Assembly: GCA_019116345.1 (NCBI GenBank)
Contig: DXBV01000020.1
Span: forward strand, 1-64,000
Reading direction: 5' to 3'
Source of the DNA: Candidatus Allofournierella merdipullorum
Lineage (GTDB): Bacteria > Bacillota > Clostridia > Oscillospirales > Ruminococcaceae
DNA length: 64,000 nt
Part shown: positions 1-64,000 of the stretch, piece by piece
How positions within the stretch are numbered: the first letter of the stretch is position 1
Layout of the letters: each line of letters opens with the position of its first letter
Translations under genes and position numbers: made by a program
Notes under the pieces: generated by a model
The model's input: only the letters and a program-made list of their open reading frames with translations
The model's database searches: none
What the model was told of the DNA's origin: nothing

Positions 1-567
1 AGCAATTTTATCAATTTCATCTATATAGATGATACCTTTTTGAGCTTGTTCAATATCATTATCAGCAGCTTGAATTAGTTTTAGTAGAATATTTTCTACG
101 TCTTCACCAACATAGCCTGCTTCTGTAAGTGATGTTGCATCGGCTATAGCAAAAGGAACATTCAATATTTTAGCCAAGGTCTGTGCAAGTAAAGTCTTTC
201 CACTACCAGTTGGTCCTAACATCAAAATATTAGATTTTTGTAATTCAACATCATCCTGCTTTGTAACTCTATTTATACGTTTATAATGGTTATATACAGC
301 TACAGAAAGAGATTTTTTTGCCTCATCTTGTCCTATTACATATTGATTTAATACATCATATATTTCTCTAGGTTTTGGCAACTCTCTAAGTTCAACAGGC
401 TCATTATCATTAACTTCTTCTTCTACAATCTCATCGCAAAGCTTAACACATTCATCGCAGATATAGACTCCTGGTCCAGCCACGAGTTTTCGTACTTGTT
501 CCTGAGTTTTTCCACAGAATGAACATTTCATTTTGCCTTTATTACCCTCACCGAAATTCAACAACAT
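1..567 (-). CDS. clpX: ATP-dependent Clp protease ATP-binding subunit ClpX (partial, runs off window start; AT-rich copy)
   Basis: Minus-strand translation from ATG at 567: [44 protein letters not shown]... (zinc-binding domain) then ...[22 protein letters not shown] (Walker A). Confidence 0.95.
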
Positions 568-598
568 TCACCTCTTATCTACAGCTAATCATGATTGA

Positions 599-1219
599 CT
601 ATTTATCACTTTTTTCTTCTTGTGGACGAATAATAACTTCATCTATTAAACCATATTTCTTAGCTTCTAACGCTGACATAAAATTATCACGTTCTGTATC
701 TTCTGTAAGTTTTTTTACAGACTGACCAGTATGACGACTTAAGATTTCATTTAAAGTTTCACGAATACGCAAAATTTCACGAGCCTGAATTTGAATATCT
801 GTTGATTGTCCCTGAGCTCCGCCAAGTGGTTGATGTATCATAATGCGAGAATATGGAAGTGCATATCTTTTGCCTTTTGCACCAGCAGCTAAAAGCACAG
901 AGCCCATGCTAGCAGCTTGTCCAATACATATAGTTGATACATCTGGCTTAATATATTGCATAGTATCATAAATAGCTAGCCCGGCAGTAACAACACCGCC
1001 GGGACTATTAATATAAAGGTGAATATCTTTATCCGGGTCTTCAGATTCTAAGAATAGAAGTTGGGCTATTACCACGTTAGCTACATTATCATCAATAGGA
1101 CCACCTAAAAAAATTATACGGTCTTTTAAAAGACGAGAATAAATATCATAGGCACGTTCTCCACGTCCTGACTGTTCAACTACCATAGGTACATAGTTCA
1201 TATCATTCACCCCGGTCAA
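599..1219 (-). CDS. clpP: ATP-dependent Clp protease proteolytic subunit ClpP (AT-rich copy)
   Basis: 206 aa; [16 protein letters not shown] (Ser) and IMIHQPLGG (His) motifs; sits between tig and clpX. Confidence 0.97.
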
Positions 1220-1242
1220 AAATATTACATTTAATTTTTTAA

Positions 1243-2535
1243 TTAAGCTTCTACAGCACTGTCAATGATGAAGTTAGCAGCTTTTTTGTGAAGTACAGTA
1301 GCTACTAAGTTACCAATGCTGTGGTTCTTTTTAATGATTTTGCTTACTTCTTGTGGAGTTGTACCATAAGTTGCAGCAAGTAAAGCGATTTCAGCGTTGA
1401 TATCAGCGTTTTCAACTTTGATATCTTCAGCTTTTGCAACAGCATCTAACATGAGGTCAGTTTTTACTGCGATTGCAGCACTTTCTTTGTACTGTTCACG
1501 AAGTTTTGCCATATCCATGTTAGCATATTTTAAGTAAGCATCAAGGTTCATACCTTGGTTTTCAAGATTTACGGAAAGTTCCTGAATCATGTTGCTTACA
1601 CGGTTTTCAACCATAACTTCTGGAATATCTACAGTGATATTGTCAGTAGCCTGTTTTAAGATTTCGTTACGGCGTTTAGTATCTGCTTCACGCTGTGCAT
1701 TTTTTTCAATGTTTTCACGAAGTTTTGCTTTCATGTCTTCGATGGATTCATAAGAAGTAGATGCTTTTACGAATTCATCAGTGAGTTCAGGCATTTCTTT
1801 ATGTTTAATGCTGTTAATTTTGCAATGGAATACAGCAGCTTTACCAGCTAAATCTTTAGCATGATATTCTTCTGGGAATGTTACGTTAACGTCTTTTTCT
1901 TCGCCAACTTTAAGACCAACGAGTTGATCTTCAAAAGTATCGATGAAAGAATGAGAACCGATTTGAAGTGGGTAATCTTTACCTTCGCCGCCAGCAAATG
2001 TTACACCGTCAACTTCACCTTTGAAATCTAAAGTGATGAAATCATCGTTTGCAACAGTTGCGCCTTCTTCAGCGTCAACCATTTTTGCATGGTGATTTAA
2101 GATATTTTTTACTTGTTCTTCAACTTGTTCGTCTTTTACTTCAACAGCGTCTTTAGCAACTTTTAATCCTTTGTATTCGCCAAGAGTAACTTCTGGAACA
2201 GGAGTAATAGTAGCTTTGAATACTACGTCTTTACCTTCTTCTAAAGTTACGATGTCAACCTGTGGACGGTCTACTGGATCTAAGTTTTCTTGTTTTAAAG
2301 CTTCATCAAAAGCTTTCTGTGCAACACGATCAAAAGCTTCATCTAAGATAGCTTCTTTACCGATGTTCATTTCAAGAATACGGCGAGGAGCTTTACCTTT
2401 TCTGAAACCAGGAATGTTTACACGATTTGCAAGGGATTTGCAAGCAGCTTTAATACCTTTATCAAGTTCTTCAGCTGGTACTTCAATTGTAAGTACTACC
2501 TTATGATTTTCAATCTTTTCTGTAGTAACGTTCAT
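1243..2535 (-). CDS. tig: Trigger factor (AT-rich copy)
   Basis: 430 aa; N-terminal ribosome-binding signature [17 protein letters not shown] domain [13 protein letters not shown]. Confidence 0.97.
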
Positions 2536-2683
2536 TGTAAAAAAAAACCTCCTGTTTAACTAGTAAACCAAAATTCTTATTGTATATGTTACTGTCATTC
2601 ACCTTAATAGTCACAGTACACCTACTATACTAAATGAATGATATCACAATACTTTCATAAAAACAAGTCTAAGTACAAAAATA

Positions 2684-2704
2684 CCCCAGTCTTATTGACT
2701 GGGG
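2684..2704 (-). terminator. Rho-independent terminator after the tRNA cluster
   Basis: Perfect stem ccccagtc-ttatt-gactgggg; on the minus strand it is followed by TATTTTTG. Confidence 0.75.
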
Positions 2705-2716
2705 ACCAATTTCTTA

Positions 2717-2793
2717 TGGAGCGGAAAACGAGGCTCGAACTCACGACCTCTAGCGTGACAGGCTAGCGTTCTAACCGACTGAACTACCGGGCC
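2717..2793 (-). tRNA. Hybrid tRNA: 5' part tRNA-Asp(GTC), 3' T-arm/acceptor Gly-like; acceptor stem cannot pair
   Basis: Minus strand GGCCCGGTAGTTCAGTCGGTTAGAACGCTAGCCTGTCACGCTAGAGGTCGTGAGTTCGAGCCTCGTTTTCCGCTCCA. Anticodon arm CTAGC-CTGTCAC-GCTAG is good, but 5' GGCCCGG does not pair with 3' TTTCCGC. Confidence 0.8.
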
Positions 2794-2797
2794 ACAA

Positions 2798-2873
2798 TGG
2801 TGGAAGTTAACGGGCTCGAACCGCTGACCCTCTGCTTGTAAGGCAGATGCTCTCCCAGCTGAGCTAAACTTCC
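2798..2873 (-). tRNA. tRNA-Val(TAC)
   Basis: Acceptor GGAAGTT/AACTTCC, anticodon arm TCTGC-CTTACAA-GCAGA, T-arm AGCGG-TTCGAGC-CCGTT, encoded CCA. Confidence 0.95.
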
Positions 2874-2880
2874 AAAAAAA

Positions 2881-2956
2881 TGGAGCGGCTTACGAGGCTC
2901 GAACTCGCTACCTCCACCTTGGCAAGGTGGCGCTCTACCAGATGAGCTAAAGCCGC
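2881..2956 (-). tRNA. tRNA-Gly(GCC)
   Basis: Acceptor GCGGCTT/AAGCCGC, anticodon loop with GCC (CCACCTTGCCAAGGTGG), T-arm GCGAG-TTCGAGC-CTCGT, encoded CCA. Confidence 0.95.
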
Positions 2957-3001
2957 AAATCCATTGGTTTGCACCGCCAATCTCTTTTGGCGACGGTGTT
3001 T

Positions 3002-3030
3002 ATTTTACCGCATCTTTCCTGCTTTGTCAA
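3002..3030 (-). promoter_or_regulatory. Sigma-70/SigA-type promoter for the tRNA operon
   Basis: Minus strand TTGACA-(17 nt)-TAAAAT just upstream of tRNA-Gly. Confidence 0.85.
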
Positions 3031-3095
3031 GACTATTTCTCAACTTTATTTTAGTTTCTCCAAAGATGTGCAAACCATGTGGTTTTATCAGGATT

Positions 3096-3962
3096 TTACA
3101 GGGATTTCAGAAGCTTTGCAATGTCTACATTATAGGTCTTGTCACAGAACTGGCAGTTCACTTCCACACTTTTTTCTTCCTGCGCAAGGCTCTCCAGCTC
3201 CTGGCGGCCCATGCTCAGCAGCGCGCGCTCAACCCGCTGGCGGCTGCAGTCACATTTATAAGCCACATCGTATTCGTCCAGCACCTGCGGGTCGAACCCC
3301 TGCAGGACCAGATCCATGATCTCTTTGGGGCCCATCCCCTGCTGCAGAAGTTTTGTGACGCTGGGAGCCTTTGAGACGTTCTGCTCCAGCATGGAGATCT
3401 CCTGCTCGGTAGCACCGGGCAGAAGCTGGATCATATAGCCGCCCGCACACTGGATGGACAGATCAGGGTTGACCAGAACGCCCAGCGCGCACACGGTAGG
3501 GGTCTGCTCGCTGGTGGCGTAATAGGCGGTGATGTCCTCGGCCACTTCCCCGCTCACCAGCGGGATCTGCCCTACATAGGGCTCTTTGAGGCCCAGATCG
3601 CGCACGACGCTCAGAGTGCCGTCCTTGCCCACAGCGCGGCCCACGTCCAGTTTGCCGTCGCCGCGCAGAGGCAGCTCCACCACCGGGTTCTGCACGTATC
3701 CCTTGACGCAGCCCGCGCCGTCGGCTACAGCCAGTACGGTGCCGGCAGGTCCGCCGCCGTTGAGCCGGAGGGTCAGGGAATCTTTCTCGCTTTTCAAAGT
3801 GATGCCCATCATGGAGGCGGCGGTGAGAAGCCGCCCAAGCGCGGCGCTGGTCACAGCGCTGGTCTTGTGGATGCGCTCGGCCTCGGCCACGATATTGGTG
3901 GAATCCACGCCGTAGAACACCACGCCGCCGTTGTCGGAAATACCGCGAATCATGTTAGCCAT
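3096..3962 (-). CDS. hslO: Hsp33 family redox-regulated chaperone HslO
   Basis: Start chosen at MANMIRGISDNGG; C-terminal zinc site CDC...CQFC. Confidence 0.93.
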   Translation of the reverse strand: MANMIRGISDNGGVVFYGVDSTNIVAEAERIHKTSAVTSAALGRLLTAASMMGITLKSEKDSLTLRLNGGGPAGTVLAVADGAGCVKGYVQNPVVELPLRGDGKLDVGRAVGKDGTLSVVRDLGLKEPYVGQIPLVSGEVAEDITAYYATSEQTPTVCALGVLVNPDLSIQCAGGYMIQLLPGATEQEISMLEQNVSKAPSVTKLLQQGMGPKEIMDLVLQGFDPQVLDEYDVAYKCDCSRQRVERALLSMGRQELESLAQEEKSVEVNCQFCDKTYNVDIAKLLKSL

Positions 3963-4725
3963 TGTGTGTCTTCTCCAGTTGTGTGTATTGTTTGATCGCC
4001 GTAAAAATGTAACGCTGACTGTCCGGCTGCAGCGGCCCGAAGGTCTCGCCGTCCCGCAGTTCCGCCAGCGCAAAACCGTTTTCTTCCAGCACTTGTTTTA
4101 CATAGTCCGCCTCATAGGTGTACTCCGCAAACTGTTCCCGGAACACTTCGCCTGTGTCGAGATACTCGATTTGGATGGAAATGTCCACCCTGTCCCCTTC
4201 CGGCGAACAGGCGTTGCGCCAGCGGCAGACGGCGTCCGGGCCTTCCAGCACGAACTCGTTGTCCGCCAGCACCTGCCGGTGCTTATAGGGGGTGTTAAGG
4301 TCGAAAATGAACACGCCGCCCTCTTCCATGAAAAAGGCAGCCCGGGCCACGGCCTGCTCAAAGCGGGGCGCAGGGCCGATGTGATTGTAGGTGTCAAAGG
4401 TGGACACGGCGCCGCGGATGGTGCCGAACAGGTCGAGGCTGAGGATATCCTGGCGCAGCAGGAGCAGACGCTGGGAGATGCCCAATTCGTCCGCCTTTTC
4501 CCGCAGCACGGCCAACATCTCTTCCGACTGATCCACCCCGATCATGTCATAGCCCGCCTGGGTGAGCATCAGCGTCAAATCGCCGGTGCCGCATCCAAGG
4601 TCAGCCACGATGCCGTCAGTGATACCGTGGGCCTGCAGCTGCTCCGTAACATAAGTATACAGTGCATCGTAGTCCGCTTCGCCGTTCAGCTCGTCATAAA
4701 AATAGGCAAATTCATTGTAAGCCAT
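3955..4725 (-). CDS. Class I SAM-dependent methyltransferase
   Basis: MAYNEFAYFYDELNGEADYDALYTYV...GIVADLGCGTGDLTLML motif I. Confidence 0.85.
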   Translation of the reverse strand: MAYNEFAYFYDELNGEADYDALYTYVTEQLQAHGITDGIVADLGCGTGDLTLMLTQAGYDMIGVDQSEEMLAVLREKADELGISQRLLLLRQDILSLDLFGTIRGAVSTFDTYNHIGPAPRFEQAVARAAFFMEEGGVFIFDLNTPYKHRQVLADNEFVLEGPDAVCRWRNACSPEGDRVDISIQIEYLDTGEVFREQFAEYTYEADYVKQVLEENGFALAELRDGETFGPLQPDSQRYIFTAIKQYTQLEKTHNG

Positions 4726-4732
4726 ATCGACT

Positions 4733-5323
4733 TTACACCTCTTCGGAGAGCAGACTTTCGAAAATCGAGCGCAGCTCATCCACGCCGAAGCCTGTCTCGC
4801 TGCTGGTGAGCACGATCTGCCGGCAGCCGAACTCCTCGGTCAGGAAGGCGAACTCTTCCCTCTTTTTGGCGATCTCGCTTTTTTTCAGTTTGTCCGCTTT
4901 GGTGAGCGCGGCCACGAAGGGAATCTTTCGGTAACGCAGGTACTCCAGCATCTGCATATCGTCGGCGGAAGGCGCATGGCGGCTGTCCAGCAGCTGGACC
5001 AGCAGCACGCAGTTGCGCTCCGCATCAAAATAGCTGTTGATCAGCTGATCCCAGCGCTGCCGGTCCGCAGCGGAGACCTTTGCGTAGCCGTAGCCCGGCA
5101 GGTCAACGAAATAGGCGCCGTCCACCGTATAAAAGTTGATGGTGGCCGTTTTGCCCGGCGTGGCGCTGACGCGCGCGAGATTTTTGCGGTTGCAGAGTTT
5201 ATTGATAAGGCTGGACTTGCCCACGTTGGACCGGCCGGAAAAAACGAACTCCGGCCGGTCGCTTTCGGGAAGCTGGCTGGAAAGACCATAGGAAGCCTGA
5301 AAGTCAGCTTTCTGGTAGTTCAT
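4733..5323 (-). CDS. engB: Ribosome biogenesis GTPase EngB/YsxC
   Basis: FSGRSNVGKSSLINKL, TPGKTATINFY, DLPGYGYAK, TKADK. Confidence 0.95.
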   Translation of the reverse strand: MNYQKADFQASYGLSSQLPESDRPEFVFSGRSNVGKSSLINKLCNRKNLARVSATPGKTATINFYTVDGAYFVDLPGYGYAKVSAADRQRWDQLINSYFDAERNCVLLVQLLDSRHAPSADDMQMLEYLRYRKIPFVAALTKADKLKKSEIAKKREEFAFLTEEFGCRQIVLTSSETGFGVDELRSIFESLLSEEV

Positions 5324-5338
5324 AACGGGCCTCCTTTA

Positions 5339-7798
5339 TCACTGGCGCAGGGTGGACGGATGGGGCTGCTGCTCGACCCGCACTACCGGTTCGGCAGCGC
5401 CAGCCACGGGGGCCTGCTTGGCCTTTTGGGGCCGTCGGGCCTGCCGAGGCGTGAGCAGCGCGTGGCTCAGCACCTGCTCCAGACGGCTCACCGGTACAAA
5501 GCGGACGGCCTTTTTGACCTCTTCGTCCACGTCGTAAAGGTCGCTCTGGTTTGCCTGGGGGATGAGCACCGTTTTGATGCCCTGCCGGTAGGCAGCCATG
5601 CTCTTTTCTTTCAGCCCGCCGATGGGCAGCACGTCGCCGTGGAGGGTGATCTCGCCGGTCATGGCCACATCCGCCCGCACGGGAACGCCGGACAGGCAGG
5701 AAATGAGAGCCGTGGTGAGGGTGACGCCCGCAGAGGGGCCGTCCTTCGGCACAGCGCCCTCGGGGGCGTGGATGTGAAGGTCAGCGGTCTTGAGCTGTTC
5801 GGAGTCGATGCCGTATTCGGCGGCGTGGACCCGCGCAAAGGTGACGGCAAGATGGGCGCTTTCCTTCATCACGTCGCCCAGGGAGCCGGTCAGCTCGATC
5901 TTGCCGGAACCGCCCGGGATGACCTGCACTTCGATGGGCAGGATCGCGCCGCCCACGCTGGTCCAGGCAAGGCCGTTGGCGATGCCGATGGCGTTGGTGC
6001 GGTTGTAGAAGTCCGGCTTGACGCGGCGGGGGCCCATCAAAGGCTCCAGATTGGCGGCAGTGACGGTCACCTTCTCCGTTTCGCCAGCGGCCACCTTGCG
6101 GGCGCACTTGCGCAGCACCTCGGTGATGGCACGTTCCAGACCGCGCACGCCTGCCTCCTGGGTGTAGCCGTCGATGAGGCCATAGATAGCCCCTGGCGTC
6201 AGATTCACCCGCCCCGTCAGGCCGTTTTTCTTCAGTTGCTTGGGCAGCAGGTGCCGTTTGGCAATGTTGAACTTTTCCTCGCGGGTGTAGCTGGGCAGCT
6301 CGATGACGTCCATACGGTCCAGAAGGGGCGCCGGGATGGAGGAAAGGTCATTGGCCGTGGTAATGAAGAACACCTGGCTGAGATCGAAGGGGATGTCAAG
6401 ATAGTGATCCTTGAAGGTCTTGTTCTGTTCCGGATCCAGGGTTTCCAGCAGCGCGGCAGCCGGGTCGCCCCGGAAGTCGGCCGCCAGTTTGTCGATCTCG
6501 TCCAGAAGAATGAGCGGATTCATGCTTTTTGCGGTGGAGACGGCGCTGATGATCTTGCCCGGCATCGCGCCCACATAGGTGCGACGGTGACCGCGGATCT
6601 CCGCCTCGTCCCGCACACCGCCAAGGCTCATGCGGGCGTATTTGCGGCCCATGCACTCGGCGATGGAGCGGGCGATGCTGGTCTTGCCCACGCCCGGAGG
6701 GCCTGCAAGGCAGAGAATCTGGCCCTTGGAATCGGGGTTGAGCATGCGCACCGCCAGCAGTTCCAGAATGCGGTCCTTGACCTTTTTCAGGCCGTAGTGC
6801 TCCCGGTCCAGATGCTTTTCCGCCCGGGCAAGGTCTAGATCGTCGGGGGTGTAAACGCCCCAAGGCAGGCCGAGGCAGGTGTCCAGATAGGTGCGGATGA
6901 CCGCCGCCTCCTGGCTGTTGCCCTGCATTTTGCCCAGGCGCTCCGCCTCTTTTTCCAGCTTTTCGGTGGCTTCCTCCGAAAGGCTGAGGGCCCGGATCTG
7001 CTGGAGATACCGTTCGGCCTCATAGCGGACGTCGTCATCGCCGTCCAGCTCGGTGGCGATGGCGCGCATCTGCTCCCGCAGATAGTAGTCCCGCTGGTTT
7101 TTCTCCATCTGGTCGTTGACCTTGTCTTGGATCTCTTTTTCCAGCTCCAAGACCTGGTTTTCCCGATAAAGAAGATCCAGCGCGGTCTGGAGCCGCCCCA
7201 TCAGGGTGCTCTGCTCCAGGACGGTCTGCTTATCCTGGTATTTGAACAGCAGGTTGGCCGGAATATATTCGCTCAGAAACACCGCGTCGCTTCCGGAAAG
7301 AATGGTGTACACCACATCCTTTGGCATGCGGGGATTCAGTTGCAGATAGGTCTCAAAAGCCTGTTTCAGGCTGCGGATCAGCGCTTCGGCGGCCACGCTG
7401 CCCGCTTTCTGCAGGCCGCGGACCGGCGCTTCCTTCACCGTGACGGTGAGCATCTTTTCGCCGCTTTCCAGCGCCAGCAGACGGGCACGGTACTGCCCTT
7501 CCACCAGGACCTTTACCAGGTCATCGGAGACGCGCATCACCTGCTTGACCTGTGCCACAACACCATAGCGGTACAGATCGGAGGTGGTAGGCTTCTCCAC
7601 GTCCATCTCCCGCTGGGTGATCAGAAAGATGGGGCTGGCGTTGGCCATCGCCCACTCGATGGCGGCGATGCTCTTTTCCCTGCCCACTTCAAAATGAATG
7701 ACGCTGCCCGGGAACACCACAAGCCCGCGCAGGGCAATGGCCGGCAGATGCAGCACATTGTGGTCCACCTTGATCGTTACACGTTCAGACATTGGCAT
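5339..7798 (-). CDS. lon: ATP-dependent protease Lon
   Basis: 819 aa; [15 protein letters not shown] Walker [18 protein letters not shown] catalytic Ser. Confidence 0.97.
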
Positions 7799-7806
7799 TC
7801 CCTCCC

Positions 7807-7838
7807 AAAAACGGTACGGGCAAAATGCTCGTACCGTT
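7807..7838 (-). terminator. Strong hairpin plus T-tract between clpX and lon; T-tract abuts the lon RBS
   Basis: aacggtacgggc-aaaat-gctcgtaccgtt; minus strand continues TTTTTGGGAGGGAATGCCAATG(lon start). Confidence 0.75.
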
Positions 7839-7885
7839 TCGATTTCAGAATAATTCTTCTGTAAAGCTGTTTGCCATTACGGCAT

Positions 7886-9205
7886 TTACACCACGGGAAC
7901 CGTGTTCTTATACCGCTTGCGGACTGCGCCGTACTCCAGCACGGGCTCGCCGCCGGCCACAGCCTCGGGGGTGATGGTGACTTTGACAATGGTGGGGTCA
8001 CTGGGGACCTTGTACATGATGGGGATAAGGATCTCTTCCATTACGCTGCGCAGGCCGCGGGCACCGCTCTTGCGCTCGATGGTCTTTTTGGCCACGGCGC
8101 GCAGGGCCTCGTCGGTGAACTCCAGGTCCACGTTGTCCATCTGCATCAAAGCCTGGTACTGCTTGATGACGCTGTTCTTGGGCTCCTTGAGCACCCGGAC
8201 CAGAGCGTCCTCGTCCAGCGGGTCCAGCACGGTGACCACCGGCAGACGGCCGATGAGCTCAGGGATGAGGCCGAACTTCACCAGATCGTGGGGCTCGACC
8301 TTGCGCAGCAGATTCTGCTTTTCCTGTACGGAGGTGTCACGAAGCTTGCTGCCAAAGCCGATGGAGGAGGCGTCGGTGCGGCGCTGGATGTGCTTTTCCA
8401 GGCCGTCGAAGGCGCCGCCGCAGATGAACAGGATGTTCTTGGTATCGATCTGGATGAATTCCTGCTGGGGATGCTTGCGCCCGCCCTGAGGCGGAACGTT
8501 GCTCACGGTGCCCTCCAGGATCTTCAGCAGCGCCTGCTGCACGCCCTCGCCGCCCACGTCGCGGGTGATGGAGGGGTTTTCGCTCTTGCGGGTGATCTTG
8601 TCGATCTCATCGATGTAGATGATGCCGATCTCCGCCCGCTTCACGTCAAAGTCGGCAGCCTGGATGAGCTTGAGCAGGATGTTCTCCACGTCCTCGCCCA
8701 CGTAGCCGGCCTCGGTGAGGGTGGTGGCGTCGGCAATGGCGAAGGGAACGCCCAGCATCTTGGCCAGAGTCTGGGCCAGCAGGGTCTTGCCCACGCCGGA
8801 GGGGCCCAGCAGCAGCACGTTGCTCTTCTGAAGCTCCACGTCGTTCTTGCTCTCGCCGCTCAGGATGCGCTTATAGTGGTTGTAGACAGACACGGCAAGC
8901 ACGCGCTTGGCCTCGTCCTGGCCGATGACGTAACGGTCCAGCCCCTCCTTGATCTCGGCGGGGGTGAGCACGTTTACCGGGTCCAGCGTGGGAGCGGCAT
9001 GCCGCACGTTGTTGCGGCGGGCCGCCGCCTTGGGGGCGTCGGGCTTGCCGTCCTCGTCCAGCAGCGAGGAGCACAGCGTGATGCACTCGCTGCAGATGTT
9101 GACGCCGGGGCCGATGATCATGCGCTCCACTTCGTCCTGGCTTTTGCCGCAGAAGCTGCAGCGCAGATTCTTATCTTTGTCTTTTCCGTTCGAATTGTTT
9201 GCCAT
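7886..9205 (-). CDS. clpX: ATP-dependent Clp protease ATP-binding subunit ClpX (GC-rich copy)
   Basis: [29 protein letters not shown]...; [17 protein letters not shown]. Confidence 0.97.
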
Positions 9206-9257
9206 AGTTACCCCTAAACGATGCGCCGGCACGCGAAACGCGCCTCGCGCGGATTGA

Positions 9258-9842
9258 TTACCGTTTGGTGATGACCGCGTCGATCAGGCCGTAATTGACG
9301 GCCTCCTGGGCGGACATGAAGTTGTCGCGCTCGGTGTCGGCCATGATCTTTTCGATGGGCTGGCCGGTGTACTCGCTGAGCATGCGATTCATGCGCTCGC
9401 GGGTGCGCACCAGATGATCGGCGTGGATCTTGATGTCGGTGGTCTGACCCTGCAGGCCGCTGAGCAGCGGCTGATGGATCATGATCTCGGCGTTGGGCAG
9501 AGCCAGACGCTTGCCCTTGGCGCCGCTGGCCAGCAGGAATGCGCCCATGGAGGCGGCCATGCCCATGCAGATGGTGGACACGTCGCACTTGATATACTGC
9601 ATGGTGTCGTGGATGGCCATGCCGGCGGTGATGGAACCGCCCGGGCTGTTGATGTAGAGGCTGATGTCCTTCTCGCTGTCCTGGCCTTCCAGATACAGCA
9701 GCTGGGCCACCACCAGGCTGGCGGTGGCGTCGTTGACCTCATCGCTGAGCATGATGATGCGGTCGTTCAAAAGGCGGGAAAAGATGTCGTAAGAGCGCTC
9801 GCCCCGGGCGGTCTGCTCCACAACGTAAGGAACCAAACTCAT
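9258..9842 (-). CDS. clpP: ATP-dependent Clp protease proteolytic subunit ClpP (GC-rich copy)
   Basis: 194 aa; [41 protein letters not shown]. Confidence 0.97.
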
Positions 9843-9879
9843 TTGGCTGTACCTCCCAGTGAAAAATGTAAGCAGTCTT

Positions 9880-9921
9880 GCAAAATTGACCGATACGGGC
9901 CGCAGAGCGCGTATCGGTCAA
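9880..9921 (-). terminator. Hairpin/terminator between tig and clpP
   Basis: 12-bp perfect stem ttgaccgatacg ... cgtatcggtcaa; minus strand followed by TTTTG. Confidence 0.6.
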
Positions 9922-9961
9922 TGCAGGACGGCTTATGTAAGGTGAAGCGCCGTTCGGGCGA

Positions 9962-11263
9962 TCAGCCCTCCTTGGCGACCTTCTCCTCGGTGATCTCCGC
10001 GTGGTCGCGGATGAAGTCGATGGCCTTGTTCACCGCCAGATCCTTCTTGACCTCGTCGGCGTTGACCAGCTCCTTGACCTTGGCCAGCTCCATCTTGTAG
10101 CTGTCGGCGATGCGCTGCAGCTCGTTCTCCAGATCCTCGTCGGAGGCAACGATCTGCTCGGCGGCGGCAACGGCCTCTAGAGCCAGGCGGATCTTGACCT
10201 GCTTCTCGGCCTGCTCCTTGAAGGAAGCGCGGAAGGACTCCAGGGTCTGGCCCATGTACTGCAGGTACATATCCAGCTTCAGGCCCTGCTGCGCCAGGCG
10301 GTACTCGAAGTCACGCACGGCCTCGTCCATACGGGCTTCGTACATGGCGTCGGGGATGTCGCCCTCGATGGTGGCGATGACCTGGTCCACCAGATCGTTC
10401 TCCACGGCCAGAGCAGCCTGCTTCTCGTTCTGCTCTTCCATGCCCTTGCGGATGCTGGCCTTCAGCTCATCCAGGGTGTCGTACTCGCTCACGTCCTTGG
10501 CGAACTCGTCGTCCAGAGCGGGCAGCTCCTTGGTCTTGACCTCGTGCAGCTTGATCTTGAAGACGGCGGGCTTGCCGGCCAGCTCCTTGGCCTGGTACTC
10601 CTCGGGGAAGGTGACGTTCACGTCGAACTCCTCGCCGGCCTCGTGGCCGATCAGCTGATCCTCGAAGCCGGGGATGAAGCTGCCGCTGCCCAGGACCAGG
10701 CTGTAGTGCTCGGCCTTGCCGCCCTCAAAGGCGACGCCGTCCACAAAGCCCTCAAAGTCCATATCCACGGTGTCGCCGTTCTCGGCCTTGCCCTCGCGGG
10801 TGACGATGCGGCCGTTGCGGTTCTGCATGCGGACCAGCTCGGCTTCCACGTCGGCGTCGTCCACAGTATTGACCTTCTTGGTGGCCTTTAAACCGGTGTA
10901 GTTGCCCACCTTGATCTCGGGCTTCACAGCCACGACGACCTTCAGCACCACGCCGTCTTCCAGGCTCTCGGAGACCACGTCCACCTCGGGACGGCCCACG
11001 GGCTGGATGCCGGACTCCACCACCGCGGCCTCGTAGGCCTCGGGGAACAGATCGTTGATGGCGTCGTAGTGGAAGATGTCGGCGCCGTACATCTTTTCGA
11101 TCACCGCGCGGGGCGCATGGCCCTTGCGGAAACCGGGAACAGTGTACTTTTTGCCTTCGCGCTTGTAGGCCTTGTCGATGGCAGCCTTGAAGGACTCGGC
11201 GTCCACAGAGAACTGCAGCTCGTGCATGCTTTTTTCAAGCTTTTCGCTTTTTACAAGATTCAT
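9962..11263 (-). CDS. tig: Trigger factor (GC-rich copy)
   Basis: 433 aa; YTVPGFRKGHAPRAVIEKMYG; FKBP domain GDTVDMDFEGFVDG. Confidence 0.97.
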   Translation of the reverse strand: MNLVKSEKLEKSMHELQFSVDAESFKAAIDKAYKREGKKYTVPGFRKGHAPRAVIEKMYGADIFHYDAINDLFPEAYEAAVVESGIQPVGRPEVDVVSESLEDGVVLKVVVAVKPEIKVGNYTGLKATKKVNTVDDADVEAELVRMQNRNGRIVTREGKAENGDTVDMDFEGFVDGVAFEGGKAEHYSLVLGSGSFIPGFEDQLIGHEAGEEFDVNVTFPEEYQAKELAGKPAVFKIKLHEVKTKELPALDDEFAKDVSEYDTLDELKASIRKGMEEQNEKQAALAVENDLVDQVIATIEGDIPDAMYEARMDEAVRDFEYRLAQQGLKLDMYLQYMGQTLESFRASFKEQAEKQVKIRLALEAVAAAEQIVASDEDLENELQRIADSYKMELAKVKELVNADEVKKDLAVNKAIDFIRDHAEITEEKVAKEG

Positions 11264-11332
11264 TGATATAGCCTCCGTACAAAGAGATTCATTTTATTAT
11301 ATCATGCGTATGGCCAGAAATCCATACTTTTC

Positions 11333-12016
11333 CTAAATTTTATGGGGGCAAAAGTGCAGCGCATCGGCCGAAATCAGGCGGTATTCCAGCCCGTCCACCT
11401 CCCCCTGCACTGCCGCGCGCACCGAAGCGCCGTGCAGGTGGCCGTAGAAGCAGCGTTTGACCCCAAACTCCCGCATCACTTCGATGACCTGCGGAGAGCA
11501 GGCGCCGGGATAGACCGGCGGATAGTGCAGGAAAGCGATTTTTTCCTCACCGCTGTCCCCCGCTGCCTGCAGGCTGGCCCGCAGGCGGCCCAGCTCCCGG
11601 TTCATTACCTTTTCATCGTGGGGCTCGTCCGGCTCAAAAAGCCAGCTGCGGGTGCCGCACAGGGCAAGTCCCTCCACATGATAGGCGTTGTTGTGCAGCA
11701 GATGCAGGCTGTGGAAGCCCTGGGCCTCAAAATAGGTCTCCATTTTGCGGGCGGTGGTCCACCAGTAGTCATGGTTGCCTTTCAAAAGCAGTTTTTGACC
11801 CGGAAGCTGTTCCAGAAATTCAAAGTCCGGAGCGGCTTCTTCCAGTTTCATGCCCCAGCTGGTATCCCCTGCCAGCACCACCGTGTCATCGGGAGCGACC
11901 AGGCGCAGCCAGTTTTCCCGGATGCGCTGTACATAGCCCTGCCAGCCGGGAAACTTGTCCATCGGCTTGTCGGACCCCAGGGAGAGGTGCAGGTCGCCTA
12001 TTACAAAAATTGCCAT
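11333..12016 (-). CDS. Metallophosphoesterase
   Basis: MAIFVIGDLHLSLGSDKPMDKF; LAGDTSWG; LLKGNHDYWW; FYGHLHG. Confidence 0.88.
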   Translation of the reverse strand: MAIFVIGDLHLSLGSDKPMDKFPGWQGYVQRIRENWLRLVAPDDTVVLAGDTSWGMKLEEAAPDFEFLEQLPGQKLLLKGNHDYWWTTARKMETYFEAQGFHSLHLLHNNAYHVEGLALCGTRSWLFEPDEPHDEKVMNRELGRLRASLQAAGDSGEEKIAFLHYPPVYPGACSPQVIEVMREFGVKRCFYGHLHGASVRAAVQGEVDGLEYRLISADALHFCPHKI

Positions 12017-12079
12017 GCCTACCTCCTGATAATCGCCGGCGCACCGGGCACAATAAGACCAGAAAAGGGGGAAAGAAAA

Positions 12080-12238
12080 ATGAACGCGAACGAACCTGTC
12101 ATCAACGGTATCTGCTGCGACGTGAAGAACTGCGTCTACAACAACGGTTCCAGCTGCTGCACCGCCGGCACCATTCACGTCAACAACTGCTACGACGACA
12201 TCGGCAGAACCAAGTGCGAGACCTTCACCGAGGTATAA
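12080..12238 (+). CDS. Small Cys-rich protein, DUF1540-like
   Basis: 52 aa MNANEPVINGICCDVKNCVYNNGSSCCTAGTIHVNNCYDDIGRTKCETFTEV; upstream gggggaaag RBS; plus strand against a minus-strand background. Confidence 0.8.
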   Translation: MNANEPVINGICCDVKNCVYNNGSSCCTAGTIHVNNCYDDIGRTKCETFTEV

Positions 12239-12260
12239 TCCGGCGAAGCGCTCTCAAAAA

Positions 12261-12295
12261 CGGCCCGCGAATCGGTTTCGCGGGTCGTTTTTTGT
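12261..12295. terminator. Terminator between convergent DUF1540-like gene and thrC
   Basis: cccgcgaa-tcggt-ttcgcggg followed by tcgttttttg. Confidence 0.75.
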
Positions 12296-13750
12296 TTACT
12301 CGCCCAGTACCACGTCCCGCAGAGACTCGGGACGGATGGTCTTGTCGAACCGCTCGGGCAGGCTGCGCAGGACCGCCAGCGCCTGGGGCGCGGGCTGGCC
12401 GGCGTATTGAGCCAGAGCGGCCATGGCTTCGAACTCGTCCTCCGGCAGCGGCTGACCCAACGCGGCCAGCACATCCTTCGGGAATTTGAAGGGGCTGGCG
12501 GTGGAGAGCACCACCATGGGCGCCTCGCCCTTGTTGCGCACCGCGGCGCTGAAAGCGACGGCGGTGTGGGGGTCGCAGAGATAGCCCTCTTTCTCAAAGA
12601 GCGAACGGATCTGCGCGGAGGCGGTGGCGTCATCGGCGCAGGCGGCGCTGAAGTCGGCGCAAATGCGCTCCATCACCTCCGGCTCCACTTCATAAGACCC
12701 GGTCTCGAACAGCTGCTTCATCCAGCCCTTGACCTTCTCGGGGCCCGCCATGTGATAGAGCAGCCGCTCCAGGTTGGAGGACACCAGAATGTCCATGGAG
12801 GGCGAAGTGGTGCGGTAGAAGGGACGGCGGGCATTGTAGACGCCGGTGGCAAAGAACTCGGTGAGCACGTCGTTTTTGTTGGACGCGCAGATCAGTCTGC
12901 CCACGGGCAGGCCCATCTGCTTTGCGTACCAGCCGGCGAGAATGTCGCCGAAGTTGCCGGTGGGCACGCAGAAATCCGCCTTCTCCCCCGCCTTGAGCGC
13001 GCCGGAACGCACCAGCTGGCTGTAGGCGTGGAAGTAGTAGACGATCTGCGGCACGAGCCGGCCCCAGTTGATGGAGTTGGCGCTGGAAAGCTGCACGCCC
13101 CGCTCGGCCAGCTGCTTTGCCACGTCCGCGTCGCCAAAGACCCGCTTCACGCCGGTCTGGGCGTCGTCAAAATTGCCCTGTACCGCATAGACGGCCACAT
13201 TCTCACCCTGCTGGGTGGTCATCTGCAGGCGCTGGACTTCGCTGGTGCCGTGGCTGGGATAAAACACAGTGATGGTGACGCCCGGCACGTCGCAATAGCC
13301 TGCAAGGGCTGCTTTGCCGGTGTCGCCGGAAGTGGCCACCAGGATGGCGGTGGTGGTGGTGTCGCCCAGCATGCGCTTGGCCTCCACCAGAAGGCGGGGC
13401 ATCAGCTGAAGGGCGAAGTCCTTGAAGGCGCAGGTGGGGCCGTGCCACAGTTCCAGGCTGTACATCCCGTCCCCGGCTTTGCGCAGAGGCGCGGTGCCCT
13501 CGCCGAAGGCTTCGCCGTAGACCTGACGCACGGTTTCGCGCAGGAAAGCGGGATCATAGTCGGTGAGGAATTTTTCCAGAATGAAAGCCGCCAGCGCAGG
13601 ATAGTCCGGCTGGCCCAGTGCTTCCTTCAGATCCACCGAAGGAAACTGTTCCGGCACGAACAGGCCGCCGTCGCCGGCAAGGCCGAGGCAGATGGCCCGG
13701 GCCGCACTGACAGGCTGGCCCTCGCCGCGAGTGGTTTTAAACTGCATCAT
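12296..13750 (-). CDS. thrC: Threonine synthase
   Basis: 484 aa; MMQFKTTRGEGQPVSAARAICLGLAGDGGLFVPE; GPTCAFKDFALQ PLP-Lys motif; ATSGDTGKAAL. Confidence 0.94.
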   Translation of the reverse strand: MMQFKTTRGEGQPVSAARAICLGLAGDGGLFVPEQFPSVDLKEALGQPDYPALAAFILEKFLTDYDPAFLRETVRQVYGEAFGEGTAPLRKAGDGMYSLELWHGPTCAFKDFALQLMPRLLVEAKRMLGDTTTTAILVATSGDTGKAALAGYCDVPGVTITVFYPSHGTSEVQRLQMTTQQGENVAVYAVQGNFDDAQTGVKRVFGDADVAKQLAERGVQLSSANSINWGRLVPQIVYYFHAYSQLVRSGALKAGEKADFCVPTGNFGDILAGWYAKQMGLPVGRLICASNKNDVLTEFFATGVYNARRPFYRTTSPSMDILVSSNLERLLYHMAGPEKVKGWMKQLFETGSYEVEPEVMERICADFSAACADDATASAQIRSLFEKEGYLCDPHTAVAFSAAVRNKGEAPMVVLSTASPFKFPKDVLAALGQPLPEDEFEAMAALAQYAGQPAPQALAVLRSLPERFDKTIRPESLRDVVLGE

Positions 13751-13777
13751 GATTCCCCCTCTATCTTTCCTGCGCCT

Positions 13778-14137
13778 TCAAAGTTCAAAGGCGCTGCGGA
13801 TACAGTGTACCAGCAGCCCGCCGCCCGTTGCGGGCGTGACCTCTACCACATCGAAGCGGACGGGATGCTCCGACAGGCCGGACTGCTGCAAAAAGCGCTG
13901 GGCTGCAAGGATGACGCGCCGCTGTTTGGCCGGGCCCACCGCTCCGGCTGCGGGGCCGCGGCTGGTCTCGCTGCGGGATTTTACCTCCGCGATGACCACC
14001 GTCTCTCCGTCCAGCAGCACAAGGTCCAGCTCTCCCATGCGGGTACGGTAGTTATGGGCCAGAAGCCGGCAGCCCCGGTCAAGATAATACCGGGCCGCGG
14101 CGGCCTCGCCTTTTTGGCCAAACGCCTTCGCGTCCAT
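13778..14137 (-). CDS. YraN/UPF0102 family nuclease-like protein
   Basis: MDAKAFGQKGEAAAARYYLDRGCRLLAHNYRTRMGELDLVLLDGETVVIAEVKSR. Confidence 0.88.
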   Translation of the reverse strand: MDAKAFGQKGEAAAARYYLDRGCRLLAHNYRTRMGELDLVLLDGETVVIAEVKSRSETSRGPAAGAVGPAKQRRVILAAQRFLQQSGLSEHPVRFDVVEVTPATGGGLLVHCIRSAFEL

Positions 14138-14139
14138 GC

Positions 14140-14751
14140 TCAATACCCCAGTTTTTTCAAAAAGCTGCGCCGGTAGAAAGGCTGGATTCCATAGCGTTCC
14201 AGCAGTTCGTAGTGCAGCTTGGTGGGATAACCTTTGTGCTTTGCCAGCTGGTATTCGGGGTACTGCCGGTCCAGTTCCAGCATAAAGCGGTCCCGGCTGA
14301 CCTTGGCGAGGATAGACGCGGCCGCCACGCTGGCGCACACGCCGTCTCCCTTCACCTGCGCCAGAGCGGGTACTTCCAGCTGCGGCGGGACGCGGTTGCC
14401 GTCTACCACGGCGAAAGCGGGCGCGGGATCAAGGCCTGCCACCGCCCGCTCCATGCCGGCCATGGTGGCCCAAAGGATGTTTTTCTCATCGATCTCCTCA
14501 GGGCTCACAAACACGATCTGGTACGCCAGCGCCTTTTCCTTGATCTCGTCAAAGAGGGCTTCGCGCTTCTTTTCGCTGAGCTTTTTGGAGTCGTTCACGC
14601 CGGTCACCGGGTTCTCGGGGTCCAGGATGACCGCCGCGCAGCACACCGGCCCGCACAAAGGGCCGCGGCCCGCTTCGTCCACGCCGCAGAAAAGCCCGTG
14701 TTGTGCGCGGACGGCGGCGTCGTATTCATACAGAGGGCTGTTCGTTTCCAT
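14140..14751 (-). CDS. rnhB: Ribonuclease HII
   Basis: [49 protein letters not shown]. Confidence 0.93.
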
Positions 14752-15643
14752 CCTGCTGTTCCTCCCGGTGGGGCGGCGTTTCAAGGGTGATGCGGCCCCA
14801 TTTGCTGGCGCGGAATTCGTCCACCAGCATGATGGCAGCGCGCTCGGTGTTCACTTCGCCGCCGCTTACCAGCATGCCCCGGGCACGCCCGATGGCTTCC
14901 ACCAGTTCCCAGGGGCCCAGTTCGGTCACTAACTCTTCGGACAGCTTGTAACGCTGGGCCAGACGGTCGGGATAGACCGTCTGCATCTGGGCCACAAGGC
15001 CCATGGCCAGCTCTTCGATGTCCAGAATGTCGTCCTTGATGGAGCCGATGAACGCGAGATTCGTGGCAGTTTCCAGGCTGTCAAATTTCTTCCAGAGCAC
15101 GCCGGGCATATCCAGCAGGTCATAGTTGCCCACCGTGACCCACTGCTTGCCTCGGGTGACGCCGGGCTTGTCGGCGGCTTTGGCACGGGTGGTGCCCGCA
15201 AAGTTATTGATAAAGGTGGATTTGCCCACGTTGGGGATGCCCACCACCATCACACGGATGCGGGCGCCCGACATGCCTTTTCCGGCGCGCTTTTCCAGCA
15301 GTTCACGCAGTTCGGCCTCGATGGCGCTGCGCACCTGCCCGGCGCTGCCCTTCTGCTTGGCGCTGATGGCAATGCAGCCGGCGCCCGCCGCACGGAAATA
15401 AGCCTGCCAGGCTTTGGTGAGCACCGGGTCGGCCAGGTCCGCTTTGTTCATTACATACAGGCGGGGCTTAGACGCGGTGAGGCGCTGCAGTTCGGGGTTC
15501 AGGCTGCTCAGAGGAATGCGGGCGTCCAGCAGCTGGAGCACCACATCCACATTTTTCAGATTCGCTTCGATGAGCCGCAGGGTCTTGGCCATATGGCCGG
15601 GGAACCACTGGATGTTGCGGCGATTCACAAATTCATTGCTCAT
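14726..15643 (-). CDS. ylqF: Ribosome biogenesis GTPase YlqF/RbgA
   Basis: [13 protein letters not shown]; circularly permuted G motifs [25 protein letters not shown]. Confidence 0.94.
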
Positions 15644-16179
15644 TGGATCAATCCTATTTTATTGAACGGGTAGATGCGCAGGACCACCTTGCCCAGGATG
15701 TCCCGTTCGTCGATGAAGCCCACGCTGCTGCTGCGGCTGTCGGTGGAGTGCTGGCGGTTGTCGCCCATCAGAAACAGCGTTTCCTCAGGCACGGTGAGGG
15801 GGAACTGCACGTCCCCGGTGGAGAGTGTGCCCTCCGGCACATAGGGCTCGTCCAGAGCCTCGCCGTTCACATACACAAGGCCCTGCTCCAGGTTGATGTC
15901 CACAGTGTCGCCGCCCTTGGCAATGACACGCTTGACCAGCGGTTTGCCGTAATTGATGTAGCTGTCCACCACCACGACGTCGCCCCGCTGCGGAGTATAG
16001 AAGGTGCTCTGCACCAGCAGACGGTCACCGTCTACCAAGGTGTTGTTCATGGAACTGCCGCTGACCACTACGATGCGGGCGCAGAAGGCGAACACGAGGA
16101 CCAGCACCGCCAGCGCGAACACCAGCGCGTCGTACCAGTCCAGAATATCCACATTGCGCCGGAAACGGGCCTCCTCCAA
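15640..16179 (-). CDS. lepB: Signal peptidase I
   Basis: SGSSMNNTL catalytic Ser region; KRVIAKGGDTVDI; FLMGDNRQHSTDSR. Start is ambiguous: proposed TTG at 16179 with GGGAGGG RBS; the open ORF extends to 16260. Confidence 0.9.
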   Translation of the reverse strand: MEEARFRRNVDILDWYDALVFALAVLVLVFAFCARIVVVSGSSMNNTLVDGDRLLVQSTFYTPQRGDVVVVDSYINYGKPLVKRVIAKGGDTVDINLEQGLVYVNGEALDEPYVPEGTLSTGDVQFPLTVPEETLFLMGDNRQHSTDSRSSSVGFIDERDILGKVVLRIYPFNKIGLIQ

Positions 16180-16239
16180 GATGTGTTCCCTCCCCCGTGA
16201 TAATGAATAAATTTGATGGGTTTTATTGTAGCATATAAC

Positions 16240-16272
16240 AAAAAAAGGGGCAATATCCATTGCCCCTTTTTT
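16240..16272. terminator. Terminator after rplS
   Basis: aaaaaaaggggcaat-atcc-attgccccttttttt. Confidence 0.8.
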
Positions 16273-16283
16273 GTGTCTTTCGA

Positions 16284-16628
16284 TCAGCGGATCTGCTCTT
16301 TGACCTTGGCGGCCTTGCCGGTGCGGCTGCGCAGGTAGAACAGCTTGGCCCGACGCACCTTACCGTGACGGACGATCTCGACCTTCTCAACGAAGGGAGA
16401 GTTGACGGGGAACACGCGCTCCACGCCAACGCCGTAGGAAGTGCGGCGAACGGTGAAGGTCTCGGCCACGCCGCCGTGCTTCTTGGCGATCACAGTGCCC
16501 TCGAAGGCCTGGATACGCTCGCGCTCGCCTTCCTTGATGCGAACGGAGACCCGAACGGTGTCACCGATCTCGAACTGGGGCCGGTTCTCTTTGACCATGC
16601 CCTGGGTGATGATCTGCATTGCGTCCAT
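16284..16628 (-). CDS. rplS: 50S ribosomal protein L19
   Basis: [47 protein letters not shown]. Confidence 0.97.
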
Positions 16629-16654
16629 TGATGAATCCTCCATTTTTTTTGACG

Positions 16655-16745
16655 TTCATACCCGATAATCGGCAGAGGACCGCCCGTTTAATGATATACA
16701 TTAACCCCGCTGATGGTGCCAGCGGACACTAACGCCTAAATATGA
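16655..16745 (-). promoter_or_regulatory. Possible structured 5' leader of rplS (L19 leader-like)
   Basis: Stems ccgctg-atggtgc-cagcgg (16707-16725), ttaatg-atata-cattaa (16688-16704) and ccgataatcgg directly upstream of rplS. No covariance search done. Confidence 0.4.
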
Positions 16746-16776
16746 TAGCACAGCATTTGGCTGTTTGCAAGCTTTT

Positions 16777-17439
16777 TCAGGCAAAATCTTCAGAATTTTT
16801 TGTAATGAGCCGGGTGCGCAGCACATGGGCCCGGGTGGAGTCCACTCCGCACTGCTCCTGAAGGAAGCCCAGCCACAGGCTGGGGTTGAGGTTCAGCCCC
16901 TCCCCCGCCGGCAGCTGCATTTCAAAGCGCACCTCGTCCCCTTCCCGGGCATAGTCCAGCCGGGGGCAGTGCTCCTTGAGGTCGATCTCCTTCTGGCCGC
17001 GCTTGGACTTCTTCAGCACCGGGGCGGCGGACAGAGCGTTGTAGCGATCCAGGCCCTGCGCGAACTCAGCGGGCAGGCGCACGGTGTAGACCGCGCCGGC
17101 GATCTGCTCGGCCTTGCATTTAGGCAGGGTGACGGCGGTAACGGTCACGCCCAGAGGCATCACTGGCTCCAAAGCCGCTTTCCATGCCGCCAGGTCCGGC
17201 TGCTCCGCTTCCGTCTTGACGTCCACGCTCTCTACCAGGCTCTCCTGCCCCAAAGGCAGCGGGCAGGCAAAGGTCATGTAGATGTGAGGGTTGAAGCCCA
17301 GAGTGTACCAGACAGGCAGGCCGCTGCGCTTGAGCGAGCGCTGCATCACCCGCTGCAGGTCCAGAAGAGAAATGTAGGAGGCCTCGCCGGTCTTAGTGAA
17401 CCAGATCCTTACTGTAGTCAAAACAGGCACCTCCCACAA
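16777..17439 (-). CDS. DUF2344 / radical-SAM-associated protein (TIGR03936-like)
   Basis: VRIWFTKTGEASYISLLDLQRVMQRSLKRSGLPVWYTLGFNPHIYMTFACPLPLG. Confidence 0.85.
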   Translation of the reverse strand: MWEVPVLTTVRIWFTKTGEASYISLLDLQRVMQRSLKRSGLPVWYTLGFNPHIYMTFACPLPLGQESLVESVDVKTEAEQPDLAAWKAALEPVMPLGVTVTAVTLPKCKAEQIAGAVYTVRLPAEFAQGLDRYNALSAAPVLKKSKRGQKEIDLKEHCPRLDYAREGDEVRFEMQLPAGEGLNLNPSLWLGFLQEQCGVDSTRAHVLRTRLITKNSEDFA

Positions 17440-19270
17440 ATTTATTCGCTCCGCAGGCGCTGCACTTGCGGTTACAGGGCGGAGTGGTCTGGGCGGCCAT
17501 CGCCTTCTGATACTCCCGCACCAGGAAGTCGTGGCTCACGCCGTAGTCCATGTGGCTCCAGGGGGTGACTTCGTCCAGCCCGATGAAGCGGTTGGCATAA
17601 AACGCGGTGTCCAGCCCGCACTCGGCAAAGGCCTCCATCCACCGGTCGTAGTGGAAGCACTCGTCCCAGCCGTCAAAGAAGCAGCCTTTGCGGTAGGCGG
17701 TCTCCAGCACCCGGCCCAGGCGGCGGTCGCCCTTGGCGAACACTGCCTCCAAAAAGCTGATGGAGCTGTCGTGGTAGTTCACGTGGATCTTCTTGCTGTG
17801 TACGCTGTGCAGCAGATGCTGCTGCTTTTCCCGCAGTTGCTCCTCGGTGTCCTGGGGAACGAACTGGAAAGGAGTGTGGGGCTTGGGCACAAAGCAGGCC
17901 ACGCTGATGGTCACCTGCACCCCTTTGCCCTTGGGCTTGTCCGGGTTCGCGTAATAGAGGTCCACGATCTTCTGGGCGGTATCGGCGATGCCCTCGATGT
18001 CCTCCATGGTCTCGGTGGGCAGGCCCATCATGAAGTAGAGCTTCACCGAAGTGTAGCCCGCTTTAAAGGCCAGCGAGCATGTGCGCTCGATCTCCGGCCA
18101 GGTGACGTTCTTGTTGATGACGTCCCGCAGACGCTGGGTGCCCGCCTCCGGCGCAAAGGTCAGGCCGGTCTTGCGCACCCGGTTGGTCTTCTCCACCAGG
18201 CTCTCGCTGAAGTTGTCGATGCGCAGCGAGGGCAGCGAAAGGCTCACGTGCTCGTCCTTGGTCCAGGTGAGCAGGTCGTCCAGCAGGGGTTCCAGCTGGC
18301 TGTGGTCGGAGGTGGACAGGCTGGTGAGGCTGATCTCCTCGTAGCCGGTGTTGTCGCACAGCTGGCGGGCGGCCTCGTTGAGCTTGTCCGCGCTGCGCTG
18401 GCGCATGGGCCGGTACAAAAAGCCCGCCTGGCAGAAGCGGCAGCCGCGCACGCAGCCGCGCAGCACCTCGATCTGGGCGCGGTCGTGCACCGCGCCCACC
18501 ATGGGCACCACAAAGTGGGTGGGCGGGGTCTGGCTGTCCATATCCCGGATGACCGCCTTGGTGATGACGGCGGGAGCCGCGGGGTCGTTGGGGGTGACAG
18601 CCTTCACCCGGCCGTCCTCGTGATAGGTCACATCATAGAAAGAAGGCACATAGCAGCCGGGCACGGCGGCGATGCGGCGCAGGACTTCCTTCTTGGGCAG
18701 GCCCAGACGCTTGGCTTCCTCCACAATGCGGCAGACGTGAGGCAGCTGCTCCTCCCCTTCGCCCAGCATCATCATGTCAATGAAATCTGCCAGGGGCTCG
18801 GCGTTACACACGCAGGGACCGCCGGCCACGATCAGCGGCCACTCTTCGCCCCGGTCCTCGGTCCGCAGAGGGATGCCCGCCATGTCCAGCATGGCGAGGA
18901 TGTTGCTGTAAGACAGTTCATACTGCAGCGTGAAGCCCACGATGTCGAAGGCGGTGAGGGGGTCTTTGCTCTCCAGCGCGTAGAGAGGCAGGCCCACCCG
19001 CTCCATCTCCGCCTTCATATCCACCCAGGGCATGAAGGCGCGCTCGCACCACCAGTTGGGCTGCTGGTTCAAAAGCTCGTAGAGGATCTTCATGCCCAGG
19101 AAGGACATGCCCACCTCGTAGGTATCGGGAAAGCAGAAGGCAAAGCGCAGGTCCACATCTGCCTTGTCTTTCATGATGCAGCCCGGCTCGCCGCCGGTGT
19201 AGCGGCCCGGCTTCTGCACATGGGCCAGAGCCTCTTTCAATTTCGGGTCAAACAAAACCGTTTCCTCCAT
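17393..19270 (-). CDS. TIGR03960-family B12-binding-like radical SAM protein
   Basis: MEETVLFDPKLKEALAHVQKPGRYTGGEPG...; IEVLRGCVRGCRFCQAGFLYRP cluster motif; C-terminal CNRKCSACG. Confidence 0.9.
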   Translation of the reverse strand: MEETVLFDPKLKEALAHVQKPGRYTGGEPGCIMKDKADVDLRFAFCFPDTYEVGMSFLGMKILYELLNQQPNWWCERAFMPWVDMKAEMERVGLPLYALESKDPLTAFDIVGFTLQYELSYSNILAMLDMAGIPLRTEDRGEEWPLIVAGGPCVCNAEPLADFIDMMMLGEGEEQLPHVCRIVEEAKRLGLPKKEVLRRIAAVPGCYVPSFYDVTYHEDGRVKAVTPNDPAAPAVITKAVIRDMDSQTPPTHFVVPMVGAVHDRAQIEVLRGCVRGCRFCQAGFLYRPMRQRSADKLNEAARQLCDNTGYEEISLTSLSTSDHSQLEPLLDDLLTWTKDEHVSLSLPSLRIDNFSESLVEKTNRVRKTGLTFAPEAGTQRLRDVINKNVTWPEIERTCSLAFKAGYTSVKLYFMMGLPTETMEDIEGIADTAQKIVDLYYANPDKPKGKGVQVTISVACFVPKPHTPFQFVPQDTEEQLREKQQHLLHSVHSKKIHVNYHDSSISFLEAVFAKGDRRLGRVLETAYRKGCFFDGWDECFHYDRWMEAFAECGLDTAFYANRFIGLDEVTPWSHMDYGVSHDFLVREYQKAMAAQTTPPCNRKCSACGANKFVGGACFDYSKDLVH

Positions 19271-19343
19271 CGCGTGCGCCGCAAAAAAGAGGCGCACAGG
19301 TTTGATTCCTGTTTATTGTACCCGATTCGACCCGCAAATGCAA

Positions 19344-19763
19344 TCACGGAAGGAGACATTGCAGCATCCTTCGCCCATCCAGTTCTCCCAGAGGCAGCAG
19401 ATTGAATAATCCGGTGGCGAGATTGGCCGCCGCAAAGAAATAGCCCCAGTAACTGGCGGACAGCTGCATCCAGCCCAGAACAGCGGCGCAGAGAACAAGA
19501 TTGGTCAGCGGCCCGGCAAGCGCCAGCAGAAAGGTCTCGCCGCGTGTAAGAAGCGCGGCGGAAGCATCCAGGCCGATGCCGCGCAGCGAAAAGCGCAGGA
19601 CCGGCAGGCTTTTGGTGAGGGCAAGCCATGCCGCCACGTGGCCGCACTCATGCAGCAGCGCCGCCAGCAGCCCCACCCGCACAAGGCCGGTGTGATCCCG
19701 GTAGAGCACGAACCACAGCGCCGCCAGAAACAGCACCGGACGACGAACGCGCAGGTGCCTCAT
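19344..19763 (-). CDS. Site-2-protease-like M50 metallopeptidase (SpoIVFB-like)
   Basis: 139 aa; LLHECGHVAA (HExxH-type) and NLLPLGELDGRRML motif; overlaps the M23 gene by 4 nt. Confidence 0.75.
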   Translation of the reverse strand: MRHLRVRRPVLFLAALWFVLYRDHTGLVRVGLLAALLHECGHVAAWLALTKSLPVLRFSLRGIGLDASAALLTRGETFLLALAGPLTNLVLCAAVLGWMQLSASYWGYFFAAANLATGLFNLLPLGELDGRRMLQCLLP

Positions 19764-20599
19764 GAAAGCCCCAGCGCCTGGGCGGGATCGTAACGCACAT
19801 CGTTGTGCAGCAGCTCAAAGTGCAGGTGCGGCCCTGTGACCATGCCGGTCTGCCCCACTGTGCCAAGAACGGTGTTTTCATCCACCGTCTCCCCCTGCCG
19901 CACAAACACATACTGCATGTGACAGTAGCGGGTAGTCACGCCGTCGCTGTGGAGGATGACCACGTTGTTGCCATAGGAGGCGCTGTATTCGCTTTTCTGC
20001 ACCACGCCGCCGGCAGCGGGACGGACGGGTGTGCCCTCGGCAGCGGCCAGGTCCACGCCGGTGTGGAAGTCGCTTTTTCCAGTGACCGGGTGTTTGCGCC
20101 AGCCGTAGTCCGACGTGATATAAAAGCTTTCCAGCGGTAGGTTGAGCGCAAAGGGCGGCTGATAGGCCTTGGTGGAGTTCCCCTCCGGCACAAAGGGCCA
20201 GAACGCCGCCAGCTGTCCGCCTGCGCCGGTGAGTTCGGGGAGGCCGCCCTGTTCTTCCGTATCCCCCTCCAGTTCTGCCATGACTTCCATCACCTCTCCC
20301 TGCAGCCGATTTACCACCTCGGAGGTGAATTTGAGCAGATGCTCCTGCCCGTTCAGCTCCACTCCGCTCTCCAGCGCCTTGTAAAAGGCTTCACTGCACC
20401 GGCGGTACAACTCCGGCGCGGCATAGTCCAGAATCAGAACGACCGCCGTGGCCAGCAGGCAGAGAAAGACCTGCACCCGGAGGATGTAGTTGGGCCGCTG
20501 CTTTTCCCGGGGCGTGACGGGCGGAGTGAGCGCGGCTTTCATTTCTTCCGTTCCCGGAAGGATGGGCGGATATTGCGTTTCCTGGGTCTTTTCCCACAT
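19760..20599 (-). CDS. M23 family metallopeptidase, membrane-anchored (SpoIVFA/SpoIIQ-like)
   Basis: One N-terminal TM segment; FHTGVDLAAAEGTPVRPAAGGVV; GPHLHFELLHNDVRYDP. Confidence 0.85.
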   Translation of the reverse strand: MWEKTQETQYPPILPGTEEMKAALTPPVTPREKQRPNYILRVQVFLCLLATAVVLILDYAAPELYRRCSEAFYKALESGVELNGQEHLLKFTSEVVNRLQGEVMEVMAELEGDTEEQGGLPELTGAGGQLAAFWPFVPEGNSTKAYQPPFALNLPLESFYITSDYGWRKHPVTGKSDFHTGVDLAAAEGTPVRPAAGGVVQKSEYSASYGNNVVILHSDGVTTRYCHMQYVFVRQGETVDENTVLGTVGQTGMVTGPHLHFELLHNDVRYDPAQALGLS

Positions 20600-20666
20600 G
20601 GTCCTGCTCCTTTTTCTTCGGCATGATATAGTCTATTCTTATGCATTGCCCGAAGAAAAAATAGCA

Positions 20667-20709
20667 AAAGACCGACAGGGCCGCTCGATGCGGCGCTGCC
20701 GGTCTTTTG
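20667..20709. terminator. Terminator after the GHL-like/amidase gene
   Basis: aaaagaccgacagggccgctcgatgcggcgctgccggtctttt. Confidence 0.75.
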
Positions 20710-20716
20710 TGTTGCC

Positions 20717-23527
20717 TCACAGCATGGAGGTCAATGTGTTTTGGATGCCGTCTGCGATCGCCGTGGCGATGGCATTTTTGTAGCTGTCGTTCTGCAGCTT
20801 GCTCAGCTCGTCGGGATTGGTCAAAAATCCGCATTCCACCAGCACGGCCGGGAACTCCATGTGGGTGGTGACCCGGTAGGCGCCGTATTTGTCGCCCCGG
20901 TTGGTGGTGCCCAGCGCTCCGGCCACTCCGCCGGACAGATTCGCCGCCAGCTGGCGGGAATAGGGATTGAAGTAGTATACCTCGGTGCCCTTTGCGCTGG
21001 AAACGCCGGCGTTATGGTGGATGCTCACGAACAGGTGCGGGCTGAAGCTCTGGGACTGGTTCACCCGGCTGTCCAGCGAGACGTAACCGGACGTGTCGGT
21101 CACCTGCACCGTCGCGCCCCGGCTGCGCAGGATGTCCGCCACACGGTTGGCGATGTCGGCGTTCAGGGTCTTTTCGGTGTACATGCCGCTGATGGAGGTG
21201 CCGCCGTCGTAACCGCCGTGACCGGGGTCAATGTAGATCTTCGCGCCGGAGAGTCCATTGGGAATCTGGTTGAAGCGGAACACCAGATTGTCGCCGTCGT
21301 AGTAGGCACGGTAGCCCAGGAAGGAACCGGCCTTGCGCAGATCAAAGCGGATCACGGTGTCGTTGCCCTGCTGGGAAAGGCTCACGCCGCTGAGCAGGTT
21401 GTTGGATGCAAGACCGGGAGCGGCGGTGTCGGCACGGGTATCCTTGAGCGTCACCACCATACTGGTTGCGCCGGCAAAGCTGTTCACGCCGCCGGAGGAG
21501 GAATACCCCACTCCGTCAAAGGACACGGTGTAAGCGGTCTTGCGGCCGGAGCGGGCAAAACTGACATAGACATACTGTCCGTCCGCCCAGCTGTTCGCGC
21601 CGCTCAGCGAGGACAGCTGCCATTCCGCCTCGCCCAGGCTGCTCACGGAGGATGCGCTCACCCGGACGCCGCTGCCCAGAATGTAATACTCACCGCTGCC
21701 GTAGGTGTCATCGTAGTAGGTGAGCTTATCGCTGACGATGTAGTCCACTGTGCCTTTGGGCAGCGGGAAGCAGCTGCCGTTGGGGTCGTTGTTCAGAACG
21801 CCCGCGGGATAGGTGCGGGCCTGGCTTGCGGTGACCTCCACCAGGTGTCCCTTCTCCCCTTCCACGCCGGGCGCCTGCTGGGGCAGCGCCGCCACATACA
21901 CCCGGGCGCCAGAGGCGGATTGGGTGATGCCGGACCAGGTGCCGCTGACGGTGATGTTGCCCACGTCTTGCTGGCTCTCGGTGGCCGCCGGCACGGTGAG
22001 GGTGCCTTTGTAGGGCACATAGCTGGAGGTGTTGCCGTCAGCCGTGTCTCCCGTGAGCTCCTGCTCGGTAAGGGTGACGCTGGCGCCGCCCAGGCTGGCG
22101 GTGATGGTGGAGCCGGAGTAGGCCATAACGGTGACACCCACTTGGGTGGAACCCTCCACTGTCATACTGCCGGAGGGCGAGACCTCCTTGATGATGACCA
22201 CCTCGCGGGTGATTTTATATACAACGGATTTTTCCTTGTGCTCAAAGGTGAAGGTGTTGAGCCCCGGCTCCAGATTCATCTCCACGCTGAACACACCTTC
22301 GCTGTTGCGCTCCAGTTCCTTGCCGTTGAGGGTCAGCGGGAAGTTGGGGTCGGAGGCGCCGTAGAAGTTTACCTGCGGCTCCTGGGTGGTGTAGGTGCGT
22401 TTTTCCGGCGTGCTCACGGTCAGGTCAGTAAGGATGTCCTGCTCTTCGATCTGGTCGGCGTAGTAGCGCAGCAGTACGTCGGTGGAGCCGCCCACGTTCG
22501 CGTCCAGTGCAGAAAGCGAGCCGTAGGCCGCGCCGACACAGCCGTCCACGGCCCGGGTCTCGATGATCTGGCGCATCACCTGATCCGGAGCTTTCCAGCC
22601 GGGTTCGTCGCCGCCCAGCCGGTCGTTGCAGATCCAGGCGGAAACTCCCGCTCCGTACTGCGACGCTGTCTGTGCCCACCAGGTGAGCACCGTCTTGAAA
22701 TTCTGGGCCTCATCGGTGAGGGAGCCGGTGCAGCGCACCATCACCTGGTCCACATCCGCCCAGGCAAAGATGGCGTTCAGATCCACATAGGCGTCGGTGG
22801 CCATCTCAAAGTCTGCCTCCGTTGCGCTGCCCGCAGGGTCGGTGGTCTGGTTCGCCCACACCGGGTCGGTCACAAGGCCGAACACCGCGTCTGATTTTGC
22901 GCTTTTGACCGCTGCGGAGGCATTTACCACGAGGGAGCTGACGCATTCCCGCACCCAGTTGTCATAGCCCATGGAAGCGCCTTCGCTGCGGTAGATGCTC
23001 ATGCTTTCGGCGGTCTTCTGATTATAATAGCCGGTGAGATAGACGCCGTTCGGCTGATACGTTCCGGTCAGTTCCCCCAATACTTTGGAGGAGCTCTGGA
23101 TGGCGGCGGCGCTCAGGTTGCCGTGGGCGCCGTATTGACCCTGCCCATCCACGCCGCAAGAAGCGTCGAAAAGGACGTAAAAGGAAAGCCCTTGTGCCCG
23201 TGCCGCTTCTGCCGCATAGCCCAACAGGTCATAGCTGCTGGCCATCGGCCAAGTCTCGCCGGCAAACAGCGCTCCATCAGAAGTATTGGCCGGGAAAAAT
23301 ACGGCGTTCATTCCATATTCCGCGATCTTCGACATCGCAGCATCCAGCTGCGCTTTGCTGTCGCTCTCCCCTGCGGCCGGGTCAAAATCCTGCCCGGCCT
23401 GAAGAACGACCGCCTTCATCTCTGCGGGAGAAGCCGTTGTTCCGGAGGCTTCCTCTGCAAACACCGCGCCGCTGAGCAGCACTGCGCAGAGCGAGCCGGC
23501 TGCCAGCAGCCTCAGTATGCGTTTCAA
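20717..23527 (-). CDS. Secreted two-module protein: N-terminal GHL10/DUF4015-like TIM barrel plus C-terminal N-acetylmuramoyl-L-alanine amidase (Amidase_3)
   Basis: 936 aa; signal peptide MKRILRLLAAGSLCAVLLSGAVFAEE; KAVVLQAGQDFDP...; C-terminus KIYIDPGHGGYDGG, HLFVSIHHNAG, VLVECGFLTNPDE. Confidence 0.88.
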   Translation of the reverse strand: MKRILRLLAAGSLCAVLLSGAVFAEEASGTTASPAEMKAVVLQAGQDFDPAAGESDSKAQLDAAMSKIAEYGMNAVFFPANTSDGALFAGETWPMASSYDLLGYAAEAARAQGLSFYVLFDASCGVDGQGQYGAHGNLSAAAIQSSSKVLGELTGTYQPNGVYLTGYYNQKTAESMSIYRSEGASMGYDNWVRECVSSLVVNASAAVKSAKSDAVFGLVTDPVWANQTTDPAGSATEADFEMATDAYVDLNAIFAWADVDQVMVRCTGSLTDEAQNFKTVLTWWAQTASQYGAGVSAWICNDRLGGDEPGWKAPDQVMRQIIETRAVDGCVGAAYGSLSALDANVGGSTDVLLRYYADQIEEQDILTDLTVSTPEKRTYTTQEPQVNFYGASDPNFPLTLNGKELERNSEGVFSVEMNLEPGLNTFTFEHKEKSVVYKITREVVIIKEVSPSGSMTVEGSTQVGVTVMAYSGSTITASLGGASVTLTEQELTGDTADGNTSSYVPYKGTLTVPAATESQQDVGNITVSGTWSGITQSASGARVYVAALPQQAPGVEGEKGHLVEVTASQARTYPAGVLNNDPNGSCFPLPKGTVDYIVSDKLTYYDDTYGSGEYYILGSGVRVSASSVSSLGEAEWQLSSLSGANSWADGQYVYVSFARSGRKTAYTVSFDGVGYSSSGGVNSFAGATSMVVTLKDTRADTAAPGLASNNLLSGVSLSQQGNDTVIRFDLRKAGSFLGYRAYYDGDNLVFRFNQIPNGLSGAKIYIDPGHGGYDGGTSISGMYTEKTLNADIANRVADILRSRGATVQVTDTSGYVSLDSRVNQSQSFSPHLFVSIHHNAGVSSAKGTEVYYFNPYSRQLAANLSGGVAGALGTTNRGDKYGAYRVTTHMEFPAVLVECGFLTNPDELSKLQNDSYKNAIATAIADGIQNTLTSML

Positions 23528-23691
23528 ATCCCCGCCTCCTCTCTATAATACAAAACAATACTTGTTTCTTGTCATATCCCCATACTATACGTTTTTTTGG
23601 ACAAAATCAAGCAAAAGCCGCCAGTTTCCCAGTATTCAATAATGTAACGCAAAATGACTTTACACGCTTGATTTCGCGATATTTTGCTCAG

Positions 23692-23730
23692 AAAAAAGTC
23701 GAGTGCCTGTAAAGGCACTCGACTTTATAC
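23692..23730. terminator. Terminator after ppk1
   Basis: aaagtcgagtgcc-tgtaaa-ggcactcgacttt. Confidence 0.85.
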
Positions 23731-23739
23731 CGGTTTATG

Positions 23740-25893
23740 TCAGCTGCGATGCAGCCATTTGCGAAGGCGGCTGAAGAAGCCCTCAGAAACCGCAGTCTCT
23801 TCCCGTTTCTCCGGTGCGGCGGGCGAAGCGGACGCAAAACCATCCTTGAAATAATTGTACAGCTCCATCTGGCTGTCTACCAGCGGCTGGCCTTCGGCAG
23901 GTTTGACCTTGGCGTAGCTGCCGTCGGGGCGCATTTCCCGGGCATTCACATTATCTGCCAGCTGAAGCTGCAGAATATCCCAGAGCTGTTTTGCAATGGC
24001 GGGATCATCCACCCGGATGCCCACCTCAACACGGCGTTCGGTGTTGCGGGTGAGGAAGTCGCCCGAGGCCATGTAAATGCGCAGATTCTCGCCTTCACCA
24101 AAGGCGTAAATGCGGGAGTGCTCCAAATAGCGGCCCACGATGCTGCGGATGCGAAGATTCTCAGTCTGGCCGGGAAGCCCCGCCTGCACACAACAGATGC
24201 CGCGCACGATCATGTCGGTGGGGACGCCGGCCTGGGAGGCCTCCACCAGCTTTTCGATGATATTCTTGTCACTGATGGAGTTGTTTTTCAGAATGATACG
24301 GGCAGGCTGACCCAACCGCGCCTTTTCGATCTCGGCGTCCATTTCTTTCAGCAGCACGCTCTTGAAATGGAGCGGCGCCACGATGAGATGTTCGGTGTCA
24401 TCGGTAAGCCGTTCCACCGCCAGATTGTTAAAGACAGCAGCGGCCTCCTCGCCCACCTCCTGGTTGGTGGTGACAAAGGAGAGATCGGTGTATTGCTCGC
24501 TGGTCTTTTCGTTGTAGTTGCCGGTGCCGATCTGAGTGGTGTAGAAATAGCGGCCCTGGCTGCGTCGGGTGATGAGGGTCAGCTTGGAGTGGACTTTGTA
24601 ATCGTCCAGACCATAGATAACGGTGCAGCCTGCTTCTTCCAGCTTTTTGGACCAGTCGATGTTATTCTGCTCGTCAAAACGGGCGCGCAGCTCCACGATA
24701 GTGACTACTTCCTTGCCGTTCTCTGCGGCGGCCACCAGCGCCTGCACGATCTGGGAGTTGTTGGCCATGCGGTACAGGGTCATCTTGATGCTGACCACAT
24801 CCGGGTCATAAGCCGCGGCCATCAGCATTTTAATGAAGGGGCGCATGCTCTGATAGGGATAAGCAATGAGCACATCCCGGTGCTTGGCTTCCTCCCCCAG
24901 CTTAAAGTTCGACGGAGCCTGCATGGGCTTCGCCACCGGGTAGAACAGGTCGGTGCGCCCGTCTGCCTGCAGACGAGCAGCCAGCTTGAAATAGCAGGAG
25001 AGATCCAGAGGGCTTTCCTGATAGAAGCACTGCTTTTCCGGAAGCATCAGCTTTTCGCAGAGGTATTTACTGATCTCCTGGGGAGGCTCGTTCCAGAACT
25101 GGAGCCGCACAGCCGCCAGTTTGCGACGCTTTTTCAGCAGTTCGCTCATCACCTGACGATAGTCGATGTCCTGGTCAAACATGCCCTCCTGCACGTCAAT
25201 GTCGGCGTTGCGGGTCACCCGGAACAGGCATTTTTTCTGCAGCATCCCTTTCGGAAAGACCAGGTCGGCAAAGCGGAAGATCAGTTCTTCTGCAAGACCG
25301 TAGAGCAGCTGGTCATCCTTCTTCAGATATAGCATCCGTTCGAACTGGCTGCTGATGGGAATGAGGCCGTAGGAGACGGAGGCGTCACCCTTGCCTTTCA
25401 GAGTAGCGCAGAGATAGATCTCCTGGTTGCGCAGGAACGGGAAGGGATGGCGGTGGTCGATGATCTGCGGCGAGAGCACAGGCAGCATCTCGTTCAGAAA
25501 ATACTTTTTCCAGAAGCGCTCATCCTCTTTGGCAAGGTTCTGGAAATCAATGCGCACATAGCCCTGCTCCGCCAGATGCTGACGCAGCTTCACCACGATC
25601 TTGTCGCACTGCTGCTGCAGGTCTGCGGTTTTGGGCATGATGGCCGCCAGCTGCTGCGCGGCGGTGAGTTTGGTCTTATTGTCGGTGATCTCGTTTTTCA
25701 GCAGTGTGCGGTCATAGAGCGAACCCACACGCACCATGAAAAACTCATCCAGATTGCTGCCGTAGATGGCAGTGAATTTCATCCGCTCCGCCAGCGGGAC
25801 CGTTTTTTCCTTGCCCAGGGCCAGCACCCGCCGGTCAAAATCCAGCCAGCTGAGCTCACGATTGATAAACACGTTCTGACGTTGGGGTTCCAT
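23740..25893 (-). CDS. ppk1: Polyphosphate kinase 1
   Basis: FINRELSWLDFDRRVL; YGSNLDEFFMVRVG; IQVALVAAAENGKEV-type region; HSKLTLITRR. Confidence 0.96.
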   Translation of the reverse strand: MEPQRQNVFINRELSWLDFDRRVLALGKEKTVPLAERMKFTAIYGSNLDEFFMVRVGSLYDRTLLKNEITDNKTKLTAAQQLAAIMPKTADLQQQCDKIVVKLRQHLAEQGYVRIDFQNLAKEDERFWKKYFLNEMLPVLSPQIIDHRHPFPFLRNQEIYLCATLKGKGDASVSYGLIPISSQFERMLYLKKDDQLLYGLAEELIFRFADLVFPKGMLQKKCLFRVTRNADIDVQEGMFDQDIDYRQVMSELLKKRRKLAAVRLQFWNEPPQEISKYLCEKLMLPEKQCFYQESPLDLSCYFKLAARLQADGRTDLFYPVAKPMQAPSNFKLGEEAKHRDVLIAYPYQSMRPFIKMLMAAAYDPDVVSIKMTLYRMANNSQIVQALVAAAENGKEVVTIVELRARFDEQNNIDWSKKLEEAGCTVIYGLDDYKVHSKLTLITRRSQGRYFYTTQIGTGNYNEKTSEQYTDLSFVTTNQEVGEEAAAVFNNLAVERLTDDTEHLIVAPLHFKSVLLKEMDAEIEKARLGQPARIILKNNSISDKNIIEKLVEASQAGVPTDMIVRGICCVQAGLPGQTENLRIRSIVGRYLEHSRIYAFGEGENLRIYMASGDFLTRNTERRVEVGIRVDDPAIAKQLWDILQLQLADNVNAREMRPDGSYAKVKPAEGQPLVDSQMELYNYFKDGFASASPAAPEKREETAVSEGFFSRLRKWLHRS

Positions 25894-25916
25894 CGTCAGT
25901 TCCCCCTCCTTGAAAA

Positions 25917-26252
25917 TCATTCTTCGATATAAAGATATTCGCGCCATGCTTTGACGTCATCCGTGCTGACGCCTTCCACCAGCAGGACTTGATCCACAAT
26001 AATGAATCCGCCGAACTCCTCCCGGTATTCCAGAATTGCCTGCGCCATCCCCTCGCCGATGCCGGGAATGCTCTGCAATTCCGCAGCGGTGGCCGTGTTC
26101 AGATTAACCCGAAGCACCTCTTCCGCCGAGACCGGATCGGGCGAGACCGGCGCGTACTCCGGTTGCCAGAACGGTGCATAGCAGAAATAGCCTCCCAAAA
26201 GGATCGCCAGCGCGGCAGCACAGCATGCGGCGGTCAGCAGAACCTTTTTCAT
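25917..26252 (-). CDS. ComEA-like helix-hairpin-helix protein
   Basis: N-terminal TM; VNLNTATAAELQSIPGIGEGMAQAILEYREEFGGF. Confidence 0.85.
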   Translation of the reverse strand: MKKVLLTAACCAAALAILLGGYFCYAPFWQPEYAPVSPDPVSAEEVLRVNLNTATAAELQSIPGIGEGMAQAILEYREEFGGFIIVDQVLLVEGVSTDDVKAWREYLYIEE

Positions 26253-26373
26253 CCAGCAGCTCCCCCATTTCGGAGTTTACAGAGTCATTATAGCATATCT
26301 TCCCGGCACGAAAACCGAAATCTTTGTAAAAAAAGCCCGTTGGCGCACCGATAAGGGCGTCAATGGGCCTTCG

Positions 26374-27192
26374 TTATGTATATTTTCGGATCAGGCTGTA
26401 GAGGTACTCCCCCACTCCGCCGTTGCGGCAGGTCGATACCACTTCGTCCGCCACCAGTTTCACTTCGGTGGGAGCGTTGCCCACGGCCACTGCATGGCCG
26501 GCGGCGCGCATCAGGTCGATGTCATTGTAATAATCGCCGATGACCACGGTGTTTTCCATCGGGATATTCTGCATCGCGCACAGACGGCGCAGCGCCTGCG
26601 CTTTGCTCACGCCGGCAGGCATGATCTCATAATACATCAGATTGGTGTGCAGGAAATACATCTCTTCCATGGGGATGGACGCGCAGAAAGACTGCAGCGA
26701 AGCCAGTGTGACCGGGTCTGCCGCAAAAACCACCTTTGCCCAGTTGTCGGGTACCTGGTCCAGAGGGCAGAGCACGCTGTGCATCTTTTCTTCCTGCACA
26801 TGAGCCTGAGTGTAACGGTTGGCCTGAACGATATACAGGCGGCCGTCCTCCACCATGATCTCCACGCCGATGTCCGCGAACTGGCTCATAACGGTCTCGA
26901 TGACCTGCGTTGCACCCTCCCGGGGCAGGAAATGCTTTTCCAGAGGAGCGTCTGCCTGCATGTCATAGAGGACACTGCCGCCGCAGGTGATGGCCGGGCA
27001 GGACAGGGGCAAATCGCCCAGCGCCGCGCGCACCGACTCCACAGGACGGCCGGTGGCCACGGTGAAGCGGCCGCCCAGCTCACAGAACAGCTGGATGGTG
27101 ACACGGTTGCAGGAAGGCACACCCTCTTTCGCAGTGAGAAGGGTGTTGTCCATATCGCTGACGACCAGAAGGTCCGCAAGAGATTCGATCAT
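26374..27192 (-). CDS. Cof-type HAD-IIB family hydrolase
   Basis: LLVVSDMDNTLLTAKEG; TVVIGDYYNDIDLMRAAGHAVAVGNA. Confidence 0.9.
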   Translation of the reverse strand: MIESLADLLVVSDMDNTLLTAKEGVPSCNRVTIQLFCELGGRFTVATGRPVESVRAALGDLPLSCPAITCGGSVLYDMQADAPLEKHFLPREGATQVIETVMSQFADIGVEIMVEDGRLYIVQANRYTQAHVQEEKMHSVLCPLDQVPDNWAKVVFAADPVTLASLQSFCASIPMEEMYFLHTNLMYYEIMPAGVSKAQALRRLCAMQNIPMENTVVIGDYYNDIDLMRAAGHAVAVGNAPTEVKLVADEVVSTCRNGGVGEYLYSLIRKYT

Positions 27193-28115
27193 GATTCCGG
27201 CTCCTTTCGGAGAGTGCGCAAAAACTCTGTGAAATAGGCGGGCAGAGGGCTTTCAAAGCGCATTGTCTCCCCCGTGACGGGATGCACGAAACCCAGCACC
27301 CGCGCATGAAGGCACTGCCCGTTCAGACGCTTGATGCAGTCCCGGGGGCCATAGACGCTGTCGCCCGCCAGCGGATGGCCGATGCTGGCCATATGCACCC
27401 GGATCTGGTGGGTTCGGCCGGTCTTTAAGCGGCAGGCAATGTGTGTAAAGCCGTTATACTGTTCAAGCACCTGGTAGCCTGTGTAGGCGTATTTTCCGTC
27501 GGGAACCACCGCCATCTTTTTCCGGTCGGTGCGATGGCGGCCGATGGGGGCTTCCACAAAGCCTTCCGGCTCCTTGAAGCGCCCATACACCACCGCTTCA
27601 TAGACCCGGTCCACACTGTGAACGGCCATCTGAGCGCACAGGCCCTCGTGGGCAGCGTCGGTTTTGGCCACCACCAGCAGGCCGCTGGTGTCCTTGTCGA
27701 TGCGGTGCACGATGCCGGGGCGCACTACGCCTCCGATGGAAGAAAGGCGCCCCGCACAGTGGTAGAGCAGCGCGTTGACCAGCGTTCCGTCCGGGCTGCC
27801 GGGCGCGGGATGCACCACCATGCCCTTGGGCTTGTTCACCACAAGCAGATACTCGTCCTCGTAGACGATCTCCAGCGGGATGTTCTGGGGCTGGGCCTCC
27901 AGCGGTTTTGCATCGGGCAGGTCCACTGTCAGATGCTCCCCTGCCCGCAGCTTGCGGTTCTTGGCCACCGGCTGACCGCTGCACTGCACGAGCCCCTGCT
28001 CAAACAGACGCTGCAATGCGCTGCGGGTCAGTTCGATCTCTTCCAGGTCGGCAAGGAACCGGTCGGCACGCTGACCGACACACTCCGCGGGCACAAAAAC
28101 ATCAAACCGTTCCAT
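27189..28115 (-). CDS. RluA/RluD family 23S rRNA pseudouridine synthase
   Basis: GIVHRIDKDTSGLLVVAK; RLKTGRTHQIRVHMASIGHPLAGD; N-terminal S4-like domain. Confidence 0.94.
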   Translation of the reverse strand: MERFDVFVPAECVGQRADRFLADLEEIELTRSALQRLFEQGLVQCSGQPVAKNRKLRAGEHLTVDLPDAKPLEAQPQNIPLEIVYEDEYLLVVNKPKGMVVHPAPGSPDGTLVNALLYHCAGRLSSIGGVVRPGIVHRIDKDTSGLLVVAKTDAAHEGLCAQMAVHSVDRVYEAVVYGRFKEPEGFVEAPIGRHRTDRKKMAVVPDGKYAYTGYQVLEQYNGFTHIACRLKTGRTHQIRVHMASIGHPLAGDSVYGPRDCIKRLNGQCLHARVLGFVHPVTGETMRFESPLPAYFTEFLRTLRKEPES

Positions 28116-28623
28116 CGTCCTGCTCCAAAGGGGATGCTTCCGCCGGAGCCTGCTGCCGCTGTTTGCGGGCGGACAGCTCTTCCAGCAGAAGGCTCAGCAG
28201 CAGAAGGCCGATACCGGTGCAGACCAGAATGTCAGCAAAGTTGAACACTGCGAAATCCATGAACAGCAGATTGATGTAGTCCACCACTTCGCCGTTCATC
28301 ACGCGGTCCACCAGATTGCCGATGCCGCCGCCCAGCACAAACAGCCAGCCGATGTATTCCAGCTTTTTCGCGGGCTTTTTGAAGAGCAGATACCAGGCCA
28401 CGACCAGAAGCGCCGCGCCGGTGAACAGAATCAGAAAGGTCTGCTTGCCCTGGAGGATGCTGAAAGCGGCGCCGTCGTTGAGATAGTAGCGCAGTTCCAC
28501 CACGCCGGGGATCAGGGGCATGCTGCCCACAGGTGCAAGATTCACGGTGGCCCAGAATTTGATGCCCTGGTCAATGACCACCAGCAGCGCAGCGGCCGCG
28601 AGGGTGATGAGTGCAGAAATCAA
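28102..28623 (-). CDS. lspA: Lipoprotein signal peptidase
   Basis: Hydrophobic; VVIDQGIKFWA; LGGGIGNLVDRVMNGEVVDYI; ...FAVFNFADI. TTG start at 28623 proposed, preceded by GGAGGTATTCC. Confidence 0.9.
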   Translation of the reverse strand: MISALITLAAAALLVVIDQGIKFWATVNLAPVGSMPLIPGVVELRYYLNDGAAFSILQGKQTFLILFTGAALLVVAWYLLFKKPAKKLEYIGWLFVLGGGIGNLVDRVMNGEVVDYINLLFMDFAVFNFADILVCTGIGLLLLSLLLEELSARKQRQQAPAEASPLEQDDGTV

Positions 28624-28738
28624 GGAATACCTCCCACTTCCGGCTCTGCCTTGGGGCGGCCGGGTCTGTGATAGTTCAAAAGCGGCGCGGGCGCACCGTT
28701 GCCGATGCGACTCAGCGCGCCGCTTTTGAAACACTGTT

Positions 28739-31528
<2,790 letters not shown>

Positions 31529-31584
31529 TGGTAACTACACTCCTATTCCTCAAATGTGCACATTTCGAAAAGCGCGCGCATTTG

Positions 31585-32370
31585 TCAATCGCTGAATTTG
31601 ATGCCCTCAAAGCCCTCGAACAAGGACGAAGCGGGCGGGGTCTCGGGCTGAGGGGCAGCCGCGCGGGAAGCGCCGGGCACAAAGGTGCGGGTGGGCTCTT
31701 CCTCTTCCTCGGTCTGCGCGGGCTCTTCTGCGGCAGGCGCGCCGTACAGGGCGCTGAGATCCGGGAAACGGCTGATGGGGTCGTCCGGCTCCTCGGGCGC
31801 GTCAAAGCCCTGCTCAAAAGGATCGGCCTCCGCGGGGGCCTCCGGCTCCTCCACCGGGGCGGCCTGTTCGGGTTCTGCCTGCTCCACAGGAGCGGGGATC
31901 TCCTCTTCTTCCGCCTCTTCCGGCTCGTCGCCGGGCAAAGTGCTCAGAGACTCGATGTGCTGTTTGTAAAGGCTCAGCACGCTGTTCTTGAACTGCGCCA
32001 CTTCCGCCTTGACCCGCTCCAGCTCCAGCTGCTCGTCGTTCACCTGCTCCAGGGCGGCACGGGTGATATCCTCCGCCTTGATGCCCGCCTCGCGCAGGAT
32101 GGACTCTGCCTTCTGCTTGGCTTCCTTGATGACGTTCTCGCCCATGCGCTGGGCGTTGAGCAGAGCAGTCTTGAGGTTATCCTCATCCTTGCGGTACTCC
32201 TCCACCTTCTGGGCCAGGACGTACAGCTTTTTCTCGGTGCTCTCCTTCTCCGCCTGCAGCTGCTCCATCTGCTGGGCCAGCTGCTGCAGCAGGGCGTCCA
32301 CGTCCTCGGGACGGTAGCCACGCATGACCTTGTCGAAGGTTACGGTGCGGATCTCCTGGGGTGAAATCAT
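31585..32370 (-). CDS. divIVA: DivIVA domain protein
   Basis: MISPQEIRTVTFDKVMRGYRPEDVDALL, coiled coil, acidic/Pro-rich tail. Confidence 0.93.
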   Translation of the reverse strand: MISPQEIRTVTFDKVMRGYRPEDVDALLQQLAQQMEQLQAEKESTEKKLYVLAQKVEEYRKDEDNLKTALLNAQRMGENVIKEAKQKAESILREAGIKAEDITRAALEQVNDEQLELERVKAEVAQFKNSVLSLYKQHIESLSTLPGDEPEEAEEEEIPAPVEQAEPEQAAPVEEPEAPAEADPFEQGFDAPEEPDDPISRFPDLSALYGAPAAEEPAQTEEEEEPTRTFVPGASRAAAPQPETPPASSLFEGFEGIKFSD

Positions 32371-32410
32371 TCAGATCATTCCTTTCGCCGAAAGTGGCGG
32401 CACAGTGCCG

Positions 32411-33208
32411 TCAGTATTGGAAATATTGGATAAACAACCGATCCTTGCGGCTTTTGCCGCCCAGGGCCTCCAGCTTGAAGCGGCCCATGCCCCGCACGGT
32501 GAACACATCGCCCTCGTACACAGGCGCATGGCTGCTGGAAACGGGCACATGGTTTATCTCCAGTCGGCCGCCTCGCACCAGTGCTTCCGCCTGGCCGCGG
32601 CTGCAGCGGAGCATGGCCGCCAGCACCGCGTCCGCCCGCAGAGAAGACACTGTGGCGGTCTTGCTCTCCCGTTGGACAGAATGGTCCGGCAGCGGGCCGT
32701 CAAACCGCTCGCAGCGGGCTGAACAGCGGCCTACGCTGACAAGCTCGTCACAGAGCAAAGGCGCCACCCGTTCCAGCACAAAGGCATACGCCCTGCCGGG
32801 GGTCTCGGGGTCGGGCAGGATGTCGCCCACACACTCCCGTTCAAGGCCAAGGCCCAGAAGAGAGCCGAGATAATCCTTGTGGGCGGGGGCTTCGCCGCCC
32901 ATCACCGCACAGGATATCAAAACGCAACAAATCGGCGGTTCGCCTGAGGCGCCCGCCGGTTCGAGGCACAGCAGTTTGCGCTCGGCCGCAGGATAGCCGC
33001 CCGAAAAGGCGGCCCAGGTGCAGCCGACCTGATTCATCGCAGCCTCCGCCAGACTCTGCTCCCGGTCCGACAAAAAGCCGCTGTAGCGGGCCACGCCCCG
33101 GTTCTGCGCGGCGCGGAAGAGGTCCTGCGCACGGCGCATGATCAATTTTTCCTGATCGTTCCGGGGCGGAATGTATCCCCGCTGCCGTTCATCAGAAGAA
33201 GACGCCAT
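32411..33208 (-). CDS. YlmH-like S4-domain RNA-binding protein
   Basis: S4 domain RADAVLAAMLRCSRGQAEALVRGGRLEINHVPVSSSHAPVYEGDVFTVRGMGRF; sepF-ylmH-divIVA-ileS synteny. Confidence 0.9.
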   Translation of the reverse strand: MASSSDERQRGYIPPRNDQEKLIMRRAQDLFRAAQNRGVARYSGFLSDREQSLAEAAMNQVGCTWAAFSGGYPAAERKLLCLEPAGASGEPPICCVLISCAVMGGEAPAHKDYLGSLLGLGLERECVGDILPDPETPGRAYAFVLERVAPLLCDELVSVGRCSARCERFDGPLPDHSVQRESKTATVSSLRADAVLAAMLRCSRGQAEALVRGGRLEINHVPVSSSHAPVYEGDVFTVRGMGRFKLEALGGKSRKDRLFIQYFQY

Positions 33209-33629
33209 TGCTTTCTAACTCATCCAGCAGATCCCCCATGATGTCCACATTATAGGGGGTGATGATAAAGGTGCTGTTGGCAACGCGCTTCATCTGGCCG
33301 TTGTTGGCGTAGGCCACGCCGGACAAAAAGTCCACCAGGCGGCGGGAAACTTCCTTGTTGGTGCCCTCCAGGTTGAGCACGACCGTGCGCTTGGCATTCA
33401 GATGGTCGGCCACAGTGCTGGCGTCATCAAACCGTTCGGGCTTCACCAGGACCACCTGCAGCTGGGTGGTGGCGTTGATGTTCACCACCTTGTTGCGCTT
33501 GCCCGTGGGTTCCGGCTGATAGCCGTCATCCTCCGCGGCGCTGCGCTGGGGGAACATGTCCTCGTTGTCGTCGTAGTAACCGTCATCCTCTTCGTTTACA
33601 CCAAGAAATCTTTTAAGCCCGTCGAGCAT
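33192..33629 (-). CDS. sepF: Cell division protein SepF
   Basis: VVLVKPERFDDASTVADHLNAKRTVVLNLEGTNKEVSRRLVDFLSGVAYA. Confidence 0.95.
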   Translation of the reverse strand: MLDGLKRFLGVNEEDDGYYDDNEDMFPQRSAAEDDGYQPEPTGKRNKVVNINATTQLQVVLVKPERFDDASTVADHLNAKRTVVLNLEGTNKEVSRRLVDFLSGVAYANNGQMKRVANSTFIITPYNVDIMGDLLDELESNGVFF

Positions 33630-33748
33630 CTTCTGTATCTCCTTCCGAAAATGATGACTGCTTCCTTCGAAATCACATCATCAGTTAGTATATATTATCG
33701 CTATTTTTCGTGATTCTGTCAATAAATAAACGCAACATTGCCTGATAT

Positions 33749-34954
33749 TCACAGGATTTTCCCGTCGTAGAGGTCGGTGCCCTCCACGATGACCTCATCG
33801 AACAGCCGCACCTCATTGTCGGTGCCCACCTTGCCGCCCTCCGGCACGAGGATATACTCGTCGTCCTGATAGAGCACGGTGATCTTGCGGAAGCGCGCCA
33901 GGTTGCCGTATTTCACATAGACGCCCTTGTTGCCGTCCACGATGTTCAGCGCCTTGGCGCTGACCCGCACGCCCTTGAAGGACTCGAAGTCGATGCGGGC
34001 GGTGGCCGAGGCGAGGCTCAGCACGTCCGCGCCCACATATTCGCAGCTGAGCACGAATTTCGCAAGGCCGGAAGCTTCGTCCACCGTGACGCTCTCCACC
34101 GTGGCGGGCAGGACCTTTTCCGCCGCGCCGGGGAAGCTGATGTCCACGCTGGTGACACCCTCGAATTTCTTGCTCTCATCGGCGGTGCACACGCCGTAGA
34201 AATACCATTTATAATCGGTGACCAGCTTGCCCGCGCCGGAAACATCCCTCGTGCCCGCGCCTTCGGCGAGCGCGTCGGCCATCGCCACGGCGGACATCTG
34301 GTCCAGTTCCTCTTTGCTGTAGGTCAGCATCTGCGCCGCGTCTGCCGCCACGAAGTAGCCGCCGGTGGGAACGGTGACCGGTGTGGGGCTGCCGAGATTT
34401 GCCTGCTGCACCGCCTGTTCCTGCGCGATCAGCTCCTTGGCGCCGGAAAAATCCCGGGTGGCGCCGGTGGTGATCTGCAGGCGGTTCAGTGTGAGCAGGT
34501 ACTCATTGCTTTTGGAGGAGATTTGGGTGTACTCCTGGCGGTCCAGGCTGTCCAGCAGATCGTACAGGGCCGACTGGCGCTGGGTCAGCAGCAGGTCCAC
34601 GTCGGTGCCCGCCGTGTTCTCGCTTCGCTCCAGCAGGTCAAGCTGGGCGTCCAGCTCGGTGAGCGCGGTGCGGGCCCGGGCCTGGCTGGGGTCGGAGTAG
34701 ATCTCCGCCACCTGCGTGCCAGAGGCCACACGCTCGCCATTGGAGACAAGATAGCCCATCTGCCCTTCCCCGGCCACTTCCGACTGCTCGAAAACGAGAT
34801 AGCCGCCGGTATAAAGGCTGTCGGACATATCGTAGAGGATGGCCGTTTCGGTGCGGTAGGGGCGGTCCAGCACGGTGAATATCTGCACCAGAAGATACGC
34901 CGCCGCAAGGCCCAGCGCGGCGATGATGCCGTATTTTACGAAAGAGCCTTTCAC
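33749..34954 (-). CDS. HlyD-like membrane-anchored adaptor/biotin-lipoyl-like protein
   Basis: GTG start (RBS GGAGGGG), N-terminal TM, GYLVSNGERVASGTQVAEIYSDPSQA, coiled coil. Confidence 0.7.
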   Translation of the reverse strand: MKGSFVKYGIIAALGLAAAYLLVQIFTVLDRPYRTETAILYDMSDSLYTGGYLVFEQSEVAGEGQMGYLVSNGERVASGTQVAEIYSDPSQARARTALTELDAQLDLLERSENTAGTDVDLLLTQRQSALYDLLDSLDRQEYTQISSKSNEYLLTLNRLQITTGATRDFSGAKELIAQEQAVQQANLGSPTPVTVPTGGYFVAADAAQMLTYSKEELDQMSAVAMADALAEGAGTRDVSGAGKLVTDYKWYFYGVCTADESKKFEGVTSVDISFPGAAEKVLPATVESVTVDEASGLAKFVLSCEYVGADVLSLASATARIDFESFKGVRVSAKALNIVDGNKGVYVKYGNLARFRKITVLYQDDEYILVPEGGKVGTDNEVRLFDEVIVEGTDLYDGKIL

Positions 34955-34991
34955 AGCCTTCCCCTCCTTTCTTTGTCGAGAGCCGGGCCGT

Positions 34992-35933
34992 TCACAGCCC
35001 GAAATGTTCGCGCACGGTTGTTTCCGCCTGCTGCAGAATGGCTTCATCTCCGGGGTCCAGCCAGATGATGTTTTCCATACGGCGGAACCAGGTCAGCTGG
35101 CGCTTTGCATAGTTGCGGCTGGCCTGCTTGAGTTTATCGGCACAGGCGGCAAGTTCCGCAGTGCCTTCAAAATACGGGAAGAACTCCTTGTAACCGATGG
35201 CCTGCGCCGCCGTGCGGTAGCGGCCGCGGTTCTCAAAGACCAGCTTTGCTTCTTCCAGAATGCCCGCTTCGAGCATACGGTCCACCCGCAGGTCAATGCG
35301 GCGGTAAAGCTGCGCCCGGTCGGCCGGAGCCAGACAGAACACCAGCGAATCGAACGGGGGCGTTTCGGGCAGGGATTCCGCCCGCTGCCGGCTCATGGTC
35401 TTGCCGGTGGAGTAATAAAGCTCCAGCGCGCGTATCACCCGCCCCACATTGTTGGGATGGACTGTGGCGGCGTAGTCCGGGTCCACGGCGGCGAGCTTCT
35501 GGTGCATCGCTTTGGGGCCGAGGGCTGCCGCCTCCTGCTCCAGTTTTTCCCGCAGAGCGGGGTCTGCCTTTTGCTCGGCAAAGCGTACCCCGTTCAAAAA
35601 GCTTTCGATATACAGGCCGGTGCCGCCCACAAGAATGGGCAGTCTGCCCCGGGCGGCGATGGCTTTTACTTCCCGGTTCGCGGCGTCCACAAAGTCCGCC
35701 ACGCTGAACGTCTGTTCCGGGGGTAGAAAATCCATCAGGTGATGGGGCACGCCTTCCATCTCTTCTTTGGTCGCCTTGGCGGTGCCCACGTCCAGCCCCT
35801 TATAGATCTGCATGGAGTCGGCGCAGACGATCTCGCCGCCGAGGCGCTTTGCCAGCTGGACCGAAAAAGCGGTCTTGCCGCTGGCGGTGGGGCCGCCCAC
35901 GGCCACCACAGGCATTTTATCCCAATCGGCCAA
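34992..35933 (-). CDS. miaA: tRNA dimethylallyltransferase
   Basis: VVAVGGPTASGKTAFSVQLA; CADSMQIYKGLDVGTAK. Confidence 0.96.
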   Translation of the reverse strand: MADWDKMPVVAVGGPTASGKTAFSVQLAKRLGGEIVCADSMQIYKGLDVGTAKATKEEMEGVPHHLMDFLPPEQTFSVADFVDAANREVKAIAARGRLPILVGGTGLYIESFLNGVRFAEQKADPALREKLEQEAAALGPKAMHQKLAAVDPDYAATVHPNNVGRVIRALELYYSTGKTMSRQRAESLPETPPFDSLVFCLAPADRAQLYRRIDLRVDRMLEAGILEEAKLVFENRGRYRTAAQAIGYKEFFPYFEGTAELAACADKLKQASRNYAKRQLTWFRRMENIIWLDPGDEAILQQAETTVREHFGL

Positions 35934-37881
35934 ACTGCTTTTCCAGCTCCTTTTTGGTAAGTTTCAGCACCACCGGTCTGCCATGGGGGCAGAAAGGCGG
36001 CACCTTTCCGTTCAGAATGTCCTGCGCCAGAGCCATCAGCTCCCGCCGGTCGGACTTGTCCCCCGCCTTGATGGCGGCTTTGCAGGCGATGGAGTGCATC
36101 ACCCACTGGGTCTTTTCGCTCACCGTCTCACGGCTGCCGCGGGCGAGCCGGTCGGCCAGCTCGCACAAAAGGCCCTCCACGTCGGATACCTGCACGTCCG
36201 CGGGCACTGCCCGCACCAGCATGGTGTTGCCGCCAAAGTCATCTACCTGCACGCCCGCATCGTTCAACAGGTCAGCGTTTTCCAAAAGCGCCGTTTTTTC
36301 CGCTGCGGACAGGTTCACCGTCACCGGGGCCAGCAAAATCTGACTGCTGGCAGCGCCGTAGCCACTGACAAGCTGTTCATAGAGAATGCGCTCGTGAGCT
36401 GCGTGCTTGTCGATGAGGCAAAGCTCGCTGCCGCGCTGGGTGATGATGTATGTCTTGAACGCCTCGCCGATGTACTCCAGCGGATCTTCCTGCGGCGCCT
36501 CCTGCTGCGGTTCAGCGGGTACTGCCTGTACCTGCGGTTCCGGTTCGGGAACGGGTGCCGGTTCCTGCGTCCGTAAGACAGGCTCCGGAGCCGGCTGCAC
36601 CGGTTGACGGACAGGCGCCGCATCCAGCGGCAACGGCTCGGAGCGCAGAGTTTCCTGCTGCACCGGGGCTGCGGTGAATGCCGGGCGCACAACGGGCGCA
36701 GGCCGGGGCACAGTCGGTTCGCTGCCCCAGCCGCCCAGTCCCGTTGCCGGGGCGGGCTTTGCCGCGGGCGGCGGCGCGGAATGTGTAATGGTCGGCTGTT
36801 TCACAGGGGTGGAGAGATCCAGCTGCTCCACCGTCTGCTCCGGCTCGTCCATCGCCGTTTGTTTGGAAAAACTGAAACGCTGCTCGCCGCTGCCGGGCTG
36901 AGCCAGTGCCGCTTTTACCGCCCGGTAGACCGCGTCGAACACGTCGCTTTCGCGGGAGAAGCGCACCTCGGTTTTGGCGGGGTGCACGTTCACATCCACC
37001 AGCTGGGCGGGCATTTCCAGCGCCAGCACGCAGCCGGGGAACTTGCCCTGCATCAGGGTGCCCCGGTAAGCGTTTTCCAGCGCGGCCATCATGGTGCGGT
37101 TCTTGACGAAGCGCCCGTTGATGAAGAAGAACTGCATGCCGCGGCTGGCCCGGCATGCCCGGGGCGGAGTGACAAGGCCGGACACACGGTAGCTGCCGCT
37201 GGCGTCCTCCACGGGCAGGAGGTCCTTGGCGAAGTCACGGCCCAGCACGGCGTAGGCCGCGCTCTTGAGGCTGCCGTCGCCCGGCGTTTTGTAAAGCTGC
37301 TTGCCTTCGCGGACAAAGGCGATGGACACTTCCGGATGAGAAAGGGCGATGCGGCTGACCGTTTCGCCCACAAAGGCGCCTTCGCTGGCATCCTTTTTCA
37401 AAAATTTCATCCGGGCGGGGGTGTTGTAGAACAGATCCCGCACGGTGATGGTGGTGCCCACCGGGCGCGCGGCCGGCTCCATCCCCTGCTCTTCGCCGCC
37501 TTCGATGCGGTAGCGGCAGGCGAACTCATCCGGTTCGGTGCGGGTGAGCACTTCCACCCGCGCCACGCTGGCAATGGAGGCCAGCGCCTCGCCGCGGAAG
37601 CCCAGCGTGTGGATGCTTTCCAAATCCTGCTCGCAGGAGATTTTGCTGGTGGCATGGCGGATGAAGGCCGTGGAGATATACTCTGCTTCGATGCCGCTGC
37701 CGTTGTCCGTCACCTGAATGAGGGACACGCCGCCTTTTTCGATGGCGACACTCACCTGGGTGGCGCCCGCGTCGATGGCGTTTTCCAGCAGTTCCTTCAC
37801 CACCGAAGCAGGGCGCTCCACCACCTCGCCGGCAGCGATGAGCTCCGCGGTGTGCTTGTCCAGCACATGGATCACGGCCAT
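35917..37881 (-). CDS. mutL: DNA mismatch repair protein MutL
   Basis: IAAGEVVERPASVVKELLENAIDAGA; GFRGEALASI; long Pro-rich linker. Confidence 0.97.
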   Translation of the reverse strand: MAVIHVLDKHTAELIAAGEVVERPASVVKELLENAIDAGATQVSVAIEKGGVSLIQVTDNGSGIEAEYISTAFIRHATSKISCEQDLESIHTLGFRGEALASIASVARVEVLTRTEPDEFACRYRIEGGEEQGMEPAARPVGTTITVRDLFYNTPARMKFLKKDASEGAFVGETVSRIALSHPEVSIAFVREGKQLYKTPGDGSLKSAAYAVLGRDFAKDLLPVEDASGSYRVSGLVTPPRACRASRGMQFFFINGRFVKNRTMMAALENAYRGTLMQGKFPGCVLALEMPAQLVDVNVHPAKTEVRFSRESDVFDAVYRAVKAALAQPGSGEQRFSFSKQTAMDEPEQTVEQLDLSTPVKQPTITHSAPPPAAKPAPATGLGGWGSEPTVPRPAPVVRPAFTAAPVQQETLRSEPLPLDAAPVRQPVQPAPEPVLRTQEPAPVPEPEPQVQAVPAEPQQEAPQEDPLEYIGEAFKTYIITQRGSELCLIDKHAAHERILYEQLVSGYGAASSQILLAPVTVNLSAAEKTALLENADLLNDAGVQVDDFGGNTMLVRAVPADVQVSDVEGLLCELADRLARGSRETVSEKTQWVMHSIACKAAIKAGDKSDRRELMALAQDILNGKVPPFCPHGRPVVLKLTKKELEKQFGRLG

Positions 37882-37909
37882 GGGTCCGTCTCCCCTTTCC
37901 TATGTAAAA

Positions 37910-40501
37910 TCAGTTGTCGAGCGTCTTTTTCAGCTCGTAGAGGAAATTCAGCGCCTCGATGGGGGTCAGCGTCTCCACGTCCAGGGCGCTGAGCTTGTCC
38001 ATCATTTCGCTGGGCACCGCGGGACTGTTCATCGCCTCCAGCGCCTCAAAATCCAGCTGTGTGACCCGCTTGTTGCTCTGGCTGGCGGCGTCCAGCGTCT
38101 TGAGCACCTGCTTGGCCCGCTCGGTGACTTCGTCGGGCAGGCCGGCCAGCTTTGCCACCTGGATGCCGTAACTGTCGTCGGCAGGGCCGCGGACAATACG
38201 CCGCAGGAAGGTGATGTCGTCGCCCCGCTTCTTCACGGCGATGTTGTAGTTCTTGACGCCGGGCAGCAGGTCTTCCAGCTCGGTGAGTTCGTGGTAATGG
38301 GTGGCAAACAAAGTCTTGCAGCCGATTTTGACGGCAATATGCTCCACCACTGCCCGGGCGATGCTCATGCCGTCGAAGGTGGAGGTGCCGCGGCCGATCT
38401 CGTCCAGAATGACCAGACTCTTGCGGGTGGCATATTCCAGAATCTGGGCCACCTCGGTCATCTCCACCATGAAAGTGGACTGGCCCGCCGACAGGTCATC
38501 GGAGGCGCCCACGCGGGTGAAGATGGCGTCCACCACGCCCACGCGGCACTCCTTCGCGGGCACGAAGCTGCCGATCTGGGCCATCAGCGCGATCAGCGCG
38601 TTCTGGCGCATATAGGTGGATTTACCCGCCATGTTTGGGCCGGTGATGATGAGCAGGTTGTTCTCAGCGCAATCCAGCGTGGTGTCGTTGGGCACGAACA
38701 GGCTGCCTTTGAGCATCTGCTCGATGACCGGGTGGCGGCCCTCCTGGATGAGCAGCTCGCTGCCCTCGTCCACCGTGGGACGGACGTAGTTGTTGTCCGC
38801 CGCCACCTGGGCCAGGGCGGTGAGCACATCCAGCTTTGCCACCGCGGCGGCGGTGGACTGGATGCGGGTGAGCTGCGCCGACAGATCGAACAGCAGTTCC
38901 TCGAACAGCTTGCGCTCCAGCACCAGCAAGCGCTCGTTGGCGCCCAGAATTTTATTTTCGAGGTTTTTCAAGTCCTCGGTGATGTAGCGCTCGGCGTTAG
39001 CCAGCGTCTGCTTGCGCACGAAGTTGGCGGGCACCTGGTCGGTGAAGGACTTGCTGACCTCGATGTAGTAACCGAACACCCGGTTGAAGCCCACTTTCAG
39101 GGTGCGGATGCCGGTCTCTTCCTTAAGCTTTGCCTCCATCTGAGACAAAAAGCCCTTGCCGCCGTGGACGATGTCCCGCAGCTCGTCCACCTCCGGCGAG
39201 AACCCTGCCCGGATGACGCCGCCGTCCTTCAGAGTGGAGGGGGCGTTCTCATCGATGGCTGACACGATGCGGTCGTGGATGTCAGTGAGGGGGTCGATCT
39301 GCACCGCCAGCGCCTTCAGCTGGGGGCAGTCGAAACTTTCCGTCAGCGCGCGGAGCTGGGGCAACTGGCGGCAGGTGCCTGCGAGGGCGTAAATCTCCTT
39401 CGGCGTGGCGCTGCCGTAGACCGTGCGGGTCATCAGGCGCTCCATATCAAATACATGGCTCAGCGTCTCGGTGATCTCGGCCCGCTGGACGCTTTCGCCG
39501 TGCAAGGCCTGCACGCAGTCCAGACGGTCGTTGATGGCCGGCGCGCTCACCAGAGGCTGCTCCAACCAGCTGCGCAAAAGGCGCTTGCCCATGGCGGTCT
39601 GGGTCTTGTCCAGCACCCAAAGAAGGGTGCCCCGCTTTTCCCGTCCGCGCATGGTCTGCGTCAGTTCCAGGTTGGCCCGGGTCACCGGCGAAAGCTGCAT
39701 ATACTGGGCCTCAGCGTAGCTGACAACGGTGCGAAGACGCTCCACGCCGTGCTTCTGGGTGCGGCGCAGGTAGGTCAGAAGGCCGGACACCGCAAAGCCG
39801 GCAGGCCCGTCTTTCGCAAGACCGCCGGAAACAGGCCAGCCTTCGCCGAACTGGTCGTTCAGCGCATCCTGCGCGTCGGCGTAGGCTTCGTTCTCCATCA
39901 GCTCCACCGCGCAGGCCATGTGCTGCTTGATGTAAGCGGTGACGTCTTTCAGCGAGAGCATCGCCTCGTTGAGCAGCACCTCGCTGGGGTTGTAGCGGCA
40001 GAGCTCGGTAATGATCTGGCCGCTCACCGCCGCCCCGTTCAGCAGCGTGGCGTAGGTCTGGCCGGTGGAAACGTCGGCAAAGCAGACGCCGGCCTTGTCC
40101 CCTTCCAAGTATATACTGCAGATGTAGTTGTTTTTGTCGTCCTGGAGCATACTGCTCTCGATGACGGTGCCGGGCGTGATGACGCGGATGACGTCACGCT
40201 TTACAAGGCCCTTGGCAAGCGCCGGGTCCTCCATCTGCTCGCAGATGGCCACTTTGTAGCCCTTGGCGATGAGCCGGGCCACATAGCTCTCATAGCTGTG
40301 GAAGGGCACGCCGCACATGGGCGCGCGCTCGGCCTGGCCGCAGTCCCGCCCGGTGAGGGTGAGCTCCAGCTCTTTGGACGCAAGGATTGCGTCGTCGAAG
40401 AACATCTCGTAAAAATCGCCCAGTCGGAAGAAAAGGATCTCATCCTTGTGCTGCTGCTTGATTTCAAAATACTGGGCCATCATGGGGGAAAGTTCCGCCA
40501 T
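37910..40501 (-). CDS. mutS: DNA mismatch repair protein MutS
   Basis: FFRLGDFYEMFFDDA; ITGPNMAGKSTYMRQ; GRGTSTFDGMSIARA. Confidence 0.97.
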   Translation of the reverse strand: MAELSPMMAQYFEIKQQHKDEILFFRLGDFYEMFFDDAILASKELELTLTGRDCGQAERAPMCGVPFHSYESYVARLIAKGYKVAICEQMEDPALAKGLVKRDVIRVITPGTVIESSMLQDDKNNYICSIYLEGDKAGVCFADVSTGQTYATLLNGAAVSGQIITELCRYNPSEVLLNEAMLSLKDVTAYIKQHMACAVELMENEAYADAQDALNDQFGEGWPVSGGLAKDGPAGFAVSGLLTYLRRTQKHGVERLRTVVSYAEAQYMQLSPVTRANLELTQTMRGREKRGTLLWVLDKTQTAMGKRLLRSWLEQPLVSAPAINDRLDCVQALHGESVQRAEITETLSHVFDMERLMTRTVYGSATPKEIYALAGTCRQLPQLRALTESFDCPQLKALAVQIDPLTDIHDRIVSAIDENAPSTLKDGGVIRAGFSPEVDELRDIVHGGKGFLSQMEAKLKEETGIRTLKVGFNRVFGYYIEVSKSFTDQVPANFVRKQTLANAERYITEDLKNLENKILGANERLLVLERKLFEELLFDLSAQLTRIQSTAAAVAKLDVLTALAQVAADNNYVRPTVDEGSELLIQEGRHPVIEQMLKGSLFVPNDTTLDCAENNLLIITGPNMAGKSTYMRQNALIALMAQIGSFVPAKECRVGVVDAIFTRVGASDDLSAGQSTFMVEMTEVAQILEYATRKSLVILDEIGRGTSTFDGMSIARAVVEHIAVKIGCKTLFATHYHELTELEDLLPGVKNYNIAVKKRGDDITFLRRIVRGPADDSYGIQVAKLAGLPDEVTERAKQVLKTLDAASQSNKRVTQLDFEALEAMNSPAVPSEMMDKLSALDVETLTPIEALNFLYELKKTLDN

Positions 40502-40554
40502 TGTTGCGCTTCACCTGCCTGTGTTTTTTGAAAGGGGCCTCTTATGAAAGGGCA

Positions 40555-40578
40555 GCGCGGCGGCAGAAGCCGCCGCGC
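40555..40578. terminator. Strong GC hairpin downstream of the ylbF-like gene
   Basis: gcgcggcggc-agaa-gccgccgcgc; only a weak T-run on either side. Confidence 0.4.
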
Positions 40579-40600
40579 CGTTTTGGGTGTGATATCAAAA

Positions 40601-41008
40601 TCAGCCGCAGCCGCCGCAGGAAGCGCAGCTGCCGGTGCAGCCGGCCTCGGGCGCTTCCACCAGCATCGGGTCGCCGCCGTTCATGGCGGTGTTGATGATG
40701 GCGTCGATGTGGCTGATGAGGGCCTCGGCCTCGGCCTTGGCGGCGTTGTAGGCCACCATGCCCTCGCTGGCCATGATCTTGCCGTAGAGGTCGTTGACCT
40801 TGGCGTTCAGGGCGGCAACGCGCTCGTCGCTGCGCTCATCTTTGGAAATCTCGTTGTTCAGGTCCATGCGGGCCAGGTTGAACTCGCCGATCATCTCCTG
40901 CAGGGCCTCGTCTTCGTCGTTGGCCTTGCGGGCTGCGGCCAGAGCCAGATAGCGCTCGTCGGTCTGAAGGGCAACAGCGGCTTTCTTGAAAAGGTCGATC
41001 GCGTCCAT
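40601..41008 (-). CDS. YlbF/YmcA (RicA/RicF) family protein with Cys-rich C-terminal tail
   Basis: MDAIDLFKKAAVALQTDERYLALAAARKANDEDEALQEMIGEFNLARMDLNNE...; tail CTGSCASCGGCG; next to miaB. Confidence 0.85.
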   Translation of the reverse strand: MDAIDLFKKAAVALQTDERYLALAAARKANDEDEALQEMIGEFNLARMDLNNEISKDERSDERVAALNAKVNDLYGKIMASEGMVAYNAAKAEAEALISHIDAIINTAMNGGDPMLVEAPEAGCTGSCASCGGCG

Positions 41009-41043
41009 GGTAGTTCTCCTTTTAATTGTAAAGTATTTTTGTT

Positions 41044-42426
41044 TTACACGAGTTTGCCTTTGAGGATGGTGCCTTTGCTATCGGTGAAATGCACCCGGAC
41101 GTACTGCCCGATGAGCGCTTCATCGCCGGCAAACTCCACCACAAGGTTGTTGGAAAGGCGGCCGGCCAGCGTGCCGGGGGTGCGGCTGTGGCCCTCCACC
41201 AGCACCCGCTGGGTGCCGCCCACCAGCGCCGCGGTCTCGGCGTGGGCGATTTTTTCCTGCACGGCCAGCAGGCGCGCCATCCGCTCGGTCTTTTCCTTGT
41301 GGGTCACCGGGTCGGGCATGGTGGCGGCTTTGGTGCCGGTGCGCTTGGAGTAGATGAAGGTGAACAGCTGCATATACTGCACCTTCTGGATGAGTTCCAG
41401 CGTGGCTTCAAAGTCCTCCTCGGTCTCCCCGGGGAAGCCCACGATGATGTCGCTGGAGAAGGTCACATCGGGGATTTTCGCCTTGGCGTAGTCGATGAGC
41501 TCCAGATACTGCTCCACCGTGTAGTGCCGGTTCATCTCTTTCAAAATGCGGTCGCTGCCGCTCTGCACCGGCAAGTGCAGATGGTTGCAGATGCGCTCTT
41601 CGGCGGCGATGACGTCAATGAGCTTGCGGCTGGCGTCCTTGGGGTGGCTGGTCATAAAGCGCAGGTGATAGTCGCCCGGCACCTGGCAGAGCATTTCCAG
41701 CAGGTCGGCAAAATCCACCCGGGGCTCCAGGCCCTTGCCGTAGCTGTTCACGTTCTGGCCCAGCAGGGTGATTTCTTTGTAGCCCGCGTCCACCAGCTGA
41801 CGGAACTCCGCCAGAATGTCCTCCGGACGGCGGCTGCGCTCCCGGCCGCGCACATAGGGCACGATGCAATAGGTGCAGAAGTTGTCGCAGCCGTACATGA
41901 TGGGCAGCCAGGCCCGGAAGTCCGAGTCGCGGCGGATGGGCACCTCTTCCACGATGTCCGCCCGCTCCACCGGTGTTTGCAGAAGGCGCTTTCTGCCGCC
42001 GGTGAGCTTTTGCACCAACAGCTGCGGCAGGGTGTCGATGGCGTTCACGCCGAACACCAGGTCCACAAAGGGATAGCTCTGACGCAGCTTGTCCACCACG
42101 GTGGGCTGCTGGGCCATGCAGCCGCACAGGCCGATGATGAGCCGGGGATTTTTCTCCTTGAGGCTTTTCAGCGCGCCCACATTCCCGAACACCCGCTGCT
42201 CGGCGTGCTCGCGCACGGCGCAGGTGTTGAATAGAATGAGGTCCGCCTGTTCCGGCGCATCGCACAGGCCAAAGCCCACGTCCGCCAGCACGCCCTTGAT
42301 TTTTTCGCCGTCGTTGACGTTCTGCTGGCAGCCGAAGGAGTGGATATAGGCCAGCGGCGGGGTATCGTAGAACGAGGCGATGAGCTGCGCCGCCTGTTCG
42401 TTGTGTTCAAAATGCAGGATCTCCAA
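41044..42426 (-). CDS. miaB: tRNA-2-methylthio-N6-dimethylallyladenosine synthase MiaB
   Basis: [39 protein letters not shown]-terminal TRAM-like domain. Confidence 0.95.
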
Positions 42427-42549
42427 TGAAGTTCATTCCTCCGCTTGGGTGTCATTTGCAGACCGGCACCCCTGCTTGTGGCAAATGCGCCGATATACTG
42501 ATTCAGTATACTATATTTTGCGCTGGCGCACAAGAGCGAAGTGCGCCTG

Positions 42550-45384
42550 TCACTCCCGGTCCCGCTCCAGGATGGGGCCGAGGTAGCGCCCGGTATAGGA
42601 AGCGGGGTTCTTTGCCACCTCTTCCGGGGTACCGGTGGCCACGATGGTGCCGCCCTCGCTGCCGCCCTCGGGGCCCAGGTCGATGATGTGGTCGGCGCGC
42701 TTGATGATGTCCAGGTTGTGCTCGATGATGACCACCGTGTTGCCGCCCTCCACCAGACGGTCCAGCACGCCGATAAGCTTGTGGACGTCCGCCACATGCA
42801 GGCCGGTGCTGGGCTCGTCCAGCACATAGACCGTGCGGCCGGTATCCCGGCGGGCCAGTTCCAGCGCCAGTTTGACGCGCTGGGCCTCGCCGCCGGAAAG
42901 AGTGGTGGCGCTCTGGCCAAGGGTGATATACCCGAGGCCCACGTCCATCAGGGTCTGCAGCTTGCGGGCGATTTTGGGCACGTTGGCGAAGAAGACGCAG
43001 GCCTCCTCCACCGTCATGTTCAGCACGTCCGCAATGCTCTTGCCCTTATACTTGACTTCCAGCGTCTCCCGGTTGTAGCGTGCGCCCTTGCACACCTCGC
43101 AGGGCACAAAGATGTCCGGCAGAAAGTGCATCTCGATCTGCACGATGCCGTCGCCCTCGCAGGCCTCGCACCGGCCGCCTTTCACGTTGAAACTGAACCG
43201 GCCGGGGCCATAGCCCCGCATCTTTGCGTCCTGGGTCTGGGCAAAAACATTGCGGATGTCGGTGAACACGCCGGTGTAGGTGGCAGGGTTGGAGCGAGGG
43301 GTGCGCCCGATGGGGGCCTGATCGATGCCGATGACCTTGTCCACATATTCCAGACCCTCCAGGGCCTTGAACTTGCCGGGGCGGCGCTTGGCGCCGTTCA
43401 GCTCCATGGCCAGGGCCTTGTAGAACACCTCGTTGATGAGGCTGGACTTGCCCGACCCGGACACGCCGGTAACACAGACCATTTTGCCCAGAGGGATGTC
43501 CACGTTGATGTTGCGCAGGTTGTTCTCCGCCGCGCCCACGATGCGCAGCTTGTTGCCGGTGCCCTTGCGCCGGGTGGCGGGCACTACGATCTTTTTGCGC
43601 CCGGAGAGGTAGTCGCCGGTGATGCTGCGGGGAGCGGCGCAGATGTCCTCCACCGTGCCTTCAGCCACGATCTCGCCGCCGTGGACGCCCGCCCCGGGGC
43701 CCACGTCCACGATGTAGTCCGCCTGACGCATGGTGTCCTCGTCGTGCTCCACAACGATGAGGGTGTTGCCCAGGTCCCGCAGGCGCTTGAGGGTGGCGAT
43801 GAGCTTGTCGTTGTCCCGCTGGTGCAAGCCGATGCTGGGCTCGTCCAGCACATACAGCACGCCGGTGAGGGCGCTGCCGATTTGGGTGGCAAGGCGGATG
43901 CGCTGGCTCTCGCCGCCGGACAGGCCCGACGCGGCACGGGAGAGGGTCAGATAGTCCAGGCCCACGCTCTGCAAAAAGCCCAGCCGCTCCCGCACTTCTT
44001 TTAAAATGCCGTCGCCGATGAGGTGCTCCTGATGGGAGAGTTCCAGCCCGCTCAAGAACTGCAGCTCCTGCCGAACGCTCATCTCGCAGAAATCGCTGAT
44101 GTTCTTCTCCCCCACCGTCACCGCGAGGCTGGCGGGTTTGAGGCGCTTGCCGTGGCACTCGGGGCACTCCACCCCGTTCATCACGGTGGCGATCTCCTCT
44201 TTCATCCACTCGCTGCCGGTCTCCCGGAAGCGGCGCTCCAGATTGTTTACGATCCCCTCAAAGTCGTTGAGGTACCGCCCGGAGCCGAACTCGTTCTCCC
44301 GGTACATCTCAATGCGCTCGCCGCCGGTGCCGTAGAGCAGGGCGTTCAGTGCCTCGGCGCTCAGATCCTTGATGGGAGTATCCAGTGTAAAGCCATAATG
44401 CTTTGCAAGGCCCTCGTAGTACATCTCGCTCACCGAGCCCTCTGCGTAGTACCAGCCGCTGGCCTTGATGGCACCCTCCCGGATGGAAAGCTCCTTGTTG
44501 GGGATGATGAGCTCCGGGTCCACCCGCATGAAGGTGCCAAGACCCGTGCAGCGCTCGCAGGCGCCGAAGGGGTTGTTGAAGCTGAACATCCGGGGTTCCA
44601 GCTCGTTCACCGATACGCCGTGCTCCGGGCAGGCGTAGCTCTGGCTGAACTGCATGGCTTCCCCGCCCGGCACGTCCACCGTGACCAGCCCGCCGGTGAG
44701 GGCGAGGGCGGTCTCCAGGCTGTCGGCCAGACGGCTGTGGACGTTCTCGTTGATGACCAGACGGTCCACAACGATCTCCACAGTGTGCTTTTTGTTCTTT
44801 TCCAGCGAAATTTCCTCGTCCAGGTCGTACATATTTCCGTCGATGCGTACCCGGGCGTAACCGCCCCGGCGGGCGGCGTCCAGTTCCTTCTGTTGGGTAC
44901 CCTTGCGGCCGCGCACCACCGGCGCCAGCACTTGGAACCGGGTGCCGGCGGGCAGTTCCAGCACGGCGTCCACCATCTGATCCACCGTCTGCTGGCTGAT
45001 GACCCGGCCGCACACCGGGCAGTGCGGGATGCCGATGCGGGCGTACAAAAGGCGCAGGTAGTCGTAAATCTCCGTCACCGTGCCCACGGTGGACCGGGGG
45101 TTGCGGTTGGTGGTCTTCTGGTCGATGGAGATGGCGGGCGAAAGGCCCTGGATGTCGTCCACATCCGGCTTTTCCATCTGGCCCAGGAACATCCGGGCGT
45201 AGCTGGAAAGGCTCTCCATATAGCGGCGCTGGCCGTCGGCATAGATGGTGTCGAAGGCGAGGCTGGATTTGCCTGACCCGGACAGACCGGTCATGACGAT
45301 CAGCTTGTCCCGCGGGATGGTCAGGTCCACGTTTTTCAGGTTGTGCTCCCGCGCGCCCTTGATAACGATTTTATCGTTGCTCAC
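42550..45384 (-). CDS. uvrA: Excinuclease ABC subunit UvrA
   Basis: [12 protein letters not shown]; two ABC modules ([30 protein letters not shown]). Confidence 0.98.
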
Positions 45385-45411
45385 AGATATACTCTCCCTT
45401 GGTCAGTTTGC

Positions 45412-47421
45412 TCAGCGGCGGCCCCGGCGCTTCTTGGGCGCTTCCGGCTCCTCCGTGGGGTTCTCGCCCCGGCGCAGCCGGTCGATGCGGTCGCGCAGGA
45501 AGGCGGCGTGCTCGAATTCCAACAGGCGCGCCGCCTCTTTCATCTCCCGGGTCAGCCGGGTGATGAGCTGTTCCCTCTCGGCCTTGCTCATGCGGTGGCC
45601 GGAGAGCTTCGCGTTCTCCTTGTGGTCGCTGATCTCGATGCCCTCGCGGATGCTCTTGACGATGGTCTTGGGCACGATGCCGTGGGCCTCATTGTAGGCC
45701 ATCTGGATGGAACGGCGGCGCTCGGTCTCGGTGATGGCCCGCTCCATGCTGGGGGTGACTTCATCGGCATACATGATGACCACGCCGTCGGCGTTTCGGG
45801 CCGCGCGGCCGATGGTCTGCACAAGGCTGGTCTCGCTGCGCAGAAAACCCTCTTTGTCCGCGTCCAGAATGGCCACCAGCGAAACTTCCGGCAGATCCAG
45901 GCCCTCGCGCAGCAGGTTGATGCCCACAATTACGTCGATGGAGCCGGTGCGCAGATCCTTGATGAGTTCCATGCGTTCGAAGGTATCCACCTCGTGGTGC
46001 ATGTATTTTACCTTTACGCCGTGCTCCGAGAGGAAGTCGGTCAGGTCCTCGGCCATTTTCTTGGTGAGGGTGGTCACCAGTACCCGCTCATTTTTGGCGG
46101 TGCGCAGGTTGATCTCGCCCAGCAGGTCCTCGATCTGGCCCTCCACCGGCTTCACGATGATCTGCGGGTCAAGCAGGCCGGTGGGCCGGATGACCTGCTC
46201 GGCGATTTGGGTGCTGTGTTCCCGCTCGTATTCGCCGGGAGTGGCGCTGACAAACACGATCTGGTTCAGCTTCTCTTCCACCTCCTCGAATTTGAGGGGG
46301 CGGTTGTCGAAGGCGGAGGGCAGGCGGAAGCCAAAATCCACCAGCGTGCGCTTGCGGGCGTAGTCGCCGCCGTACATCGCCCGCAGCTGGGGCAGCATGA
46401 CGTGGCTCTCGTCCACAAACAGCAGGAAGTCCTTGGGAAAATAGTCCAGCAAGGTCGTGGGAGTGGAGCCGGGGGCTCGGCCGCTGAGGACAGCGGAATA
46501 GTTCTCGATGCCCTTGCACATGCCCACTTCCTGGAGCATCTCCATGTCGTAGCGGGTGCGCTGGGCGATGCGCTGGGCCTCCAGCAGCTTGCCGGCTTCG
46601 GTGAACTGGCGCACCTGGTCGTCCATTTCCTCCTGGATGCGGGCAAGACCTGCGCGCATCTTTTCCGGCGAGACGATGTAGTGGCTGGCCGGGAAGATGG
46701 CCACGTGCTTGATGACGTTCTTGCGCTCGCCGGTGAGGGGGTTCATCTCGCTGATGCGGTCCACCTCATCGCCGAAGAACTCCACCCGGATGGCGGTGTC
46801 GCTGGCGTAGGCAAGGTTGATCTCTACCGTGTCACCCCGGACGCGGAACTTATTGCGCACGAAATTGATGTCGTTGCGCTCATACTGCAGCTTCACCAGC
46901 CGGCGGCACAGCTCGTCCCGGTCCATCTGCATGCCGGGCCGAAGGCTGATGACCATGCTGCGGTAGTCGATGGGGTCGCCCAGGCTGTAGATGCAGGAAA
47001 CGCTGGCCACGATGATAACATCCCGGCGCTCGGAGAGGGCCGCCGTGGCGGAGTGACGCAGGCGGTCGATTTCATCGTTGATGGCGCTGTCCTTCTCGAT
47101 GTAGGTGTCGGTGGAAGGAATGTAGGCTTCCGGCTGGTAGTAATCATAGTAGGAGACGAAATACTCCACCGCGTTCTCGGGGAAAAACTCCCGGAACTCG
47201 GTGCACAGCTGAGCGGCCAGCGTTTTGTTGTGGGCCAGCACCAGCGTGGGCCGGTTCACCTTGGCGATGACGTTGGCCATGGTGAAGGTTTTGCCGCTGC
47301 CGGTCACGCCCAGCAGAGTCTGGGCCTTATCCCCCCGCAGGATGCCCTCGGCCAGTTTGTCAATGGCCTGGGGCTGATCGCCGGTGGGCTGATAGCTGGA
47401 AACAAGTTTAAACTGATCCAT
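45412..47421 (-). CDS. uvrB: Excinuclease ABC subunit UvrB
   Basis: [50 protein letters not shown]-terminal UVR motif. Confidence 0.98.
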
Positions 47422-48187
47422 GGTTCTCCTTTTTATCTTGCTCGAGGGCTTTTTCCTTGCTACCCGCCACACCCTGCATCAGCGTCGGCTCCGCAGCAGG
47501 CATTCTGCCCGACTGCTGCAAAGAAATGTAATCCCCTTCCTTGTCCACGATGATGTGGTCCAGAAAACGGATCCCCAGGCTGGCCAGAGCGTTGGCCAGG
47601 TCCCGGGTGAACTGAAGGTCGGCGGGGCTGGGCAATGCCGCCCCTGCCGGGTGGTTGTGGGCCAAAACGGCCTGGGTGGCGTGGCACTGCACTGCCAGGC
47701 GGGCGATTTGGGTGCGGGCCATGGCCGCCTCGTTCACGGTGCCCTCGGTGACCTTTTGCAGCTTGATGGGGCAGTTGCGGTCATCCAGGAACAGGACGTA
47801 GACCTGCTCGGTCACCGCACCGTAGAACTGCGGGATGAGGTAGACAGCCACTTCCTCCAGGTCCTGGAAGGCACGGGGCGCCCGGGCGCGGTTCTGGCTG
47901 TAGTAACGGTTGGCGGCGTGCATGGTGGTGAGCAGCCGGGCCACGGCCGGCCCTGCCCCCTCCACCGTGAGAATGTCGGCCTCGCTGGCCTCCAGCACCT
48001 GGCACAGGCTGCCGAAGCGGTCGATGAGGCGGTGGGCCAGAGGGTTCGTGTCTCTGCGGGGAATGGCCAGGTACAGGATGTATTCCAGAACCTCGTGCTC
48101 GGCAAAGCCGGAAAAGCCGCCCTGCTGTGCAAACCGCTTGCGCATCCGCTGGCGATGGTTGGCGTGGAGTTCCTTGTTCTCCGGCAT
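47408..48187 (-). CDS. radC: RadC-family (JAB/MPN) DNA repair-like protein
   Basis: [53 protein letters not shown]. Confidence 0.92.
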
Positions 48188-48282
48188 CCCGGCCCCTCCT
48201 TTCCCGGCATTTGATGCTTTACGCAGTATCTGTTTTATTATATACTATTTGCAGGCATTTTTAAAGAGAGGGGCCAAGTGAT

Positions 48283-49239
48283 TTGAAACAATTTACCGCC
48301 GGCGCAAACGAGGACGGAGCGCGGCTTTCCCGCTTTGTAGAGAGCGTCACCACCGGCCTGCCCGCCAGCCTGCTTTATAAGAGTTTCCGCAACAAGCGCA
48401 TCAAGGTGAACGGCAAGCGCCAGACGCCGGACTACCGGCTGCATCAGGGAGACTTGGTGGAGCTTTACATCAACGATGAGTTCTTTGCCGCCGCGCCGCA
48501 AAAGCCCGTCCCCGCCCGGCGGACGCCGCCTTTGAAGGTGGTGTACGAGGATGAGGCTCTTGCTGTTCTCTACAAGCCCGCCCACCTGCTCTGCCACGGT
48601 GATCGCACCGGCGACGTCAGCCTTGTGGACGCCTTCATCGCTTATCTTGCCCAAAAAGGCGAGTTTGACCCGCAGGCGGAGGCGTCTTTCAAACCGGCGC
48701 TGTGCAACCGGCTGGACCGGGGCACCGAAGGGCTGGTGGTAGGCGCCAAGACCTACGCCGCGTTGCGGGACATGAACACCATCATCCGGGACGACCTTGT
48801 GCGCAAAGAGTACCTGACCATCACCTTTGGCGTGCCCGCCGCAGGGCGGCATGTGGCATATCTGCGTCACGACGAAAAGAACAACAAGGTGAAGGTGCAG
48901 GCGGAGCCCGGCGAGGGCTTCAAGCAGATCATCACCGACGTGGCGTTGGAACGCACCGAAGGCCCCTTCGCCCTCTGCCGCATCGGCCTTGTGACCGGAC
49001 GCACCCATCAAATCCGGGCGCATCTTGCCTTTTTGGGCGCGCCGGTGCTGGGCGACATCAAATACGGCAATCGCAAGTGGAACGAAAAGACCGGCTTTAA
49101 GACCCAGGCCCTCTGCGCGGTGAGCCTTACCTTTGCCCAGCTGCCGCCGGAAAATACGCTTTGCGGCTTGAGCGGCAAGACCATCCGGCTGGAACACCCG
49201 GTCATTCTGGATAAATTTGCATCGCTCGCGAGAAAATAA
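48283..49239 (+). CDS. RluA-family pseudouridine synthase
   Basis: TTG start with gagagggg RBS; LCNRLDRGTEGLVVGAKT; LVTGRTHQIRAHLAFLGAPVLGD. Confidence 0.92.
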   Translation: MKQFTAGANEDGARLSRFVESVTTGLPASLLYKSFRNKRIKVNGKRQTPDYRLHQGDLVELYINDEFFAAAPQKPVPARRTPPLKVVYEDEALAVLYKPAHLLCHGDRTGDVSLVDAFIAYLAQKGEFDPQAEASFKPALCNRLDRGTEGLVVGAKTYAALRDMNTIIRDDLVRKEYLTITFGVPAAGRHVAYLRHDEKNNKVKVQAEPGEGFKQIITDVALERTEGPFALCRIGLVTGRTHQIRAHLAFLGAPVLGDIKYGNRKWNEKTGFKTQALCAVSLTFAQLPPENTLCGLSGKTIRLEHPVILDKFASLARK

Positions 49240-49265
49240 GCCCCTCTCCCCTTCTTGCATAAAGT

Positions 49266-49308
49266 GCAGCGGCCCGTCTCCCTCTCGGGAAACGGGCCGC
49301 TGTTTTTT
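49266..49308. terminator. Terminator between convergent RluA-like gene and polC
   Basis: cagcggcccgt ... acgggccgctg tttttt. Confidence 0.8.
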
Positions 49309-49310
49309 GT

Positions 49311-52300
49311 TCAGAAGAAGCTGACCTGACTGGTGTCCGGCAGACTGCCGAGAGCCCCCACATTTTTCAGGTTTTCCATCACCGCGCTGGACACGCCGCA
49401 TGCCTGCTGCAGTTCCTCCACCGACAGGTATTCCTGCCCGTTGATGGTGGCGGCTTCCAGCGCCTGGGCGGCCGCCTCGCCCACGCCTTTCAGCGATGCG
49501 AAGGGCAGGCGCACCTTGCCGTCCTCCACCATGTAGCGCACGGCGCGGCTCTTGCCCAGCTCGATGGGCAAAAACTCATAGCCCCGGGCCAGCATCTCGT
49601 TCACCAGCTGCAAAGACACCTGGATGTCCTCGTCCTTGGCCTTCTTTTCCTCCTTGAGGCGCTGTTCCACCTCTTTCAGGTGCTGCTGCGCCACCTTGAC
49701 GCCGCCCACGGCTGCCTCGTAGTCGATGTCGTCGCCGCGCACGGTGAAGTAGGTGGCGTAGAACGCCTGGGGATGATAGACCTTGAACCACATCAGCCGG
49801 ATGGCCGCGATGAGGTACGCCACCGCGTGAGCCTTGGGGAACATGTACTTGATCTTGCGGCAGGAGTCCATGTACCAGTCCGGCACGCCGCACTCCTTCA
49901 TCTTTTCCTCCGCTCCCGGCGGGAAGCCGCCCTTGGCCACCTTGCCTTTACGGGTGAGCTCCATGATGTTGAAGGCCAGCTTGGGTTCCAGGCCCTTGTG
50001 CAGCAGGTAGGTCATGATGCTGTCACGGCAGCCGATCACGTCGGAAATGGTGCAGATCTGGTTTTTGATGAGATCCTGGGCGTTGCCGTTCCACACGTCG
50101 GTGCCGTGGGACAGACCCGAGATCTGAATCAGGTCGCTGAAGTTCTTGGGCTGGGCCTCGATGAGCATCTGCCGCACGAAGGGGGTGCCCAGTTCCGGGA
50201 TGCCGAAGGTGCCCGTCTGGCTGCCGATCTGCTCCGGGGTGACGCCCAACGCCTCGGTGCTCACCAGCAGGCTGATGACCCGCTGGTCGTTCATAGGCAC
50301 CTGGTCCATGGGGATGCCGGTCATGTCCTCCAGATACTTGTACATGGTGGGCACATCGTGGCCCAGCTCGTCCAGCTTGAGCAGCGTATCGTGGAGGTAT
50401 TTGAATTCGAAGTGGGTGGTCAGAACGCCCTTGTCCTTGTCGTCGGCGGGGTGCTGGATGGGACAGAAATCCTGTATTTCATGCACATCCGGCACGACCA
50501 CCATGCCGCCCGGATGCTGGCCGGTGGTGCGTTTGACACCGGTGCAGCCCACGGTAAGGCGGTTCTCTTCGGCGCGGTTCACCGTTCGGCCCCGCTCCTC
50601 CAGATATTTTTTTACATAGCCATAGGCGGTCTTGTCCTGCAGACCGGACACGGTGCCCGCCTTGAACACGTACTCCTTGCCGAACAGCTCCTCGGTGTAG
50701 CGGTGGACCTGGCTCTGGTACTCGCCGGAGAAGTTCAGGTCGATATCCGGCTCCTTGTCGCCGTCGAAGCCAAGGAAGGTCTCGAAGGGGATGTCGTGGC
50801 CGTCCACAATGAGCTGGGCGCCGCAGCGGGGGCAGGTCTTATCCGGCAGGTCGAAGCCGTCCGCCACGCTGCCGTCGGTGATGAACTCGCTGTACTGGCA
50901 CTGGGGGCACAGGTAGTGGGGCGGCAGGCTGTTTACCTCGGAAATGCCCGAGAAGTGAGCCACGGCGGAGGAGCCGACGGAACCACGGCTGCCCACCTGG
51001 TAGCCGCCCGCGTTGGAATATGCCACCAGCTTGACGGCGATGACGTACAGCACGGCGAAACCATGGCCGCAGATGGAGTCCAGCTCCCACTGCAGGCGGG
51101 TCTGGACGATCTCCGGCAGCGGGTCCCCGTAATGCTTTTTGGCGGTGTTCCAGGTGGCGTCGCGCAGCTGCTGCTCCGCGCCCTCGATGGAGGGCGGGAA
51201 GGTGCCCTTGGGAATGGCCCGGATGCCGCCGTCGCACATGTCGGCAATTTTGTTCGGGTTCTTTACCACGATCTCAAAGGCCTTGTCCTTGGGCAGATAG
51301 TAGAACTGGTCCAGCATATCCTGGGTGGTGCGGTAGTAGAGGGGCGCCTGGTTGTCGGCGTCCTTGAAGCCGTTGCCCGCCTGCAGCACCGCCCGGTAGA
51401 CTGCGTCCTCCGGGTCCTGGAAATGCACGTCGCCGGTGGCCACCACAGGCTTATGCAGCACCTCACCCAGCTTGATAATGGTGCGGTTGAAGTCCTGTAT
51501 CTTCTCGATGGAATCCACCAGGTGCTCCCGCAGCATGTACTCGTTGTTGCCCAGAGGCTGCACTTCCAGAAAATCGTAGTAATCAGCAATGCGGCACAGC
51601 TCTTCAAAGCTGCGGCCCTCCACCACAGCCCTGTAAAGCTCACCAGCCTCACAGGCAGAACCGATGATAAGGCCCTCCCGATGCTTGTCCAGCACACTGC
51701 GGGGCACCCGGGGTTTTTTGAAGAAATACTTGGTGTGGGCCTCGCTGACGATTTTGTAAAGGTTTTTCAGGCCCAGCTGATTGCGCACCAGGATGATAAG
51801 GTGGTAGTACTTCTTTTTGATGACCGCCGTGTTGCCGCCGCCGAGACCGGTGTTGATCTGTTCCACCGTCTTGACCCCTTTAAGGGCCAGATCCTCGAGC
51901 ATTTTGCAGAAAATCTTCGCCAGCGCCATGGCGTCGTCCGACGCGCGATGGTGATTGAAGGGCTCGATCTCCAGGTGGTCATTGATGGTATCCAGTTTGT
52001 AATTGCGCAGGCCATGGTAAAGGTTCTGGGCCAAAGACAGCGTGTCGATGTAGGCATTCTCCAGCCGCAGGCCGGCCTTTTCCGCCGCCGCCCGCATAAA
52101 GCGCATATCGAAATTGTGGGCATTGTGGGCGATGAGCACCCGGTCGCCGGCGAAGTCCATGAACTGCTTGATGGCTTCATCGGGGCCGGGCGCGTCGGCC
52201 ACCATGGAATCGTTTATGCCGGTAAGCTCCACGATTTTGGGCGGAATGGGCTTGCCGGGGTTCACAAAGGTGCCGAAGGTTTTTGTTATCTCGCCGTTCT

Positions 52301-53594
52301 CCACCATCACGGCGCCGATCTCGGTGAGGGCCTCGGTCTTGGGATCAAGGCCGGTGGTCTCGGTGTCGTAGACAACGAAGCTGCCGGAAAGCGGCCCGGT
52401 GGCCTCGCCGTAAAGAACCGGCACCATGTCGTCCACAAAATAGGCCTCGCAACCGTAGATGAGTTTGAAGTCCGGGTCGTTCTTGCGGATGGCTTCCGCC
52501 GCCAGCATCGCTTCCGGGTAGCCCTGGCACACGCCGTGGTCGGTGATGGCGATGGCCCGGTGGCCCATGCGGTGAGCAGTGCGAACAATTTCGCCGGGGT
52601 CACAGAAGCCGTCCATGCTGGAAAGCTTGGTGTGCAGGTGCAGTTCCACGCGCTTTTCGGGGGCGTTATCCTCCCGCTTTTTGCGCTCCACCTGCAGCAC
52701 GTCATAGGGGTAGACCACATAGTCGTGCTCGTATTTGTCGTAGGCGCACTCGCCCTTCAGCACGAGGGTTGTCCCCTTCTTTACTTCCTCCCACTTGGAG
52801 TAGTCCTCCCCGTCCCGGCTGCGCAGTTTCAGGCTGATGGAGCCGGTATAGTCGGTGATGGACACGATGTAGCTCTTCTGGAAGTTGCCCTTGACCTCCA
52901 CGGCGAACACGTCGCCCCAGATGGTGACCTTGCCGCTGTCGCTGCCCAGGTCCTTCAAAGGCGTGACGTTGTTCGGTTTGAAGTTCTTGCCGTGGAACAC
53001 GCTCACCGGCTTGTCGGTGAGGTCAAGGCCGGGTATCTTGAAGTCGGGCGGCTGCTTCTTCTCCTCAAAGCGGGGCGCGGGAACTTTCTGCATCACCCGC
53101 TTTTCCCACTCGTCAGCGGTCACAGTGCTGTTCTGTTCCAGGGTCACGGCAGGCAGCACGCCGGTGCGCTGCTCCACCAGTTTGGCCAGGACGTCTCCAA
53201 AGCCGATCCCTTCCAGAATGTTTTTTCCCACCGGCACTGTGATGGTGAGCTGTGTGCCCTGCAGCGCAAAGGATGCGTGATCCAGAAAACCGTTCACCGG
53301 CAGGCCCTCGCTGCGCAGCTCGTCGATCATTGCCCGCAGGCTTTCTTCGGTGATGGTCTCGAAGGGGAAATAGTTGCAGACCATCAGCTCCAGCCCTTCA
53401 AACTGCGGCGCCAGCGACGCGCAGAGACGCCCGCACAGTTCCACCGGCAAAGGCGCTGCGCTGCGCAGGCTGATCTTCAGTTTTCGGCTGATGCGCATCA
53501 GCTCCACCTGCTCCACGAGCACGCCCGCAAAACAGCGGGCAAAGGTCTCGTCGGCGTTGAACTGAGGCCACAGCTGGCTGACCAATGGCTTCAA
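49311..53594 (-). CDS. polC: DNA polymerase III PolC-type alpha subunit
   Basis: PHP, 3'-5' exonuclease (SFVVYDTETTGLDPKTEALTEIGAV) and polymerase domains in PolC order. TTG start at 53594 proposed (AAGGGAGAAAACCATTGAAG); open ORF extends to 53672. Confidence 0.96.
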   Translation of the reverse strand: MKPLVSQLWPQFNADETFARCFAGVLVEQVELMRISRKLKISLRSAAPLPVELCGRLCASLAPQFEGLELMVCNYFPFETITEESLRAMIDELRSEGLPVNGFLDHASFALQGTQLTITVPVGKNILEGIGFGDVLAKLVEQRTGVLPAVTLEQNSTVTADEWEKRVMQKVPAPRFEEKKQPPDFKIPGLDLTDKPVSVFHGKNFKPNNVTPLKDLGSDSGKVTIWGDVFAVEVKGNFQKSYIVSITDYTGSISLKLRSRDGEDYSKWEEVKKGTTLVLKGECAYDKYEHDYVVYPYDVLQVERKKREDNAPEKRVELHLHTKLSSMDGFCDPGEIVRTAHRMGHRAIAITDHGVCQGYPEAMLAAEAIRKNDPDFKLIYGCEAYFVDDMVPVLYGEATGPLSGSFVVYDTETTGLDPKTEALTEIGAVMVENGEITKTFGTFVNPGKPIPPKIVELTGINDSMVADAPGPDEAIKQFMDFAGDRVLIAHNAHNFDMRFMRAAAEKAGLRLENAYIDTLSLAQNLYHGLRNYKLDTINDHLEIEPFNHHRASDDAMALAKIFCKMLEDLALKGVKTVEQINTGLGGGNTAVIKKKYYHLIILVRNQLGLKNLYKIVSEAHTKYFFKKPRVPRSVLDKHREGLIIGSACEAGELYRAVVEGRSFEELCRIADYYDFLEVQPLGNNEYMLREHLVDSIEKIQDFNRTIIKLGEVLHKPVVATGDVHFQDPEDAVYRAVLQAGNGFKDADNQAPLYYRTTQDMLDQFYYLPKDKAFEIVVKNPNKIADMCDGGIRAIPKGTFPPSIEGAEQQLRDATWNTAKKHYGDPLPEIVQTRLQWELDSICGHGFAVLYVIAVKLVAYSNAGGYQVGSRGSVGSSAVAHFSGISEVNSLPPHYLCPQCQYSEFITDGSVADGFDLPDKTCPRCGAQLIVDGHDIPFETFLGFDGDKEPDIDLNFSGEYQSQVHRYTEELFGKEYVFKAGTVSGLQDKTAYGYVKKYLEERGRTVNRAEENRLTVGCTGVKRTTGQHPGGMVVVPDVHEIQDFCPIQHPADDKDKGVLTTHFEFKYLHDTLLKLDELGHDVPTMYKYLEDMTGIPMDQVPMNDQRVISLLVSTEALGVTPEQIGSQTGTFGIPELGTPFVRQMLIEAQPKNFSDLIQISGLSHGTDVWNGNAQDLIKNQICTISDVIGCRDSIMTYLLHKGLEPKLAFNIMELTRKGKVAKGGFPPGAEEKMKECGVPDWYMDSCRKIKYMFPKAHAVAYLIAAIRLMWFKVYHPQAFYATYFTVRGDDIDYEAAVGGVKVAQQHLKEVEQRLKEEKKAKDEDIQVSLQLVNEMLARGYEFLPIELGKSRAVRYMVEDGKVRLPFASLKGVGEAAAQALEAATINGQEYLSVEELQQACGVSSAVMENLKNVGALGSLPDTSQVSFF

Positions 53595-53675
53595 TGGTTT
53601 TCTCCCTTCCCTTATGACAAAACGCGGCCCGCGGGCAAGGCGCATGCCCTGCCCGCAGGCATATAAGAACAACTT

Positions 53676-54719
53676 TTACAGCTTATAGATCTCGTCCACC
53701 AGCTGGCCCACGATGTCGCCCCGCAGCATGCGGATCTTCTCGCCGCGGATGAACAGCAGCGCCTCGTCCTTACCGCCGGCGATGCCGATGTCCGCTTCCC
53801 GGGCCTCGCCGGGGCCGTTCACGACACACCCCATCACGGCCACCTTGATGGGCTTTTTGTAGCCCTTGAGCCGCTGTTCCACCTCGTCGGCAATTTTGGC
53901 CACCGGGATGTTGGTGCGCCCGCAGGTGGGGCAGCTGATGATTTCCGGCCCGCCCACAGCGTGGCCGGCGGCGCGCAGGATGTCAAAGCCCGCCTGCACT
54001 TCTTTCTCCGGCTCGTCGGTAAGGGAGACGCGCAGGGTGTCGCCGATGCCCTCCATCAGAAGGCCGCCGATGCCCATGCCGGACTTGATGAGGCCCATGC
54101 GGTAGGTGCCGGCCTCGGTGACGCCCACATGCAGCGGATAATCACACCGCTCGCTTAAGAGGCGGTAGGCCTCCATCATGCGGGGGACATTGCTGGATTT
54201 GATGGAGATGACGATGTTGTCGAAATCGTATTTCTCCAGCAGGGAGACGTGATACATGGCGCTTTCCACCAGCGCCTCGGGTACCGGCGCACCGTACTTG
54301 GCCAGCATCTCTTTTTCCAGGCTGCCGGCGTTCACGCCGATGCGGATGGGAATGTTCTTCGCCTTGCAGGCGGCAGCCACCTCTTTCACATGGTCGTCGC
54401 CGCCGATGTTGCCGGGGTTCAGGCGAATCTTATCCACCCCCGCGTCCACGCAGGCCAGCGCGATGCGATGATTGAAGTGGATATCCGCCACCAGCGGGAT
54501 GTCCACGACGTTTTTGATGGCTTCGATGAGACGCACATCTTCCAGAGTGGGCACGCTCACCCGCACGATCTGGCAGCCGGCCTCGGCCACCCGCACCGCC
54601 TGAGCCACGTTGCCCGCCACATCGTCGGCGCGCACATTGAGCATGGTTTGGACAGCCACCGGGTTGTGACCGCCGATGGTAAGATTGCCGATCTTCACTT
54701 CACGCTTTACTTTGCGCAT
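53676..54719 (-). CDS. ispG: 4-hydroxy-3-methylbut-2-en-1-yl diphosphate synthase
   Basis: VKIGNLTIGGHNPVAVQTMLN; ISCPTCGRTNI; GCVVNGPGEAREADIG. Confidence 0.96.
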   Translation of the reverse strand: MRKVKREVKIGNLTIGGHNPVAVQTMLNVRADDVAGNVAQAVRVAEAGCQIVRVSVPTLEDVRLIEAIKNVVDIPLVADIHFNHRIALACVDAGVDKIRLNPGNIGGDDHVKEVAAACKAKNIPIRIGVNAGSLEKEMLAKYGAPVPEALVESAMYHVSLLEKYDFDNIVISIKSSNVPRMMEAYRLLSERCDYPLHVGVTEAGTYRMGLIKSGMGIGGLLMEGIGDTLRVSLTDEPEKEVQAGFDILRAAGHAVGGPEIISCPTCGRTNIPVAKIADEVEQRLKGYKKPIKVAVMGCVVNGPGEAREADIGIAGGKDEALLFIRGEKIRMLRGDIVGQLVDEIYKL

Positions 54720-54739
54720 GATTTTTCCCTCTTTTCATC

Positions 54740-55807
54740 TCAAAACAGCCGAGTGATATCGTTGAAGGTGGCGAAAAGCATCACGGCGAACAGGAAGAAC
54801 AGGCCCGCCATGTTCACCCAGATCTCGAATTGCTTGGGCAGCGGCCGGCGGAAGATGCCCTCGATGAAGAGGAACACCAGCTTGCCGCCGTCCAGCGCCG
54901 GGAAAGGCAGCAGATTGAAAACACCCAGGTTCACCGTGAGCAGGGCCAGCAGGCTGAGCACTTCGGAGATGCCCATGCCCGCCGCCTGGTTGATCGCACT
55001 GACGATGCCCACCGGGCCGGAGAGCTCGGTCACGCTGACCCGCTGGGTCACCAGATCCACCAGAGAGCGGAACACCAGCCGGGCATAAAACAGCGTGTAG
55101 TCGAAGGCCTGGCCGATGACGTTCAGCGGCGTTTTTTCCAGCGCATAGACCTTGAAGCCCATGTTCATGGTAACGGTGTCGCCGTTTTGCACCTGGTCGA
55201 ACTGAACGTCGTTGATCTGCACTTTTTCGCCGCCGCGCTTCACGGTGAAGTCAGCGGTGAAGTCTTCACTGCGCTGTAACTCGTATATGATATCGTTGGC
55301 CACAAAACAGCGGCGGCCGTTGATGGCCAGGATCTCGTCCCCCACCTGCAGGCCGGACGCCTCCACGGCAGAGCCTTCCTCCACCAGAGCCACGGTGCGG
55401 CTGGCGAGAGTGTCGCTGCCGGAAAACAAGATCAGCAGCACCACAAAGCCCAGCACCAAATTCATCACCGCGCCGGCAGCCACCACAATGATGCGCTTCC
55501 AGACCTTTACTTTGGGAAAGGGCAGGCCGGTCTTTTCCTGCACCGGAAGCTCCGGGTCGGCAAACTCTTCCTCCGGAAGCTCTTCGTCCTCCCCTTCCAT
55601 GCTCACATAGCCGCCCACCGGCAGCGCGCGGATGCTGTACCGCGTGCCGTTTTTCACCCGGCTGAACAGCGCCGGGCCCATACCGATGGAAAACTCGTTG
55701 ACCTGGATGCCTGCTTTTTTTGCGCAGATGAAATGACCCAATTCATGGATCATCACCACCAGACCAAAGATGAAAATCGAGATGACGGTCGTGATCAGAA
55801 TCGACAT
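54740..55807 (-). CDS. rseP: RIP metalloprotease RseP
   Basis: MIHELGHFICAKKAGIQVNEFSIGMGP; PDZ domain; NLLPFPALDGGKLVF. Confidence 0.95.
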   Translation of the reverse strand: MSILITTVISIFIFGLVVMIHELGHFICAKKAGIQVNEFSIGMGPALFSRVKNGTRYSIRALPVGGYVSMEGEDEELPEEEFADPELPVQEKTGLPFPKVKVWKRIIVVAAGAVMNLVLGFVVLLILFSGSDTLASRTVALVEEGSAVEASGLQVGDEILAINGRRCFVANDIIYELQRSEDFTADFTVKRGGEKVQINDVQFDQVQNGDTVTMNMGFKVYALEKTPLNVIGQAFDYTLFYARLVFRSLVDLVTQRVSVTELSGPVGIVSAINQAAGMGISEVLSLLALLTVNLGVFNLLPFPALDGGKLVFLFIEGIFRRPLPKQFEIWVNMAGLFFLFAVMLFATFNDITRLF

Positions 55808-55856
55808 ATGCCCTTGTTTGCTCGCTTTCTTATTTACTCGCAGGCCTTCTCCCCTG

Positions 55857-57011
55857 TTAAGTCAAATGGCTTTGCACAAAGGAGCGTGCCATGCGGTCAC
55901 ACTCGTACACATCGGCGAGGGTGTAGCCTCCCCCGAACGAGTCGCTGTCCACCACTGCCTCCACCAGCCGGCCGATGTCCAAAAAGCCGATTTTGTCCTC
56001 AAGGAACAAACGCACGGCCTCTTCATTTGCGCCGTTGGCGGCGCAGGGGCCAAGGCCGCCCTTGGCAATGGCCTTTTTGCAGGCGGCAAGGCAGCGGAAG
56101 GTCTCTTCGTCCGCCACGTCGAAGGTGATGGACTTGAGAGTGGTGAAATCCAGTTCCGGCGCACAGCCGGGGGCACGCTCGGGCCAGGTAAGCGCATACT
56201 GGATGGGAATGCGCATATCCGGCACACCCAGCTGCGCCAGGATGGAATTGTCGGAAAATTGCACCATGGAATGGATGATGCTTTGACGCTGCACCACCAC
56301 CTGCACCTTCTCCGGCGGCAGGTCGAACAGCCACACCGCCTCGATCAGCTCCAGGCCCTTGTTCATCAGGGTGGCGGAGTCGATGGTGATTTTTGCGCCC
56401 ATGTTCCAGTTGGGATGCTTGAGGGCGTCCGCTTTCGTTTTGCCGGCCAGTTCCTCCTTCTTCATCCCGAAGAAGGGCCCGCCGGAGGCGGTGAGCAGTA
56501 TTTTGGTGAGAGCTTTGGCAGAGTGGGCGTCCTGCAGGCACTGGAAAATCGCGGAATGCTCGCTGTCCACCGGCAGCAGCTTTGCGCCGTGGTCCCGGGC
56601 CGCTTTCGTCACCAGATAGCCGCCGGTGACCAGGCTCTCCTTGTTGGCCAGCGCCACGTCACAACCGCTTTCCAGTGCCGCAAGGGTGGCGCCCAGGCCG
56701 GCGATGCCCACCACTGCGTTGAGCACCACGTCCGCCTCGCCCATGCCGGCGAGGGTCACGATGCCCTCGGCGCCTTCCAGCACCTTGGGCGCGTTTGCGC
56801 GGCCAGCCAGCGCATCTTTGAGTTTTTGGCAGGCGCCGGGGTCCGCCACCGCCACATAGCGGGGGTGAAACTCCTCGATCTGCTCCAGCAGTTTCTCCAC
56901 GCTGGAATGGGCGGCCAGCGCCCGGACCTCATAGCCCTGGCTGCGGGCTACGTCCAAACTCTGGGTGCCGATGGAGCCGGTGGAGCCCAGCAGTGTGATG
57001 CTCTTTGCCAT
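55857..57011 (-). CDS. dxr: 1-deoxy-D-xylulose 5-phosphate reductoisomerase
   Basis: ITLLGSTGSIGTQSLDVARS; ALANKESLVTGG; LPVDSEHSAIFQCLQ. Confidence 0.97.
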   Translation of the reverse strand: MAKSITLLGSTGSIGTQSLDVARSQGYEVRALAAHSSVEKLLEQIEEFHPRYVAVADPGACQKLKDALAGRANAPKVLEGAEGIVTLAGMGEADVVLNAVVGIAGLGATLAALESGCDVALANKESLVTGGYLVTKAARDHGAKLLPVDSEHSAIFQCLQDAHSAKALTKILLTASGGPFFGMKKEELAGKTKADALKHPNWNMGAKITIDSATLMNKGLELIEAVWLFDLPPEKVQVVVQRQSIIHSMVQFSDNSILAQLGVPDMRIPIQYALTWPERAPGCAPELDFTTLKSITFDVADEETFRCLAACKKAIAKGGLGPCAANGANEEAVRLFLEDKIGFLDIGRLVEAVVDSDSFGGGYTLADVYECDRMARSFVQSHLT

Positions 57012-57032
57012 AGCTTGTTCCTCCGTGAAATT

Positions 57033-57875
57033 TCACATCATGGTCCTGAACCAGACGGCCAGGGCCACCAGCGGCGTGATGAACAGCACGCTGTCAAAAC
57101 GGTCCATGATGCCGCCATGGCCCGGGAAGATGGTTCCGTAGTCCTTGATGCCCAGCTGGCGCTTGATGGCCGAGGCGAACAGATCGCCCAGAATGCCCAG
57201 CACCGAACAGCCCATGCCCAGCAGGAACACGGCAATATAACCGAACATGCTGCCCGCCGCGTGGCCGGTGAGCCCGCGTGCGGCCAGGGTGCACAGCACA
57301 CCCACCACACCGGAGCCCAGGATGCCGCCGATGGCGCCCTCCACCGTTTTGTGGGGGCTCACCAGCGGAGCCAGCTTGTGCTTGCCGAACAGCCGGCCGG
57401 TGAAGTAGGCGAAGGTGTCGCCGCCCCAGGCGAAGGCCAGCGCCATCAGGATCAGATATACCGCTTCGTAGCCGTACACATCTACGGGCAGCCGGGCCTT
57501 GATGAAGACCAGCGAATAAAAGGCGGTCCAGATGACCACGCCCACGGCGCACACGCCGCTGAGGCGGGCGACGTTCAGGTTCTGGTTAAACCATATGAGG
57601 CAGATGGCCAGATACAGTACAAAAAGGAAGCTGATGGGTGCGATCAGCAGTTTTTCCGGTGAAGCCGCGGACAGGATCAGCAACACCGTATACACCGAAA
57701 AGCCTCCGAACACCCAAGGGCCGCGTTCGCCCAGATCAAAGGCTTCGTAGATCTCGTGCACCGCAATGAGGCAGATCAGCGCCACCGCGATCTCGAAAAC
57801 CGGCGTGTTGAACAGACACAGCACCACTGCCAGCAGGGCAAGCCCGAAAGCAGAGGTGATGATCCGTGTTTTCAT
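57033..57875 (-). CDS. cdsA: Phosphatidate cytidylyltransferase
   Basis: Multi-TM; FGKHKLAPLVSPHKTVEGAIGG; C-terminal KDYGTIFPGHGGIMDRFDS. Confidence 0.95.
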   Translation of the reverse strand: MKTRIITSAFGLALLAVVLCLFNTPVFEIAVALICLIAVHEIYEAFDLGERGPWVFGGFSVYTVLLILSAASPEKLLIAPISFLFVLYLAICLIWFNQNLNVARLSGVCAVGVVIWTAFYSLVFIKARLPVDVYGYEAVYLILMALAFAWGGDTFAYFTGRLFGKHKLAPLVSPHKTVEGAIGGILGSGVVGVLCTLAARGLTGHAAGSMFGYIAVFLLGMGCSVLGILGDLFASAIKRQLGIKDYGTIFPGHGGIMDRFDSVLFITPLVALAVWFRTMM

Positions 57876-57899
57876 CGAAGTCCTCCCCCTTTCACCGCG

Positions 57900-58616
57900 T
57901 CAGACGCCGCCGAACCGGCGGCTGCGGTGGCAGAATTCCAGGATGGCAGCGTCCAGGTCCGCCCGGGTGAAGTCCGGCCAGAGAACGTCCATCTCCACCA
58001 GCTCGGAATAGGCAGCCTGCCACAGCATAAAGTTGGACAGGCGCTTCTCTCCGCTGGGGCGCAGGATGAAATCCGGGTCCTTCTGGCCACGGGTGTACAT
58101 GTGGTCGCTCATCATCTCTTCGGTGATGTCCTGAGGCTCCAGTTTGCCCTCCTTCACCAGTTGGGCCAGCTGCCGGGCAGCCCGCACGATCTCGGGCCGG
58201 CCGCCGTAGTTCACCGCGATGTTCAGGGTCATGCCGGTGTTGGCTGCGGTTTTCTCCTCGATCTCGTTCATCAGTTTCTGGTGTTTGGGTTCCAGCACCG
58301 AGCGGTCGCCCAGGAACACCACGCGGTTGTTCTCCTTCTGGTAGTCGAAGGCTTTGACGAGATACTCGCCGAACAGCTTCATGATCGCGCCCACCTCGTC
58401 CTGAGGACGGCGCCAGTTCTCGGTGGAAAAGGCATAAAACGTTACCGACTCCACCCCCAGCTGATTGCAGTAGCGGGTGATGTCCTGAAAGACCTCGGCG
58501 CCTTTTTTGTGGCCCGCAGTGCGGGGCATTCCCCGCCGCTTGGCCCAGCGGCCGTTGCCGTCCATGATGATGCCGATGCTCAGGCCCTTGGCCAGTTCCT
58601 GAATGGGCTGCTCCAT
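57900..58616 (-). CDS. uppS: Isoprenyl (undecaprenyl diphosphate) synthase
   Basis: GIIMDGNGRWAKRRGMPRTAGHKKGAE; FYAFSTENWRRP. Confidence 0.97.
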   Translation of the reverse strand: MEQPIQELAKGLSIGIIMDGNGRWAKRRGMPRTAGHKKGAEVFQDITRYCNQLGVESVTFYAFSTENWRRPQDEVGAIMKLFGEYLVKAFDYQKENNRVVFLGDRSVLEPKHQKLMNEIEEKTAANTGMTLNIAVNYGGRPEIVRAARQLAQLVKEGKLEPQDITEEMMSDHMYTRGQKDPDFILRPSGEKRLSNFMLWQAAYSELVEMDVLWPDFTRADLDAAILEFCHRSRRFGGV

Positions 58617-58698
58617 ATGAATTGTTTCCTTTCACAAATAAAGGGCCGCGCTTCGCAACCTGGCGCTGCGCGGCTCGGCCCTTTTGGTCACGCCGAGA

Positions 58699-59253
58699 TC
58701 AAATCTCCATGATCTCCTTGTTTTTCTCTTCGCAGGCTTTATCGACCAGTTTCACGTACTTGTCGGTGATCTTCTGCATCTCTTCCTCGTAGTGCTTCTG
58801 ATCGTCCTCGGTGATCTCACTGTTCTTCTTCTGCGCTTTGAGCTTATCCATCGCGTCGCGGCGGATGTTGCGCACAGCAACTTTGGTCTCCTCGCCCAGC
58901 TTCTGCACGTCCTTGGTCAGCTGGCGGCGGCGCTCCTCGGTGGGCGCGGGGAAAACCAGACGGATGACACGGCCGTCATCGGTGGGGTTGATGCCGATGT
59001 CGCTCACCAGCAGCGCATGCTCGATGGCGTGGATCAGCGAGGCGTCCCAGGGGGTGATGGTGAGGATGCGGGCCTCGGCCACCGCCACAGCGGCCACCTG
59101 ATTGATGGGCGTGGGGCTGCCGTAGTAGTCCACGGCGACCCGGTCCAGAATGGCAGGGTTGGCACGGCCGGCGCGCACAGACACCAGCTCCTTGTCCAGG
59201 TAGCGCAGCGCGCCTTCCATTTTTTCCTCGTAGGGTTTCGTAAATTCGCTCAT
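58699..59253 (-). CDS. frr: Ribosome recycling factor
   Basis: MSEFTKPYEEKMEGALRYLDKELVSVRAGRANPAILDRVAVDYYGSPTPINQVA. Confidence 0.97.
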   Translation of the reverse strand: MSEFTKPYEEKMEGALRYLDKELVSVRAGRANPAILDRVAVDYYGSPTPINQVAAVAVAEARILTITPWDASLIHAIEHALLVSDIGINPTDDGRVIRLVFPAPTEERRRQLTKDVQKLGEETKVAVRNIRRDAMDKLKAQKKNSEITEDDQKHYEEEMQKITDKYVKLVDKACEEKNKEIMEI

Positions 59254-59326
59254 ATCCAAAGCTCCTTTTTTATTTTCCGCCGTCAAGGCTCAAAAGACTG
59301 CGTGTCAGGGCGATATCCGAAAGAGG

Positions 59327-60037
59327 TCATGCCTCCTGCACCAGGGTGCCGATGTCCTCGCCTTTCACCGCGCGGGCGATGTTGGCGGGATAGGCCAGGT
59401 CAAACACAAGAATGGGCAGGCCGTTCTCCCGGCAGAGGGTAGCGGCGGTGCCGTCCATGACGCCCAGCTTCTTTTCCAGCACCTCGCTGAACGTGAGGTT
59501 GGAATACTTTACAGCATCGGGATACTTCTTGGGATCCTTGTCATACACGCCGTCCACCATGGTGGCCTTGAACATCACGTCGCAGCCGGTCTCGATGGCG
59601 CGCAGCGCGCTGGAGGTATCGGTGGAGAAGAAAGGACAGGCGGTGCCGCCGGCGAAGAGGACGACCTTGCCCTCTTCCATGGCCTGCACGGCGTCGTCGC
59701 GCGTGTATGTCGCCGCGATCTGGGGCATCACGATGGCGGACTGCACCACCGCGGGAACGCCCGTCTGGCGAAGCGCGTCCGCCAGGGCCATGCAGTTCAT
59801 CACCGTGGCCAGCATGCCGATCTTGTCGGCGCAGGTGCGCTCCATCTCGCCGCTGGAGCGGCCGCGCCAGAAGTTGCCGCCGCCCACCACGACGCCGATC
59901 TGCACGCCCAGGTCGTGGGCCTGCTTGATGCCGCCGCAGATAGAGCGCATGGTCTCGTCGTCAAATCCTGTGCCTTTGGCACTGGCGAGAGCCTCGCCGC
60001 TCACCTTCAGCAGGATGCGTTTATATTTGGTTTCCAC
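59327..60037 (-). CDS. pyrH: UMP kinase
   Basis: KRILLKVSGEALASAKGTGFD; VVGGGNFWRGR. Start ambiguous (GTG at 60037 or nearby TTG). Confidence 0.95.
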   Translation of the reverse strand: METKYKRILLKVSGEALASAKGTGFDDETMRSICGGIKQAHDLGVQIGVVVGGGNFWRGRSSGEMERTCADKIGMLATVMNCMALADALRQTGVPAVVQSAIVMPQIAATYTRDDAVQAMEEGKVVLFAGGTACPFFSTDTSSALRAIETGCDVMFKATMVDGVYDKDPKKYPDAVKYSNLTFSEVLEKKLGVMDGTAATLCRENGLPILVFDLAYPANIARAVKGEDIGTLVQEA

Positions 60038-60159
60038 GTTCAAAACACCGCCTGTATCCCTCCGGTCCAAAGGCCGGAACTGTATTTATTATATTGCTTA
60101 TATTTTACAATAAAACCCTTTTCTTGTAAACAATTAAAAAGCCTCCCATCTTTTGCACA

Positions 60160-60200
60160 AAAGACACGGGCGGCCTCCCGGCAGGAGACCGCCCGTTTTT
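60160..60200. terminator. Hairpin terminator beside the histidine-kinase gene
   Basis: cgggcgg ... ccgcccg ttttt; T-run on the plus side, weaker TGTCTTTTG on the minus side. Confidence 0.65.
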
Positions 60201-60214
60201 CTTCAGATTTTTTG

Positions 60215-61057
60215 TCAAAGGGACAGGCAGCTTTGAGCCGTGCGCAGACGGCCTGCCTGCTGCGCGCGCATCGCCAGACTGCGGCCGGCACTGCGCAGTG
60301 CGGAATGCCCTTCGGAGCGGAGCGGCGCAGCGGGAATATCCAGCCGCACGCTGGTGCCAGAGGGGCCGCTTTCCAGGGAGAAGCCCCAGCCCATGGAAAG
60401 CGCGTATTCCCGCGCCAGATAAAGCCCCAGACCTGCGCCATGGCGCGCGCCGTCCTGCGCAGACTCCGTGAGGAAGGGCTTGAAAAGGTTTTTCATCAGC
60501 GCCGGGGAAAGACCCGGCCCGTCGTCGGTCACCGTCAGGCACATCCCCTCGCCTTCCGGCCGCAGGCAGACACGCACCGGGCTTTGGGTATAGTGCAGAG
60601 CATTCATCAAGAGGTTCAGCAAAACTTTGTCCGTCCAGGCTTCATCCGCCAGTACGAACTGGCCTTCGGCACAGCTGCATTCCCAGGCGACCCGCTCCCC
60701 TCCCGGGCAGGATTCGTTGACAAGGCTGACCAGCTGCTGCCACTGCCATGCCGGTTCCACCGGCTGGAGCCTGGGCGTCAGACGGCCCTGGCTCTGGCTT
60801 GTCAGATCGGCCAGGTTCTCGGCAATGTAGTTGAGGTACCGCACGCAGACTTCCATGTCCGCCAGCGCCGGAGCCACAAAGCGGGCCTGTTCTTCCGCCA
60901 GAACGCCGCGGGTCTGCAGCTCCACTGTTTCGCGGGCCAGCATGATCCCCTGGGCCACCTGCTGGATCTCCCCGGCAAGGCCACCGCAGAGAAAGTTTTT
61001 GCGCTTTTCTTCCTGCAAAAGACGTTCCGATTCAAGTTGTAAGGGCATATGCATCAT
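60215..61057 (-). CDS. Sensor histidine kinase (soluble, GHKL ATPase)
   Basis: NLLMNALHYTQSPVRVCL (N box), LTVTDDGPGLSP (G1), GAGLGLYLAREYALSMGW (G2); no clear TM segment. Confidence 0.85.
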   Translation of the reverse strand: MMHMPLQLESERLLQEEKRKNFLCGGLAGEIQQVAQGIMLARETVELQTRGVLAEEQARFVAPALADMEVCVRYLNYIAENLADLTSQSQGRLTPRLQPVEPAWQWQQLVSLVNESCPGGERVAWECSCAEGQFVLADEAWTDKVLLNLLMNALHYTQSPVRVCLRPEGEGMCLTVTDDGPGLSPALMKNLFKPFLTESAQDGARHGAGLGLYLAREYALSMGWGFSLESGPSGTSVRLDIPAAPLRSEGHSALRSAGRSLAMRAQQAGRLRTAQSCLSL

Positions 61058-61778
61058 CCCGGCTTTCCGATCGTTCCCGCACGAAAGCGCTGGTGAGCGC
61101 GGCGACCAGCTGCTTGGGACTGGGTGTTTTTTCAAACACACCCATCCGGGTCAGCAGCTTGCCCATGCGGCGCAAACCGCTTTCCACGCCCTGCGGGCTC
61201 ACTCCGTACAGCTGCCCCAGCTCGATGTACAGCGTTTTCAGCGGAACAGGTGCGCCGCCGGTCAATTCCAGCTGCATGGCGCTGGCGATGTACCAGAAGC
61301 TGACATGCTCCATGGGCAGCCCCAGTTCCCGAAGGAACCCCACGACGGCAGGATGCACTCCGGGCATCTGCGGCGGGACGGGCGTCGCATACAGGTGCCG
61401 GATGTTCTCCAGCAGCATTTGTGCGGTGTATGGCTTAATCATATAATAATCCGCACCGTTTGACAATATCTGTGGCCGCAGATCCGAAGGCGGATAAGTC
61501 TCGGTGCAGGTCAGGATGAGCCGTGTTTCCGGGCAGGCCTGCACAAGTTCCCTGTACCGCTTCAGGAACGTGAACAGGTCCATGTCCGGCACGAAGCAAT
61601 CCGCCACCACCACTGCAGGCCCCGCCCCGCTTTGAAGATAGCGAAGCAGCGCCGCCGCCCGCTGAAAACAGACCGGCGTCTGTCCCAGCTGCTCCAGGCC
61701 TGCCGCAAGCCGGCGCTGAAGCACATCCGAAGGTTCCAAGATCAATATCTTCTCCCATTTGCGCATCGGTTCGCCCAA
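61032..61778 (-). CDS. Response regulator with receiver-like N-terminus and Spo0A_C-like DNA-binding domain
   Basis: Receiver VVVADCFVPDMDLF, LILTCTE, MIKPYT; C-terminus HPAVVGFLRELGLPMEHVSFWYIASAMQLEL...TLYIELGQLYGVSPQGVESGLRRMGKLL resembles Spo0A C-terminal domains. Confidence 0.75.
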   Translation of the reverse strand: MGEPMRKWEKILILEPSDVLQRRLAAGLEQLGQTPVCFQRAAALLRYLQSGAGPAVVVADCFVPDMDLFTFLKRYRELVQACPETRLILTCTETYPPSDLRPQILSNGADYYMIKPYTAQMLLENIRHLYATPVPPQMPGVHPAVVGFLRELGLPMEHVSFWYIASAMQLELTGGAPVPLKTLYIELGQLYGVSPQGVESGLRRMGKLLTRMGVFEKTPSPKQLVAALTSAFVRERSESRDDAYALTT

Positions 61779-61806
61779 TGCAAGTCACACCTTTCCTTCA
61801 CTGCCC

Positions 61807-62085
61807 TCAGATCTGCACCAGCAGATCCTCCAGAACATCCCGCCAATGTTCCGCAGGCACAGCGTTTTCATAGAGATACTCCAGGATCCAGCGCGCTTTC
61901 TGTCTGCACAGCCCCGTCACCGTTCGGCTATCCCGGGTGTGCTCTTTCGCAGAGTCCACCGCGATCTCATAGGTCGCCGTGCACTCCGGAAAAAGCACCA
62001 GGGAATAGCGGATACGGCGGGCGTTCTGCAAACACCCCAGCTGTGAAAAGGCTCTGTACCTTGTGTATCGCTCTCCGATCCTCAC
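61807..62085 (-). CDS. Small uncharacterised protein (DUF6514-like?)
   Basis: Proposed GTG start: VRIGERYTRYRAFSQLGCLQNARRIRYSLVLFPECTATYEIAVDSAKEHTRDSRTVTGLCRQKARWILEYLYENAVPAEHWRDVLEDLLVQI; RBS-like AGGATAGGGG. Confidence 0.5.
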   Translation of the reverse strand: MRIGERYTRYRAFSQLGCLQNARRIRYSLVLFPECTATYEIAVDSAKEHTRDSRTVTGLCRQKARWILEYLYENAVPAEHWRDVLEDLLVQI

Positions 62086-62217
62086 TGCGTCCCCTATCCT
62101 TTCTTCAATTTTATCAAATATTATGGTATCGAATCCCGACGGGAAATGCAATGATAAAAATCCGTCGTTTTCCGTCGCGTTGCCGCCGTTTTTTGGCCAT
62201 TTCAGCTGAAACAAACA

Positions 62218-62251
62218 GCCCTGCCCTGTGCACCTTGCACAAGGCAGGGCC
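62218..62251 (-). terminator. Hairpin downstream of the lipoprotein gene
   Basis: ccctgccctgtgcaccttgcacaaggcaggg; minus strand followed by CTGTTTGTTT. Confidence 0.5.
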
Positions 62252-62276
62252 ATTGTAATGTGTCAGAGACGACGTG

Positions 62277-62846
62277 TTACGCCTCGCTGGTGTCACTTTC
62301 CGCGGTGTCTTCCGAGACGGCAGAGGTGTCCGAAATTGTTTCTTCCGTCTCCTCGTCCGCGTCGGTAACAGTCACTGCGCTGTCATCGGCGGCGGCGGTT
62401 TCGATCAGAATGATCTGGTGGCTCCCCTCCTCGTCGAAGGTGGAGACGATGAAGGTTCCGGTGGTCACGTCCTCACGGGTGGCGGCATTGAGCATGCCCG
62501 ACTCCACCTTGAAGTACTCGGTGGCGTCGGTGGTGTCGATGCTCTCCGTATCCTCCGAGGCCGTCAGCGTGGACACATCCAGGGTCGTGTAATCAGTGAC
62601 TTCCTCTCCCCCGGTGTAGGCAGTAACGCTGATGTAATCCGACCCGACGTAGGTCACCTCGCCCATCACGGTCGTCTGCTCCGCAGCCGCCTCAGAACTG
62701 CCGGATGCAGCCTGCGAAGAGGAAGGCGCGGTGCTCTGCGCCTGCGAAACGCTTTCACTTTTGTCATCGGAACAGGCGGTCAGAACAGCGAGGCACGCCA
62801 GCGCCGCCGCCAAAGATAATGCGATATACTTGGTTGTGTGTTTCAA
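62277..62846 (-). CDS. Putative lipoprotein, Ser/Thr/acidic-rich
   Basis: MKHTTKYIALSLAAALACLAVLTACSDDKSES (lipobox LTAC); Asp/Glu/Ser/Thr-rich tail. Confidence 0.8.
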   Translation of the reverse strand: MKHTTKYIALSLAAALACLAVLTACSDDKSESVSQAQSTAPSSSQAASGSSEAAAEQTTVMGEVTYVGSDYISVTAYTGGEEVTDYTTLDVSTLTASEDTESIDTTDATEYFKVESGMLNAATREDVTTGTFIVSTFDEEGSHQIILIETAAADDSAVTVTDADEETEETISDTSAVSEDTAESDTSEA

Positions 62847-62976
62847 GGTTTTCCCTCCGTTCGCTTTGTTTGTCGGAAGTTTCTTCCGATGGCCCTATCC
62901 TATCCCCCAAGGCTTAAACGGCGCTAAAGCCGGTTGTGGGGATTTTGTGGAAATTGGTTTTTGCCCCCAAACTTGT

Positions 62977-63011
62977 CTCAAGCGCAGTTCGCCTGATGAA
63001 CTGCGCTTGAG
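62977..63011. terminator. Perfect 14-bp stem hairpin, possible terminator
   Basis: ctcaagcgcagttc-gcctgat-gaactgcgcttgag followed on plus by tgttttc. Confidence 0.55.
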
Positions 63012-63027
63012 TGTTTTCATATATAAA

Positions 63028-63172
63028 CCACTGTGCCGCTATTCCCAAAGCGTCGGTCCGTCGGCTTATCCGGGGCGTCTGCCCCGACATCGTCCCGCCG
63101 CATAGCCACAGCGCGTAAGTCTGCGCCAGTGGGGAGCTTTGGCCGGTGCGCCGGCCGTGACGGAAAAGCTCC
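63028..63172. other. Candidate structured RNA/regulatory region of unknown class; strand uncertain
   Basis: Nested stems: ctgtg(cc)gctat (63031-63042) with atagc-cacag (63102-63111); cggggc-gtct-gccccg (63071-63086); ggagcttt...aaagctcc enclosing ggccgg-tgcg-ccggcc (63133-63172). Confidence 0.35.
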
Positions 63173-63285
63173 GTGCTGAGGAGTGATTTATGCTGTAAAT
63201 ACAGAATACCAGCCCCGCCTTAACTCAGGCTTAAGCGTGCTGTGACAAGAAGGTAAACTTCCTGTGAAAACCCTTTTGTATTCGC

Positions 63286-63313
63286 TTGACGCGCCCGGGC
63301 GGAATGATACAAT
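63286..63313 (+). promoter_or_regulatory. Sigma-70/SigA-type promoter for the response-regulator gene
   Basis: TTGACG-(16 nt)-TACAAT upstream of the ATG at 63395. Confidence 0.65.
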
Positions 63314-63394
63314 GAAAACACGGCCCCGGCACTTTAGGCTGCCTTTAGGGGCGCGTGCTATGCTGTTTCGAGACGATTTGGGGGAGGTGCATTT

Positions 63395-64000
63395 ATGCGC
63401 TTGCTTGTGGCGGAGGACGACCCCCGCCTTTTAAAGACTCTGACGCATATTTTTGAGAGCAACAAATTCAGTGTGGACGGTGTTTCCAACGGCGAGGACG
63501 CTCTGGCCCACGGCCAGACGGTGGAGTACGACGGGATGGTGCTGGACATCATGATGCCCGGCATGGACGGCGTGAGCGTGCTGAAGGCGCTGCGCAAGGC
63601 CGGCGTGACCACGCCGGCGCTGTTTCTCACCGCCCGCTCGGAAGTCTCCCAGCGGGTGGAGGGCCTGGACGCCGGGGCGGACGACTATCTGCCCAAGCCC
63701 TTCTCCACCGCCGAGCTGCTGGCACGGGTGCGGGCGATGCTGCGCCGGAAGGACAACTACCTGCCCGATCTTCTGTGCCTCGGGCCGGTCACGCTGGACC
63801 GCTCCACCTATCAACTGGGATACGACGGCCAAGAGCAGACTTTGAGCGGCAAGGAATTCCAGCTTTTGGAGATGATGATGCAGACGCCGGGCACGATTAT
63901 CGCCACCGACCGCTTCATCATCCACCTCTGGGGCTGGGACACCAACGTGGACACCAGCGTCATTTGGGTGCACATTTCCAACCTGCGCAAAAAGATCAAC
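63395..64000 (+). CDS. OmpR/PhoB-family response regulator (partial, runs off window end)
   Basis: MRLLVAEDDPRLLKTLTHIFESNKFSVDGVSNGEDALAHG...MVLDIMMPGMDG...LFLTARSE...DDYLPKPF; winged-helix C-terminus; gggggaggtg RBS. Confidence 0.93.
   Translation, partial: MRLLVAEDDPRLLKTLTHIFESNKFSVDGVSNGEDALAHGQTVEYDGMVLDIMMPGMDGVSVLKALRKAGVTTPALFLTARSEVSQRVEGLDAGADDYLPKPFSTAELLARVRAMLRRKDNYLPDLLCLGPVTLDRSTYQLGYDGQEQTLSGKEFQLLEMMMQTPGTIIATDRFIIHLWGWDTNVDTSVIWVHISNLRKKIN

Follow-up and report, generated by a model that had tools for sequence, protein, structure and literature searches.

The minus-strand tRNA at positions 2717-2793 of the window (the whole 64,000-nucleotide stretch of DNA that we analyzed) is a hybrid. 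Its 5' two-thirds are from tRNA-Asp(GTC) and its 3' end is from tRNA-Gly(GCC). It is not a real gene and it has no biological function. We consider it nearly certain that the hybrid is a chimeric join that arose during assembly or library preparation. As part of this reading, sequence from a member of the Negativicutes (a strain of the species represented by genome G199) was attached to a contig end of the bin's organism, and presumably no cell carries the join. Bases 1-2729 are foreign to this genome and should be trimmed. The initial annotation of this DNA had proposed a chimeric join of two organisms as the likeliest cause; we found both parents, which strongly supports that proposal. An artefact is strongly favored because the native tRNA cluster continues elsewhere in the bin, on a separate contig.

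A tRNA with two parents

Read on the minus strand from 2793 to 2717, the hybrid begins with GGCCCGG, contains the GTC anticodon, and ends with GTGAGTTCGAGCCTCGTTTTCCGCTCCA. Its acceptor stem is unpaired: GGCCCGG against TTTCCGC gives G-C, G-G, C-C, C-C, C-T, G-T, and G-T. ARAGORN does not call the hybrid, and the adjoining tRNA-Val and tRNA-Gly are its sole calls there. The Rfam match is partial: it covers 2728-2786 (model positions 8-63 of 71, 43.5 bits), from the D-arm to the T-arm, and does not include the acceptor stem. The neighboring tRNA-Val and tRNA-Gly score 67.4 bits and 64.2 bits. Also, the folding energy of the hybrid is about that of shuffled sequence (z = 0.06), versus z of about -1.9 for each parent tRNA. 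So the hybrid has neither the paired acceptor stem nor the recognition by tRNA models that mark a tRNA-Asp gene. The initial annotation had described a molecule that was half tRNA-Asp and half tRNA-Gly with an unpaired acceptor, and had suggested checking it with a tRNA model. The sequence reads as it described; ARAGORN, Rfam, and folding agree; and the tRNA models do not score the hybrid as a normally paired tRNA-Asp.

The part of the hybrid that comes from the recipient (2743..2793, minus strand) comprises the 5' acceptor strand, the D-arm, the anticodon arm, and the 5' T-stem. It is identical to the tRNA-Asp of congeners (loci L082, L083, and L085) and to the intact copy on contig C111 of the bin. 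The donor-specific 3' end (2717..2729, minus strand) comprises the acceptor 3' strand TTTCCGC, the discriminator, and CCA, and is identical to a tRNA-Gly(GCC) at the donor locus (L117, c[4218,4292]). In a base-by-base comparison, the window can be followed along the donor tRNA-Gly through 2742 and along the recipient tRNA-Asp from 2730. Both parents agree over the 13 bases at 2730-2742 (minus strand GAGTTCGAGCCTC; plus strand GAGGCTCGAACTC), which are common to the T-arms of the two parent tRNAs, themselves unrelated genes. The join lies inside this exact overlap, whose bases could belong to either side. The alignments of the congeners all start at 2730, and the first mismatch of the donor past the join is at 2743. 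After this one mismatch, the donor agrees with the window for five more bases, which gives a tolerant overlap of 19 bases with 18 identities. A fusion within the T-arm at this microhomology had been proposed from the start. The site was right, and the coordinates (given as 2731-2743) were off by one.

Mutational decay of a tRNA-Asp gene into a pseudogene would also yield something that is not callable as a tRNA. But the switch between parents is abrupt, and no mutations are scattered through the gene: its Asp part is identical to the congeners and its Gly part to the donor. We rejected this explanation and regard it as vanishingly unlikely.

The 27-mer GTCGTGAGTTCGAGCCTCGTTTTCCGC from the hybrid is present in the source bin, whereas a search of 395 other genomes of the order did not find it.

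The foreign segment and its donor

The GC content is 0.356 over the left segment (1-2729) and 0.567-0.637 in equal-sized pieces rightward, so there is a change in composition at the join, as was first noted from the sequence. The tetranucleotide profiles of the left and right sides have a correlation of -0.32, while pieces of the right side correlate with each other at 0.84 or above. The left-side profile has a correlation of 0.90 with the corresponding region of the donor chromosome. By NCBIfam, the left segment encodes, on the minus strand, a partial ClpX (1-567), ClpP (599-1219), and trigger factor (tig, 1243-2535). A terminator-like hairpin is at 2683-2705. The left segment had no match among phage records.

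When we scanned genome contigs with the left tig, the relatives were at most 62% identical and there was no near-identical record, so we traced the donor by searching whole genomes from the class to which a relative, Propionispira, belongs. Among 383 genomes of this class, positions 1-2742 of the window match one place, G199:C1:1881538-1884280. The two are 99.8% identical, with five differences (at 271, 613, 686, 2001, and 2062). G199 is assigned to the Negativicutes in that the genome search was centered on Propionispira raffinosivorans; we guess that its genus is Megamonas, given its low GC content and its size of about 2.5 Mb. The composition of the left segment and this near-identical locus identify 1..2729 as foreign, low-GC sequence from the Negativicutes.

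The locus in G199 has the same gene order (clpX, clpP, tig), with an intact tRNA-Gly(GCC) upstream of tig, in the place of the hybrid. This arrangement is well supported because the contig of G199 spans 2,522,577 bp. The donor tRNA-Gly reads gcggaag...ttttccgctcca, and its 5' end (GCGGAAG) closes the stem with a G-U pair. Two identical tRNA-Gly genes lie about 1.5 kb from each other in the donor, and a third copy is nearly identical. We checked 21 tig loci from Negativicutes in the tig scan, and in none of them does a tRNA immediately precede tig; the arrangement belongs to the donor genome.

At position 613 of the window (in the region 599-620, at the 3' end of clpP), one base is missing relative to the donor locus (L117), which changes the C-terminus of ClpP from EEKK to EEKSDK. 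This is either a strain difference or a sequence error.

We also searched the bin with 5.7 kb of donor chromosome surrounding the match. The matches were to C112:1-2748 (the start of the window's contig) and to three ordinary tRNA-Gly genes, and to nothing else. Therefore, there was no wholesale admixture of this donor region.

Islands that are inserted by tyrosine recombinases usually target the 3' part of tRNA genes, and the breakpoint here falls within just such a region. This raises the idea that a mobile element integrated into the tRNA and remade its 3' end (attL/attR). However, such integration restores a working 3' end, and the 3' end of the hybrid cannot pair. The left 2.7 kb contains only clpX, clpP, and tig and no integrase. 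We rejected this explanation, which we consider extremely unlikely, since the left side, as far as it extends in the window, is collinear with a chromosomal locus of the donor and not with an element.

The recipient and its native continuation

To the right of the join are two intact tRNAs of the recipient on the minus strand: tRNA-Val(TAC) at 2798..2873 and tRNA-Gly(GCC) at 2881..2956. Both are identified by ARAGORN and Rfam, and they are in the same order in congeners. Beyond these are the recipient's own genes (3096..11263, minus strand): hslO, a putative methyltransferase, ysxC, lon, clpX (7886-9205), clpP (9258-9842), and tig (9962-11263). These are from NCBIfam, except for the methyltransferase, which had no NCBIfam hit and was read from the sequence alone. 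As a result of the join, tig, clpP, and clpX occur twice on the contig, in sets separated by about 7 kb. The trigger factors of the two sets are 37% identical.

In a search with 671 bases, the matches of three congeners (G002, G003, and G004) begin exactly at base 2730 of the window and run rightward, at 83-93% identity. All three have an intact tRNA-Asp (ggcccgg...ccgggtcgcca) within a cluster in the order Gly-Val-Asp-Phe-Gly-Cys. Three more distant members of the family (genomes G024, G029, and G012) share this order. The initial annotation had predicted both an intact tRNA-Asp after tRNA-Val in relatives and an intact tRNA-Gly upstream of tig in relatives of the left side. The first is present in the congeners and the second in G199, where it has the expected TTTCCGC end. 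Two of the predicted ends were slightly wrong: the tRNA-Asp ends in CCGGGTC instead of CCGGGCC, and the tRNA-Gly begins with GCGGAAG instead of GCGGAAA.

Contig C112 (77,291 bp), which begins with the window, comes from a bin of 2.47 Mb in 119 contigs with 83.9% completeness. The foreign piece is the terminal 2.73 kb at one end of this contig. Another contig of the bin, C20, starts inside tRNA-Phe and continues with tRNA-Gly and tRNA-Cys. Further along, C20 is collinear with the same contigs of the congeners (78-89% nucleotide identity). The first 6.4 kb of C20 is conserved in another congener, G001, at 99% identity and from almost the same first base, which makes it unlikely that C20 is a chance join itself. 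We infer that C20 is the true neighbor of C112.

About 6 kb of C20 (L146, G000:C20 236-6279), running from tRNA-Cys to conserved genes, is absent from that place in G003 and G004 and is 99% identical in G001. Within it, positions 475-5160 are 99-100% identical to a stretch on contig C2 of G004. The proteins encoded in this part of C20 include a Crp-family regulator, an NADH:flavin oxidoreductase, a SpoVAC/AEB-like protein, and a DUF1016 protein. The stretch may represent a variable island adjacent to a tRNA; there was no integrase among the five proteins that we scanned.

Could the join be a real and very recent transfer between distantly related bacteria, mediated by microhomology, in which 2.7 kb or more of housekeeping DNA passed from the Negativicutes into a tRNA-Asp gene, so that the lineage carries the hybrid? 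The 99.8% identity to the donor would fit a very recent event. The loss of this tRNA-Asp could be tolerable, as the bin has a second and intact copy (C111, near 12251-12327), which is the same as the hybrid over 67 bases and then has a normal end. However, the remainder of the native cluster, beginning inside tRNA-Phe, is still at the start of C20. The segment consists of housekeeping genes that the recipient already has, and there is no integrase among its three proteins. The segment also reaches the end of the contig and retains the full composition of the donor, and the hybrid is absent from every relative searched (the 395 genomes of the order). We think that a real transfer is very unlikely.

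A false join at a tRNA arm

The join has three features of a chimeric contig. Each side is collinear with its own parent organism up to the join; the join is at a short sequence (13 bases) that is common to both parents; and the recipient's true continuation is elsewhere in the assembly (C20).

The false join could have formed in two ways. First, the assembler might have merged the ends of two contigs through the T-arm sequence that they share, where repeated tRNA genes would make the graph complex. (The recipient's cluster contains two tRNA-Gly genes, in addition to the repeated tRNA-Gly genes of the donor.) Second, template switching during amplification might have produced a chimeric molecule. 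The exact overlap of 13 bases is shorter than the k-mers of the usual short-read assemblers. A search of 199 other genomes of the phylum did not find a bridging 19-mer, TCGTGAGTTCGAGCCTCGT, which a third organism might have supplied; this gives no support to a simple k-mer bridge. Because of the short overlap and the lack of the bridge in those genomes, we do not choose firmly between the assembler and template switching.

Contig C19 of G001 starts inside tRNA-Val of the same cluster. More broadly, four contigs from two bins start inside or next to tRNA-Phe or tRNA-Val (G000:C20:1, G000:C21:1, G001:C19:1, and G001:C43:1). Therefore, such clusters are recurrent break points of assemblies.

A single wrong join explains the apparent second tig-clpP-clpX set, the hybrid tRNA, and the apparent horizontal transfer, and recognizing it avoids false conclusions. 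Conserved T-arms in repeated tRNA clusters can be points of chimerism, and a tRNA that cannot pair is a cheap marker for such a join. In the part of the literature that our search covered, we found general accounts of chimeric contigs and none of joins at tRNA arms.

Genomic islands and prophages that are integrated at tRNAs resemble this case in that the breakpoint is in the 3' part of a tRNA. In contrast to those islands, there is no integrase, no mobile genes, and no restored tRNA here; what lies to the left is an ordinary chromosomal locus from a foreign organism. The closer comparison is to interspecies chimeric contigs in metagenome-assembled genomes, in which, as here, fragments from different sources are on one contig (PMC8201837). 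Such contigs arise when misassembly joins fragments from several sources, which is relatively rare compared to mis-binning (PMC8201837). Unlike in a typical interspecies chimeric contig, the breakpoint here can be narrowed to 13 bases within a pair of tRNA genes, and both parents are known.
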